Assembly: GCA_004764695.1 (NCBI GenBank)
Contig: SMSO01000035.1
Coordinates: 618,001 to 682,000 of the forward strand
Direction: 5' to 3'
DNA: 64,000 nucleotides
Origin: Schizochytrium sp. TIO01
Taxonomy: Eukaryota > Sar > Bigyra > Thraustochytrida > Thraustochytriidae
Below are positions 1 to 64,000 of this stretch, piece after piece. Position 1 is the first letter of the stretch; each line of letters begins with the position of its first letter. The notes below the pieces were generated by a model. It worked only from the letters and a program-made list of their open reading frames with translations, searched no databases and was not told where the DNA came from. The position numbers were made by a program, and so were the translations under genes.

Positions 1-3000
1 GAAGTTTCTGTGCGGCGTGAGAGCGATAATTAAAGCTTCAATTATCATCACGATCCCGGGAGGAGGATCTCTGATCTTTGCAAGGGCAGTAAGTTGGCGA
101 ATGCTAGATGGCGAAGCGAGCAGAAACTCGGCAGAGCACCGATCCTCCAACAACATTTTAAGGACATTACTAGGAACACCTCCTGTCAAAGGACTAGGAG
201 ATTCATTACGATCTAGTGAAGAATCACCAGAGTATGAGTACCTTCCTTGCTCGGTGCCAAAGGATTTGTCCCGATCATCCCGATCGTTTACTCTACCATT
301 TCTATCTTCAAATTCATTCGTCTTTCGCTCATTAGTGTTAAAAGCTGCATCAGAAAGCACAGCACGAGCTACAGTATCGATACCTGTGAACATTTCTTCC
401 TCTGCTATGATTGCTGGTGGCCAATTTCTACTTTCTGCATTTCGGGCACCCTGGTTGAGCTCTCGAGGACCACGGTTGCGATCGTCACCTTTAATAAGAA
501 TAAACATAGGTCGAGGCTCAAGGGTCGAGCGAGCAACTGTGAAGCGACGATTGAACGCATTTCGCTCCCGGGCAGCCATACCAACGCAAACGTCGAGAAT
601 TATTGAATGACCTCCATTGAGAATTTCTTGAAGAATCCCGATGTCAAACTTATCATGAGATACATGTACAAAAGTGCCAGGTAGAAGTTTTTTTATTTGC
701 ACACAAATTTCTTGGCGCGCACCTAGCGGAATGTCATCGGAGACAGCAACAAGCAGGGGTCTTGGCCTGCTGATGCGGCAGCGTAAAAGTTCTTGCGGGA
801 CATAATTGTCTGGATCAATTACGTCACTGTCGTAGTCGGTTTCAGAAGGCTCCCAGAGCTCTAAACCTGTTGGATCGTCCGCGTGAAGAACAGCTTTCCA
901 CTCTGGCCAATCATAGGCACCTGGCTCAATGAACTCTGGAATTATTTCTTGACATGCCACTATATACTGAAGCCACTGTAGCAAAAACTGTGCAGCACGT
1001 GATCCACGTTCAATAAATGCCATACGTTTGACTGTCATATTAGGATCATGCATATACCGGCGCACTGCGATAATTCGGTCCTCGTGCAAATACATACATC
1101 CCATACGCGCTGCAACTGCCAAAGTCTTTACCTTTTCTAAGAAGTAGCTCCGGCGAAGACCACGTTTACACGCCTTCCAGTTAATTAAACGCTCTTGTAG
1201 AGGATCAGGAGCTCGTGTCCCCCGTGCTGTCAAGATGAGGCAGCACTTTACCATAGCAAAAGCTTCGGGTTCAATTTCATCAGCTTTGGCCGCTGCCAGC
1301 TCAAGAACATCACTCTGAAAGAATGAATTGGTCAATGAGATAGCTGCCATACCGAGTTCGCGAAGACGATGTTTATTAATTGCTCGTCGTCGACCCCGAA
1401 GCCCACGATATGTCTTTTGAATTTGAGTCGCAGCTTCCTTTCGGCGTTTTGCAGTCTTGATTTCCCACACTCTCTTGCGCGCTACATGACCTCTCCATAA
1501 ACTTTCGATTAAAACACTAGCGTCTCGACGCCTTCGAACTAAGTTTGCTCGTCGCTTGCCTTGGTAGCCCCGCCAAGCGCTTTGAATGCGAAGAGAACTA
1601 TTAGAATATAGTGAAAAGGTGCGATTATAACGGAGTCTTCCCAACCTACCACGTACAACTCTTTCGATTTCTGTGGCAGCCGAATCCTCAATTCTAATAA
1701 GAGGTTGAATAGGAGGCTCTTCTAGGTACAAGTCACTCTCATCAATGAGCTCCCCGGTATGATCTTCTAGATTCTCACCTTCAGGAATATCCACTGCGGC
1801 TGCAAAAACATCGCCCTGTCTCTGTTTCCTTTCGATAGTTTCCTGGCGTATTCGAAGCTGGTCTTTCCTCTGTCGTTCGTGGAATTGTTTGCGGACAACC
1901 TCCTTTCGTTCGACCATCATTTTGCGGTTAATAAGATCAGCTTGCCTTCGTTCCACTTCAAGCTCTGTTTGGGAAATGAATGAAGCTTTCACAAGGGCCG
2001 CACGCTCACGACGAGCAGCTTCACGAGGGCCAGGTACTGACATATTCTGAGATTCCTCTTGCCCTCTTTCAGCCTCGAGTGTCGCCAAGTCTGCGCGAGC
2101 CTTCTCAAGGTTTGCCTGCAGAAGGAATAGCTCCTTTTCCAGTGCTTGATTTTCAGATTGCGCCCTACGAAGCTCAAGGTCAAGCTGGGCACCACGACTT
2201 CGACGCCGCGGTACATTCTTTTTACCACGAGCACGCTCTTGATTCAATAAACCAAGGTTGCCACCTTCTTTCGCCTTTTCCATTATATATTTTCCATTGG
2301 GCCATTGTCTACGATCGGCACCGTTGCTTAAAACATCAAGCACCTCAGGTGGCTCAGCAACCTTAAATGTATGACGGCCATGGGAGTTACTTTTGTCTTT
2401 TCCCAAACCTGTAGGGACGATCTGTCCTATGGAGTTTCGAGTGTAGACACCATGCATTTCCTCCTCCTGAAGTAATATTCTTTCTGCTTCCAAGATGCGG
2501 ATCATGTCCACTTCCTCACGAGGAGCAGTCAAAATCAACGAGCTTGCCTCTGGCTTGCCAGTCTTTGGTTTGCCCGCACGTTGCTCATGCTGGGGAGTAG
2601 TTGGAGGCATTTTCATATCTGGGTCATTAATTACAGGAGTTTCATAAGGAGTTTTAGTTGCTGTCCGAGAGTTTTCTGGCGCACCCCGAATACGCTTCCG
2701 AGATTTGGGGTTTTTGTGTGCTGGTGATGATGTTTTCGAGACCCGGCCAGGGATAAGAGGCTCATTTGCTGCAGGACTATCATCTAATGTGCGTGAAATC
2801 ATGAATGGATTTCGGATAGCTGATGTCCCTAACCAAGATTCGATAGTAGAGCTTTTTGCAAGGAAATCAAGATCTGATGCGATTCGCAGCAAATAGTTAG
2901 TCCCATTCCACACAAATTGTGAGCCAGCGGGAGCCCCACGCTTCCACCGAATGACATTATCAATGACGTCAAGTGTCACTGTTCGTAAGAGGTCAGCAAG

Positions 3001-3348
3001 ATCAACAAACTCATGCTGTTTCTCGGCAAGTGCCGCACCAGAAAGACCTCGAATACGATCTATGTAATTCTCGCGTAAGACAATACATTTGAGTACTTCG
3101 ACCTCTCGCAAAGGATCACTACCACTGGGACGTTGAAATGTGACCCCACCGCTAGCTGTCACCATAGATCGCGTGACAACAGGGATCCCTTCTGCTGTTG
3201 AAGAAAGATCACTACGTGCATCGCGGCTCTTCGCATCAACCCGGGCGCGCTTTGTCTCTCTCTCTACAGAAAGAAGTCGCTTTTGCACATGTCTACTCCT
3301 CGCTACACGACAATGCGGATCGCGAAGTGCATCGTAAGCTGACGACAT
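1..3348 (-). CDS. IQ-motif coiled-coil protein with dynein-stalk-like C-terminal segment (3' end outside window)
   Basis: The minus strand reads open for 1,116 codons from the ATG at 3346-3348 to base 1, so the gene runs off the left edge. Residues about 1-360 are basic and low in complexity. Residues about 370-540 are rich in charged helix (coiled coil). Residues about 585-660 hold three clear IQ motifs, including IQSAWRGYQGKRR and IQKTYRGLRGRRR, which normally bind calmodulin or EF-hand proteins. Residues about 860-960 form an alpha/beta-looking segment of unknown function. The last visible residues (about 1067-1116) contain DPPPGIVMIIEALIIAL, which matches the Pro-Pro-x-x-Val...Glu-Ala-Val pattern next to the dynein heavy-chain stalk. 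There is no AAA+ module in view. The likely role is axonemal or cytoskeletal; that is inference. The reading frame is certain and the function is not. Confidence 0.85.
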   Translation of the reverse strand, partial: MSSAYDALRDPHCRVARSRHVQKRLLSVERETKRARVDAKSRDARSDLSSTAEGIPVVTRSMVTASGGVTFQRPSGSDPLREVEVLKCIVLRENYIDRIRGLSGAALAEKQHEFVDLADLLRTVTLDVIDNVIRWKRGAPAGSQFVWNGTNYLLRIASDLDFLAKSSTIESWLGTSAIRNPFMISRTLDDSPAANEPLIPGRVSKTSSPAHKNPKSRKRIRGAPENSRTATKTPYETPVINDPDMKMPPTTPQHEQRAGKPKTGKPEASSLILTAPREEVDMIRILEAERILLQEEEMHGVYTRNSIGQIVPTGLGKDKSNSHGRHTFKVAEPPEVLDVLSNGADRRQWPNGKYIMEKAKEGGNLGLLNQERARGKKNVPRRRSRGAQLDLELRRAQSENQALEKELFLLQANLEKARADLATLEAERGQEESQNMSVPGPREAARRERAALVKASFISQTELEVERRQADLINRKMMVERKEVVRKQFHERQRKDQLRIRQETIERKQRQGDVFAAAVDIPEGENLEDHTGELIDESDLYLEEPPIQPLIRIEDSAATEIERVVRGRLGRLRYNRTFSLYSNSSLRIQSAWRGYQGKRRANLVRRRRDASVLIESLWRGHVARKRVWEIKTAKRRKEAATQIQKTYRGLRGRRRAINKHRLRELGMAAISLTNSFFQSDVLELAAAKADEIEPEAFAMVKCCLILTARGTRAPDPLQERLINWKACKRGLRRSYFLEKVKTLAVAARMGCMYLHEDRIIAVRRYMHDPNMTVKRMAFIERGSRAAQFLLQWLQYIVACQEIIPEFIEPGAYDWPEWKAVLHADDPTGLELWEPSETDYDSDVIDPDNYVPQELLRCRISRPRPLLVAVSDDIPLGARQEICVQIKKLLPGTFVHVSHDKFDIGILQEILNGGHSIILDVCVGMAARERNAFNRRFTVARSTLEPRPMFILIKGDDRNRGPRELNQGARNAESRNWPPAIIAEEEMFTGIDTVARAVLSDAAFNTNERKTNEFEDRNGRVNDRDDRDKSFGTEQGRYSYSGDSSLDRNESPSPLTGGVPSNVLKMLLEDRCSAEFLLASPSSIRQLTALAKIRDPPPGIVMIIEALIIALTPHRNF

Positions 3349-4127
3349 CGCCCTTGTTTGTCTTCACAAACGATTGCCTTTGCCGCCGGCAAGCCTTCAC
3401 TTAAGGCACAGATGTACGATAGAGCAGATTGTTGCGCAAATTTGAAGGCCAGTCGCAACCTGATCACTATTCTTGTGCGAAAAGCTGTTTCTCGCTGTAT
3501 ATATGAGGTTGCGTTTAAGTAGCTAAGAAATTAGCAATGCATCTATTACATTACTATGATAGCAAGCTTAATTCATTCAAATCAATGCTGAGAGAAAGAG
3601 GTTCTAAACTAATTTACGCAAACCGGAAGGTTCTAGTCTTAAACTGTATTGAAAAAGCAGCAGGTGTATGCTGATATTCAAAACTATCTACAGATAACCT
3701 AGTTATACGGTACCTTGTGTCTGTCTTTGATTTTCCTTCACCATCCTTCCCTTCATATTTTTGTCGAAGAGTCCTGGTTTGACCTTCCTTAAACTTTTGA
3801 ATAAAACAAAGATCCGTTCATTTGAACTTTGGCATTCCCACGTGTGTACTTGAGGTCGTTAGTATAACGGGAGGCCTCATCTATGATACTTATTTTCGTA
3901 GACTCCTTATTTGCCCCCCCCCCCCCCCCCCAAATTGAAAATGGGAATGCCTTCAACTACCTATACTAATACTAACTAGCTTGCACCTGTATACACTATC
4001 ATGCCTGATGCATCAAGGCGAATAAAAAGTAAGGTAGGTTAGGTAACTACGTAGATATTGCCTTTGGACCGAATTTGGAGATCAGGATCAGGAGGTGAAG
4101 GTTGAGTGACATGATGGAGAATAAAGA
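3349..4127. other. spacer between the IQ-protein start and the small minus-strand gene
   Basis: AT-rich non-coding stretch expected to contain the 5' flank of the IQ-protein gene. It holds an 18-base C run and a short GGTAGGTTAGGTAAC stretch near 4034. I see no further gene or RNA. Confidence 0.6.
3914..3931. repeat. C18 homopolymer
   Basis: Eighteen consecutive C residues lie in an otherwise AT-rich spacer. A run this long is slippage-prone both in replication and in sequencing, so its exact length is uncertain. Confidence 0.9.
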
Positions 4128-4340
4128 CTATTTCGTTGAAGAGCCCTGACTTGTTACTGCGCTTGCATTCATCATCCATCTATGCCACACTGCACAAACC
4201 CGAACCAAGTCCTCTTGATATCTAACAACATTGTCGCAGTTTCTCTGAAGTCGTTCAATTTCGCTTTCAAGAGACATGACTGCAGACTGGAGGTCCTTGA
4301 TAGCGTCCAAGACATCTTTGCCAGACGCATTAGATCCCAT
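4128..4340 (-). CDS. possible small coiled-coil protein (DASH subunit DAD1-like pattern)
   Basis: A 70-residue frame runs from the ATG at 4338-4340 to a TAG at 4128-4130. The frame continues open upstream without another ATG until a TGA. Residues about 8-55 form a helical heptad-like segment, SLESEIERLQRNCDNVV, followed by a Val-x-x-x-Trp element (RVCAVWHRWM). The size, the Leu-x-Arg-Asn...Val-Val spacing and the Trp after the helix resemble DAD1-type subunits of the DASH/Dam1 kinetochore ring. That resemblance comes from pattern only. The frame is short enough to be chance, but its composition is more protein-like than other short frames in the spacers. A non-DASH coiled-coil protein such as a BLOC-type subunit is an alternative. 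Confidence 0.35.
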   Translation of the reverse strand: MGSNASGKDVLDAIKDLQSAVMSLESEIERLQRNCDNVVRYQEDLVRVCAVWHRWMMNASAVTSQGSSTK

Positions 4341-5144
4341 CCTAAGGCCTGTGTCTAATCTACTGCGCAAGCTCCGCCTCCGTCGAAGATTTGGCCCAAG
4401 AGAAGAAGTAGGCTGTCAAACTGTGTTTGATCTGATGCTTGCACCAGGCGATGTTTACACTAGGTCAATGAAAAGTAAGTAGCAACAAGGAGCAGTAAGC
4501 AACTAGTGAGACGTTCTGCAGCGTGCTCACAAGATTCTCTCAGAACTCTGTCACCGCGTTTCACAGGCATTCACAATATACCCTGACTTCAAAACGGGCG
4601 TATTTTGTGATTACTAGAGACCGCAAGCCCTGATTCACTCTTTCTCTGTTATTCGCTTTTATGAAGCGCAGAGGGGTAAAGTAGAAGTTAGTTGCCACTT
4701 TAAGAGTTGAGTGCTATCAATGTCAAATTATGATGGTCCAAAATTCAGGGCAGCACTAAGCTGGAGACGAGGTAGCCAACCAAGTTGGATTTTAGTTGTC
4801 GATACTTTGGACCCGCTCAAAAGAAAGGCTTGCTCAACATTCGAGGCCTTGGGACTGCGTGGATTAAAGTCTCTCCTAGATGTCAATGAGGTTTATGATC
4901 ATCATTTGCTGATTAACAAGTAATCAGTAATTATACAGTAGAAGCTGTGGCTTTTTGTTGAGATCTCTATTCAAGGGCAGAAAAGGCTGCAAAAGCGAAG
5001 CCAACAAGAACTTAGGGACAGCAACACATTTGTAAACCATCTGTACCACCATCTTCAACCAACGAATGAATTGATCAATTCACATTTTGACAAGGTTTTG
5101 CGCGTTTTCCCTACTCTGGTGCGCTGTCCTTATGAGTAGTCGTT
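4341..5144. other. spacer upstream of the ankyrin/IQ gene
   Basis: Non-coding DNA between divergent genes, probably holding both 5' flanks. An ATG-initiated 67-codon frame (4720-4923, plus) shows no recognisable domain and is not called as a gene. Confidence 0.5.
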
Positions 5145-7511
5145 ATGCAATCACGACTGGGAGGTATAAACTTCTTCCGCAAGAACTGGTCCAGCTCTAG
5201 AAATTCTTTGAACAGTTTAGATAACTCCTCAGATGAAGAAGATCTCAGCTCGGTTGATGCAAGTAGTTTTGAGAGTGACCATGAAGAAAACAGTAACAAT
5301 GAATATGTCCTGAACTTGTGTAGTTCAAAAGCCATTGAGCGGTACCCCCGAGCAAAAGAATTATTTCAAGCCTTACAGCGCCTCGACTTAGAAGGTGTCA
5401 TAGATGTGATTGAAGCAGATGAGAGCGACATTTGCAAGCAACTTGGGACGCGTCCGCCGCAAGGTATGCGTAAGGTATCAGAAAGATCCCCGTTAACTAA
5501 TGTTCAAGATGCATACGGGCAGACGCCATTGCTGCTTGCGTGCAGAATAGGCGCAGGTAGAGTTGTAATGGGACTTTTACTCCGGGGTGCAGATGCCAGA
5601 CTTGAAAACAAATTAGGGGTCACGCCATTAATTGCGTGTGCACAGTTTGGGAATGTAAATGCTGCCAAAGCGCTTTTGGATAAGCGCTTAGGACATGCCT
5701 TGCCCGATGTTCAATATGAGAACAAAAAAGGGAAAACCGTCTTTGACCATATTCTGCCGAGCTCGCGCTCTAAACTACTACCTGTTTTAGAGCAAGCACT
5801 CCAAGAGAAAGGCACATCTACTTTGCATCGCTTGGTCACTCAGACAGCGCTTGGGGTTTTGACGAAAAATAAGAATGTGAATTCGCGAAAAGGTTCGCTA
5901 ATGCACTGGGTACGCACTCAAACAACATATACGTTAATTAAGAAGCCCGAATATGCCCGAGAGCTTGCAGCGCGTAAAATCCAGCAGCAAATCAGAAATC
6001 ATTTGCTGCGCAGGAAATTTCGTGATGCAATTCAACGAGTAGCTGCCGAAGCTCGGTATGAACGAAAACGATATAATTATGCCGTGAAAATTCAAAGACA
6101 ATACCGTCGAAGACTTGCTCAAAAGCTATTAATTAAGGTTCAGCAGCGCCATCAAGCTGCTGTGGAAATTCAGAAGGTCTATCGCGGCTACATAGAGAGA
6201 AAAGGAAAGGCGATCGTTCTAGCTGCCAAGCAACAAGGCTTAAATATTTGGCAATTAAAGGAGTCTCATCGAGGATGGATGGCAAGGTACTACCTACGTG
6301 CTGTTGACGTCTTTTGGGAGCGTGCCGCTCTAGAGGCAATTATTAATATTAACCGCGTTGTTCGTGGCTGGCTAGCACGCTGCAAGGCTCGCCGAATCAA
6401 ACAAGAACGCTCCAGTGTGACACTTATTCAGAAGTATGTACGGGGCTACTTGGCACGCCTTTCATGGCGGGAAAATGAGCGAAATTTCAACATCAAAAGC
6501 CTTGTTTCAAGGCGATCACTAGAACAGACGCTGGATGACCTTACTTCGTTCTTACCACTTCTCCATGTGAAACGAGAAGTTGTGGCCGCAGAGCTCATAT
6601 GCCGAACAATGAAGCCATATGCGAAAGAGATGGTTTTGAGAAGTGAGACCACTCGAGCTACGCAAGCAGCTGTATGTATACAATCAGCCTTTCGAGGAAT
6701 GCTAGGAAGGCGTAAAGGCAATTTTGTCCGCAAACGTCATGCTGAACAAATTAGCCTCTTGGAGAACTGTCTATCGATAAATGGTTTACATACGATTGCA
6801 AAAAGGCAGACTGGTACAATTGGATGCTGTAAAAAATGTCCTTGCGGTTATTTCATGTGCGCTAAAGTTGGATCAGGGAAGTCTCGAGACATTTGTAAAA
6901 GGTGTGGGCATCATGAAGCTAATCACCTTCGTAAGAAGACTCGGGATGAGCTCGGGAATCACACTCCACTTTTAACTAATTTCAATATGCAACTTGGCCC
7001 TATTTCAAACCGAGAGCTCCAGGGTAGCATCTATAAGCAACGAAAGCTTAAGCTTCAAGCAGAACGCGAAGTTCGAAGTGCGGTGCGATCTCAAATTGAT
7101 GCGAATTGGGCAGCCCACATGGAGAAAATTGTTTCATTACATTCCAAGAGCACGCATACGCAAGCCTCTGAAACAACACAGCAAGATTTTAATATTGAAA
7201 ACAAAAAATCAACTGCAATTTTACTTAGCCAGCAATACAAATGGGCCAAAAGTCAAACCAGCATCTTGCGAATGCAAAAAGAGTTAAAGACACAACTTAG
7301 TGATCAATTGAAGCGTCTTGCCAAAATTGAACAGCTTTCAATGCATCCTTCAAAATTTAAATTCTGTCAAGCTAGCCCATCTGCGCAACAAAACCAAATT
7401 CAACTCCCACCATTATCACAACGACAGTTTAACAAAGGAAAGGTTGCACTTAAGAAAGGTTTAAGTGTCGAAGAGAGTAATATTCTGTCTGTTGAAGCAA
7501 AACAGAGATAA
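5145..7511 (+). CDS. ankyrin-repeat, multi-IQ protein with Cys/His cluster (first part of a probable spliced gene)
   Basis: Begins at the ATG at 5145, with an in-frame TGA four codons upstream. The unspliced frame is 788 residues. Residues about 1-60 are Ser/Asp/Glu-rich. Residues about 120-220 hold two to three ankyrin repeats (GQTPLLLACRIGAGRVVMGL, then GVTPLIACAQFGNVNAAKAL). Residues about 270-530 hold about seven IQ-type motifs, such as IQKVYRGYIERKG and IQSAFRGMLGRRKG, expected to bind calmodulin-like proteins. Residues about 555-590 carry a CxxCxCG...CxxCGHHxxxH cluster that could bind zinc. The C-terminal part is helical and charged. The downstream FHA frame starts before this stop codon, and a short GT-AG intron would join the two. 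The neighbouring divergent gene is also IQ-rich. Probably a cytoskeletal or flagellar scaffold; that is inference. Confidence 0.85.
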   Translation: MQSRLGGINFFRKNWSSSRNSLNSLDNSSDEEDLSSVDASSFESDHEENSNNEYVLNLCSSKAIERYPRAKELFQALQRLDLEGVIDVIEADESDICKQLGTRPPQGMRKVSERSPLTNVQDAYGQTPLLLACRIGAGRVVMGLLLRGADARLENKLGVTPLIACAQFGNVNAAKALLDKRLGHALPDVQYENKKGKTVFDHILPSSRSKLLPVLEQALQEKGTSTLHRLVTQTALGVLTKNKNVNSRKGSLMHWVRTQTTYTLIKKPEYARELAARKIQQQIRNHLLRRKFRDAIQRVAAEARYERKRYNYAVKIQRQYRRRLAQKLLIKVQQRHQAAVEIQKVYRGYIERKGKAIVLAAKQQGLNIWQLKESHRGWMARYYLRAVDVFWERAALEAIININRVVRGWLARCKARRIKQERSSVTLIQKYVRGYLARLSWRENERNFNIKSLVSRRSLEQTLDDLTSFLPLLHVKREVVAAELICRTMKPYAKEMVLRSETTRATQAAVCIQSAFRGMLGRRKGNFVRKRHAEQISLLENCLSINGLHTIAKRQTGTIGCCKKCPCGYFMCAKVGSGKSRDICKRCGHHEANHLRKKTRDELGNHTPLLTNFNMQLGPISNRELQGSIYKQRKLKLQAEREVRSAVRSQIDANWAAHMEKIVSLHSKSTHTQASETTQQDFNIENKKSTAILLSQQYKWAKSQTSILRMQKELKTQLSDQLKRLAKIEQLSMHPSKFKFCQASPSAQQNQIQLPPLSQRQFNKGKVALKKGLSVEESNILSVEAKQR

Positions 7512-7528
7512 AGAACAGCAGGTTTCAG
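7477..7528 (+). other. candidate 52-nt intron joining the ankyrin/IQ frame to the FHA frame
   Basis: GTAATATT at 7477 and TTTCAG ending at 7528 form a GT-AG pair. Removing these 52 bases (length 1 mod 3) skips the TAA at 7509-7511 and moves translation exactly into the FHA frame, giving one protein of about 1,023 residues. A GT at 7459 with the same acceptor (70 nt) also restores the frame. Alternatives are a sequencing indel, a true frameshift, or two separate genes. Confidence 0.5.
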
Positions 7529-8268
7529 GAAGCTTGCCTTGTGCTTATGAAGACCATGCTGATTCAGATGACCATTCGATGTCTATTAAGCCGCTATGTT
7601 TAAATGAAGGACCAAAGTACCTCTCGACGGGATCTTTTGCAAATGTGCAGGCGGAGTTTTCGTCTACACGCATAAATGCGCAAGGTTTACTCGATAAGAG
7701 GAGTTGCAGCAAGTGTATAGAAGATAAAAATAAGCACCAAGGCTTTGGTGCTGGTGCTGGTGATGACGAACGCTTGTGTTGGTCTATAAAAAACCTTGAC
7801 GCACACCTGATTAAGCGTAAGTTGGGTCTACAATCATCTCTAAACAATCTTACCTGCAACGATCAGGATCATAGAAGATTTGGTAAAATGCAGGTTAGAG
7901 ATAAACTTTCAGAAAATCATCAGTCATCTTTAGAAGTGTGTGAAAAAACCCTATTCTGGCTAATTGGACAAGAAAGTACGGTTTTCCCAGTTCAGAGGAC
8001 ACCTGCTATAGTTGGTCGCTCTCCCCCCAGTGATATTATAGTGTCCGACAAGAACTTCGAAAATCCTTTGATGGTTTCTAAGCGACATTGTATTCTACAT
8101 AGTGACAAGTCTCAGGGAGTAGTCGAGTTACGAGATATAAGTACAAATGGAACTTTTGTGAACAACGTTCGTGTAGGAAAAAATTGTTCAGTGCTTCTTA
8201 AGGATGGTGATACTTTTTCTTTAGGCATGAATGGTATAACATTTATTCTCAAGCTATTGTCTCCGTAA
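7529..8268 (+). CDS. FHA-domain protein, probably the second exon of the ankyrin/IQ gene
   Basis: The reading frame closes at a TAA ending at 8268. About 130 residues of low-complexity linker precede a C-terminal FHA domain with the core residues in order: VGRSPPSD (Gly-Arg), SKRH, ELRDISTNGTFVNNVRV (the Asn-Gly-Thr-x-Val-Asn loop) and LKDGDTFSLG. FHA domains bind phosphothreonine peptides, and the Arg, Ser and Asn contacts are all present, so binding should be intact. If this is a separate gene, its first ATG would be at 7579, giving 229 residues. That leaves only 67 bases after the previous stop, too little for a normal promoter, so I favour one spliced gene. Confidence 0.7.
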
Positions 8269-10996
8269 CACAGAGATCCGGGTTAGAGTGCCCGCCCTCC
8301 CTGGTGAATTTTAGCTTGATCATACATGCAGTGGTTTGCTTAGATAGATGAACATGTTTTTGAATTTTTTTTATGTTATAGTAAAACAACGTGCAGATAG
8401 ACTCTATGGATGCTTCGGATCTTTGGTGAGAAAATGTCTAGAGGAATGAAATCACTAATATTTGCATAACCATTCACCTTTTACAGATTCTGCAAAAGGT
8501 TAATTAGGAACTATGTAGTCCCCTGCCTTCAACCGGAGCATCTTCTGTAATCTCTATTTCGCTAAAATCTAGAACTATCCGTACTTAGAAAATATATACC
8601 TAATTCAATTTTTTTAGCGTTTGCGAGTTTTCAAGATTTTAAAATTAAATTAAAACTTAAAAGTGAGTAAAATAAAATAAAGTTAAGAAGAGTTGATTAT
8701 ATATATATATTTTTTAAGTGTTTCTTAGAACCTTTTTTATGAATTAGATATATATATATTTATATACGCTGGTGTCCATTGGGTACCTACCTACCGACCT
8801 AGTGTCCATAGGACATTTTCCCTTTTTTTTTTTCTTTTTTTTTTTTCTTGTGCACACTGTCATATTTTAAGCATATACATGTTTCAAATAGAGAACATAA
8901 AACCTGGACATTTTACAATGGTGGTGGTACGTAGGTATGCATTAGAACCAGATCCATTAAACTACAGATGCATTGTATGTGACTAAGAGTGGGCATCCGC
9001 ATGAGTTGGAGGTGCCTCCCTTACTCGTGCTCAGTTGAGAAAGAAGAAATCTCGCGCAGCAAGCTACGTCTTTCTATGGACTTCATGATGCCAGCAGATC
9101 ACTGCCTAGATACTTTCTTTTTTTTTCCCTGCTCTTTACTATGAATAAATCTTCCTCGATTCAGAGTCATAGTGGCCATACGGCCAGCACAATATGCGCC
9201 ATGCACGATCTGAGATGTTAGCTTCCAATAAATGTATTCTATACTGTCGAATTTACATATCTTCATCAAAAGTAGTACCTGAGAAGGTAACTAGGTATTG
9301 AAAAGTGAAAAGTTGATTATAGGCACTTAAAGTTACACCTGTTTCAAGATTTAAACTTTGTTTTCTGTATTTTTGTATTTCTGCACCATCGTATTTTATT
9401 TCTTTATTTCAAAGAACAAAGTAATATTAACAGTACAGGGCTTTCAGTTGAATTGCATGTGTGCGATCAAGATCACAGATTACATAAACAAAATCAAGAT
9501 TTTCATCAAGATTGAGGATTGAGAGATGCTCTTATCAGTAGATTGGAGGTAAAGCATGATACAATGTAACTTTAATTAAATATAAAACAACGTCAAAAGG
9601 TGGTCACCAGTAGTGTGAAAGCAATGAAATGAGAAGGAAGGAAGGAATTTAGAGTTCTTTTACCTTGTGCACGCGCGCGCGCGGTCTATTTCAATGGAAC
9701 ATTTGTCTGTTGCTGTGGACCTAACCATTAAGAAACTAACATCTGAACCAGCTAATACCTACTATTGAAATGAGACCCCCAGATTTTTTAGCTGGGTCTT
9801 TTGGTTGCAGTATTAGTACCTAGATACCTAGTACCTGCTTGCACTTTTTCTTTTTCTTTTTCTATTTTAAAGTCTTACAAAAGATGTGGTAAGAAAAATG
9901 AAAAATGAAAAATGAATTTACTACTTAGTACTTTTCAATGGAGTGCAAATTTATTCCTCGTCTGGATTGTATAGTAGTAAGTTCAACCTGAAGCATCATC
10001 ATGAGCTTGTATCACAATAGTTATGATACAGTCGGAGTCGGAGGTAGAGGGTGTGCATTCCCTGATTCGTTTTAACACCTTGGGCATCATAATCTTCATA
10101 GACTAAGTAGATGTAGACTGAACAGAATAAAAACCTATCCTAGTGAGATGGATCAATCTATCCAAATACTTTTTAGTATAGCAACAGCAATTTTTCTGAA
10201 TAAGTTTATAGGTCATTGATATATGTAGTACTGCATCTGATTTCAATGTACCAACCAGCGCAATGGCATCAGTCTACTCCGACTTGGTGAAGTACATTAA
10301 TGTTCGCTTCAGACAATTGAAAGAATTACGCTTTGAAGTTTGGGGGACCTAAAACTACGACACCGACTGCACATGGTATCTTTTATTTAGTGACAAAGCG
10401 GAAGTATTGGAGTAGACCGGTAGTGTGCACAACTCTTGAATGAAACAGTTGCATAGAACAATATGAAGCTTTCCTTCTCTGCATCTCTGAATTGAATGAA
10501 CATTACCCTGTGCAGTACATTCTTATTTTCAATGGTCGCTAAATTGATCATGTTTGATGCAGCCTGGTATGATCAGCTCATTTTGACATGCATTTGGAAG
10601 ATTTTCCGAATACACACTAGTACCTATCTCAGGCAAAATGCATTAAAAGTAGGAGTAATATGTTTCTACTGGACTTTACCCAAGTAAAAGGATTTAAGAG
10701 AACAGCACTTACAAAAATTATTTTCATTTTTCTTCAAGCTGCCTTTTAAGATTAGAAGATTAGGTTGAATACCTACTGGTACTAATTAATTCTATAGTAC
10801 ACTGATACTTTTATTTTAATTAAATATATTATATATATTTAAAATAGTTAAAGTAAAAAAATCATTGCTAACTTCAGGTTGATATTTGGAAAGAAAATAT
10901 GTACTCTGTGCAGATCCATTGGACTTATGGATGCAGCAATTCCCATTCGCTGGATTTCCCGATCAAAAAGCTTGGAAAAATAACGTGGTCATCTCC
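8269..10996. other. AT-rich spacer upstream of the giant receptor gene
   Basis: About 2.7 kb without a supportable gene. It contains (TA)n tracts near 8697-8710 and 8748-8762, a broken T run at 8823-8846, (CG)6 at 9672-9683, a pyrimidine CTTTTT repeat near 9848-9868, and TACCTAG/GGTAGG-type motifs near 8781-8801, 9286-9299 and 9808-9836. The promoter of the following gene should lie at the right end, where the DNA is extremely AT-rich (about 10790-10870). Confidence 0.55.
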
Positions 10997-13900
10997 ATGG
11001 CGCTCGCTTTCCAGCGCGTTGCTCTGGCTGTTGCTCTCGTACTGAATTTTTGCTTTGTGAACCTACCTTTTGGTATTGCTCAATCAGTGACCCCTTCTTA
11101 CTGCTCTCAAAGCAACTATGCGAGCTTTCAAGGTCGCTGCTATAGATATAGCACCAACGCAGCAACATGGAATAATGCTAACAACATTTGCATCAATGAA
11201 GGGGGAACGCTCGTATCAATGCATACTCTTGAAGAAAACCAACACGTTGGTTTGACTCTTGGATGCAGGTACAATCGCTATGGTAACAGTGGACGGGCTT
11301 CTGGAGTTTGCTGGATCGGCCTGTACCAGTTGCAAGGGGAGAGCTCAGGATGGCAATGGATTAATGGAGATCCAGTGTCCTACACAAAATGGGCTCCTAA
11401 TGAACCAAACAATGTCGATAATTCAAACGACGGTGGTGAGGATTGTGCTCAGATTTGGGATCGCCAATATGACCAAGGGAATTGGAACGATGAACCGTGT
11501 GAATGGAGCTATCCTTTTGTATGTGTACAAATGGCTCTTTGTCCCGCAGGGTACTACCAAAGTAGGGCTTACGAGCGCTGGACTGACGATAGCTTACTCC
11601 CAGAGTGCTCAATGTGCCCCGGTGGAACCTATCGAGCTGCAATTGGAGCACTAGCCTTGAGTGAGTGCCTCTCTTGTCCTGCAGGAAAGATCGGAAATGC
11701 AGGCCGTTCAAGTGTTTGCACTGAAGACTGCCCGCAAGGCTACTATTGCCCTGCAGGAACTGATGCTGATGCTGCGGTAAATTCTGATCGTGGTCCACAG
11801 GCATGTCCTGCTGGTACCTATGGACCGTATACAGGTCTCAAGACTGTAGATCAATGTAAAGAGTGTGATCCTGGATATTTCTGTGGAGGTCAAGCCAATA
11901 CAGTATCAAATCCATCAAGTGGTCAGTGTGATGCTGGGAGATGTGGTTTTATGGCCCAAAAAAACAGTCAATGTACTCAAATTTGCCCTCCTGGATATCG
12001 TTGTCCTGCTGGATCAGCTTGTCCAGGTGCAACTAAATGGGACAGCTCAACAGTCACCAATTATGCCTTGGATTGTGGAGGAGAGAGTGTGTTTTGCCCA
12101 GCGGGGTCAATCACTTCAACTCCTGTGGACCCTGGCTTCTATAGCATTGGTTCTCCAGAAGAAAGGAGTACTGGGCAGGTAGAATGCGAACCTGGGTATT
12201 ATTGTACCTCAGGCCGGCGCATTCTCTGTCCTGGGGGTACCTATCGCTCAAGCGCTGGTGCCATGAGCGAGGCAGAGTGTTCAATATGTCAATCAGGTTA
12301 CACATGCCCCTCTTCTCGTGTTAACACAAGTCCACAATCAGTAAATTGTTACGATGATGTTTTCAACACATCACTGGCCAGCTACAAGCCTTCAGAGCTT
12401 TACTGTCCTGCTGGGTCAGCATATCCTCTGGTAGTTGAAGATGGAATGTACACGACACCCGAGACAGATCAAGCATTATATAACCGCAAAGCACAAATTT
12501 CGTGCGATATTGATGAAGTTTGTGCCGAGGGTTTGCGTGAGGCTCTTCTTCAGTGGAGTTCAGTTACTACTTGTGCAACTTTAAATCAAGCGTCTGTAGC
12601 TGTACCTGAAATGTCGGCTTCTGGGACAATTCTGGGTACTTTCCCTGCGGCCGTCCCTGCTTCAGTTGCGTCTGAGTATGATGTGAGTTATTTACTTGGC
12701 ACTGTTGCATACTTTGATTCATCAGTTACAAGCTGCGAGCCGACAACTAGGGCCAAAAACAAAGACATTTTTCAGGTGGGTGGGGATTCTGGGTCTCTTT
12801 CTCTAACTCGTGACGACTTGCAATTCGAGACTTGTCTACCAACTTTGGATGTTCGCTATAAGGTTCCAATCATTGCTCGTGTTTTTGAGAAATCAACTTC
12901 AAACCTGATTAGCTCCATCCAATGTCCTATCATTGTAGAAGTGCAGGATGCAAATGACCAACCTGTATTTATTGGTTTCAATGCTGGAGATGGCTCAACA
13001 ACCGAGGAAACCATTTACTACCGGCAGATTAACGAAGGAGTGCAAAAAAATGTTCCTGTCGCAGTATGTGACTCTAGTGGCTATGCTGCAGGTTGTCCTA
13101 TCACAAGCTCAGGCTCCTCTGCCGCTGAGCTCCTGACAGAGGATGAGGATGACGGCACTGTGCTTCAGTATAGTATTGTAAGCGGTGATGACGGCGCCGC
13201 GTCAGATGCCGAGCGGCCTTTTAAGATCGACCCGTGCTCAGGCCTTGTTTCTGCACGAATTTCAGATAATATTCGCTTCAACAACAAGTCACTCTACCGC
13301 TACGTCATTGCTGTCACAGATGATGGTAATGGAGGTCGCTTTACCCCTAAAACAGCGGAGGCGATCTTGTACATTTATGTCATTGATGTAAACGACAATC
13401 CAGTATTCACCTATAATGTTGAGACACACCCATTTTATATCATAGAGAACCAGCCCGAAAACTCTCTTATTACTGGAACTTCACTTAGCGAACTCGCGAC
13501 AGACGAAGATGGCGACTCTTTGAATTTTCAGATAGTCACTAATGATGGAGACGCCTTCAAAATCGTGAATAATCAACTTCTTACGACTCGCGTTGGTGCA
13601 GAGACTATCAACTATGAGTCTTCAAAAAAGCGTTATTTCCTTGATATTGAAGTGCAAGATAATCGAGGCGGGTTTGCCCAGGGTACAATTCAAGTTTTGG
13701 TGCAGAACGCAAATGATCCTCCTAGTCTCGCATCTAGTGCCAACGCATTTTACGTTTTCGAAAATTCACTTGGAGTACCTATTTGTACTGATCCGGAAGC
13801 GTCTTGCACGCTTGTAAATAATCCTGGCACGATTACTGCAACTGACGAAGATGTAACTAGCGATATAGTTTTTGAACTCATCGGTAGTCACACGGACAAG

Positions 13901-16900
13901 TTCACAATCGATGCTTCTACCGGCGTTATCACAACCTCAGCAGCTCTTAACTTTGAAGATGAATCTCTTGGCTTACTTACGGGCTCAGGGCGAGGCTACA
14001 CACTTTCGATTAAAGCAACATCCCAGGGAGAGTCTGGAACTGACGATGACGCTAGTACCACAGCATCAGTAACAGTATATGTAGTTGACGAAAACGAGCA
14101 ACCGACATTCTCTGACCCCAGCCTCATAATTAAAGTCCCAGAGACGTGGCCTGTAGGTGCTTTCTTGCCTACAACTATTCAGGCTTCTGATCCTGACAAT
14201 GAGGATACTGTCCTCCTAGGGAAAACTGCTCCTGTTCAAACTCTAACGTTCTCAAACTTTGGATCCAATGCGTTCTTTACTATGAGTACTGATGAAGATG
14301 AACGCGGAACAATTAAGGTGTCAGGTTCGCTTTTGGGTCAAGGAGGGACTGATATTCCACTTCTTGTTCGTATCCAGGATAATGGAGGACCAGTCCGCCA
14401 AGAATCAACAAACACATTCTTGGTGACTATTTTGGACGTCAACGAAGCTCCAACATTCAATTCAACGCAGTTCACATTTAATGCGAACGAAAATGAAGAC
14501 TTCTTATCATCAGCAATCTTTGCGACAGATAACGACATTGGCCAGACACTTACATACTCTGTGATTGGAGGCAATGGCCAAACATTTTTCGAGATAGTCG
14601 ATGCTGACTCTGGCTCTGGCATTTCCAACCGTGGTTTCAAGGTAAAGAAGAAAAGTGGAGTGCTACTCAACTATGAACTTTCATCGAAAGAATGGACTCT
14701 CAATATCCAGGTTGCAGATGAGGGCCCGTCAGCTAAAATTGGAATATTTTGCAATCCAAGTGCAAGTGCCTCTTGTGGAGGTGGCGCATTTTGTGACTCT
14801 GGTCGATGTGTTCAGACGTGCTATGACACAGTTGTGGCAAACGCAAGCGTATATCAAGCTGAGGTCAGTCTCTCTTCATTTTATCGTTGTGATTACAGTG
14901 GCGCAGCTCCAATAGAATCGATTAACGGGCAGCCCAGCTCTTTCTTTAGTGAAACTGCCGAAACTACAGTTGTTATTACAATTGTTGATAAAAACGACGC
15001 CCCAGCTTTCACAAACTGCTCAGCAATGCAATTTCAGGTTGTAAGCAATCGGAGGAGTGAAAACCAGGTTGTGGGAAGCGCTAGCAACCTATTCGCTTTT
15101 ACTTATGATGAAGACGCGCAAAATCCTGGAAGCACCTTTGATCGTGAGTGGTCCTATACTGTCATTCCGGAAGACTCTTACAACTATTTTACAATAAGTA
15201 ACGGTGCTTTGGTATACCAAGGTAGTGCGAGCAACACCGCCGCGACTGGTCAAGTATTTCATCCGACTCTAAGGGTTATCGATGCAGTCGACTCTTCTTT
15301 CTACTCTGACTGTCTGCTGAACATCATTGTTGTCGAAGCAAACACCCCACCATCAATGTCTGATTATACTACACCAGTATTTTCCGAAGGTACCGACATA
15401 TCTGGTGAAGATGATATTGAAGTTCTTTCAAGTATGATGTTTCTTGTTGTTGACCCGGATGACAATGAGAATTTTACCTTTACTACTTCTTCAAATCCAT
15501 ACTTCAATGTTGACCCTGGTAATGGGCGTATAACAGTAGGATCCGCAGTCGTCAGCTACGAGAGCTTCTCGTCACATGCCTATGAATTAATCGTACGCGT
15601 ACGGGACAGCAAGGGTGCTGAAGATGTTGCGACAGTTACAATCCCTATTGGCGATGTGAACGAGGCGCCATCCTTTGCATCTTATATTCCTGTCATCGGC
15701 GTACCAGAAAACTCTACCTTGGGGACTATTGTACAATCCTCCTTAGAAGATGCTGCGTTGGTTTCAGATCCTGACATTTACTCAAGCTCGACTTGGCATG
15801 ACCTATCCTTTTCATTAGCGAGCTGCTCGCTCTCGCCATGTCCCTTCTCTATAGATGAAGCTGACGGTTCAATTTCGTTGATTTCTGCACTCGATTATGA
15901 GGGTGTTACATCGTTGTACAGCTTAAGCATTGTAGCACGCGATGGAGCGGGCTTGGAAGACACAGGGACCTTCACCATTCAAGTGGATAATGTCAACGAG
16001 AACCCAGTATTTATAAGTGATCCTACAGTATCTGTTGACGAAGGGGGAGATGGATCTGGAAGTATACTTTTCAATATGAAGACCGTAGTTGAGGACCCTG
16101 ATGTGGGAGATGAACCGGAAAATCTTGTTTATACCATCCTTGACAACAACTCTCCATTTTCCATCGAAAACGGAGTTCTAATGGGTACAAATAGTTTCAA
16201 GCTCGATTATGAGGCTCAACAACAATACAATGTTAATATTGAGGCACGGGATAGCAAAAATCTTACTGCCAGAGCAGAAGTGACTGTCCTTGTTCGCAAT
16301 ATCAACGATGTCAAAATATCGAGCGTTACTGTCATCGATGGTTACCTTAGTTGCTCAGGGGGCTCCCAGGTTGTGATTACAGGAAATAACTTCGGTCTCA
16401 TTAACAACACCATTTCTGAAGCAAGCCTCCTTGTAAAATATACAAATACTCGGACTGGCGCAGTCTATGTGTGCGATAATCCAACACGAACTTCTGACGA
16501 CAACACGCAAGTGACATGTACAAGTTCTGCTGGCGTAGGATCGGGATTTCTTTGGACTGTTTCTGTGACTGTTCCTGGGACAGACATCCAAGGTGATACT
16601 TCGCCTGCGTTTGCGACCCCAAGTTTATCATTTGCAGCACCAACTGTTACGGAGGTTGTAAATGCGACAGCCTTTCCTACCCGTGGTGGCCAAGAATTTC
16701 ATATTCTAGGTACTTGTATGGGATTCGCTGGTGATTTCACTGCTTCCGGTGGCTTTGGGTCAACTCCAGATACCTTTGTACGCTATTGTTCAGATGCTGG
16801 TATATGTGTTACCCTATCGGACTGTGTGATGCGTGACACTGGCATAATCTCCTGCACGAGTCTACCTGGCATTGGAGGAAATCTTCGTTGGACTGTGAAG

Positions 16901-19900
16901 GTTGCTGGGGCAACAAGCACATCTTTTTCGGGTGGTAGCTATGCTCGCCCATCGATTCTTTCTTTGAGTCGCACGATCTTTCCATCTGATGGAGATGCCG
17001 AAGTCATCATTCGAGGAGACAACTTCGCTGGAGTCGGAGAAACTCCAGATAAGGCCTATGGTTTACTTGTGTTTGGATCGGTCGAGAAAAGGTATCAGCT
17101 TGTCTCTTGTATAGTTTCAACAAGCTACGAAGAAATCACATGTGCAGGAATTGAGCCTGGCATGGGCACAGGTATGTCCATAGTCCTTGTATTTGGAGGA
17201 CTCCAGAGCCTCCCCGATCCACTTATTAATTTAGGATTCGTACTTCCAACCATCACTACTTTCAAAGGCGAAGGAGTAGATGGAGGTTCCACAGTTGGCG
17301 GCCAGCAAGTTGTTATTGAGGGTTCTGGATTTGGGCCTGCGTGTGGGCGCGCCGCGACAAATGATGCAGAAAGCGTGAAATGCGATATTCTATCAGTACA
17401 GTACAGTCGAAACTCCCAAAGAGTCTCTGACGGTTCAATCATTCGCTACTCCCCTGATTGTGTAGTAGTGACTGACTCGAGAGCAGTGTGCAGCACCACC
17501 CCAGGTACCGGCGCAGGACACCTCTGGGTTTTCAATTTTGGAGGTCATCAAGGAGTATCTCCACCAGCCGGTGTGACAACTTCGTATGCTGTTCCCACAG
17601 TTGGAGGCTACGAAGGTGTGGGAGCCCAGGACGCACTTACGTCAGGAAATCAAGAGGTTTTAATTCGCGGATCTAACTTTGGTCCAGCAAATGGTGCTGC
17701 AATTGTAGCCTTTTATGGTCCAGAGGGTAACCCAAGTGAATTTGGCAGTTCTGATGGGATCTCTTGTGAAATTGAGACAGTGAATGAAGTAATTCGCTGT
17801 TACACTGTCGAAGGTGCTGGTAATGAGCTTACATGGACAGTTTATGTCGATGACCAGAAGTCACGAGCGGAAACAACAAGCTACGGAGACCCAGAAATTG
17901 GATCGATTGATGTCACGGAGTTTGACGTTGATGGAGGCGATGTAGTGATGATCAGCGGTCTAAATTTTGGCCCACAAGGGCGTCAAGAATATCTCGAGGA
18001 TGTTTCATTCGGTCCTTTAGCAAATATTGCCGCCTACAATCCATCTTGTACGATTCGAAGCCACACGCAGCTACGTTGTACAATCCCCCCCGGCATCGGC
18101 ACAAACATGTACTGGACTGTTACAGTAAAAGGTCAAACCTCCACTGTAGGCTCTATTCCAACAGCATATACACCTTTGGAGCTCTTATCCACAGCCTCGG
18201 CTGATAATTCAACCCAAGGAGGTTATTTGATGCGCGTCTACGCGGATGGGCTTCCTATCTGCGACTCTCAGGCATTAATCTCCGTTCTATTTGGCTCGCA
18301 TACGCTCTCGTATGTATTTCTTTATGACGACTTGGTAAGTTCTCAACCGATTTCAGACGTAGTCAGCTATTGTGCTTCATCTATAACACGTGGACGCCGA
18401 AGTCTGAGCTTTTATGTTCCCGAGCTTGCAACCTCTGAGCGAAATCCAGGCGTCGGAATATCGGTTTCTTCAAAGCGATTTTCCGCTGCCTATGTAACAG
18501 AGCTTGACAATTTTGAGTATGCAGCTCCAGTATTGGACTCGGTCTATGCAGAACCTTCTGGTAGTGGTACAGATACAATCCGGGTCGTTCTTCGTGGAAA
18601 AAACTTTTGTCGTAGCACAGATTGCTGCCAAACTTTAGTTAATGGAAATGTTGTTCCAGAAGACTCTCATTCGCATGAGATTATAACTCTCAACGCCTCT
18701 GTTGATGGTGCTACTGTTCAGGTCCGATGCGGAAATCGATACTCTGAACAACGCTACATTTCCACCAGCAATCCATTCACATATTCAGCTACTACATCAA
18801 GAGGAACAGCTGTATCTGAAACCATCTATCCAACTGAAATTCCGGAGGGGAGTGAGTTCATTGATCTTTTCGGCCTCAATTACGGTGAGGTGGCACCTAC
18901 AGTGTCAGTAGGTGGAAGGGGGGCTACAGTCGTATTGCATGAAAAGGTGAGCTGCACAGGCACCAATGCGCCATCCCTGGGAACAGAAGGAGAATGCTAT
19001 CGCACACGGATTTATGTACCAAGTGGACAGGGGAGCTCCAACGGAATCATAGTGATGGCCAATTCTGGAGCTCAATCTACACCAGATGCGCTCTTCGAAT
19101 TCGTTCACTATGCAGCTCCTTTGATTGCATCTATTGACGTCATTGGAGTATCAGCAACTATTCCAACGATTGGAGGGCGTCAGCTCCGTATTTCTGGTTC
19201 CAACTTTGGAATTAGTGGCCAGGTTTACCTATATCAGTACAGGGCATTTTCCAACGGTGACTTCAACTTTGAAACAAATCCAGCGCAGGTTGGCAAGCTT
19301 GCTTGTTCACCTTGGAATCATAGTACAATTATGTGTACAGTCCCCCCTGGTGAAGGTGTTGACCTAGAAGTACGTGTTGAAGTTGGCGACCAAAATTCAC
19401 GAGGCGCCGGGGCAGACCCTGAATTTACAATGTCTTATGAACCTCCAGTTGTTACTGGTACAAGCTTTCAAGGAAGTAGTCTCGATGCAGCAAGAACAAT
19501 AGGTGGAGACCTCATCACAATTCATGGACAAAATTTTGGCCGCCCGTATTTGCAAGGTGCTGTTTGCCCAGATCTATTTCAAGAGAATTGCACGAATATC
19601 TCTCCTCGCATCAGCCTGGGAGGGCTTTCCTGTACTCTTGTGAACAATACCCACAGCGAAATTGTTTGTATGGTTCCACCAGGTCAAGGAAATGGACTTA
19701 CTATCGGTGTAGGTGTTCGAGGCCAATCTACATCTGCGGGTGACATTTTTGGATACCTTCCGCCAAAAATCACGAGTTTTACTCCTCTTTCGGCTCCTAC
19801 GTCAGGACGCAGAAATGGTAATGCGATCATGATGGAGATTTCTGGAGATAATTTTGGTGTCGACGAACTGGAGGTTCGTTACATTGCTGAAGACGGAAGC

Positions 19901-22900
19901 CTCGACATGTTGGTTGCACAATCGAATGGTGGAATCAACAACACATTATATCCCCAGTTTGAGTATAACCACACTTTCATCACATTTGAAGTGCCAGCCT
20001 ACCGTGGAAAGGATTTGATGGTTGTTGTTATTGTCGCAGGGCAAAAAGCGGTTGCGGTCGATTATTTCTCATACCTGAAGCCAGTTGTTGCAGGAGTATC
20101 AGTGATGAATCCTGATGATATCTCAGAGTTCAAGGACGTTTCTGAAGGAGCAATTGGTGCCATTGCAGTAGACTTTCTGCCAGATTCCTATGAGCCTGGT
20201 ACAAGCCTACAATTCCACCGTCGCCGTTTTTTAATGACTTCTGAATCGACAAGCCGTCTTTATATTGTAGGTAGCAGGGAACTAGCGGAGGTCGTGCTAC
20301 GCACTCCGGCTACAACATCTTGTGATTTATCATCAAAATTTCGTGGGTACTCATGGATAACCCAAGTAAATACAGTTCTAGATAATGGTGTTTTTTATCA
20401 ACACGTGGATGTTTTTCCGAACGAATATTGCTCTGGAGAGGTTGCTGTAAGCATTGAAACCCGTGGTGGTCTCTCTAAAGCGAGTACTTTGTCTCATGGT
20501 GAGGCAGGTTGCACTACTCCTTACATGAAGCTTGTGGAAAGTATTGAGATGACACCTCAAACTTTAGTAGGTGTGGGATTCTTAGCAAACATGAGTTGCT
20601 GTGGAGATGGCAGTTTCTGGACAGTAGGCGTGGCGGAGGAATGTGCTTGCGAAATGCTAACTCAGAATCGAGCACTGCTATCTACTGGAAAATCTTATGG
20701 TGTCTACCTTGTAAATGATCTTACAGATCTCTACTTCTCCGAGCCTGTAAGTTCTCCAGAAATTCTGTTGAATCAAAGTGCTTTTATCCTTCCACGATAC
20801 GGCCCAACTTATGTATCCGTAGACAATAGATCTCTCGATGAAACTCCCACAGGACCTACATCAGGGTGCTATGAATTTGAGTCATACGAAGTTTACCAGG
20901 AGAGACGTGCAGAGTCCATCCTTTTGTACGGCACGGCACTAAATGTCTATAGGCGCTGCGTTACCAAGGCTTTAATGACCTTGACTGGTGACAACTTTTC
21001 GACAGACATCGAAAATTCTACGAACTCGAATGATTTACAAATATTCTTTGTTGACGAAAAGACTGGCGCCTCTTATAGGGCTGCAACAACAACATCCCAG
21101 GGAGATCATAACGAGATTTGTTCATCTTCGGATGGTTGTGTTCACACGCATGAACAAATAACATTCCAAATTCCGCCTGGAGCAGGTCTAAATCTTTTGA
21201 TTATGATTCAAGTTGGGAACCAGGACACCTTTGCCGAGGTTCCCAATTCGAATGCAACAGACTCAAGGGTGCGCTTCAATTATATGACACCGAGCGTTTC
21301 TCGAGCATCTCCGGGCACCTTAACAGGAGACTCTTATGAGTTTGCTGATGCTGCTGGTGATGTCTCTGTTGATTTGCGGGGTACTAATTTTGGAGGAGTT
21401 CTCGCCAACACAACCATCTATGTTGATGGACGGATTTGCCCAAATTCGCGCTGGAGAAGTCCTGATGAAGATCTTACTACTGGACTTCCTTTTCTCTCTT
21501 GCGAACCTGAAGCGGATATTGTAGGTCCAAGAAATCTTTTTGTATGTGTATCCAACCAGGCTACCCTAGTTATTTCAAGTTCCCAAGATACAAGTATTCT
21601 TACAGAAGCTGATTATATTCGAATGACTAGTTCAACGAGTCAACTATCGAATGCAGACCAAGCAACTATTGACAACTTTCACTCAGTAGTTACTTCGCGC
21701 TACAACACCCGATGCAAATCTGTGTCGGAACGATCAGGAAATATCCTGGGTCAATATGGCGGTCTCGGTCAGCTTTGCGTAACGTGCCCAGGTGGGGCAG
21801 TCTGCGAAACTGGCGATGCACCATTTGTTGATCCGCATGCCGCGGAGGGCTACTATCGTCTAGATGTTGCAATATATGAAGAAGATGGCAAAACTGTGAG
21901 AGAGCGCGCAGCCTTACGTTGTCCTTCTGAACGTTGGGATACAATTTTTCTGGATACATATCCATCTGCGACGTTTGACTCAACTTGCTCAGACTATGTG
22001 GCATGCCAACCTTCGGAAGCCTGCCTGGGGGCAAATAATTGTGATCAAGCGTACCGGTATGCTTATGATAAGTGCAATGAGGTCAGGTCTAGCGAAGGAT
22101 ATAATAATTCTTGCGGCGTTTTTCAAGATCCCTTTACTGGTGTCTACAAGGGCATTGACATGGACTGCAATCCAAATCCCACAAGTGAATGTACTCCTGA
22201 CTCTCCACAAAATTGTGCTAAGTGCATTGTGACATATGATAGGGAAATTTCAATTACATTACCCGTAGGTAGATGTGAATGCACAATGCCTCAACGGTGT
22301 GCTCTATGTACACTGAATACACATTATCGTCTCAACAATCGCTGCCAAGAATGTCCACAGAATGTATGGATGATTATTCTGGCGTTCTCTATTTTGGTTT
22401 TGCTTATGATTGCTGCTGGCTATTACTTCAATCGATTCAACCTAAACCTTGCACTCCTTGCAATCGGCATTGATTTTGCTCAGGTTCTCTCTGTTTTTAG
22501 CGCTGTAAACTTGGAATGGCCGCAAGCCTTTGAGAAATTTCTCAGCTTTTTCAGTTTCTTATCTCTGAACATTGATATAGTAGGCATTGAGTGCATTGTT
22601 CCTACTTTCGAATATGAAACAAAATGGTGGCTTAGCCAATCGCTGCCTCTAGTTGTGCTAGCCATTCTTATTCTGATGCACTTGATTTATAGTGTCTATA
22701 AGGTCTGCCGCCATACGAAAAGAGTAAAGCTCACATCTCATGTTGGACGTTTGGTTGCAATCTATCTTGTAGTTTGCTACGTGTTGTATATCGCGGTAAC
22801 ACGAAAATCTTTGGAAATTTTCGACTGCACAGCATTACCTGAGGATGATGGCTACACATACACAAGTTTTACATCTCTGAGCTGCGATGGAGGATCTTTG

Positions 22901-24085
22901 TGTCGCTGCGGAGAACCGGGCGGAATTCAAAAACGTCTCGTCCCTTTGGCTGTTATGTTCCTGCTAATATACACGATTGGCTTCCCTCTTTTCGTGTACC
23001 TCTCTATTCGGCGACATCGGTCTGTAGTCGAGGAAGACCAGTACTTGCGAGCACATGGTGTTGGCGATACACGTGAGTCAGGACCACGTACTTACGACTT
23101 TCGTAAGTCGTTTTCAACTTTGTACGTATCTTTTAAGCCTAGTAGGCAGACTTGGGTTGTTTTGATTATACTTCGCAAGGCCTTAATTGCAATATGTGCT
23201 CTGCTGTTACGCACAAATGTGACAGCTGTCCTTGCGATGGTTTTACTCATTCTTTTTGGTTCATTTGTGCTGACAACTTTGTATCGGCCATATATGAGTA
23301 ATGGTGAGCGTAGCGCGGTGCTGAAAGAGTTGGATGAACTTGCTACTAAAGGGCTCGATGATCCCAAGTTTAGCAAGTATACTGTATTACAACGTCGGGT
23401 CCAAGAATCCGTGAAGATTCATCGCGCGATGGAGGAGCGCCAGCAAGCCCACCAGCATGGCGCGGCACAATTTAAGTTTGATGATTCAGACAAGACAGCA
23501 GAACGACTAGCAAGGCGCAATCAGCGCCGCCGTAGTGCAGCTGCGTTCTTCTTCGATTACAATAGTGTCGAGTTGGCGCTTCTGGGGAGTGCTATTCTAA
23601 TTTGCCTCGGAGGAATACTTTTGGAGTCAATGTACAATGATGGAAACCTCTATGGACAGCGTAATACCTTAAGCGCCTTCTTGATTGTGCTTATTGTTCT
23701 TACGATTGTTTACTATGTTGTGGCAGTTCTTTCGGAAATTTTTCCGACATCTTTATCATCTTATACCAAATTCTTGCAGCGGCGAAGGCCAGAAGATCAT
23801 CAAATTGAAGATCTTGATGAAGATTTGAACCTTAGCACAAACCCAATATTCCTTCCTGGGTTTCGCTCACGAGGAAATGATAGTGCTACTCGGCAAGAAC
23901 TCGAAGAGAATCAGGCTGAGTTGCGTAGGATTGCCGAGCAAAATGAGAGTCTTCGTCAAGAATTGAGACGGCAAAAGCAAGAAGATCAAATGAATGATGA
24001 TGGAACTGACACGCAAATGCCTACACAGGATGTGCCAGCCAAGTCACGACGCAAACAATTTTCGTTTCGTACAACACGCCAGTAG
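10997..24085 (+). CDS. giant surface receptor: signal peptide, C-type lectin, Cys-rich, cadherin, IPT/TIG and multi-pass membrane regions
   Basis: 4,362 residues in one uninterrupted exon. I chose the ATG at 10997 because it opens directly onto a signal peptide (MALAFQRVALAVALVL...). An upstream in-frame ATG at 10931 would bury it. In order: C-type lectin about 33-180, with the sugar/Ca-binding EPNN and WND motifs; ephrin-receptor/TNFR-like Cys repeats about 181-490; about ten cadherin repeats about 640-1775, marked by linkers such as DVNDNPVF, DENEQPTF and DVNEAPTF, with a six-Cys insert near 1255-1280; about fourteen IPT/TIG-like repeats about 1775-3480 (GGQQVVIEGSGFG, IGGRQLRISGSNFG); a second Cys-rich block about 3570-3788; about ten hydrophobic segments about 3790-4248; and a cytoplasmic coiled coil about 4298-4330. 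This predicts a plasma-membrane adhesion or sensing protein. Ligand and signalling output are unknown. Confidence 0.92.
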   Translation: MALAFQRVALAVALVLNFCFVNLPFGIAQSVTPSYCSQSNYASFQGRCYRYSTNAATWNNANNICINEGGTLVSMHTLEENQHVGLTLGCRYNRYGNSGRASGVCWIGLYQLQGESSGWQWINGDPVSYTKWAPNEPNNVDNSNDGGEDCAQIWDRQYDQGNWNDEPCEWSYPFVCVQMALCPAGYYQSRAYERWTDDSLLPECSMCPGGTYRAAIGALALSECLSCPAGKIGNAGRSSVCTEDCPQGYYCPAGTDADAAVNSDRGPQACPAGTYGPYTGLKTVDQCKECDPGYFCGGQANTVSNPSSGQCDAGRCGFMAQKNSQCTQICPPGYRCPAGSACPGATKWDSSTVTNYALDCGGESVFCPAGSITSTPVDPGFYSIGSPEERSTGQVECEPGYYCTSGRRILCPGGTYRSSAGAMSEAECSICQSGYTCPSSRVNTSPQSVNCYDDVFNTSLASYKPSELYCPAGSAYPLVVEDGMYTTPETDQALYNRKAQISCDIDEVCAEGLREALLQWSSVTTCATLNQASVAVPEMSASGTILGTFPAAVPASVASEYDVSYLLGTVAYFDSSVTSCEPTTRAKNKDIFQVGGDSGSLSLTRDDLQFETCLPTLDVRYKVPIIARVFEKSTSNLISSIQCPIIVEVQDANDQPVFIGFNAGDGSTTEETIYYRQINEGVQKNVPVAVCDSSGYAAGCPITSSGSSAAELLTEDEDDGTVLQYSIVSGDDGAASDAERPFKIDPCSGLVSARISDNIRFNNKSLYRYVIAVTDDGNGGRFTPKTAEAILYIYVIDVNDNPVFTYNVETHPFYIIENQPENSLITGTSLSELATDEDGDSLNFQIVTNDGDAFKIVNNQLLTTRVGAETINYESSKKRYFLDIEVQDNRGGFAQGTIQVLVQNANDPPSLASSANAFYVFENSLGVPICTDPEASCTLVNNPGTITATDEDVTSDIVFELIGSHTDKFTIDASTGVITTSAALNFEDESLGLLTGSGRGYTLSIKATSQGESGTDDDASTTASVTVYVVDENEQPTFSDPSLIIKVPETWPVGAFLPTTIQASDPDNEDTVLLGKTAPVQTLTFSNFGSNAFFTMSTDEDERGTIKVSGSLLGQGGTDIPLLVRIQDNGGPVRQESTNTFLVTILDVNEAPTFNSTQFTFNANENEDFLSSAIFATDNDIGQTLTYSVIGGNGQTFFEIVDADSGSGISNRGFKVKKKSGVLLNYELSSKEWTLNIQVADEGPSAKIGIFCNPSASASCGGGAFCDSGRCVQTCYDTVVANASVYQAEVSLSSFYRCDYSGAAPIESINGQPSSFFSETAETTVVITIVDKNDAPAFTNCSAMQFQVVSNRRSENQVVGSASNLFAFTYDEDAQNPGSTFDREWSYTVIPEDSYNYFTISNGALVYQGSASNTAATGQVFHPTLRVIDAVDSSFYSDCLLNIIVVEANTPPSMSDYTTPVFSEGTDISGEDDIEVLSSMMFLVVDPDDNENFTFTTSSNPYFNVDPGNGRITVGSAVVSYESFSSHAYELIVRVRDSKGAEDVATVTIPIGDVNEAPSFASYIPVIGVPENSTLGTIVQSSLEDAALVSDPDIYSSSTWHDLSFSLASCSLSPCPFSIDEADGSISLISALDYEGVTSLYSLSIVARDGAGLEDTGTFTIQVDNVNENPVFISDPTVSVDEGGDGSGSILFNMKTVVEDPDVGDEPENLVYTILDNNSPFSIENGVLMGTNSFKLDYEAQQQYNVNIEARDSKNLTARAEVTVLVRNINDVKISSVTVIDGYLSCSGGSQVVITGNNFGLINNTISEASLLVKYTNTRTGAVYVCDNPTRTSDDNTQVTCTSSAGVGSGFLWTVSVTVPGTDIQGDTSPAFATPSLSFAAPTVTEVVNATAFPTRGGQEFHILGTCMGFAGDFTASGGFGSTPDTFVRYCSDAGICVTLSDCVMRDTGIISCTSLPGIGGNLRWTVKVAGATSTSFSGGSYARPSILSLSRTIFPSDGDAEVIIRGDNFAGVGETPDKAYGLLVFGSVEKRYQLVSCIVSTSYEEITCAGIEPGMGTGMSIVLVFGGLQSLPDPLINLGFVLPTITTFKGEGVDGGSTVGGQQVVIEGSGFGPACGRAATNDAESVKCDILSVQYSRNSQRVSDGSIIRYSPDCVVVTDSRAVCSTTPGTGAGHLWVFNFGGHQGVSPPAGVTTSYAVPTVGGYEGVGAQDALTSGNQEVLIRGSNFGPANGAAIVAFYGPEGNPSEFGSSDGISCEIETVNEVIRCYTVEGAGNELTWTVYVDDQKSRAETTSYGDPEIGSIDVTEFDVDGGDVVMISGLNFGPQGRQEYLEDVSFGPLANIAAYNPSCTIRSHTQLRCTIPPGIGTNMYWTVTVKGQTSTVGSIPTAYTPLELLSTASADNSTQGGYLMRVYADGLPICDSQALISVLFGSHTLSYVFLYDDLVSSQPISDVVSYCASSITRGRRSLSFYVPELATSERNPGVGISVSSKRFSAAYVTELDNFEYAAPVLDSVYAEPSGSGTDTIRVVLRGKNFCRSTDCCQTLVNGNVVPEDSHSHEIITLNASVDGATVQVRCGNRYSEQRYISTSNPFTYSATTSRGTAVSETIYPTEIPEGSEFIDLFGLNYGEVAPTVSVGGRGATVVLHEKVSCTGTNAPSLGTEGECYRTRIYVPSGQGSSNGIIVMANSGAQSTPDALFEFVHYAAPLIASIDVIGVSATIPTIGGRQLRISGSNFGISGQVYLYQYRAFSNGDFNFETNPAQVGKLACSPWNHSTIMCTVPPGEGVDLEVRVEVGDQNSRGAGADPEFTMSYEPPVVTGTSFQGSSLDAARTIGGDLITIHGQNFGRPYLQGAVCPDLFQENCTNISPRISLGGLSCTLVNNTHSEIVCMVPPGQGNGLTIGVGVRGQSTSAGDIFGYLPPKITSFTPLSAPTSGRRNGNAIMMEISGDNFGVDELEVRYIAEDGSLDMLVAQSNGGINNTLYPQFEYNHTFITFEVPAYRGKDLMVVVIVAGQKAVAVDYFSYLKPVVAGVSVMNPDDISEFKDVSEGAIGAIAVDFLPDSYEPGTSLQFHRRRFLMTSESTSRLYIVGSRELAEVVLRTPATTSCDLSSKFRGYSWITQVNTVLDNGVFYQHVDVFPNEYCSGEVAVSIETRGGLSKASTLSHGEAGCTTPYMKLVESIEMTPQTLVGVGFLANMSCCGDGSFWTVGVAEECACEMLTQNRALLSTGKSYGVYLVNDLTDLYFSEPVSSPEILLNQSAFILPRYGPTYVSVDNRSLDETPTGPTSGCYEFESYEVYQERRAESILLYGTALNVYRRCVTKALMTLTGDNFSTDIENSTNSNDLQIFFVDEKTGASYRAATTTSQGDHNEICSSSDGCVHTHEQITFQIPPGAGLNLLIMIQVGNQDTFAEVPNSNATDSRVRFNYMTPSVSRASPGTLTGDSYEFADAAGDVSVDLRGTNFGGVLANTTIYVDGRICPNSRWRSPDEDLTTGLPFLSCEPEADIVGPRNLFVCVSNQATLVISSSQDTSILTEADYIRMTSSTSQLSNADQATIDNFHSVVTSRYNTRCKSVSERSGNILGQYGGLGQLCVTCPGGAVCETGDAPFVDPHAAEGYYRLDVAIYEEDGKTVRERAALRCPSERWDTIFLDTYPSATFDSTCSDYVACQPSEACLGANNCDQAYRYAYDKCNEVRSSEGYNNSCGVFQDPFTGVYKGIDMDCNPNPTSECTPDSPQNCAKCIVTYDREISITLPVGRCECTMPQRCALCTLNTHYRLNNRCQECPQNVWMIILAFSILVLLMIAAGYYFNRFNLNLALLAIGIDFAQVLSVFSAVNLEWPQAFEKFLSFFSFLSLNIDIVGIECIVPTFEYETKWWLSQSLPLVVLAILILMHLIYSVYKVCRHTKRVKLTSHVGRLVAIYLVVCYVLYIAVTRKSLEIFDCTALPEDDGYTYTSFTSLSCDGGSLCRCGEPGGIQKRLVPLAVMFLLIYTIGFPLFVYLSIRRHRSVVEEDQYLRAHGVGDTRESGPRTYDFRKSFSTLYVSFKPSRQTWVVLIILRKALIAICALLLRTNVTAVLAMVLLILFGSFVLTTLYRPYMSNGERSAVLKELDELATKGLDDPKFSKYTVLQRRVQESVKIHRAMEERQQAHQHGAAQFKFDDSDKTAERLARRNQRRRSAAAFFFDYNSVELALLGSAILICLGGILLESMYNDGNLYGQRNTLSAFLIVLIVLTIVYYVVAVLSEIFPTSLSSYTKFLQRRRPEDHQIEDLDEDLNLSTNPIFLPGFRSRGNDSATRQELEENQAELRRIAEQNESLRQELRRQKQEDQMNDDGTDTQMPTQDVPAKSRRKQFSFRTTRQ

Positions 24086-24560
24086 AACTAGAGAAAGTTG
24101 ATGTCACAATCCTTCACAATGCTACCCAAATTGTTACTATTGTTTTTTTGTTTTTAGTTGTTATTTGTTATGAAAAGAAAATACTAAAATAAATATTTTT
24201 AATATTTTACTCTATATAAATATGATTGTTTGTTTTTATTATTTTATTTATTTCGAAAATTAATTAACAATGACATTTTAAACGTTAAATATATATATAT
24301 ATATTTTTTCACCTGAAATAAGCATATTGTAGTGATAACCTCAAAGTGAGTGAAAAGTAAATGAAGTGTTTTGCATTCAATTTTGCGAAGGTGAGTTAGC
24401 ACTGTAGCCTTAAACTATAGTAGTTTGATAATAATAACACAAGTATTTAATAAAATGTTAAGGCTCTTGCTCTTGTTTCACTAAGTAACAAATTGCTTTC
24501 CACATTGGGGCAGCCCAGCGCGTGCGCACGGCAAAGCAAATAAAAGTATGGGCTGACGCA
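24086..24560. other. 3' flank of the receptor gene and 5' flank of the next gene
   Basis: Very AT-rich. It contains an AATAAA at 24188-24193, about 105 bases after the receptor stop and a plausible polyadenylation signal, and a (TA)n tract near 24288-24304. No gene seen. Confidence 0.55.
24188..24193 (+). promoter_or_regulatory. candidate polyadenylation signal of the receptor gene
   Basis: AATAAA lies about 100 nt after the TAG, followed by T-rich DNA. The hexamer is common by chance in such AT-rich sequence, so only its position supports it. Confidence 0.35.
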
Positions 24561-26702
24561 ATGGAGGACTTGTCCAGCATCGATGAAGCAATTGGGGTGC
24601 GTGGCTTTGGCAAAACTAACCTAGAATCTTGTTTCAACGATGTTGATAGTAGCGAAGAAGCGTTAGTGTGTGCCAAACAGGCTGCCGAAGAGGAAGGCCT
24701 TGAAGATCCTCTTTGGAACGAAGACATTGCAGCAGCAACTGAGACCTGCGCGCAAGCCTATGAACGGCTTGCGCGCATGGCCCGTCTTTTTGGATTGCTC
24801 CAGCAAGCAGAGGGTGCTTTAGAACGAATCATTGAGCTTCGTGATGAGCAATTAGCGCATGCCCAGCCATATAGACATAGCTTGAGACACAAACAACACG
24901 GAGCTATTAGGCGAGAGCTTACATTACTTCTCGCATCTGCATATCACAATCTTGGCACATGCATACGAGTACAAACGTCGCACCCAGGTCTAGTATACCG
25001 TGAAGAAGATAGAATACGTAACAAGACTGACACTTACACTGAAGACCAATTTGTAATTTATAATGAACATGATGTTCAAGATCATGTCAAGAGTCTCCTT
25101 GGTGCTCGCGTTAATCGAGCGGAGGAGATGCTCGTTCGTGCTCTATATTTTCGCCGAGAGATCCTTCAAGAAATTCTCGAATCCAAGAAGATGGCGTCAG
25201 AATACGCTTATACTCAGGACTCCGAGGTCCTCCACGCGAAACAACTCGTGGCGCAGACTTTGAGCACACTTGCAGTCTTACAAAGCTCCTATGGGCTGCC
25301 TACGGCTGGAGAGACAGACACTGAGTCGCTCTCTATATATGCATCTACACTACTCGTTGAAAGTGAGGTTGAATTCGAACCCTCTCGAGGGGACTGGACA
25401 CCACGTCGAAATCTAAAAGCGCGTCAGTCAGTTTGTCGATCCTTTCGATCAAAACAAACGCAAAATGGAGGAAAATGCAAACCTCCAAGCTTCCCTGCTT
25501 TAAATTTGCGTGATGCTCAACCAGCAAGGCAAGAAGGGTCAGATGTGAATAATCGGCGCTCAATCCGTCGTGTAGCAGATTCTATGAGCTGTATGTTTAA
25601 ACGCTCCTCTTCAAGCAACCAGCGACCGCGCAATGCGGAGAAGACATCAAATCCACCGCAGAAGAAACTCGCAGCGAGCACGGTTGAACCTTTGGAGGAA
25701 CGTCAGGCCCTTAACCCCCGCCACCTTGAACACAGCGGTGAGCAAATTTTCATGGTTGGGAAACGAGATGACCATGCTATATTAGGCAAAAGTAAAGCTT
25801 CAGCTGCAAATATTGATATGTGGAGACTTGTACTTGTTGATCGAAGATACTATAGCTGGTATTCGGACCATACATCCCGTGAACAAGCACGCCTCGCTTC
25901 AACGGGGGTATCTAGCGAGTTGCTTTTAGATGCAAACAAAGTTGGCAATCTTTCTTTGGGCGATGCTAATAGTCGCCGGAGTTTCACCAGAGCAGGCCCG
26001 CCCTCTCATCCTTTAACAGACCATCTTATAATAGCTGGCAAATCCCCGTTTGTGGACTCCTTTCATGCAAAACTTACATTCGATTATGATGTGCATCGCT
26101 GGCGTTTGTTTGATATGTCACCTCGAAAGTCAGGGATACTCGTAAATGGAGTTCGAATAAAAGACACGTTTCTGTGTGAGGGAGATCTTGTTAGTATTGG
26201 TGGCCTTGACACCTCGTTGAAGCCAGGCGAGTCGTTACGTTCTGCATTTTCAAGGTACGAACCTCATTACCCTACACCTTTGTTATATCGTTGTGAACGT
26301 GTTTGGGAAACCAACTCTGGAGAGAAGCACCATTGTCAGAGCTCTGAAGTTGACTTGTCAAAGCATCAAAAACTCAGCGAAAACATCAATTATGAAGATC
26401 TCTGGCCTGCAGATGTTTTTCTAAAAGATTGTGATGAACCTGCCTATGCCTATTTTCATATTCTTGTAATATGTGAGTATCTGCGCCAGAGCTGTAAGGC
26501 GATAATTTCCTCCCTCCCAGAGTCAATGCTCGGCATTGGGGTCTCTCCTAAAGAGTCTAGATCCATGTTTCACGAAGTTTTACATCAGGGTATACCTATA
26601 TACTATTGGAATGTTTGGATTGAGGCGAAAATCAAGCATGAGCTAACTGATGATTTTATGCACTACCATAGGCGTCGCGAATTTAATTATTTCGGTGCTT
26701 AG
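24561..26702 (+). CDS. helical-repeat (TPR-like) protein with FHA domain
   Basis: 713 residues from the ATG at 24561. An upstream GTG keeps the frame open but is not a likely eukaryotic start. Residues about 45-250 are alpha-helical with TPR-like Ala/Leu/Tyr spacing (AQAYERLARMARLFGLLQQA). Residues about 270-400 are basic, Ser-rich and disordered. Residues about 480-560 form an FHA domain: IIAGKSPFVDSFHAKL, RWRLFDMSPRKSGILVNGV and LCEGDLVSIGG. The usual GR is replaced by AGK and the Ser-x-x-His by SFH, so the phosphothreonine pocket is diverged. The C-terminal 150 residues match nothing I recognise. It is the second FHA protein in the window. An adaptor role in phospho-dependent assembly is inference. 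Confidence 0.8.
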   Translation: MEDLSSIDEAIGVRGFGKTNLESCFNDVDSSEEALVCAKQAAEEEGLEDPLWNEDIAAATETCAQAYERLARMARLFGLLQQAEGALERIIELRDEQLAHAQPYRHSLRHKQHGAIRRELTLLLASAYHNLGTCIRVQTSHPGLVYREEDRIRNKTDTYTEDQFVIYNEHDVQDHVKSLLGARVNRAEEMLVRALYFRREILQEILESKKMASEYAYTQDSEVLHAKQLVAQTLSTLAVLQSSYGLPTAGETDTESLSIYASTLLVESEVEFEPSRGDWTPRRNLKARQSVCRSFRSKQTQNGGKCKPPSFPALNLRDAQPARQEGSDVNNRRSIRRVADSMSCMFKRSSSSNQRPRNAEKTSNPPQKKLAASTVEPLEERQALNPRHLEHSGEQIFMVGKRDDHAILGKSKASAANIDMWRLVLVDRRYYSWYSDHTSREQARLASTGVSSELLLDANKVGNLSLGDANSRRSFTRAGPPSHPLTDHLIIAGKSPFVDSFHAKLTFDYDVHRWRLFDMSPRKSGILVNGVRIKDTFLCEGDLVSIGGLDTSLKPGESLRSAFSRYEPHYPTPLLYRCERVWETNSGEKHHCQSSEVDLSKHQKLSENINYEDLWPADVFLKDCDEPAYAYFHILVICEYLRQSCKAIISSLPESMLGIGVSPKESRSMFHEVLHQGIPIYYWNVWIEAKIKHELTDDFMHYHRRREFNYFGA

Positions 26703-27104
26703 ATGATCGTGAAATCAGAAGAAGTGTGTACCGTTCAATAAAGGCCGTTCACTTCAATGTCTTGTGACTGAAACAATGTTTCATAATTTTACTTGAGGTT
26801 CAGATACAGATTTGTGTGGGAAACAGTCTAATGAGTTGGTATTTGACTTTTCGGATATGTGCAGATTATCTAGATAATCGTTCATTCACTTTGTATTAAT
26901 CCCAAGTCTTCACCCAAGCAAGATGATTGCGTTTGGTAATGTAAAAACGAAGTGCTAAATTTGTTTTTTCAAAGTTACCAATATATAATTCTGTCGCATA
27001 GTAGTTATCGGAATTGCCTAAATGGTGAAGACCACGAGAGATTTCGCGTATGAATTGAACATCTGAGTAATAATGCTTATACTTAACCTTAGATGTATAA
27101 TATC
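26703..27104. other. convergent 3' spacer between the FHA gene and SEC6
   Basis: 402 bases shared by two converging 3' ends. It contains AATAAA at 26737-26742, 35 nt after the FHA stop, which is a likely polyadenylation signal. No other gene seen. Confidence 0.55.
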
Positions 27105-30050
27105 TTAAGACATTCGCGAAGAAACAAAAGAGTCCAGAGACATCTCTACAGCAGGGGAGGAAGACCCCGCTTCTCCTGACAATGATGACGTTTTTGATTT
27201 CTTCCCCTTGACCTTCTTTTTGCTCCTACGTTTTGTTACTAGTGCTTTATTAGATTTACTCTTCGATCCCTTTTGCAAAGGCACTGGAGCTTGTGCCACT
27301 GTAACCTGCCGACTTGCTGCTTCCAGGAGAAGTTCAGGTGTTGGTGGCAAGGAGGATAGGTCAAATCGAGGAGCAACAGGGTTAGACTCAACATAATCTG
27401 ATACCTCTGACAGAAAGGTGGTTCGTACATCATTAGATAGGTCTCCTCGTAAAAAGAGAAGCCGAGCAATAGCTTGCTTGGCGAACGGCCCAAAATGTTG
27501 AGCCACATCAGCAAAATGTTTGGGGGGGTAGTCCTCCTCTTCAGCCTCCATCAAACGAGCGCAGTGCCAAATGACATCTATTTTGGTCTCCAGAGACTCC
27601 TGCGTACGAATTTTTCCATAGCGAAGAACATCTAAGTACTGACCAAAAAAGTTTTGAAGAATTTGTGCATCCGCTCTCATACGTTCGATTGCATATTTTT
27701 TATTGCTGAAGGATGTGCGCAGCGACATAAGACGCATAATGTAGCTATCCACAGTTTTCGCCAAGCAGGTGGCAACAATGCGCCCAAACAAAAGCTCGGA
27801 CCCTAGCCAAATACGAAATCCCTCAGAGGAGTCTTCAAAATAGTCTAAAAATGTAGCCACGAAGCGATCCATAGTACGAGCTTCGTTAGTTTCCCAGCGA
27901 GAAGTGAATAGGGACTGTACTATCTCGCTACTTTCAAGTTCAGCAAATATAAGCTCTACACTGCGTACAGCTACTGCATCAATAGCACGGATAAATCCAC
28001 CGGCGACCTTGTCAAGTTCAGATTGAATTTCTGAGAGAAGTGCATCTGCACCCCGATCTGACATATCCATCCCTTGCTTCACTTCAAGAATGAGCACTTT
28101 GTCACATAAATCATACATCCGTTCAAAGTCATTCATCATAGCACAGCAGTGCTCAACGCTTGTGTCTTGGGATGACAATCGGTTGGTCTGCTCTCCTTGG
28201 TATGTACGAAGTATCTCTAACACAGTCCTCTGCACAAATGAAGCTAGATGAGGACCTGTGACACCATGCAGACGGAGCACGTTTAACTCTTGAGCAAGAA
28301 TATTAAATAGGTCTTCTGGGGTTGCAGTTTGTAGAGCTCCACCACGACCAATACGAGGATCACGGTTTTGTTTAGTAATTGCATGCATCATTTGTTCCAT
28401 ACGGGGAAAAGCATCAGCAATATAGGTCGACATCATTCCTTCGGCTTCGCGACGCAACTCTTTAGCTCGTGCCATAGCTGCTGCACGGTGATCATCATGC
28501 AGGTTAGAACTCGCGTCCCCAATGGTAATTGTGCGATGCGATTGGCTATGGGTAAAGCTACCTGTGGTAGTGGAAGTTGTTGCACCTGAAAATCCCGCAA
28601 AACCTCGGGGAGGAACTGAAGAGGCAGCATCCATGTCTGGATCCAGGTGAGACAAATCTAACGTTTCCACCACACTGAGATAGTGGTCGATAAAACCAAC
28701 CAATTGCAGCTTTTCACCAGGACTGACACGAGTCGAGGAAAAAACCGGATGAAGCAAACGCAACATTCGTCGCTCAACTACCCAACGATATAGTCCTACA
28801 ATGCTGTATGAGTCCGGGAAGCACTTCGCAATATCCTCCGCGACAGAATTTAAGTCCAGGATTAAATCCCTTCCGGCCCGTAAAAATTCTGGAATCTTAG
28901 ATGGAATGCCCTTTGGCTTTGACGAATGTTCAACATTCCCGCCCTCTTCATCTGTGTCTTCGTCGTCATCTTCTTCGTCGTCATCTTCATCATCCTCGTC
29001 ATCCTCGTCATCGACCTCCTCATCTTCATCGTCAGAGTCTACTGTAGTATTCCCCTTCGTATCTAACTTTGGGTTAGGATCTGATGACACTGACTCGGGA
29101 AGCAAATGATCAGGAAGTGCTTTAGAGAGGCGTTGTTCAATCGCTGATTCAAGTACACCTAGAGCTTGTTTTCGCCTTTGACCAGGAGGAATCAGCATCT
29201 CTAGCTTTTCCATTGCTTCACCTCGTGCACTTCGACGAGCTCTTTCACGATCATTGTACAGGTCAATTCGTTCAACAATTTCAACAGCAGCAATTAGTGA
29301 AGGAGCTTCACCAAATTGGGCAAGGTTAAAAAAGTTTGCGAGCCGGGTTGCAACCAAGTCCCAAATTTTTTGCCCGAGCTCTTCAACACGCCTGAAGTGG
29401 TCCCCAAGAACCTGAAGCACTTGAGCGTATGCATGAGAGCTTTGGCTATAGTTGCTGTGCATATTGATTGTATCCAGCTCTTCCCAGTTCGCAACACGAG
29501 CGTTGAGATCTTGCTCTTTCCGGCTAGCCTCGGTTACCTGATCAGAAACATCAGTGAGAATACGCTCACGCCAGGCATTTAGCTGAAGCCACTCCATAAA
29601 TACAGCCTTCAGGCTCCGAGGCTCGGCTTCAAGCTTTTCCCGGAGTTCATTCACCCGTCGAGGAACAGCATCATAAATCTCAAGCTGTTGCAAAATCTCA
29701 CGTACATTAGTCCTAGCATTCCGAATACGTGAGATATGTTCGAAGTCGTGAACAGCTTTTGTGACAGCTTGTGTGCGTCGATTGATCTTATTGAAATTAC
29801 TCCGTACGTTTGTCATCTCTTCTCGAGCCATGTTAAGCAACATTACAGTATTCTGCATTTCATCAAGTTGGGCTTGTACACCAGCTTCGAGCTGGGTTTC
29901 TACGGCGACAATACGTCTTTCATAGTCTTCACGCACGCTAGCTAGATTCTCGAGCTGTCCTGGGCTATCAAAGTATGATTGAACCTCAGCCAAGGCCAGC
30001 TCTTCAGCTAGCTCTCGAAGTGAGCGACGATTCGGGAGTGTGTCAGGCAT
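27105..30050 (-). CDS. SEC6: exocyst complex component SEC6/EXOC3
   Basis: 981 residues, start ATG at 30048-30050. The N-terminal coiled coil (residues about 25-200) and the long helical-bundle C-terminal half match the Sec6/EXOC3 family. Examples are the start region SLRELAEELALAEVQSYF and helices around MNDFERMYDLCDKVLILEVK. In the family, Sec6 is a core subunit of the octameric exocyst that tethers secretory vesicles to the plasma membrane before SNARE fusion. The protein is longer than animal and yeast Sec6 (about 745-805). Extra length comes from an almost purely acidic Asp/Glu insert at residues about 337-372, a Ser/Thr-rich loop near 490-520, and a Lys/Ser-rich C-terminal tail (about 935-970). 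The gene is intronless and convergent with the FHA gene. Confidence 0.88.
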   Translation of the reverse strand: MPDTLPNRRSLRELAEELALAEVQSYFDSPGQLENLASVREDYERRIVAVETQLEAGVQAQLDEMQNTVMLLNMAREEMTNVRSNFNKINRRTQAVTKAVHDFEHISRIRNARTNVREILQQLEIYDAVPRRVNELREKLEAEPRSLKAVFMEWLQLNAWRERILTDVSDQVTEASRKEQDLNARVANWEELDTINMHSNYSQSSHAYAQVLQVLGDHFRRVEELGQKIWDLVATRLANFFNLAQFGEAPSLIAAVEIVERIDLYNDRERARRSARGEAMEKLEMLIPPGQRRKQALGVLESAIEQRLSKALPDHLLPESVSSDPNPKLDTKGNTTVDSDDEDEEVDDEDDEDDEDDDEEDDDEDTDEEGGNVEHSSKPKGIPSKIPEFLRAGRDLILDLNSVAEDIAKCFPDSYSIVGLYRWVVERRMLRLLHPVFSSTRVSPGEKLQLVGFIDHYLSVVETLDLSHLDPDMDAASSVPPRGFAGFSGATTSTTTGSFTHSQSHRTITIGDASSNLHDDHRAAAMARAKELRREAEGMMSTYIADAFPRMEQMMHAITKQNRDPRIGRGGALQTATPEDLFNILAQELNVLRLHGVTGPHLASFVQRTVLEILRTYQGEQTNRLSSQDTSVEHCCAMMNDFERMYDLCDKVLILEVKQGMDMSDRGADALLSEIQSELDKVAGGFIRAIDAVAVRSVELIFAELESSEIVQSLFTSRWETNEARTMDRFVATFLDYFEDSSEGFRIWLGSELLFGRIVATCLAKTVDSYIMRLMSLRTSFSNKKYAIERMRADAQILQNFFGQYLDVLRYGKIRTQESLETKIDVIWHCARLMEAEEEDYPPKHFADVAQHFGPFAKQAIARLLFLRGDLSNDVRTTFLSEVSDYVESNPVAPRFDLSSLPPTPELLLEAASRQVTVAQAPVPLQKGSKSKSNKALVTKRRSKKKVKGKKSKTSSLSGEAGSSSPAVEMSLDSFVSSRMS

Positions 30051-30230
30051 GTTTTAAAGCAGGTTTTGTTTTAACTCAGAGTTCGAATTATCTCTCTTCG
30101 ATTTTCCTTTTCTCTTTTGTTTGCGATTGCTTTTGTGCTTGAGTTTGGTTTGAGTGTGAGTTAGTTCGGATTGACCTGTAGAGTGCCTATCCTCTCTATT
30201 AATGATTTTGATATCCCCCGTTGGCCTTAT

Positions 30231-30419
30231 TTAACTCTCGTCTAATTTAGAGTAATAGAAATCGGCGAATACGTCGTCCGCCGCAGAGCCGTCAGAGTCA
30301 AGCTCAGACCACTTTGAGTGACTTTTCTCGCGTCGAGGAGCGCAGACTAATAAAAGGTTTGCCCCGAATCCGATTGCAGTGAATACGATAATAAGGGTTG
30401 CTGCAAGCACTTCTGGCAT
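30231..30419 (-). CDS. small single-pass membrane protein, unknown function
   Basis: A 62-residue frame with an ATG at 30417-30419. Residues about 4-26 form one hydrophobic helix (LAATLIIVFTAIGFGANLLL), followed by a Cys, a basic patch (APRREKSHSK) and an acidic tail ending in FADFYYSKLDES. The positive patch just after the helix predicts an N-out/C-in orientation. It sits 180 bases upstream of SEC6 on the same strand, so it might also be an upstream frame within the SEC6 leader. I recognise no family. The helix-plus-charged-tail layout makes it more believable than other short frames. Confidence 0.45.
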   Translation of the reverse strand: MPEVLAATLIIVFTAIGFGANLLLVCAPRREKSHSKWSELDSDGSAADDVFADFYYSKLDES

Positions 30420-33400
30420 GCCTTCAAGGGCGAGCTCCGCGACCAGCGCAGAGGCTCGCGAGGTGGTGAGAGTAATGGATCTTTACTTTGTACGAATTGT
30501 AGGCTCGCCCTAGTCTTACTCAATCCCCAAAGCACAAATGAAAGCTACGTTATATGCAAATGAATGCCTCTCTGATAAATTAGAGAAGCTTGCAGAGCGA
30601 CTCCAGAAGGATTTAATATCGGACCAGATCTTTCTTAATTGAAATGAAAAGAGTGGTGAATGTTAATGAAGCCACGCAACTCCTCCCTTCCAACTTTCTT
30701 TCCAATATCACTTCAACGCTCCTGCGTCTGGCTTTGCGGCTAGCGAGTGCTCTATGCCTTTCCTTTGCTCGACTTCTTCAAAAGATCAATCCCCTTGACA
30801 AGTCACCAACCCGGTTTGGAATATTGAAACCTTGGTAACCTGAGATTGATTTGCCTGCACGTAGCGTCGGTACCCAACCTGATGTCGAGGTCCGGCCAAT
30901 GCGTGTTGCTTCTTTGTCTGCTTATGATAGCTCAAAGAGGTTTAGATCGACCGGCTACGTCCACAAGCACGTCTCTCTTCTCTAGTCTCTCTCTCTACCG
31001 ACTACATCTACTGTGACCGTAGATAGGTAGGTATGCGATGGATCATGGAATACAAGCATCCTAAGCAGTTCTATAAAATAGTTATAGTTGCCAATTTCAA
31101 TGAGAATGGGTGCTAATACCTATGTAGGCCCAGTTAGGTATGCTTATAGTATACCGACACATTTATAATAATAAAAAATTAAAATAAGTTTAATTTAAAA
31201 TAATTACTATGGGTCTCATGTAGTAACCAGAGTAAATTTTAAAGCAACAGTAGACTCTAAGCCTAAATTAAAGCGCAACAAGAATCAACAGTTGTGGCAT
31301 TATCGAAAGGGCGTTTGATGTTTAACAACAGATCTTGAAAAGGAACACGCATATAATAACCCACCGTCAGCAGCTATGCACAATTTCTTCAAAGCTACTA
31401 TGACAATAGTCCTAGTCATAACGCCAGAGTTTCGGGTGCCACGGAAAAAGTTTATTTACTTTAAACCGATTCTCTCCTAAAAATTTATTTTAAAATAATA
31501 ATAAAAATGTCCGCGAGTTTCCCTCACACACCTCTTCAGCATGTAACCTTATGACGTTGAGCCTCTTGTAACCATACGCCTGCTCATAATATCTGCTAAA
31601 GTACGTCAGATTTTGCCAACAAGTGATAGCATGCAGGGAATGCATGATTCTCTTACAAGTCTGCATCCAGCTGATGCGAAGAGCGTTGTTTATGAATTAT
31701 TTTTTACCTCCAAAGAAAGGGTCAGTCACCGAAGCAGACTTTGAAGATGGCAAATCGCTCTTCGCCCAAAACTAATTCATAGGCGTGGTTGTATTGATCC
31801 TTCTGGCTCTAGCTTTTGATTAGTAGATACCTAAGACAAAGCTCCAGGGGTATAGCTCATAAGCCAGGAATACTTAGAAACAACTCTCCCTCTATTGCTT
31901 AATTCTGTGTGCTGTCACGAATCTTATCCAACTACTGCTCAAGGTTAAATCCTTTAAGCATCTCAACTCGATTTTTCAGAGTTCCTCCTACATGGTTGCT
32001 ATGATCAACTAGAAGCTAAAGACAAGGTACATGAAGGCTAGAAGAGAAATTTGAGAAGGAATGTTTATAGACTTAAGCTTTACAGTCAGGGATCTCTACA
32101 AGTCTCGGATTAAAACTCTAAAGTCAGATATGTCTCGCGACATATATTCAGAGGGCAATACCAGCCAAAATGCGCCATATATAGTACTGTGGAGGATAAT
32201 GGAAGTAGCATTAGGACACGACTTTGCGAGTCTAAGAGGATCGACAGATCTTCGAGAAGTTACATTGCTTCTACTCCTCAACCGTAAACATAGCTTTCGG
32301 CTAGCAAGATAAGAATGAATTTACAGAGTTGTTTTTGTTTACCTTGCAATTCCACCCCCTGTCTGACTGTAAACCTTTAGTCCTACACATGCCATGGTCC
32401 CTCAGGGCTTACAAATGTTTTACAAGGACAATTGAGAATCTCAAGGGTCTACTAATACATTTTTTTCTCTGGTGATATCACTACCTCAAGCACTGAAGAA
32501 TAGACTAACCGTAGCAATTATTTGTCAAGGGTTCCAGGCTGGTCCAAACGTTGTTAAGGTCACATACCACCACCGTGCAGATGTTATGTATACTAAAACA
32601 GAAACAGAAGTTTAATGGCACCTAGAAATACAAATAAGAATAACTTGAAAAATAACAACAATAACTTTGAAACAAGCTGAAAAATCGCGACACTTGCTCG
32701 GCGTAGTTTCATTGCATAGTATTTGAAGCAAACAAACATAGTAGGCCTAGTGTATTTAATAAGTTCCGCTAAATAGTGGCACCTGAAGCAAATTCTACTT
32801 AGTATCGACACAGACGTCAGTTTGTAACATCGCAGTGATCAAGAGTGCTCTATAATTATCTAGAATCTTCGCAATCCGGCAGTTCTGAGTCTCATTACAA
32901 GGCTGACCCTCAGTTCAAATAGTCATGGCTCGCAACATTACTCTGATCACGCCTGCAAAACTCTGAGGCTCCGACATTTTTGTGTGTTTTGATGTCTATT
33001 CTAATTTGTTTTCACTGGTAGGAGTATACAAGAACAGAATAAAAGAAAGAAATACTCCCTTTTTTTATCCTATCTTTTTTTCTGTTCTATACCGCCAAAA
33101 GGGTTTATGAACACATGACCTGATTCAGATTAGACCCCTCTACATTTTATCTATGCTTTTCTTGCTTGACCTCAAACTGAATTGAAGCTACAGTACAATT
33201 AGTAACGCCACTTTTAAAAAGGGTCTAAAACCACGATATGCCACTTGAGAATCATTTTCATTTTTCAATTAAAGGAAAGTAGAGTTGAGTATGGGGTACT
33301 AGAAGGAAACAGAATTAGAGAATAAAGAAAGAAAAAAAGACGACGACGACGAGGACGACGAGGACAAAATCAATCTCGAACGAAGCTGATAAGAATTGAG

Positions 33401-33482
33401 GTACTCGCCGCATTGGGAGGCTGGAAGTGGCACCCAATAACCGCAGCTCATATCTCAGTTCTACTCAGTACATATTTACGCA
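30420..33482. other. 3-kb spacer between SEC6 and the RING/PHD gene
   Basis: No gene I can support. It contains a TC-rich stretch near 30973-31001, GGTAGGTA-type motifs near 31023-31035, AT-rich low-complexity DNA at about 31160-31210, and a purine-rich (GAC/GAG)n tract at about 33340-33366 just upstream of the RING/PHD start. ATG-initiated frames of 64 codons (30644-30838, plus) and 83 codons (32061-32312, plus) look non-coding. Confidence 0.5.
33340..33366. repeat. GAC/GAG trinucleotide tract
   Basis: Nine imperfect GAC/GAG triplets lie about 115 bases upstream of the RING/PHD start codon. The position suggests a 5' UTR or core-promoter element; that is inference. Confidence 0.7.
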
Positions 33483-35444
33483 ATGGTTCTCCCTTCTTCC
33501 GGGCCGAAGTCGAGAAGAACTTCGAAACGGAGGAAGACAGAAGCGGGAGATTCTAGTGAACAAGTTTCTGGCCAAAGATCAAGCTTGAACGAGGCTTGCT
33601 CTTCAGCGACTTCCTCTAGCTCAAAGAATCATCTAGTAGAAATTAAAACAGAGGTGAAAGTCGAGCCACTTGAACCCTTGCCAAACGCAGTCGCAGCTGT
33701 AGCTGCCACAGAATCTGCAGCAGAAGTGAGGACAAGTCTTGTGAAATCAGAGAACCTGAACAGCGTGAAAACTGAGCTAGTGATAGCAGAGGTGCCAAGT
33801 AGGGGAGACGTAAACTCACTTGAGATAAAAACGGAACAAAATATTTCCGAAGCAAGTAAAGATGAAAGCACGAAGGTTCATGAGAATGGCGATGATGATG
33901 ATGATGACGCCTCATGCGGTATCTGTCTTTGCAAAATGGAGCCCGATGAAATGTTATCAAAGCCCAGTACTTGTGATCATCTTTTCCATTATGTTTGTAT
34001 TATGAGCTGGGTGAATCGCGGTACAGCTCAAACATGCCCATTTTGTCGACGTCAGATTACAGAGCTCTATAATCCGCAAAAGTCAGCGTATGAATCTGTA
34101 TCGCCGCAAAGAAAGGAGGCCCAAACAGAGAACTCCATTTATTCTTACTCTTTCGAAACACAGCAGTCCAACCCTTGCTTTATTTGTGGACGTGATGATC
34201 GGCACGATGCTTTAATGCTTTGTGATGGCTCTTCTGAGGAACAAGAATGCACCCGTGCTTGTCATTTCGATTGCCTCGGCCTTGATCAAGTACCAAATGG
34301 GGATTGGGCTTGCCCCCCTTGTGCGACAGGTGGACGCCTACTTCCTGCAGAAATTTCTAGACAATGGATTGATAGGAACATTATCTCATCTATTGAGGAA
34401 GCAGCTAGATTGGATACGAATGAGTATTCATCTCATGCACGTAAAGAGCGACTTGGTCAAGTTTTCTTTGCTTTGCGTCACGTCATATCCCATGGGATTC
34501 ATCATACAATGCGAATAGATCTTCTTCGAGGACTTTCGAGCTGGCTACTGCCCTCTAATGAAGCTGGCGAAGAGCCTATTCGATTTGCTGTTCTGCTTCT
34601 TTTAAAAGACATTTTTGGTGAACACATGGATTTTCGCCTTGCACGAAATTCTCGGGTAGGGGCTGCTCTTGTTCGTTGTATTAATTTTGAACATGAGTCG
34701 GCCCGTAATCGTGAGCTAGAGGGCAGAATCATGTCTCGGATACAGGATCTTTCCCGCGAAAACATGCGACAGGGTCCAAATCTTCCCTCAAGACTTGTAA
34801 GGCTTGTACACAGACTTTCGAGCAGACAGCAAAGACAACTTGGAAACGAATCACAGGGAAGCTCAAATTCTCAATCGCGCGCAGATAACTGTCAAATCAA
34901 AGCTTCCTTGCCCTCTCACGTGAAGTCAATTCATATGGATAATGGCCAGGACATGAAACGCGCGCTTCTCTATGGAAGTGCTTCGTCTTTAGGCAATCAA
35001 GCAGATAAAGATATCACAAAGTCCACCACTGGTGTCAAGCCAATGACAAGTGATTTTAATTTAGTAAACCCGAACCAGCTGGAAACCACCCGTGGTGCAC
35101 CTTCATTTGGGCCCTTGGAAAGAATGAAAATCCTAAAAGACTCTGTATATGCTCTAATGTCTCAAGCGGCAGATGCACTACAAGATCAAGGGAAATTCGT
35201 GCAACTTTCCCCAGAGTTAAAGAGCAAGATCATAGATAAGGCCCGCGTGGAATTCATGAGCGATTCGCGTCACAAGAGTGTTTTTGATCATGCCTTATCT
35301 GCAGATGAATTTAGAGCAGTATTTTCGTCTCTACATGATAATCCTTCTAAATTAGTGTCTCGAATCCTCTCAGTATTTGACAGACTTCTAGAGATGCGGG
35401 TAAAAAGTACTTTGAGCTTTGTCATCCGAGGCGAGTGTTCTTAG
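33483..35444 (+). CDS. RING-H2 plus PHD-finger nuclear protein (PHRF1-like)
   Basis: 653 residues, ATG at 33483. The N-terminus has a basic nuclear-localisation-like stretch (KSRRTSKRRK). Residues 52-117 contain five SUMO-consensus psi-K-x-E sites (Lys55, 59, 88, 96, 116). Residues about 143-190 form a RING-H2 finger (CGIC ... CDHLFHYVC ... CPFC), the fold of many E3 ubiquitin ligases. Residues about 230-283 form a PHD finger (CFIC ... LMLCDG ... ACHFDC ... WACPPC), a histone-tail reader. The RING-then-PHD order matches PHRF1, although the animal protein is much larger. The helical C-terminus (about 545-640) is unassigned. A chromatin-linked E3 ligase is the likely role. All zinc ligands are present. 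Confidence 0.85.
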   Translation: MVLPSSGPKSRRTSKRRKTEAGDSSEQVSGQRSSLNEACSSATSSSSKNHLVEIKTEVKVEPLEPLPNAVAAVAATESAAEVRTSLVKSENLNSVKTELVIAEVPSRGDVNSLEIKTEQNISEASKDESTKVHENGDDDDDDASCGICLCKMEPDEMLSKPSTCDHLFHYVCIMSWVNRGTAQTCPFCRRQITELYNPQKSAYESVSPQRKEAQTENSIYSYSFETQQSNPCFICGRDDRHDALMLCDGSSEEQECTRACHFDCLGLDQVPNGDWACPPCATGGRLLPAEISRQWIDRNIISSIEEAARLDTNEYSSHARKERLGQVFFALRHVISHGIHHTMRIDLLRGLSSWLLPSNEAGEEPIRFAVLLLLKDIFGEHMDFRLARNSRVGAALVRCINFEHESARNRELEGRIMSRIQDLSRENMRQGPNLPSRLVRLVHRLSSRQQRQLGNESQGSSNSQSRADNCQIKASLPSHVKSIHMDNGQDMKRALLYGSASSLGNQADKDITKSTTGVKPMTSDFNLVNPNQLETTRGAPSFGPLERMKILKDSVYALMSQAADALQDQGKFVQLSPELKSKIIDKARVEFMSDSRHKSVFDHALSADEFRAVFSSLHDNPSKLVSRILSVFDRLLEMRVKSTLSFVIRGECS

Positions 35445-35595
35445 AAGAAACAATTCCTCACGAATCTCTATCGTATGCAGGGCTGTATCTTTCTCTATAT
35501 TTTCAGTGCCCGCTTCATGTTATTGGAAATGCGATGCATTGATTAGTTGTGTAGATTCACTTCACTCTTTAAAAATCCATGGTCCTTTAGTTGGG

Positions 35596-35653
35596 AAGTG
35601 GAAGCTTCTATACACAGTATAACCAAGTGGAAGCTTCTATACACTGTATAACC
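35596..35653. repeat. tandem duplication of a 29-bp unit
   Basis: Two adjacent 29-base copies (35596-35624 and 35625-35653) differ at one base. Each contains GGAAGCTTC and a TATACACAGTATA/TATACACTGTATA near-palindrome. The repeat lies about 150 bases after the RING/PHD stop codon. Confidence 0.9.
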
Positions 35654-35803
35654 AAGTAATCACCCAGGCTCAGTTAACTTTAAAATTTAATTTGCTTGGT
35701 AGAATTTTCTATTTTAGTAGGGGGGTGTCTTTTTTTACACATATTCATATATAAAATACTTTTTGTGCGTGTCTTAGCCCCGGAGATACTCCAATTAGCT
35801 TCC

Positions 35804-35824
35804 AAAACAATTAACAATTGTTTT
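35804..35824. repeat. perfect inverted repeat, 9-bp arms and 3-nt loop
   Basis: AAAACAATT, then AAC, then AATTGTTTT. The sequence can form a short hairpin but is AT-only in the stem apart from one pair, so stability is low. Confidence 0.85.
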
Positions 35825-37283
35825 AGGACAAACTTGTTCAGGTTTGTCGTATCCCCTGGTCGATTAAGAAGACAATCGCAACGGAAATGGAGTTCAGGAA
35901 CATGATAAGAGACAATGCGTACGCGCAGCTCTTCAAAAAAACTAGCTCGTGTGAGTAAGTTAAAATATAATTATGTGGAGTCTAAGAAGTTAACGTCTTG
36001 CTTGGAGCAATAGTTTCGCTGTTGTTTTAGTTTGAATTGAATTATGAAGCTTCTTCCTGTTGAAAGGAGTGTAATTGATTTATTTCCTTATCGTACAGTA
36101 GTAGCATCTTGTATGATAGTTTCATTTATTTTAAAATTAAATAAATAAATCGTTTTATATTTTTAAAATAGATAAATAAATAAACATTACATATACTGTA
36201 TTATGCTTGACAATGTTTAGTTTAAAATTTTAAAATGTTTTTGTTTGAAGAATATTTCAAACAAATCGTCACTTTCAGAAAAGTATTTTTTTCTTTGGTT
36301 TCTTGGTAAAATGTGGATACAACTTGTTTTCAGAAATTACTTAGCAGGGCAAGCCAGTTTTGTTCTATTCCAGGGCAAGGGATACCCAAGTTTTGGTAGG
36401 TGTAGGTATATGTAGCCCTGTACATGATGAGGATCTGAATTCTGAAGAGACCAGGAAAATTAATCAGCGATTTCGCATTTTATACCTCAATCACTACAGC
36501 TTTACCGTATGGGGTGCTTTACAATTTATTCTTTGGGTTGCTGCTCTCAAGAAGTTGGAAAAAAACTACATTTCATTGATATCAAAACGCGTATTGCAAG
36601 AGCTACTGTATTGCCTACGTTTAACTAAAATTAAAATTGCTCATCTTTTGTGGATTCTCTCTTACTATACCAAACATACTTGATAATTTTTGTATCTTTA
36701 TGCTCTTGTGCTCACGCCAATTTTCTTGTTTGCATGGGGGTTAACCCTCTTGTATTCTCTTCAATAGTTTTGATATTGTGACAATGAGCCCTGACAGATC
36801 ATTGCTTGCCTTCAAAGACTCAACTTTTGTCTTTACTTTTTCACCATGTCCTGGCCTACAAATTTATTGCTACACATAGGACATCATATATTCAGAATGT
36901 ATAAAAGGTATATAATATTTATAGGGGTATGTGTAGATAGACAGATTAGATACCTATCTATCTATTTTGGGGAACGAAACAACTTATTGATATCATATAC
37001 CAATTAGATAACAGGAGTTGACAGAACGAGTAGTCAAGAAAGACATGCCTTTACAGAATATATTTTAATATTAACTTGAAAAAAAAACAAAAAAACTTGA
37101 AAGTTTCTTTGTAGGATTCATAAAGCAAGAAACAAAAGAAAGGCTCACTATTGTGTATATTATACTTGCATCCACACATCTGTACACAATTCAATAAAGT
37201 ATTTAATTAAATAGGTTGGTGAATTTTCTTGAAATTTAATAGTAGCATATTTATACTAAATAATATAATGATTGTATTAGACA

Positions 37284-37312
37284 GTTAGGTTAGTTAGGTT
37301 AGTTATAGTTAG
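37284..37312. repeat. GTTAGGTTA tandem tract
   Basis: Two exact 9-base GTTAGGTTA units followed by a degenerate third. It superficially resembles telomeric repeats but the unit length differs and the array is tiny. Confidence 0.75.
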
Positions 37313-38200
37313 TACAATTGTGACGCCTTAACTAGACTACCCTGAGTACTCATAGTTTTTCGTAATCATGAGGGAGTTAAGAAATAAGTTCTTGGATGGT
37401 GGTATATATATAACATATGTACATAGGTATATATATACTCTACTCCCTATATAGAAATTTTTACTGAATAAAACAAACTCGCGGAAAGAGGCCTTCGAAA
37501 TCATACCATGGTATTTATTGCTGATAACCTACTGTAGTACAAATTGATATGGAGTTTTTAATTATTCAACAATGTTAAGTCTGCTGTTCACTGACTATAG
37601 AAATGCTCCAGAACAAATTTCTTTCCATACTTCTTCACTTATCTTTTTTACATTTTCATTTCTTTAATAAGCTAGACAATTGAATGAAAATTGGTCTTAT
37701 GTAAAACAAAAATACAAAATATAATCAAAATATAATATTAATTAAAAAAACCAACATTCTATATAATTTAAATTAGCAAATATCAATAATTTTAATTTTT
37801 TTCATATATTTTAAAAAATATATAGATTAATTTCAAGATTTGTACATGTATATTGTTAAAAATGATGGGATAAATTTATTTTAGAAGTTTATATATAATA
37901 TAATAGTAATAACAATTTGACTTCTCAAAGGTTAACATAACAGTTCGTATAATGAAATGTCTCCTTTCATTAGTAAGTGATTAGATTAAATTAATTCAGC
38001 TCATGAAAAAAAGTGTGGTATAAGTTATATATTTAATAATAATATAGTTAAAAATTAAACTGATATTTCAATAGCAGCAATCAATAGAATAAATAAAATA
38101 AATAAATATATCATATCATATTTCCTTCTATAGATAGCTTAAGCCATCCATGTTGGAGCTCGCGTAAAACCAAATAGGGTAACTAACCCCAACTGAAAAG

Positions 38201-38276
38201 ATCGAACTCGTTACACCTACTGAGGAAAAACTAAGTCTTAAAATACTTAGAAAAAATAAACAGAACCTTGAATAGC
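38201..38276 (+). pseudogene. duplicated fragment of the IFT80 3' end
   Basis: 76 bases match 45482-45554, the last 12 codons, the stop codon and 34 bases of 3' flank of IFT80, in the same orientation. The differences are three extra A residues (in two A runs) and one T-to-C change. Flanking DNA does not match. The fragment has no coding capacity of its own. There is no poly-A tail at its end, so a simple retrocopy is not shown. Confidence 0.85.
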
Positions 38277-39153
38277 AGATCTATAATAAAATAATATTGA
38301 TGTATCATGATAATCAACCTACTATACTAATTTAGATAGATAGATTTTTAAGAAGGAGCTCCTGAAGATGCTTTCATCTTTTTGATGACTGACATCATCA
38401 TCAATCAATATGTAACATACACATGTATGTAACTGATAAATGATCAATTATGACATAGATTTTTCTTACAAGAAATAAATTTTAAAATCTCGACTTGTAA
38501 TGTTGATCATGACTAGTCAAATCACAAATCATTCGGATGATGCTGTGATACTTGACTGATTATATATATATACCCTCTTTTGTATGTCATAAGCTCTTCT
38601 CTCAGGATGGTATCGCCCCCCATCTTGGGAGATTCTGGTCAAGTAGGGAGAAAGAGATGATGCGCACGCATAACACGTTTCAGGTCTCTTGATTTAATAA
38701 GGAAACCAGATCGTGTTGAATATGTCAGCTGCGCTAAGTGGAAGCTGGGAAGTCTAGATACTTGTTGTCTTAAATTTACCAAGTCTCAAATCGAATCAGT
38801 AGTTGTACAATCAGGTCATAAACGTCTATTGAGTCTATCAGCGGCTATTCATAACTATCATATCCTATCCTAATTATGTGTCTATCAATATGTAATTTTA
38901 TCTTAAAAGAAATAAAGGGTCTATGTAACTACATATAAAGCATCCAATTTCCTATGCCGTCGCTGCACACAAGCTTTCTTACGGATGTCTTTTCCTTTGC
39001 ATTTCATTGTATATATCTCTGGGAACGAGAGAATGAATATCTTACTTCTTTCAAGTTAACAACTTTTTCAAATATTTTTTTGTGCTAAGTTTATAAACAG
39101 GTTGGCTTACATTTCTATTGAAGTAAGTATATACAGTTAAGTGTCTACCCTCG

Positions 39154-39170
39154 CCTCACCTCACCTCACC
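39154..39170. repeat. CCTCA tandem tract
   Basis: Three exact CCTCA units followed by CC, in AT-rich surroundings. A minor microsatellite. Confidence 0.75.
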
Positions 39171-41783
39171 TAACTCTGCCTGACACTCTTCAGTCCGACA
39201 TGATACATTCATCTTGCCAGTATTCAAATTCAAAACTATAATGAAATAAATATGATCCTTCTTCTCTTTCTTCTGAGTTCGCCATCCTGGTCAGACTACC
39301 TCTGCACGATTCATTACACAAAATAATCTGCGATGACTTCATAGCAAGAAACTCAATTCAAGATTTTCCTCCTTTGAAAGTTAAAGATTCTTTCGAACTA
39401 TTTTTCCAACGAAAAGAATAGAAAGTCAAAAGGCTTAATTCTTTTTTTATTACACCGTTAAGGCAATCGTACACCTTTGCACTTTGATTGCCATAACGTC
39501 GATCTATACCAACATCACCAGTAATACTACAGGGCAAAGTCAGGCTTCGACTTCCTAGCCTACAGATAGCTTACCTAACATACTCTCACGAGTTTGTTTA
39601 TTTGAAGAGCCCCACTCTCGGATTGTCTCACGTTCACTGCCCTGGCTGGCAAGTCTTCTCCTCACAACCGACTTCTCAATTGGTTGAATAGTACGATGCG
39701 TTATATTACATCTCCTCGGGCTATGAGTTATACTTGTCTTTTAATTCGCTGGAGACAGTAGCTTTATGGTTTCTGCTTATTACTATATTCCTATTAGAAT
39801 TTAGGACTATTCAATTGATTGCTCCGTTAAAATGCATATAAAACTTCCACTAACAGAGTTTATAGGCAAGCGTTCGTTAACATATTGAAGCCATGAGTAC
39901 ATTGAAATCTACCTTTTGAATTTACTCTAATTTGAAATATAGTTGTATCATAGAGCCTTGTATCACAATGCATGTGAGAGTTGAGAATAAAGCAAACACG
40001 CTTTCACTAAAATGAGGTGAGTACGAGCTACAAAATACTTGCAGAGACATATGTTCATTAAAAATAAACATAATCATTAATATGCAAAATACATATGTTT
40101 GAATGCCAATCATAAGATGGATCCGTGACGCACTTTCGTTCTTAAAGAGAAAGTCGTACAGTAATTATGTTAGAGGTAAATGTGGAATATAGAAGGTTAT
40201 GTTTAATCCTTGAAAGCTAGCAGCAAATTGTTTCAATGATATGGACCTAGCAAACAAACAGTCTAGCTGTAAACATTATTAAAAAACGATAGTAAAGTGG
40301 TGCAGTCTCAGCTAGAACTTTAAATACGAAGGCTGTAGTACATATTATCCTTATAGTAGTGTGCGTATTACGGACTGTTTGGTATGGCTATCTTGTGCTA
40401 ATTTTATTGTATGTTTTTCTAACATTTATATCAAAGAATGAATATGTCGCGATGCAGCATTTAGGTAGTATGTTCTGACAAAATTTCCATATGATCTAAA
40501 ACTTGTATTGAAAATTAATATAATAAAATAATAAAATAATAAAGGATTAAAAATGTTTCTCTTGATTTATTTTATCAGTCAAAGCCAGAGCTGAAGAAAT
40601 GTTTCACCTGGGGAATCTCAAAAAGTGGCTACAAGAGGTTTGCAACATCTATTGACTGGGCTTTACACCCTGAGTTTATTCGATAGATTAACGCAGGTCT
40701 AGCCATTTTTCTGTTTCGAACAGTTTTGCTTTTACATGTCTGTGCACGAAATGTTACTCGTGAATGGCTTGCCTTCAGTACTATTGACAGATAATCCCTG
40801 ATGAACCAGATATTGACTGGCAAGAAGCTTGAAATGCATGATAGAGGTATGTTATACTTCAGCTTATAGAGGTAGCGAGCGATCTTCTGGCCCTTGAGAG
40901 GGCACCGGTGGACTGCTTCATACTATAATAAGGAGACTAAGACAGATCACAACACAACTTAAGCGGGCAGGGTAACTTGTTTTCTCAACCACTGATTCAG
41001 ACTGTGTCCTTACATATTCATTTGATTGTGGAGTGAACTTTTACTCATAAGTCCCCTTGGCCTTATACCTTTGTATCTGATAGTAACGCTCTTATCATAT
41101 TCAAGTCCTTCTAGTTCAGGATTTATGACAGTGTAAAATGACTCTGATGGTGTTTTGTCAACACTGGGTACCTAAGGTCAATCGATATGACTTTATTTAA
41201 AGAGTGCCTTGATCCTCTTTCGAGGTTTCATATGACGAGTATCAAATACCATTTATTAAATAGGTGTCAACATGCTTCATATGATCATCACCATTGTCGT
41301 CTATTATACTTTAAAATTACCTTCTGCAATATGAATTCTAAGCAGGAGTTGATACCTTTAATGCACACTGAGACCAATAGTAGTGGAAGCAGAGAGCTGT
41401 ACTGAGCTCAATTTCTTAGATTTGATTTTTTTAAAGACTTAGGATGATATCTCACCAAAAAAAAGAGGAGCATTTTGATTTAGTTTGTCGAGACTATCTG
41501 CAATATTTGTATAAACCGTCGATAGATTGCAGCTAGATTGAACCATAATTGATATTTTATGATCTGCATTAAAACATAGCCTCTTGGGATATCCGTAGGA
41601 TCAATTCGTAGGTCAGCAGATCGCTGACTCATGAGTAAAAACGCTTTGGCTTTCTTACTCCTTGCAGTGACAGCCGAGGCTTATAATACCCTTTCGTTGT
41701 CAACTTAACTTTAACTTGTGCAATGAATAATGTCTGCACAATTTAATATTATGGTACCATGGTGGTGTTGATCTTTAGGGTTT

Positions 41784-41812
41784 CAAACTAAAAACTGTAA
41801 GTTTTTAGTTTG
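41784..41812. repeat. perfect inverted repeat, 13-bp arms and 3-nt loop
   Basis: CAAACTAAAAACT, then GTA, then its exact reverse complement. The arms are perfect, making this the strongest hairpin I noticed in the non-coding DNA. No flanking gene explains it. A terminator or structured RNA role is not supported by anything else in view. Confidence 0.9.
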
Positions 41813-43063
41813 TTAGAATATCAGTTCGTTGGTTTTTAATTTCCACGAGGGGTACTAGTCTTCCATATATATATATATTAGAAAGTTCAATAAAATTCAT
41901 TTAGAACAAATTGAAGTAGGAAACTACATGAGCGTAGTATTATCTTTACCATAATTCAATTCAGATATACACCTTCATGATTCGTAAATATTTTTAACCA
42001 TCTGGAAAGAGCTTCAATTATATAGCGTAGTCTATATTCCTGCTCCGCTTTCTGGTTCAATATTCATTGTTCTGTAAAATTTATGTTCTAAAATATCCCA
42101 GTGTTGATCTTTACCTTTGCAAAATATGTAAAATGACATAGGATTTATTATGACGAATCAGTTCCTTACCTTCGTCTAGCATTGGACAGCCTAAAAGCGT
42201 AGCTCAACATAGACTCATGATATTTACTCCATCTGTTGAAACTAAAAAAGAAAAGAAAAAAGGGAGAGGCTTCCTATTTTAATGAAAGCTTGTAACGGTC
42301 ACTTGGGCGGGAAGGACCTCTTGATATGTATTACTCACTAACAGGTCCTAGTGACAGAGAGAGAAAATAAGAATGAATAGCAAACGAAAGAATGAAAGAC
42401 ATAAGTAATGTCCTAATGTAAACCCTATATACGTGCGTTAGATCTGTCCTCCTCTTCGCGTAAATAGAAGGAGGTACCAAGTCAGCCCTACTCTTGCACT
42501 AAATTCACATTGTTGTCATCACTTGCGCTCGGAAAGGCTGTGTTCGAGACCAAGTGATTCTTGAAAAGATCTGTCGTGGGCAGAGAAGGCGTTTGAGCAA
42601 ACGGAGCAAGTTGTGCCTGAGGGACAACTGATCTGCTAAGCTCTCCCGCAAAGCTTTTGCTCATTTCTAGGTCCAGGTGTGCTGTTTGAACGCACCCCTT
42701 CTTAGACAAGAAGACAGACAAGCACGTTCCTGGCTCTTTGAGCGTTTGGAGGGCGTGCGTAGGTAGCCCAAGCAAACATCTGCTCGAAAATAACAAAGAC
42801 AAATTGCTAGTTGGTTGCCCTTGTCTTGGTTTTTTTGTTCGTCAGTATTACTTTGCCGTTTCGAGATTTTAACGTTTGTAGACCTCATAAGAGACACACA
42901 ATCAATCAATTGATAACTTAGTGAACGGTCACGTAGCATTGGGTAAATTGTGAGCAATTGCGATCCCCTCGAGAGGGTACTGATCAGTGTTTAGATTCTG
43001 AAAATATCTCGAGCGACTCAGGTCTTGAATCACAATTTTATTTTTCATTTGAAGCCAAGGAAT

Positions 43064-45520
43064 ATGCGTGTTTCCTGTCGACTTTCCCGCGAGCAACACA
43101 AAGAAATTGCCACAAGCTGCACGTGGACCCCCGCAGGAGATGAACTCTTGACTTGTGCAGATGACCAGACTATCAAGCGCCTTCACGGAGACGACTTCAC
43201 TTTTGAGACAATAGTAGGTAACACGGATGGATTCATTACTAAGATGAGCTGGTGCCCAAGTTTAAACGAGCAACAAATGAGTGACACACTTGCTATCTGC
43301 TGTAGCGACGGTTCATTTCGGATTCTCCAGGGAAGTACAGGCCGGGAAGAGAAAAGAGTACAGAGCTACAATGCAGGTGCAGCAATCTCCATTCAGTGGA
43401 GCCTTGATGGCTCTGCACTTGCCACCGGAGGCGAGGATGGCACTGTGAAGGTCTGGAGTCGAGTTGGAATGCTCCGTAATACTGTAGCTACAACAGGTTT
43501 TCCTGTGTATGGTTTGTGCTGGGGTCGTCAAGACGAGTTGCTCTTTAGCGCCGGGAAGATGCTTATCATTGAGCAACGCGAAAGGAAGCGTACACAGTGG
43601 AAAGCTCATGACGCAACAGTGCTCGTAGTCGATTGGAACCCTGTGACAAATCTCATTGTGTCAGGCGGGGAAGATCGCAAATATCGAATCTGGGATAGCT
43701 TTGGAAGACAATTGTTTCAAAGTCAACCTATGGAACACGTGGTGACAAGTTTAAGCTGGTGTCCGAACGGCGAAAGTTTTGTTGTGGGTTCGTATGATGT
43801 AATCAAAGTTTGCGACAAAACTGGTTGGACTCATTCACGGGAGGACTTAAAAGACGCAGGGTCTGTTCTTTCGTTATCTTGGACACAGGATGGTACAATG
43901 CTAGGTGGTGCATGCGCTAGCGGTGCCGTTCTTGTTGCGCAGATTGCCAATCGATCTCTTGAATGGAAACACTACCAAGTACTTTTGAAAGACTCAAAAC
44001 AGCTTGAAGTTTACAATACAACAGAAGACACAACGGAGTCCCTTATATTCCGCGACCGTATCCTGGATGTAAGTATGGAGTTTGGCTATTTACTCGTTTA
44101 TTGTGCTACACCTCAGGTACATGTATATGCTTTGGGAAACCTTGGCACTCCACAAATCGTTGATGTTCCTTCCACTCGTTCGGCACTTCTTTTGCAAAGT
44201 TCCAAGGTATTTGTTGCTGCATGGACTGTTTTTACATACGAAGGTCGCCGCGTATGTGGACCACAGGTATTTAATGGCATCAATGTTCAAGGCTTGAATC
44301 GCAGTACTGTTGCGCTGAACGACAAGCTTTTAGCAATTCTTGAAAACAATCGGTCAACAATCCGTTTAGTAGATGTTAGCAGACAGCAGCCAATAGGTTT
44401 GATTCAACACAAGCTTGAAGTTGCGCAGATTGCTCTTTGCAAACATGACCACGACACGCTTGCATTTGTTGACCGTAATGGAGACCTTTTCATTCACTGG
44501 AGCGGGAAAAAAACATACAAACTGCCAGCAACAATGGTTCAGAGCATTGCTATGAATGACGAATCTGATGCTTTGGTTGCCTGTACTGATGGAGGAAATA
44601 AAATGGTTGTTTGGTATTATCCTCAGGTTGCTTGGGTCGATCAAGACCTTCTTGCAGATACAACAACTGAAGAGGAAACCCCTGCATTAGCTGCTAAGCA
44701 GCCTCAAATTGTATCATTTGCAGATACTCTTGTGACTGTTCGTACGCAAAATGGGTCACTCGTGACTAGCAGTGTTAGCAGGTACCCTTCACTGTTGCAT
44801 AAACTAGTTCTTGATGAGCGAAAATGGGAAGATGCAATTCGACTTTGTCGTTTTGTTAATCAGAAGTTCTTGTGGGCAATTCTGGCGGGCATGGCTTTAA
44901 AGATGACTCACCTTGACACTGCAGAGATTGCATTAGCAGCAACAGAGCATGTAGCAAAGCTCAACTTTATTCTATATCTTAAAGAAATTGAATCGGAGAA
45001 GGTGCGGATGGCTGAGTTAGCATTATTCCGTAGGGATATTGCAGCAGCAGAACAAATCCTCTTACATGCAAACCCTCCACTGCTTTACCGGACGATTAAA
45101 ATGAACATTCGCCTTTTTCGTTGGGAGCGTGCTCGCGAGCTCGTCGCACGAGATCCACAGCTTCTCAAACTTGTTGAGCTATATGAAAAAAGATGGAAAT
45201 CTCAAGCTGCGTTGACAGATGAAGAAGTAAAAGAGCTCAAAGCGATCAAACTACAATATTCTGAGAAACCTCAAGACGACGAAGACGAAGACGAAGACGA
45301 GGACGAGCGAGGTGGGGCACATAGGGGAGGTGATGGCCCAACAAAGTCTGCAAAACGGTCGGTCAGAGAAAATGCCAACGAGCCTCACAATAGCGACGAG
45401 GAGTCCAAACTTGGGGACCGTAAAGCAAGAGCACCCGTGCATGATGTGGAAGAAGAGGGCGAGGAAAGTGACACACAGAACATCGAACTCGTTACACCTA
45501 CTGAGGAAACTAAGTCTTAA
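43064..45520 (+). CDS. IFT80: intraflagellar transport protein IFT80
   Basis: 818 residues from the ATG at 43064. An upstream in-frame TTG is ignored. The protein aligns along its length with the animal IFT80 I know (777 residues): GMLRNTVATTGFPVYGLCWG, TQWKAHDATVLVVDWNPV, GGEDRKYRIWDSFGRQLF and KWEDAIRLCRFVNQKFLWA. Residues about 1-300 and 300-560 are two WD40 beta-propellers, and about 590-740 an alpha-solenoid. IFT80 is a subunit of the IFT-B complex that carries cargo along cilia and flagella, so the organism should build a flagellum. A lineage-specific C-terminal tail (about 745-818) is very acidic, starting with a DED repeat. AATAAA occurs 13 nt after the stop. Confidence 0.95.
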   Translation: MRVSCRLSREQHKEIATSCTWTPAGDELLTCADDQTIKRLHGDDFTFETIVGNTDGFITKMSWCPSLNEQQMSDTLAICCSDGSFRILQGSTGREEKRVQSYNAGAAISIQWSLDGSALATGGEDGTVKVWSRVGMLRNTVATTGFPVYGLCWGRQDELLFSAGKMLIIEQRERKRTQWKAHDATVLVVDWNPVTNLIVSGGEDRKYRIWDSFGRQLFQSQPMEHVVTSLSWCPNGESFVVGSYDVIKVCDKTGWTHSREDLKDAGSVLSLSWTQDGTMLGGACASGAVLVAQIANRSLEWKHYQVLLKDSKQLEVYNTTEDTTESLIFRDRILDVSMEFGYLLVYCATPQVHVYALGNLGTPQIVDVPSTRSALLLQSSKVFVAAWTVFTYEGRRVCGPQVFNGINVQGLNRSTVALNDKLLAILENNRSTIRLVDVSRQQPIGLIQHKLEVAQIALCKHDHDTLAFVDRNGDLFIHWSGKKTYKLPATMVQSIAMNDESDALVACTDGGNKMVVWYYPQVAWVDQDLLADTTTEEETPALAAKQPQIVSFADTLVTVRTQNGSLVTSSVSRYPSLLHKLVLDERKWEDAIRLCRFVNQKFLWAILAGMALKMTHLDTAEIALAATEHVAKLNFILYLKEIESEKVRMAELALFRRDIAAAEQILLHANPPLLYRTIKMNIRLFRWERARELVARDPQLLKLVELYEKRWKSQAALTDEEVKELKAIKLQYSEKPQDDEDEDEDEDERGGAHRGGDGPTKSAKRSVRENANEPHNSDEESKLGDRKARAPVHDVEEEGEESDTQNIELVTPTEETKS

Positions 45521-46183
45521 ATACTTAGAAAAAATAAACAGAATCTTGAATAGCCCCTTCAGTCGTGATTTCGTTCTCTAAAAAACTAGGAATTATGTTA
45601 ATAAGGGAAATAAGAAGCAAGCTTGGACCACCAGAGAAGGAAAGGCGGGGAAACGGTTTCTATATTGAGCATCTTAAGTGGATACTGTGCAAGCAGCATG
45701 ACGTCCTTGTCAAAAGGAAAGTACGAAAAGTCATTTGCACAGTGATTCTTGTCACTCCTGAAAGTTAAGACTTGCTAACCCAGAAGTTGTCTGGGGAATA
45801 TGAAGATAAGATACTTGAGGGAATCGTAAAAAGGATTTAGAAGAGTAAAGAGGCTGGTGCTTCTGAGTTAGTAATCAGCTGACCTCGAAATTATAATCCA
45901 GATGTCATTTTGATTTCAGTTTTGTATATCACTTATCGTGTTCTGAGTAACGTCTTATGGATATGAGGTTATCATGAAGATCCTCAACTTAAATCATAAC
46001 TTCTGGTTTCTGCTAGCTACATATTAAGCTTATAGACATATGTCAAATATACAGCTTTTCTCAGTAGCCACTATCAGTCAATTCGTTGAAGCTTTCTTGT
46101 TATATCTGGGCCTAATAATAAAGGATCAGCAAGGTTTTTACCTTACTCCATTTGCATGTACCTTCAATTCTTGATCTCAGCAG
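45521..46183. other. convergent spacer between IFT80 and GDT1
   Basis: 663 bases between two converging 3' ends. It holds the IFT80 polyadenylation signal candidate at 45533-45538 and otherwise featureless DNA. A 67-codon frame (45565-45768) opens with GTG and is not called. Confidence 0.55.
45533..45538 (+). promoter_or_regulatory. candidate polyadenylation signal of IFT80
   Basis: AATAAA 13 nt after the IFT80 stop. The hexamer is also present in the duplicated copy at 38201-38276. Confidence 0.4.
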
Positions 46184-47266
46184 TTACATAATTCTAGCAA
46201 CATTCAAAAGTCCAAACAATAGAAATACTGCGGATCCTGAAAGCGCAACAGTCCGTTGGCTGATTTTGGAGGCAAGCAATCTACCTCCCCAAACAGCGAG
46301 TGAACTACAAATTCCATGTCCGATGATTCCACCTACAGTCACGCCAAGCGGGGAAGCGTCTGCTGCAAGAGTAATTGTGGAAATCTGGCTTCGATCTCCC
46401 CATTCAGCCAGAAATATGATTAGAAACGTTTCCACAAAAGTTGGTGTAAACATTTCTTTAAGCTCTTTCAATGCCGGTTTTGTAGAGATTTGAATTTCCG
46501 AGAAAATTGGTGACAAGAAACTTTTTATCGCTTCGAGTAGTGGCGTCAGTTCCAAGAAAACTTTATTCCATGCCAAGTTAGCTTGAAGCAGAATGCTACC
46601 AGCTAATGTTTCGTCTTCTGGGGCAGATGTTTGCATGAGGCGTGCTGATGATCGCCGCCGAGTTACAGCAACAGCCTTTGCTAATGAAGTAGTTGAACTT
46701 TTTCTTCGCGAGGAGCGTCTTGATTCCGATCCGCGCGAGTTTGACGCCCTGGCTAATAATGATGTCCTGCGAGACGAAGATTGCAAAACATCTGAGCTAT
46801 CATCTTCATCATTCTCTTCATCTACCTTTTCCACCTGGCCGCGGTCGAGAAAAACGCCATCTACAAAGATATCTCCATTAGATGCAATCGAGGTTTTAGA
46901 GTATCTTCGTGATCTACGCGCCTCAATGCTCCCTAATTCCTTCTCAACTTCTTCAATGTCCTCCAGTACATCATCAGGGCTATGCAAGCCGATCCAAAGT
47001 AATCGTGCCGAGAAAACAAAATAAAGAACCGTAGCTACACGATGAGTGAGTTCTGGGGATAACATCTGAGGTAAAAGGAACCCAAATGTCGTAGAAAGCG
47101 CTGTCATGAGCCACAAAGCAGACAGGGAAGCCGCCAAGATAATTGCACGAGGGTGTTGCATAGCAAGGATAGCTGCCATGATGAACGTCTCGTCTCCAAT
47201 CTCCGAGGCAATTGTCATGGCGAGCGAGCGGCCTACAGAATCTGCGAATCCTTTGTGAGAGCCCAT
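46184..47266 (-). CDS. GDT1: TMEM165/GDT1 family Golgi cation transporter
   Basis: 360 residues from the ATG at 47264-47266. An upstream in-frame TTG is not used. Two homologous three-helix halves each carry the family signature: SEIGDETFIM near residue 22 and AEWGDRSQIS near 288. The family exchanges Ca2+/Mn2+ for H+ across Golgi or plastid membranes and supplies Mn2+ to glycosyltransferases. Conserved flanks include GVTVGGIIGHGICSSLAVWG. The first motif has Glu where the family normally has Lys/Arg (E-x-G-D-K/R-T/S). The cytoplasmic loop between the halves is long (about 95-230), Ser/Arg-rich and probably phosphorylated. No plastid or signal peptide is evident, so Golgi placement is the simplest reading. 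Confidence 0.9.
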   Translation of the reverse strand: MGSHKGFADSVGRSLAMTIASEIGDETFIMAAILAMQHPRAIILAASLSALWLMTALSTTFGFLLPQMLSPELTHRVATVLYFVFSARLLWIGLHSPDDVLEDIEEVEKELGSIEARRSRRYSKTSIASNGDIFVDGVFLDRGQVEKVDEENDEDDSSDVLQSSSRRTSLLARASNSRGSESRRSSRRKSSTTSLAKAVAVTRRRSSARLMQTSAPEDETLAGSILLQANLAWNKVFLELTPLLEAIKSFLSPIFSEIQISTKPALKELKEMFTPTFVETFLIIFLAEWGDRSQISTITLAADASPLGVTVGGIIGHGICSSLAVWGGRLLASKISQRTVALSGSAVFLLFGLLNVARIM

Positions 47267-48711
47267 TTTAGAACTTCTAAAAAAAAGAGCAGAATTCCAA
47301 AGCAAATTAGCTCAACAAACGTGCCCTGAAAACTCGAGCTAAAGAAAATAAGAAGTTGGTGAGATTGTTGCAAACAAGAGGGCCACAAGTTGCAAACCTC
47401 TGAGTTCTCTCGGTAGCCGTGCGTGAATACTTTCAAACTTCTAAAGGAAGGCTCTGACAAAAGGGAGGAGGGGGCGAAGGGGAGGGTAGTGCGCAGCAAA
47501 AAGTATAAACCTGTCCTTGGAGCGTTTTTGCCTCTAAACTCTTCAACTAGTTTATTGAGGTTTTGACGCGCGTTGTTTACATGATGATGCGACTGCTCGT
47601 AGCGCGCGTGTCATGAAGGTGTGTGTACATTTGTTTCCCCGCACAACCTACCTGACTACTAAATAACCCTACTCGAGGATAGGACGAGGGTGGCTTCTGA
47701 TACTCCTATTGGCACTAGTAGATACCTCCTGTTGGCACGATTACCGATGTACGATGTAATGTAAAGGTCACTACTATCTGCAGACTCTCACTAGGCAGGT
47801 TTATTCTACCTTAGGCTAGCAGCTAGGTTAAAATCAAATCTACAAGTGTGATTGATACACAATGAGCTTTCAAAGTTTATTATTCTATGAAAATAGGTTT
47901 TGTCTTCTTCTTCCACATAATCATTTGAAGTAGGTAACTAGGTACTACTGCTGCCTAGGTCGTTCTCACAGCTTGAGAGGCTAATAGATATTAGTAGATA
48001 TACTAGATACACTAAATGTACTAATATTTTAAAACTTTTTTTTTCCAATTCCATAAAGTAAAAAACATAACCATTCCCAAAGCTAGTACCTAAGTCACCC
48101 AAATAAATGACGTCAAATGATGAATAGGAATAATCTTTGACTAGTATCATTCTCATTTCAGGTTGGGCAAATCGCAAGTAAAAACATATAGCTCATCACT
48201 CTCACCAGTCAGGGGCTATTGGTATATGTACAGAAACTCAACAACGTGTGATCGATCACTCATAAATGTAATACCTTACTAGGTACTATTGAGGGTAGGT
48301 AGTAGTAATACGTGCTGTTTTATGAATCATATAGGCGAAGTAAGGTATCTACTACCTTCAATTAGTTAGAGCATTTATTTTGCTACGAAAGCGAAAGCCT
48401 AAGTCAAATAATTACTTATTTTTTAGCCTACAATTGAATGACTAGGAATATGTCTACCAAGGTTAGTACCTACTAGCATCTACAAGAGAAATCATCAAAG
48501 AAGGAGAGCGAGAGCAAAACGGAGCGTGGAGCAGCGCAGGTTTGCAGTGGACGTAATAGTTCTTGGGGAGTAGCGTGGAATAAGAAAGCAAGATACCAAT
48601 TGGCAGGCAAATCAAATTGCGTGATCCTGGTCACCTTTCGGATTTATCTTCTCCTTTATCCTCGTTGGTTGGTAGCCCTGTCTCCAACCAACCAAAACTG
48701 AAAGGCGAAAG
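47267..48711. other. divergent promoter spacer between GDT1 and the PurN fusion
   Basis: 1.4 kb containing both 5' flanks. GGTAACTAGGTACTA and GGTAGGTAGTAGTAAT-type motifs occur near 47934-47948 and 48294-48310. There is a T run near 48037-48045. I see no gene. Confidence 0.55.
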
Positions 48712-50493
48712 ATGACTGTCGCGGTAGTTGGCACAGCAACCCCTCATCCTGCACTCTTGGACCTCTGCACGAAACTCACCAAGCCATGGGGAGAAGAGCA
48801 GCCTCTTAAGCTTGTGACTCTGACTATTGAAGTCCATCAGTTGCTTTCTGAGGCAAAGGTTCCTCACCGACACGCTTTCTCGAGCTCAAAGCTTGGACTT
48901 AACCCAGACGAAACTATCTCATGCGTCGTTGTGGACCTCGCCACCTCCCGTGAACAGGCGAGGAAGCCCGAAGAGCAAGCTCTGGCAGAACTTCTGCGTA
49001 CAGCAGTTCTCGATGCAGACAAAATTCTTCCCTTGTGTAGTCCAGAGCACTACCAGATCGTATCGCGTGGAGTAAATGCTGTTCAGGGCGTGCAGCGAAC
49101 AATGCTTGCTCATCATGCCGCACGTATGCTCCAGGCCGTCGAAGAATCTGCGGTAATTCAGTCTCCTGGGTGGCTCACAGAAAAGGGCCAGAGCGTGCTG
49201 GTTCTTGGGGAGCTTTCCATGGCCACGGCTTTGAGCAAATCGCCCTGCGTCAAGGTTGTTCACTACGTGCCATTGAGTGCTGCTGCTGATACCACTTACT
49301 CAAAGGTCGACCAAAAAGTAAAGGTATACTCGGAACTTTTGAACTCTGACGATATTGCGAATTTCGCTCAAAAGGAGGAGTGCTCGCTGGCCTGTACCTT
49401 TGAGCACACTGTCCATGCCCAAGCTCTAATGCACGTAGGTGTCTCTTGCTTTGGTGCCCACCCTTGGGCTGCCTTTGATATGGGTAATATTGCCAACCTC
49501 GCAAAGCAATCAAACCTAGCATGTCTGGTTGAGTCTGAACCACTGGACATGGTTCTCGGGGGTACAGTGACTGCATTTGCTATTTCAGACGGAAAGTCTG
49601 TCACTTTGGCTCCTTGCGGTCTCTCTGCCGCCCTTGCTTCTTATTTAAGCGTCAACTTCTTTTTGCCACTGGTTGATGCGGCTTCCTCGGTAGGAACTCC
49701 TATTCAAGGTCTTTTCAAGCTAAAATTCGCCCTGACATCGATGGGCCCACGCCTTGTCATCGACTCTCCATCGCTCATGACTTCCGCAGAGGTAACTGCT
49801 GTTTTTGAGGCTTTAAAGAAGGATGCTTATGCCGTTCTTACTGCAGCTGCCAAACAATCTCTTCTCAGTGCTCATCCGACTTGGTCTGTGGAGGCGCATG
49901 ACCAAAGCGAGCCGGTTCATCTCGGAGTTCTAGGTTCTACACGTGGCACAGATATGCAGTTCCTCATCGATGCCATCTCCCAAGGCTGGATTAACGCTTG
50001 TATCGAAGTTGTGGTATCTAATAAACTTGATGCTTACATTTTGCAACGTGCACGGAACCACGGGATTCCTGCTGTTCGCCACGGCATGAAGGGTCTAAAG
50101 ACCCGCACTGAGTTCGATGCTTTGGTGACCAAGACGCTCGAGGAGCACAATGTGGAGTTGGTTCTTTTGATAGGGTACATGCGAATTATGTCTGATGAGT
50201 TCGTTGCTCGATGGGAGGATAAGTGCTTGAACGTCCATCCGTCGCTTTTGCCTGAGTTTGCTGGTGGAATGGATCTCAATGTCCATCAAGAAGTGATTGA
50301 TGCTGGTAAAAAGGAAACTGGCTGCACTGTACACCTTGTGACCACGGAACTTGATGGCGGCCCTATTATTATTCAAAAGCGTTGCCCAGTCCTGGGGACT
50401 GATGATTCGGACGTTCTCAAAGCTCGTGTTCAAGCAATGGAAGGGCCGGCCTTTGTGGAAGCTGTATGGAAGTTAACTGCAGATTCTTCATGA
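48712..50493 (+). CDS. PurN-type GAR formyltransferase with decayed PurH-like and PurD-like N-terminal domains
   Basis: 593 residues, ATG at 48712. Residues about 401-593 form a complete glycinamide-ribonucleotide formyltransferase domain (third step of purine synthesis, using 10-formyl-THF). It starts with HLGVLGSTRGTDMQFLI and has the catalytic Asn507, His509 (NVHPSLLPEFAG) and Asp548 (DGGP). Residues about 158-400 resemble GAR synthetase (PurD): VLVLGELSMATALSKSP where PurD has GxGGREHAL, then VSCFGAHPWAAFD, AISDGKSVTLAP and GTPIQGLFKLKFALTSMGPR. The ATP-binding and catalytic loops are missing. Residues about 1-155 faintly resemble the IMP-cyclohydrolase half of PurH. No AIRS (PurM) domain is present, unlike the animal GARS-AIRS-GART enzyme. 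The GART assignment is firm; the two decayed domains are inference. Confidence 0.85.
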   Translation: MTVAVVGTATPHPALLDLCTKLTKPWGEEQPLKLVTLTIEVHQLLSEAKVPHRHAFSSSKLGLNPDETISCVVVDLATSREQARKPEEQALAELLRTAVLDADKILPLCSPEHYQIVSRGVNAVQGVQRTMLAHHAARMLQAVEESAVIQSPGWLTEKGQSVLVLGELSMATALSKSPCVKVVHYVPLSAAADTTYSKVDQKVKVYSELLNSDDIANFAQKEECSLACTFEHTVHAQALMHVGVSCFGAHPWAAFDMGNIANLAKQSNLACLVESEPLDMVLGGTVTAFAISDGKSVTLAPCGLSAALASYLSVNFFLPLVDAASSVGTPIQGLFKLKFALTSMGPRLVIDSPSLMTSAEVTAVFEALKKDAYAVLTAAAKQSLLSAHPTWSVEAHDQSEPVHLGVLGSTRGTDMQFLIDAISQGWINACIEVVVSNKLDAYILQRARNHGIPAVRHGMKGLKTRTEFDALVTKTLEEHNVELVLLIGYMRIMSDEFVARWEDKCLNVHPSLLPEFAGGMDLNVHQEVIDAGKKETGCTVHLVTTELDGGPIIIQKRCPVLGTDDSDVLKARVQAMEGPAFVEAVWKLTADSS

Positions 50494-50809
50494 TAGATTA
50501 GGTTCCAAAAATACTGTAAGAGGGCATAGGCTCAGCCATTTTTTGCTTGCATCAGTGTATCTCATAAGGTATTTTTATAAACCCAATTCCATTTTTTTCC
50601 TGACTTAGCTTTGACTCTCTAAGAAATCATCACTAACCTTCTATTGTAAAGTCTTTTCTGCCTTATTTATGACTTTTCATGAATCTTCTATTGAAAAGGA
50701 AACTACAAGTTGAAATGATGCCTTACTAATTACAACATCATGATGATGTGATCTTGCAGTGAACAAAATTGGTTCATAAGTCCATGACAGATATAAATTG
50801 TCGGTGTTG
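50494..50809. other. convergent spacer between the PurN fusion and the kinesin
   Basis: 316 bases shared by two 3' ends; AT-rich with no gene or notable repeat. Confidence 0.55.
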
Positions 50810-53800
50810 TTACTGCTGTTGCTGTTGTTGCTGCTGTTCTTCCAATTGCTGAGAGTGAAGCTGTTTCAGTTTTTGCTGCTTATGAACAAAACCAACTAAC
50901 ACTTGACGGGCCTCATTCAAATGGCGTTGAAGAAGTCTCCGCTTGAAAGGAAGATCCTTGATTGGTGCGGGAGGCTTTGTTTGCTTTACATCTTGTGCAA
51001 CAATTGGGACAGTAATAAGCAGAATCTTAGATAGCACCTGCGCAAGACGCAAGACCGTCTGGTCAGCAAGGCGTTTATCTAAAGCCATGGTTGATGACAT
51101 GGATGACATTTCTGCAAGACCGAAAAGTATGTCTTGTACATCATGTCCAAATTCAACAGCTGGATGAGGGGTTCTTGATTCTTGTTTCCCATTTCCCCCG
51201 CTTTTTTCAAGTTGCAGCACACTTGCGCTGTATTCGTCTTGCTCGATGCTCGAGTTCAAAGATGAATAATCCGATACATCGTCGTCATGACAATCATCGA
51301 TCGCTGTATGCTGCAGATCAGCATCTTCTCTTATGCTTAAATCTGGAATCTGTCTTTGGATACTTGCGTCTTCATCAGAAGCACGATAGGTTTGTTCTTC
51401 ATCTTCTTCATCTTCCTCATCTTCAAGATTTTGGTAATGAAGTCCAGCGCAGGACGTAACACCTAAAGTATAAACTTCGACCAAGGTTGATGCACTATTT
51501 CCGGCAGATATTGCATTATTAACCTTATTCAGCTCTGAGGTACTCTCCGCCTGCTTCTCTGAAAGCGTATTTTCGTTGGGATCAGGGCGAGCTTGAGAGT
51601 TATCGTGGGTCTGACTCTGCTCTTTCCCAGGACCAATAATGAGCTTATTCATTTTGGCAAGGCGATCAAGGGCCTCGTTTCTCTCACGCTCTAAACGCGC
51701 AACTTGCTGCCGTAAATCTTGTACTGACTCTTCCTCGGTCTCAAGGCGAGCTTGCCACCGCTGGAGCGAGTGCTCAAATGCTCGCACCGTATTTTCTCGA
51801 AGCAAAAGGTTCTCTCTTCGCACAGATAAATCCTGCTCGGCACGTTCGATTTGCATTCGAGAACCATCTATCTCTGAACGACGTCTTCGCATATCTGCTA
51901 CAAATACTGCTTCTCTGCGAGCAAGGCTCATGGCTCTCTCACGCCTCTCACGGTCCACTTGTTCAGCTGCTGCTTCTACAAGCTGAGCTCGCTCTTGTGT
52001 CTCGTCATTGTATTCAACAGAATCTAAATACCATTGCCGCATCTCCTTCTCCCACGTTTTGATGTCTTCTAAGTGGTTATCAAAAGGTCGTTGACCAGAT
52101 TTAAGAGTGGTAATTGGAAATGTCGGCAGATCCTCCTCCTCATCAGCTTCATTATTTTCCAAGTCATTTAACTCTTCGTATTTCATGAACTCCTTTACAC
52201 ACTCTTCGTTCAGGCTATCTAGATCTGAGTCAGAATTTGATACAAATTCGTTCTGTAACTCCGAAGAATTGGCAGTCCATGTCTTATTTTCAAACATATC
52301 GCTATAGCCAGGCGTAGAAGAATTTACGCTGCTACTTGAGCTAGAATGATTGGGTTCATAGCTAGCTGAACTTTTATCTTCGAGGCTGCTTTCATTTTCA
52401 ACGTCGCTATTGCTACTAGAGTCATCACTTTCGTATCGCGTCAGGTATAAATTGTTGGACCCAAGAATCTCTTCCGCTTTGCTTGGAAGACGCTGGATTG
52501 ATAAAGGTGACCTATCTTCCTCGAAACTTTCGCTTAGTATTCCATCTTGAAAGCTAGGTTCACATTTATTAGAGTTTACGTCAATTGTCGATTCAATTGT
52601 CTGATTTACTTTTCCATCTTGCCACCATTGCTGAGTGCGTATACTGTATTGGGCCAACAGATCACGCGTTGAGTCTCCCAGAGCTACATTCTCCGTTGCT
52701 TTTGCTGTCAGAGTGTGAAAAACACTGTCAGGCAGCATTTCCTTTTCTTTTTCCTCTTCATCTAAACTTGCAAAGGAAGGCTTATGTTTTCTTGGCGATT
52801 CGCAAGTCTTGGAGGGATTTCTACTAACTAGTTGCTGCTTAGTTCGCTCTGATTTTGTACGAGTTGTGCGTAAATCCTTCGAGCGTTGAAATAGTGCCTG
52901 CTTTGGTACAGTCATAACACGCCGGCACAAAGATCCAAAAACTAGCGTCATTTCGGTCTCATTATCATTTTCAGCTGCTGTTGAAGCAGTGCATATGATC
53001 AATGTTATAGAGTTACCACTCAAGCTTTGTCGAAGAAGTCGCGTGAGAAGAGAGTTTCGATATGGCACAAATTGTTCTTGTATCTGGCAAGCAGTTAAAG
53101 AAGTCACAACCTCACGAAGGGCTAAAAGTGAACGATTCATATGGCCACCCTCCAAAAGAGCTTCTGAGGTAGAAGGCGTATATTTTTCAGAGCCTGCAAG
53201 GTCCACTAACATCAGAGTTGAAATACGACATTCATGAGTCTTTTCTGTTTGCTCATTGTTGAAAGAATGGTTGTCTTCATCTTTCACATCATCTCGTTGC
53301 ATCTCGACATAGAATTGGACAATTGCATGTGACCGTGATGATTTTGCACCAGTGCTTGTGTCCCTTGTGTGGCGTTGAGATTCTGCTTGTGCGATGAGAT
53401 CAAACACAGCGCGTGGAGATTCCACTGCAATTCGGGTTAGTCCTTCAATTGTTGTTCCAGTGCTGGGATCGTCACCTTTGATGCGAAGAGTTTCTGGCGT
53501 TTCATTCTCGTTTCTTTTGACCATAAGGTCGTGAATATGTTCATTATATATCTCCAAAAAGGACAGGTAGAGCCGAAAGCGGTGAGTTTTGCGTTGGTCT
53601 TGAAGAGAGTGAATTTCTTGGAAAAGGGATCCAATACAAAACTCAATGACACCCTCTTCACCATACATTGTGTGCGTTTTCCCGCTTCCTGCTTGTCCAT
53701 ATGCGATGATTGTTGCATTGAACCCTTCGATTACACGCTTTACTGCGCGCGCACCAACATTGGCAGAAACTTCTGCATTGGTATGATGCGGATCAAAGAC

Positions 53801-53956
53801 ATGGTCAAACATGAATCTCCTCTGACCATCATGTACGAGAAGCCTCCCTTCGTCTTGATGCCAGCGGGTTTTATTGGAGTCTCGGTCTGTGTCTGCAGCA
53901 AGCTCGTGATCAACAAGAGGACGAAAACGCGCAGCAACTTGAACTGGATGCTGCAT
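50810..53956 (-). CDS. kinesin-like motor protein with polyglutamine C-terminus
   Basis: 1,048 residues, ATG at 53954-53956. Residues about 5-360 form an N-terminal kinesin motor with the P-loop GQAGSGKT (87-94), switch I SSRSH (206-210), switch II DLAGSE (252-257), then MNRSLLALREVV and VPYRNSLLTRLLRQSLSGNS. These allow ATP-driven microtubule movement. In the P-loop, Thr of the common GQTGSGKT is Ala, but Walker A is intact. Residues about 500-620 are Ser/Asp/Glu-rich, about 640-775 a coiled coil likely to dimerise, then a second acidic disordered region. The last residues are eight consecutive Gln. The family position is unclear, and an N-terminal motor suggests plus-end movement. The neighbouring IFT80 makes a flagellar link tempting but unproven. 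Confidence 0.9.
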   Translation of the reverse strand: MQHPVQVAARFRPLVDHELAADTDRDSNKTRWHQDEGRLLVHDGQRRFMFDHVFDPHHTNAEVSANVGARAVKRVIEGFNATIIAYGQAGSGKTHTMYGEEGVIEFCIGSLFQEIHSLQDQRKTHRFRLYLSFLEIYNEHIHDLMVKRNENETPETLRIKGDDPSTGTTIEGLTRIAVESPRAVFDLIAQAESQRHTRDTSTGAKSSRSHAIVQFYVEMQRDDVKDEDNHSFNNEQTEKTHECRISTLMLVDLAGSEKYTPSTSEALLEGGHMNRSLLALREVVTSLTACQIQEQFVPYRNSLLTRLLRQSLSGNSITLIICTASTAAENDNETEMTLVFGSLCRRVMTVPKQALFQRSKDLRTTRTKSERTKQQLVSRNPSKTCESPRKHKPSFASLDEEEKEKEMLPDSVFHTLTAKATENVALGDSTRDLLAQYSIRTQQWWQDGKVNQTIESTIDVNSNKCEPSFQDGILSESFEEDRSPLSIQRLPSKAEEILGSNNLYLTRYESDDSSSNSDVENESSLEDKSSASYEPNHSSSSSSVNSSTPGYSDMFENKTWTANSSELQNEFVSNSDSDLDSLNEECVKEFMKYEELNDLENNEADEEEDLPTFPITTLKSGQRPFDNHLEDIKTWEKEMRQWYLDSVEYNDETQERAQLVEAAAEQVDRERRERAMSLARREAVFVADMRRRRSEIDGSRMQIERAEQDLSVRRENLLLRENTVRAFEHSLQRWQARLETEEESVQDLRQQVARLERERNEALDRLAKMNKLIIGPGKEQSQTHDNSQARPDPNENTLSEKQAESTSELNKVNNAISAGNSASTLVEVYTLGVTSCAGLHYQNLEDEEDEEDEEQTYRASDEDASIQRQIPDLSIREDADLQHTAIDDCHDDDVSDYSSLNSSIEQDEYSASVLQLEKSGGNGKQESRTPHPAVEFGHDVQDILFGLAEMSSMSSTMALDKRLADQTVLRLAQVLSKILLITVPIVAQDVKQTKPPAPIKDLPFKRRLLQRHLNEARQVLVGFVHKQQKLKQLHSQQLEEQQQQQQQQ
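50813..50836 (-). repeat. polyglutamine CAG/CAA tract at the kinesin C-terminus
   Basis: Eight consecutive Gln codons (mixed CAG and CAA) stand immediately before the TAA stop, with a further Gln-rich stretch just upstream. The mixed codons should slow slippage. Confidence 0.85.
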
Positions 53957-54410
53957 AGTTTAAGCGCAACTAGAATCGGTATCGTAAGCTCCAATCTCAA
54001 CACTGCAAGGAATGACAACTTGACGATCTTGAAGATGCGGCTGCTCGCCAAAATAGAGGGCCTAACAAGCAAGTTTTGAAATAGGCTTTTGATTTTGCGG
54101 TGCTAAAACCAAAGAGCTCAAATTTCTGTTCTACAGCAATATTCACCCAAGTACAATGGAGGGGTGTGTTACTACAACCTAGAACGTTTATTTATATATT
54201 CTATGGGGAATAATAAAGGCCTGGTAACTTTTTTTGCTGGAATTTTTCAAACAAACAAGTTACAAAAGAACTCGAGCAGCAATAGCACTTTGATAGCAGT
54301 ATCACATAGCAGATTAAAAAAATAAAATCAATATGACTATCTTAAGAAAAAAAGAAAAAGAAAATACTACACTAAATGCTCAGCCTAGCCTAGAACTTAG
54401 CAACAATAGT

Positions 54411-54430
54411 AAAAGAAAAGAAAAGAAAAG
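54411..54430. repeat. (AAAAG)4 microsatellite
   Basis: Four exact pentanucleotide units. The same unit recurs at 57394-57418. Confidence 0.9.
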
Positions 54431-57393
54431 GACCGTTGATAAGGTATCTCTAAAAGTTTGAGTTGATTCAGAGCCGCCAAGATTTCATAATCTTAATATT
54501 AAAGCTCTCCACAAAACATTCCTTGGTCTCGTTTGCTCCTACTTTTATTTTTTGTGCATAATCTTCATCTTTCTCCTACTTTTGTTGCAAGACTATAATT
54601 ATTAGAGTAAAGCTTTGCTTTAGAAAATCGATGCGCTTCGAAGGCTATCAAGCTAGGGTAAGAATCTAATCACTATCAATATTATACCTACCATCGTGTT
54701 ATAATTTTGAAATTGTAATCATTTATATAACAAGCAGTGAAGTCTGGGGTTCACAAATCAGATGTCTGGAAAAAGACAGATCCAAGATAAAGAGTTTACT
54801 TTCGTAGTTAATTCCAGAAATGCAACTTTGAGAAAAAAAAGCGCAAAAAACTAATATTCTGAACAACCGTAGGTGTTTGCAGATTAGAGTGATTCGTCCT
54901 GTCGAGTTCAATTGCAAAAATCAGGATAATCATAGCATCAGAAAGTTGTCAGAATCCAAACCACTTTGGGGGGGACAAGCGAAGATCATTTATTGAGAAG
55001 GTGTCGTGTTCAAAGTAAGGTTGTTAAAAATTGCCCAACATTCAGATAACGAAGGATATTGTTGACCAGAATTCCAACTACCTCGACTACTAGTAATGAT
55101 TTCCAGGTGTATGCTTGAGAGACATAGGTTTATTGGCTTTGTTTTTTATTGCAGATTCTATCATTTTCGACATTCTATAATTTTCAACACTTCATCAATG
55201 CCATTCCCATCTTAAGTATAGGTCTATTTATCTTATAGTAAAAACATAGAAACCTCAGGAGCTCTTATGTCTTTTATGCGTAAATTCGACCACTACTATT
55301 CACTCAGGCTCAAATGACTCTCCCTTCTATGCTATTACAATTAGCTTAATGCCACGTCGAACTTTGTTAATAAATCTGACTTGATCCTTCTGCTGTAGAT
55401 TGCAAGTATACTCTAGCTAGAAAGAAGAAGGAAAAAAGAATGACAGGTACTGCCATAGCAGATTTCAGCATCTCTTTGATCCAGCGACTACTGTAAAGAA
55501 ATGCCAGAGGAGGACCCTAAAAGGTGGAGATTTTCCTTCTTTAGGCATGGAGCTAGATCCTGAACGTCCATCATCATGAGCATTCAGAATTTTGATATAC
55601 CTAGGATAAAATTATTATCATGATCATGATTACTATTTTATTATTTTTGTTATTATTTTCCATACGCTTTCTAGAACTTTTAAAGATGTACAAACCTAAG
55701 TTTTGGGTTGCAAACAAGGTTTGTCTACTATAATAGGTTTAAAGAAGCCTTTGACTTTTCACCAGCTAGTGCAAGAGGGAACTAGTGCAGGGCTTGGCAT
55801 TTATCCAGTACTAGAGTATACTCTCGAGTCGATACGATTTCTCGTATTGTTGTTGGAGTGCTATCCGCTTGCAAATCATAATCTCGCTCCGACTCCATGT
55901 TGTGTGCATCAACCTAGCAGAATCACATTTTACGCGGGACCATAACTGACCACACCCTCCACACATGATAGCACCTTGGCTTTACATTTTGAATTGACGT
56001 TGATGCAACTCCGAAGGCGCAGGGATATGAAACTTTGAAATACCTAGGTATTTAGTTGCCTACCTTCTAGTTTCACATTCCTTGTCACTCACCCAAGTGA
56101 TAAGAGCAGCCCTAGATCCGCTCATCCAAACTTTATCTTGAAAAGCTTTCTCGCTTGAATGTCAGCACACCTATCTATCAAAATTGACTAATCAGGGCAG
56201 GCTCTACTATAAATAAACAGCTGAAGAACTGACGAAAAGTGGCTTCCTCATCGCCGCCAGTCTATGGATGGGTAAGACCAATACACACAGTAGAAAGAAA
56301 TATAAGGGCTGGTAGCCTTGCAAACCTGCTGCTTGCGGAGAATCTTTACGAAGATGGTCACAGGCCTCTCGCACGATGGAGAAATACTGAAGGTCATCTG
56401 GTCGTACATAGTTCTCTCATGAAAATGGCAACTCCATCCCTACTCTGGTGAACATCTCAGCTTGAACGAAAAGTCCTCAAATGATAACCCAGGTAATAAA
56501 CTGGCTGTCTTGAAGGCTCATTTACTTGTTTATTTCCCCTAAGGATTATGTGTCCAACATGAGGATTCCAGAGCTTGTTGCGTACGTCGAACCCACTGCT
56601 CTGACTTACATACCCCCTTCTACGATTATCAATTATCAGATCCTCATCGGTACGAACAAGTATTTCCACCTCCATACGAATTTAGCAATTCCTGTACTAG
56701 AGTAAACTCTAAGCGTTCAATTGTTGCGTAATTATATTTAGTGGTATTTCTTTAATGACCTGGACTTTACTGACATTAGTAGGCGCAGCACAGCAGAGAG
56801 ACAATCAGCAGGTCTAGAGTAAAGGAACCCACCCTCAGGCAGTGTAGTGCGGCTGACGCTACTTCTAGCCTACGTCTATGCACAGTGTGCACATTGCGTA
56901 TTAGTGTTGGTAGTGGTGCACTATTAGTGCTACTATTTGTACTAACCTAATAGCATTTTTGGTGGTAATGGTGGTAGTCAACTTCTATATGGGTGAGCGA
57001 GCGTGGGACTTTGGCGCAAGCCACTTCTGAGATGCTTGATTGCTGGCGCAGCTTAACTGGATCTCACAAAAAGTTTGATTGCGGTGACGCATGCCCAAGG
57101 TTTCCTTTGTTTCTGCAGCCGACAAACGGGCCGGCTAAGTCAAACACGCATATACAATAGCAATTAAGCGCCTACAGGTTTGAAAGGAAACCTTCAGTTT
57201 TCTTTGAAAATGACAATCAGAACGTAGTATTTTTTGAAGAAGATGAACTGTAAAAGGATAATCATGAATGTTTACGCATTAACTAAGACCGAAAAACCGT
57301 AGGTACGAGTAAGCTCAGAATAACTTGAATTTGGTCTTCGATAGTGATTATTTCTACCGGGTATGTCCTTATTTGTTAGCCAGACAACTTTAT

Positions 57394-57418
57394 AAAAGAA
57401 AAGAAAAGAAAAGAAAAG
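57394..57418. repeat. (AAAAG)5 microsatellite
   Basis: Five exact AAAAG units about 235 bases upstream of the duplicated membrane protein start, followed by GAAAAGG. Confidence 0.9.
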
Positions 57419-57652
57419 GAAAAGGACTACTAGACGATAGTAGTGCTGCTGGTGGTACTATTATTATTATTATGCACCATACTAGTATTATGGTGTTTTA
57501 TCTACAACTTCAATTGTGAATGAACTCCTTCCAAGTTTCTAAGAGTTCTTATTAGTATGTTGTTAATAGCTGCACGTGCGAGATCGCAAACTTGCTCAGC
57601 TACCAGCCAGCAAACCTCTAATTGAATATATTCTGTACTGCAAAGCGCAAGA

Positions 57653-58744
57653 ATGGTGACATTAGGAGCCGTGGGCCGCGCGCTCACTGTTCTTGTAGGA
57701 TGTCTGACGTTTATCGTTGGACTTGTCCACATTGCAAAGACTGTGGAGCTATCTGACTGCGAGGATTCTAGCACAATTAGTTGTATTGGCAAATCCCTTC
57801 GTTGGAATACCCGTGCTGCAAGTAGTCCTATTAACGATGTTAATGAAGAATGGCGCGATGTCTTTACATTCTCCCCGGATCCTTTCTTTGAGTACTGGAC
57901 GCCAATCCTTCTGGGTGTGCTCACTCTGATGATTCACTTTGGTGGTGAGCCGGGCTGGTTTACTTTAGCAATTGCCTCTACTTGGGTTCGACTTGGATTT
58001 TGGCTTGCATTTGTGGCCTTGTACGGTAACTTTGGCTATGCAGGTAACTTTGGCATTGTTGTCGCCCTAATTACTTGCATGATCGCCGGGTTATGTCTTA
58101 TTATTGCTCTGATTTCTCGCGGCGACCAGGTGGCCCCTGACACACGCATGTCGATCGACCCTTCTGATCGTTATGTGAAATTCGTGCCTAATGTCATTGG
58201 TAAAGTCTTTGCCAAGATCGTCATTTTTAGCATGTTTTTGCTTGGTTTGTGCACAGTAGCTCTTGGTATCATGGTAATTATCGAAGAGCTTCCAGATATT
58301 TGTGCAAGCGGCTCTTACTCATATGATGGAGACGACATGCGCTGTTTCGGCCCGGGACTAATTTGGATTCCCCGAACATCTGATGTCAGTCCTGGATATG
58401 GCATCAACTCGCTTTCGGGCGGCGACGACTGGGGGTCGTTCTTCAGCCTTCAGCCATCCGTGTTTTTTGATCTAATGACGCCTCTGATTTTTGGTATTGT
58501 CGCAGTGCTTGCTAGTATTTCCTCTGACATGTTCATGGGTCTTACAAGCTCCTGGTCTGCTCTTTTCCTATTTTTCCTTGTCCAGGCTCTCTTTGGTCAA
58601 TTTGGTTACGCAGGCAACTATGGCATTGTACTTGGTTTCATTAGCATTGCACTCGCAATTCTCTCTCTTATTACTACGTGCACAGCTGAACCCCCCGAAG
58701 AGCGACGTATTGCTTGGAAGTCTTCAGCAGAACTTCACCCGTAA
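57653..58744 (+). CDS. multi-pass membrane protein made of two tandem homologous halves, unknown function
   Basis: 363 residues, ATG at 57653. Each half has about four hydrophobic helices: residues about 8-160 and about 185-345. Both halves share the layout: one helix, a Cys-containing extracytoplasmic loop (DCEDSSTISC in half 1, DMRCFGPGLIW in half 2), a Phe-Phe-x-x-hydrophobic-Thr-Pro segment before helix 2, and the near-identical motif LYGNFGYAGNFGIV / LFGQFGYAGNYGIV before helix 4. This shows internal gene duplication. No signal peptide beyond the first helix is evident, and the C-terminal tail is short and charged. I recognise no named family. Transport, channel or tetraspan-type scaffold roles are all possible. 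AATAAA follows at 58911-58916. Confidence 0.85.
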   Translation: MVTLGAVGRALTVLVGCLTFIVGLVHIAKTVELSDCEDSSTISCIGKSLRWNTRAASSPINDVNEEWRDVFTFSPDPFFEYWTPILLGVLTLMIHFGGEPGWFTLAIASTWVRLGFWLAFVALYGNFGYAGNFGIVVALITCMIAGLCLIIALISRGDQVAPDTRMSIDPSDRYVKFVPNVIGKVFAKIVIFSMFLLGLCTVALGIMVIIEELPDICASGSYSYDGDDMRCFGPGLIWIPRTSDVSPGYGINSLSGGDDWGSFFSLQPSVFFDLMTPLIFGIVAVLASISSDMFMGLTSSWSALFLFFLVQALFGQFGYAGNYGIVLGFISIALAILSLITTCTAEPPEERRIAWKSSAELHP

Positions 58745-58910
58745 TCGGTTTTTGTCAGCACTGATGATTTCCAACCTTTCTAAATCTGTTTCAAACTACA
58801 CATGCTTTCTCCCCTTAGCCAGTGTCGGAACTCTGCACTATTGCTTCGTTACAATACAGATAGTATGACCTTCGTTTTCCTTTTATTTACAGTTTCTTTT
58901 AAATAGCCTA

Positions 58911-58916
58911 AATAAA
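58911..58916 (+). promoter_or_regulatory. candidate polyadenylation signal of the duplicated membrane protein gene
   Basis: AATAAA about 165 nt after the stop codon. Position is plausible and there is no other support. Confidence 0.35.
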
Positions 58917-59024
58917 TCTGACGCTGCACTTAGTGGGTACAATCAATCCCAGTTGAATTTCCTTCTTCCCATTCTGTACCAAGAACGCAAACGTTCATAA
59001 CAAACCTTAAGTTTGTATTTTTAC

Positions 59025-59040
59025 TTGGGCTTTAGCCCAA
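59025..59040. repeat. short GC-containing inverted repeat
   Basis: TTGGGC, then TTTA, then GCCCAA: six-base perfect arms. It stands close to a second small inverted repeat (ACAAAC...GTTTGT near 59000-59016). Both are in the 3' flank of the duplicated membrane protein gene. Confidence 0.8.
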
Positions 59041-61082
59041 TTGAAAAATGTATGAGAATACCGACTAGTGAGAGTGATGGAGTAGCAGCCCACTCAATTA
59101 ACTCATGCGCTAGATTTCAGCAGAACGAGTATTCAAAATCTCTTATTGTAAAAACAAGCCATGCAAATTCCTGGTATTAGCGAATATTTGTTCTTTTCGT
59201 ATCATCATTATTCATAGATTATTTAGCTTACTCTCTGAGCTTTCTGTTGGAAAGACACATTACAGGGTGATAATGTGTACACAGTTGCAAAGGCCGCACT
59301 CAATGACTTTCCCATCGCTTTTTGAAGTCTGCTCAGATGCGTAGATTTAAGCACAATCTATCAAGACTGCAACGAGTAAAATTGATGTCTCGTATATTGT
59401 GATAATATGAATCGCGTTAAAAGCAAGCCATCGTAGTATTCCACTTCACCTAATCTTTTTAAAGATCTTCTAGGTATCTTCTGACAGGTTGTACTAAAGC
59501 ATATTAAATCAAAATACAAAAGTTGAACCAATTGTGTCTCGCATCCATTGCCATTTGTAAACCATGAGCATGCAAAGTGAAAGCTTCTGGCCAATCTTCT
59601 GTATATTAACAAGCTAGCTATTTCTGTTGAGAATACAGCCTTCCCAGCATGAAAAGCGAACTTTGACTGTCATCTGTACTCCTGAGTTTTGCTTCATAAT
59701 GCGATTGAGTAAATGCGTAGACAATACACTGTACGTAAGAAAACAAGGTAATAGTACTGCCCAAGTTTGAATGGGTTCGATTTAAGGTTAAAAAAAGAGA
59801 AAACTTATCTCTTTCTTTTCTTCCCCCGGCAATTCGTTCCTTCTCAGTCTTTAATGACCACCCTGACAAATCTGAGATTGAAATTGTTACAGACCACCCT
59901 CTTCTCTAGTTAAAACAATCAAAGAACTATTTCTCTCACTAGGGTTTCAGAGACAACGTTATAGCAAGGGGAGCCTCTGGGTATACCGATGAGTGAAGAA
60001 ATATTAGAATAAAATGAAAAAAAAAAAAAAAGAGATTGAGATACTAGTAGTAGTAGGAGCCTCTATGTCTACTACCATCTGTTGCCGAGCTACTTTGACG
60101 AATCTACTGAGAGTAAAAAATCAAGCAAGCAAACACAAATAAAAATGATCTCAGTTGAGATTGATTGAAAAGCGTAGCCTGAACCATAGTTTAAATCAAA
60201 TTATTTTACTATCAATCACACCTATGCGTACTTTGCTCGAGTAACGTAATACGTGTACTACAAGTAACCGTAATCTAATCTGAAGAAAAATAAATTGATA
60301 AGTCGTATAATATAGTAAGTGCCTCCTAGGACAAAGATCGTACCAGTAGTACATACGCTTAACATGTATTTCTGTTTTGGGTCTTTCTTGTCTTTCTTTC
60401 TATGATTTGTGCTGGCCAAGCAACGAGGCTATAAAAACAAGGCTGGTGGGTTCGACAAACCGCGGATAGAGAGCCCAGACGTGGGAGAGGAAAGAGCAAC
60501 AACAACCCAGAAAACTCATTCATCTTCCTTGTACAGCCTTGATCGGTTGCTCGTCCTACGTCTTCACTTACTCTATTTGGAGAAGTTGTCTGCCCAGCGA
60601 CTCGTTGGACGTGGAGATCTTTTAGGTCCGAAGTCTCTCTCGCTCTGTCGATTTATCGTAGCAGTCGTCCTTCACACACGGAATCATAAATCTGTCTATC
60701 CCTGATTCACGTGGGGCGCTCTGTGCCCTAACAGCTACAAGCGCTGGCACAGTAGCTAGCTCGCAGAAAGTTTTCATCAAGCACGTCTCTGTATTCTTTT
60801 GGCTGCTACTAACCAAAACAAGTCACTAAGCACATTCGAATTTCGAAAATCGCTGTTTTTGGCAAATTCCAGGATCTTGCCTTAACTTTTGCTGCATTTA
60901 TTTTTCGTTTTTGCGCAGCTTCTCAACTTTCTTGCAATTGATGTCATTGCGATCGTGATTGTGGAAATACGCTTCTTGCGTGAGCTCGTGTTTGGGCGCC
61001 AGCGAGAATAGTAATTCATTATTGATTTGATCATTTGGTTGCAATATTGTGAGATATACGCACCCAAGGTTGCATTTTGGAA

Positions 61083-62795
61083 ATGGCTCTCAATTATAAT
61101 GTGCAACTTGCTTTGGTTTTCTCATTTCTAATGAGTGCCTCGCGAGGTGTTTGGGCATTCACCACTTTAAGCGTTTATTTAAGGGAAATAACTGGTTCAT
61201 CAGCAGATGTCGGGCTTGCCGAGGGGCTCCAGGGTATTGCAATGGCAGCTACTGCTGTGCTAGCTGGGTTTGGAGCTGATGCGACTCAACAACGGGATCG
61301 TCTGCTCCATCTCGCAGGTATAACAGGGCTTTTGGCCACTGCTGCTGCTATGTCTGCTCTTCTTATCCCAGACCTCTCTGATCACTCAAGATTTTGGGCG
61401 CTGACAGGAGCATTGTGTGCCAATGGCGCGTTCCAGGGCATTTCGTCGACATGTATTGACACCTTGTTTGCTGATAGTGTGATGACTGGAGAGCGTTCGA
61501 AATTCAACACATATCGCTTCGCTCTCATCCAGATAAGCTCTGTCACTGGCCCACTCATTTGTGTTTCATTGTTCTACTACTACGGAAACAGTTGGACAAG
61601 AACCCGTCTCACACTTGTATTCATGGTTGGCTTGGGGCTGATGGTTATCCCGATATGCATTCTATTTTTGTTTTCCGAACGCTATGCACTAGGAGATGAA
61701 TCTGAGTCCCACTATATACCTTCTACACCGGGAGGCGGCTCAGCTCATTACCAACGCCTAGTAGACGAGGTTCTTGAGGCCCAAAACGAACAACGGGTTG
61801 CTGCAAGAGTTAGGGGTAGCGGAGCTCTTACTCCACTTTCTTCTTTTCGTCGCGAACGTATTTTCCCAGTTCGTGGCCATCGCCGCGGCTCATCAGGGAA
61901 CCTACCGCGTGTAAATACAAGAGAGGAGGAGAGGCATGATTGGCCATATATTCTCCAACGTCAGCAGGAGCAGCAATGGTTGCAACAGGCTCGGGGTAGA
62001 CCTGATACCGACGATGAGGGCCAACTTGTAACCCCTTTGTTGCAAAGCTTCCGGGGTGTAGCGGCTGTCATCCCATCAAGTTGCTGTGGTATACTTGGTC
62101 AACAACACATTTCCACAATCTTGGTTCTTTCTGATGTGATTTCAGCGTTAGGAAGTGGAATGACTGTAAAGTTTTTCCCCTTGTTCTTCAAGCAGAGGCT
62201 CGAGCTCACACCTGTTTCTGTAAACTTGATTTACATTGTTCTACCCATCTTCATGACGTGTATTTCACTTATATCTAGAAGGATTGCTGTTCGCATGGGG
62301 AGAATTCAGGTCTGCATAGTTCTAAGTCTTGGAGGCTGTGCAAGCCTGTTCGCTCTCGCAGCATATGCAGACGCAGCACACCCCTCTATTGGGGCAGTTC
62401 TCGGCATTTATATGTTGAGCACGATACAGCATAGTTCTAGACCTCTACGTAAAGCGATATTGATGGATTATGTAGAGAAAGCACGCAGGGCACGCTTTAA
62501 TTCGATTGATTCTGTCACACGTTTGAATTGGAGTGGGAGCGCCTTCTTAGGTGGCATCGCTATCGACCATTCTGGCTTTGGACGACTCTTTGGCGTGACG
62601 GCTTTCATCCAGTTAATCTCCACATTGATACTTTTCGTTCTCGTGCCGCTCGTTCCAATTCATGAATCCCGACGTAGGCTAGATTCGGAGGATGATCCGG
62701 CAGCGGAGGATTTTATGGCTGACATGGAAGACAGCATCATGACAAACACACACCGGCCACCAAACTTTAGTAACGATTCTGCTTCTCAAGAATAG
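61083..62795 (+). CDS. major facilitator superfamily (MFS) transporter
   Basis: 570 residues from the ATG at 61083, two codons after an in-frame TTG. About twelve hydrophobic helices fall in two groups: residues about 8-205 and about 345-545. A long hydrophilic central loop (about 210-335) is rich in Arg and Gln (RQQEQQWLQQARGR). MFS-like features include a helix 2-3 loop with GFGADATQQRDR and, in the second half, SRRIAVRMGR. This layout is typical of secondary transporters driven by ion gradients. The substrate cannot be told from sequence. The acidic C-terminal tail is cytoplasmic. It is convergent with SF3B2. Confidence 0.88.
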   Translation: MALNYNVQLALVFSFLMSASRGVWAFTTLSVYLREITGSSADVGLAEGLQGIAMAATAVLAGFGADATQQRDRLLHLAGITGLLATAAAMSALLIPDLSDHSRFWALTGALCANGAFQGISSTCIDTLFADSVMTGERSKFNTYRFALIQISSVTGPLICVSLFYYYGNSWTRTRLTLVFMVGLGLMVIPICILFLFSERYALGDESESHYIPSTPGGGSAHYQRLVDEVLEAQNEQRVAARVRGSGALTPLSSFRRERIFPVRGHRRGSSGNLPRVNTREEERHDWPYILQRQQEQQWLQQARGRPDTDDEGQLVTPLLQSFRGVAAVIPSSCCGILGQQHISTILVLSDVISALGSGMTVKFFPLFFKQRLELTPVSVNLIYIVLPIFMTCISLISRRIAVRMGRIQVCIVLSLGGCASLFALAAYADAAHPSIGAVLGIYMLSTIQHSSRPLRKAILMDYVEKARRARFNSIDSVTRLNWSGSAFLGGIAIDHSGFGRLFGVTAFIQLISTLILFVLVPLVPIHESRRRLDSEDDPAAEDFMADMEDSIMTNTHRPPNFSNDSASQE

Positions 62796-63093
62796 ATAGA
62801 GGAAGCTTATCTTTGTCTCACTGATGCACCCCTCATTTGGGAAGAGAGTAAAAATTTAAATGGAAAGAAAATGTGATATAGGTAGATTGGAGTATGTTGG
62901 AGAAGTGAAAAAGAAAAAAGAAGTATATGCTAGCTAGACAACTCCAAATAGAATTAATGATTTTATTTTGAAATGAAAGAATAAAATAAATTTAAGAGAT
63001 TTGCCAAGACGATAAATGCATTCGGTCAACAGCCAGCTTTGTAAAAGCCTCTTTGTGCAAAAGCAGCTGAGGCCTGTAGATGTGGGTACGAAA
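62796..63093. other. convergent 3' spacer between the MFS gene and SF3B2
   Basis: 298 bases with overlapping 3' flanks. TTTATT at 62962-62967 is AATAAA on the minus strand, about 127 nt downstream of the SF3B2 stop. Confidence 0.5.
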
Positions 63094-64000
63094 TCAGAAC
63101 TTGAAGTTTTGCTCCAAGTGGTCGGCTTCATCATCGTTCTCACCATCTCCAATGGTTTTTGAAGTAGATTGGTTGGTGTCTCTTGTTTTCCCATGAATAT
63201 CTTTCGATTCACTATTTTCCAAATCCCTTTTTGCGTTGTTGGGTCCATGTTGGTTAGACGAGCCACTACTCAGGTCATACTTATACGAAGTTGCAAATGT
63301 TTCATCACCAACAGTTGCCTGTTTCTGTGCAATAACTGTAAACAAACTCTTATCATGATCCTGGTTTTCCTTTTGCACTTTAAGTGTTCGGTGTGCCTGT
63401 TCGTCCTCACCTAGGCTTTCCGAACGCTGACGTTTGCGAGTTTGCGAGTTTACTTCTGTAGAAGTTACTTCGTTTGTTTGTTTCTGATCTTGTGACACAT
63501 CGGATGCAGCGTCATCCCCAGCAGCACCACTCTTCTCACTCTCTGCATCACTGTCAAGATCAGGTTCATCCTCACTCTCCTCACTCTCATCTTCCTCATC
63601 AGATTGAAGGACGCCCCAGTGTTCAACCGCACCTGGCGCCTCGTTTGCTTCAGCATTATTTCCACTACTCTTTTCATCATCATTCGTCGAAGCTAGGACA
63701 CCATCGCCAAAGAGGGGGCGACCAAATTGATCCACTGGCGCTTTCCCCCATCCGCCTTCATGAAATCCAAAACGAGCTCCAGCTGGAAGAGGTGCATTCA
63801 CTCCAGGGACATCTAATTCAGGATACGAAGGTGGTGGACCATGGCGCTGCATATTTAAAAGCCATGGAGGAGGGCTGTTTTCTTTCATGCCAAGAGCTTT
63901 CCGCAGAGCAGAGGAAAGCGCACCAGGTTTGAACTTGCCAGTATCTAATTGGTGCTCCATGCCTTCATAGTAAATTTCACCATGGGCCTTAAGAGTTGGC
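63094..64000 (-). CDS. SF3B2: splicing factor 3B subunit 2 (SF3B2/SAP145), C-terminal part
   Basis: The frame is open to the right window edge, so the N-terminus lies outside. 301 residues are visible, ending in TGA at 63094. The start of the visible part (GEIYYEGMEHQL, then PPPWLLNMQRHGPPPSYPEL and FGFHEGGWGKAPVDQFGRPL) matches the PSP domain and following signature of SF3B2. The middle is highly acidic (SDEEDESEESEDEPD). The end (LFTVIAQKQATVGDETF ... EQNFKF) keeps the conserved C-terminal element. SF3B2 is part of the U2 snRNP SF3b complex that helps bind the branch-point region of introns. Its presence means spliceosomal introns exist although genes here are almost intronless. The ATG at 63960 is internal, not the start. 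Confidence 0.93.
   Translation of the reverse strand, partial: PTLKAHGEIYYEGMEHQLDTGKFKPGALSSALRKALGMKENSPPPWLLNMQRHGPPPSYPELDVPGVNAPLPAGARFGFHEGGWGKAPVDQFGRPLFGDGVLASTNDDEKSSGNNAEANEAPGAVEHWGVLQSDEEDESEESEDEPDLDSDAESEKSGAAGDDAASDVSQDQKQTNEVTSTEVNSQTRKRQRSESLGEDEQAHRTLKVQKENQDHDKSLFTVIAQKQATVGDETFATSYKYDLSSGSSNQHGPNNAKRDLENSESKDIHGKTRDTNQSTSKTIGDGENDDEADHLEQNFKF

Follow-up and report, generated by a model that had tools for sequence, protein, structure and literature searches.

A PurN GAR formyltransferase carrying a decayed PurD-derived domain and a probable PurH remnant in one reading frame of Schizochytrium sp. TIO01

A single reading frame was found in which a C-terminal PurN domain is joined to a middle part that shares ancestry with PurD but has lost its catalytic elements, and to an N-terminal part that is probably a remnant of PurH. 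In purine synthesis PurD is the GAR synthetase of step 2, PurN the folate-dependent GAR formyltransferase of step 3 and PurH the IMP cyclohydrolase of step 10. With moderate confidence, and from this one genome, we favour the reading that an active PurN would have retained the dead PurD domain, and probably also the PurH domain, as a structural or assembly module.

The frame and its parts are listed below with their positions in the window (the whole stretch of 64,000 nucleotides that was analysed).

48712..50493, plus strand: whole ORF, consisting of a PurH-N-like part, a pseudo-PurD part and PurN in one uninterrupted frame of 593 amino acids
48712..49182, plus strand: residues 1-157, probable remnant of the PurH IMP cyclohydrolase (MGS fold) by profile-profile comparison, core at residues 34-121
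49183..49914, plus strand: residues 158-401, pseudo-domain derived from PurD (GAR synthetase), by profile, BLASTP, hhalign and model
49915..50490, plus strand: residues 402-593, PurN GAR formyltransferase domain, TIGR00639 179.5 bits against a cut-off of 150.1
49936..49956, plus strand: STRGTDM, residues 409-415, altered GAR-phosphate loop of PurN that reads SGxGSN in every or almost every bacterial row
50230..50238, plus strand: NVH, residues 507-509, catalytic Asn and His of PurN by alignment to bacterial PurN
50353..50355, plus strand: Asp548, catalytic Asp of PurN by the same alignment

The limits of the ORF given in the first-pass annotation are exact, as 593 codons run from the ATG at 48712 to the TGA stop at 50491-50493 with zero internal stops, and this open frame rules out a frameshift or a pseudogene. 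GC3 in the three parts, from the N- to the C-terminus, is 0.48, 0.49 and 0.46 and the flanks have 33-38% GC; being even over all three parts and unlike the A+T-rich flanks, it makes the entire frame look coding. The ORF is single-copy, with no paralogue found in its own eukaryotic genome (64 Mb in 37 contigs). No relatives of the whole 593-aa protein were found in the viral contigs searched, and none of residues 1-399 in the prokaryotic genomes searched. A GDT1 antiporter gene adjoins the ORF, as does a kinesin gene, whose motor protein, with a C-terminal polyglutamine run (LEEQQQQQQQQQ), is encoded at window positions 50810-53956 on the minus strand. The genome also encodes a PUFA synthase scoring above the family cut-off. 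On contig C3 (857186-871321), a 5651-aa open frame with repeated ketosynthase matches was observed, a modular polyketide or fatty-acid synthase.

Residues 402-590 match the PurN family TIGR00639 with E 5e-53, exceeding the curated cut-off, and the domain is about 40% identical to bacterial PurN. The catalytic residues Asn507, His509 and Asp548 are all retained, and we take them to correspond to N106, H108 and D144 of E. coli PurN. The earlier claim of a PurN domain with its Asn/His/Asp is therefore upheld, although the domain is not wholly canonical: 21 of 26 near-invariant positions are retained and five differ, with 24 bacterial PurN sequences as reference. The substrate-phosphate loop SGxGSN has become STRGTD (G410T against 24/24 rows, N414D against 23/24 rows), the EH pair close to the C-terminus has become EG (H578G), and a 3-residue insertion lies behind the LLPEF loop. 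The SGxGSN loop is usual in PurN and lies outside the curated family definition, and the domain with STRGTD still scores as PurN. Full PurN activity is not certain because residues of the substrate loop are altered.

No second PurN-type gene was found in the 64 Mb genome, in which the other formyltransferase is Fmt-like. PurT was rejected as an alternative GAR formyltransferase, since no candidate in the genome lies above the cut-off and the best one, far below it, is a PurK-PurE-PurC fusion. A stand-alone, intact PurD (526 bits) is present, an intact PurH and PurL (1634 bits) are each encoded at a separate locus, and PurM is a separate gene on another contig. With PurD, PurM, PurL, PurK-PurE-PurC and PurH all present, the ORF gene probably supplies step 3. 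It probably encodes, as far as sequence searches indicate, the sole folate-dependent GAR formyltransferase of the cell, an essential enzyme of purine synthesis. The intact PurD, PurH, PurM, PurL and PurK-PurE-PurC found elsewhere also imply that the pseudo-domains are dispensable for catalysis.

Several of these genes have features of their own. The intact PurD (contig C30, 1321-2988) carries a C-terminal extension in which a hydrophobic stretch (VAVAVALVGIVAGAFVI) is followed by a short polar tail, resembling a tail-anchored membrane protein. PurM (contig C6, 1423-2724) is divergent, scoring 56 and 38 bits against a TIGR00878 cut-off of 236, and is recognised by Pfam as AIRS and AIRS_C. PurK, PurE and PurC form a trifunctional fusion in one long frame (contig C36, 1-2631), with the order of domains taken from the translation, and fusion is therefore no rarity in the purine pathway of this genome.

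The shared ancestry of residues 158-401 with PurD was shown by several comparisons. In an NCBIfam search residues 157-401 matched only purD (E 7.2e-4, in two stretches), the TIGR00877 score of 18.5 bits missing the curated cut-off of 288; the one Pfam match was GARS_N, sub-threshold, and the best PDB sequence match of the middle part was human GARS, non-significant at E 0.35. BLASTP against the host's own PurD aligned residues 279-387 (E 2e-7) and a second, collinear segment at residues 137-254, with 26% identity over the aligned part. Using hhalign, 228 collinear columns were aligned end to end (score 33.3) with a PurD profile made from 81 bacterial PurD sequences and the host's own PurD. The decoy maxima were 25.9 for 400 shuffles, 21.6 for 200 segments of other ORFs in the window and 28.5 for 220 segments of real bacterial ORFs, and these scores rule out a chance similarity. 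None of the non-PurD templates scored above 15.2, and global-mode alignment to PurD gave a z of 11 over the 220 real bacterial segments.

An AlphaFold model of the middle part on a PurD-containing alignment reached a pLDDT of 84.6. Guided by those PurD rows, it matches human GAR synthetase (PDB 2qk4) with a Z of 24.1 over 234 residues whereas Z reaches no more than about 14 for non-PurD ATP-grasp enzymes; on these lower values an origin from another ATP-grasp family was rejected. Because PurD sequences were included in its alignment, the model is not independent support for ancestry; what this prediction shows is that a compact PurD core can accommodate the sequence that is left. A single-sequence AlphaFold run on residues 1-401, made without an alignment, was unusable (pLDDT 35). 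Both checks suggested in the first-pass annotation, a profile search of the middle part and its structural overlay on PurD, thus came out as a PurD match, the first with PurD on top and the second in a model whose alignment held PurD.

The middle part is also heavily decayed. Only 20 of 110 near-invariant PurD positions are kept, while 54 are deleted and 36 changed, in agreement with the earlier observation of a PurD-like order of elements from which the ATP-grasp and GGREHA residues have been lost. The GGREH loop, the surroundings of GSKxFAK and the QDHKRIFD-NTGGMG loop are absent, the ATP lid has gone together with its AAGKGV loop, and the C domain is missing entirely; the motifs GPExPL and PGN are altered, as are the metal ligands, where E has become D and N has become P. 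With its catalytic loops, lid and C domain gone, the middle part cannot be an active PurD. The deletions sit at loops and whole subdomains and the residual strands and helices still fit the PurD fold, a pattern that suggests selection on folding.

Residues 1-157 quite likely share ancestry with the PurH cyclohydrolase, judging from profile comparison, although this is not proven. In hhalign the PurH N-domain profiles scored about 26-29 over residues 34/67-121 (27.8-28.7 when set against every other template tried, all at or below 16). The match is collinear over residues 34-121, and to residue 150 at lower certainty. Thirteen of 49 near-invariant PurH-N positions are kept and the catalytic loops are lost: STGGT and NIDIGGP are missing, NLYPF has become DLATS and AAKN has become AVLD. 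The gaps in the match fall on active-site loops. The alternative is that homology is limited to the PurD part, residues 1-157 being an alpha/beta or lineage-specific domain of unrelated origin that was never PurH. This would explain why searches of Pfam (MGS), NCBIfam (TIGR00355) and PDB sequences with residues 1-157 gave no PurH or MGS match and why BLASTP of the N-terminus against the host's PurH gave none. Shuffles never reach the local PurH score, but two of 400 real-protein decoys (about 0.5%), both of them PurD N-domain fragments, score as high. In global mode, on the other hand, the PurH alignment lies above all 220 real-protein decoys, and together with the specificity among templates and the collinear match with its gaps at active-site loops, this makes an unrelated N-terminus possible but rather doubtful. 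As such an N-terminus is compatible with a scaffold, its probability is not to be read as exclusive of the reading favoured here. The PurH likeness proposed earlier for the first 155 residues accordingly survives as a faint match that is specific among the templates tried but not conclusive; no library names PurH. Several Selenomonadales, Nitrospirae and Chloroflexi genomes were observed to have PurH split into cyclohydrolase and transformylase-like genes, the Chloroflexi copies clustering around purN.

The retention of dead domains as a structural or assembly module could have come about in a few steps. The fusion would once have joined active domains; stand-alone PurD and PurH genes may then have taken over the activities, after which the substrate-binding loops of the fused domains were presumably lost. 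The folded cores would have been kept because, as a module for structure or docking, they may hold PurN in its proper oligomer or beside other purine enzymes. The idea of two enzymes turned into scaffolding or regulatory pseudo-domains, put forward in the first-pass annotation, agrees with the loss of catalytic elements, the foldable core and the intact PurD and PurH elsewhere; the scaffolding or regulatory role is what we infer from them. A docking role is favoured because inactive dihydroorotases provide precedents and because PurD and PurN of E. coli fall into one interaction cluster, together with PurM, PurK and PurT (PMC12583656). The attached pseudo-PurD and pseudo-PurH might further act as a metabolon adaptor that binds the genuine PurD and PurH enzymes, or partners of these, which we consider unlikely. 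An adaptor of this kind would bring together the GAR supply and both 10-formyl-THF-dependent steps, with two pathway enzymes turned into scaffold.

The assembly of purine-pathway enzymes is still debated, and a dead PurD, perhaps with a dead PurH, on a live PurN would offer a genetically tractable case for asking whether physical association alone is selected. Pyrimidine synthesis has known cases of pseudo-enzyme scaffolds; for purine synthesis the literature searched yielded no paper on one.

Alternatively, the upstream domains may be a passive relic of an old multifunctional fusion, decaying in place because PurN could lose them only by acquiring a new start codon and an N-terminus that is stable. 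Both domains are heavily depleted of conserved positions and both activities have intact stand-alone genes, as a relic would lead one to expect. However, the 400 upstream codons are fully open and coding-like in composition, and the deletions fall at loops and whole subdomains, leaving a remainder that fits the PurD fold and suggests selection on folding, so that we give this explanation a low probability. About as improbable is a regulatory role, in which the PurD-derived part would bind a purine-pathway metabolite and control PurN allosterically. There are, in general, pseudo-enzyme domains with regulatory roles, and the N-domain with part of the ATP-grasp B core is predicted to stay folded, but the ligand sites of PurD are largely gone; ligand sensing is less likely because the ATP lid, the ATP and metal ligands and most conserved phosphate-site residues have been lost. 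Very improbable, finally, is an animal-type GARS-AIRS-GART that lost AIRS and gained an N-terminal extension. PurD likewise precedes PurN there, and the best PDB matches of the middle part are to human GARS, weakly by sequence and also by model. Against it, no trace of AIRS lies between residues 394 and 402, a divergent PurM has a gene of its own, and the human GARS match is hardly better than that to bacterial PurD.

The comparison with known systems follows the parts of the protein. With PurN it shares the C-terminal 190 residues and the catalytic Asn/His/Asp, and differs in the 400 extra residues, STRGTD in place of SGxGSN, EG in place of EH, and the insertion. It has the order of elements of PurD (TIGR00877; PDB 2qk4, 1gso) and, in the PurD-guided model, the predicted fold of its N-domain together with a portion of the ATP-grasp core, whereas the GGREH loop, ATP lid, QDHKRIFD-NTGGMG loop, metal ligands and C domain of that enzyme are wanting. 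The likeness to the MGS-fold cyclohydrolase of PurH (ATIC) is a weak collinear match at residues 34-121; the STGGT, GRVKTLHPKIHGG and NIDIGGP motifs are lost or altered and the AICAR transformylase part is absent.

As fusions, the animal GARS-AIRS-GART proteins likewise have the PurD-derived part N-terminal to the PurN part in one chain. Every part of that animal fusion is active (PMC10912719), whereas here the PurD part is dead, an extra N-terminal domain is present and a profile search found no AIRS (PurM) domain within the ORF, AIRS being a separate gene. The distinction from the animal fusion drawn in the first annotation is thus confirmed. No published account of a PurD/PurH-like - PurN fusion was found in the literature searched, which was mainly open-access.

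A parallel in kind is the pseudo-dihydroorotase. Yeast URA2 carries a defective DHO-like domain, and an inactive dihydroorotase is needed for the ATCase dodecamer in Pseudomonas putida (both as cited in PMC6022934). Those cases belong to another pathway and to other folds, and their assembly role is experimental where ours is inferred; in both, nevertheless, a dead enzyme domain has been kept within a fusion or complex of nucleotide synthesis.
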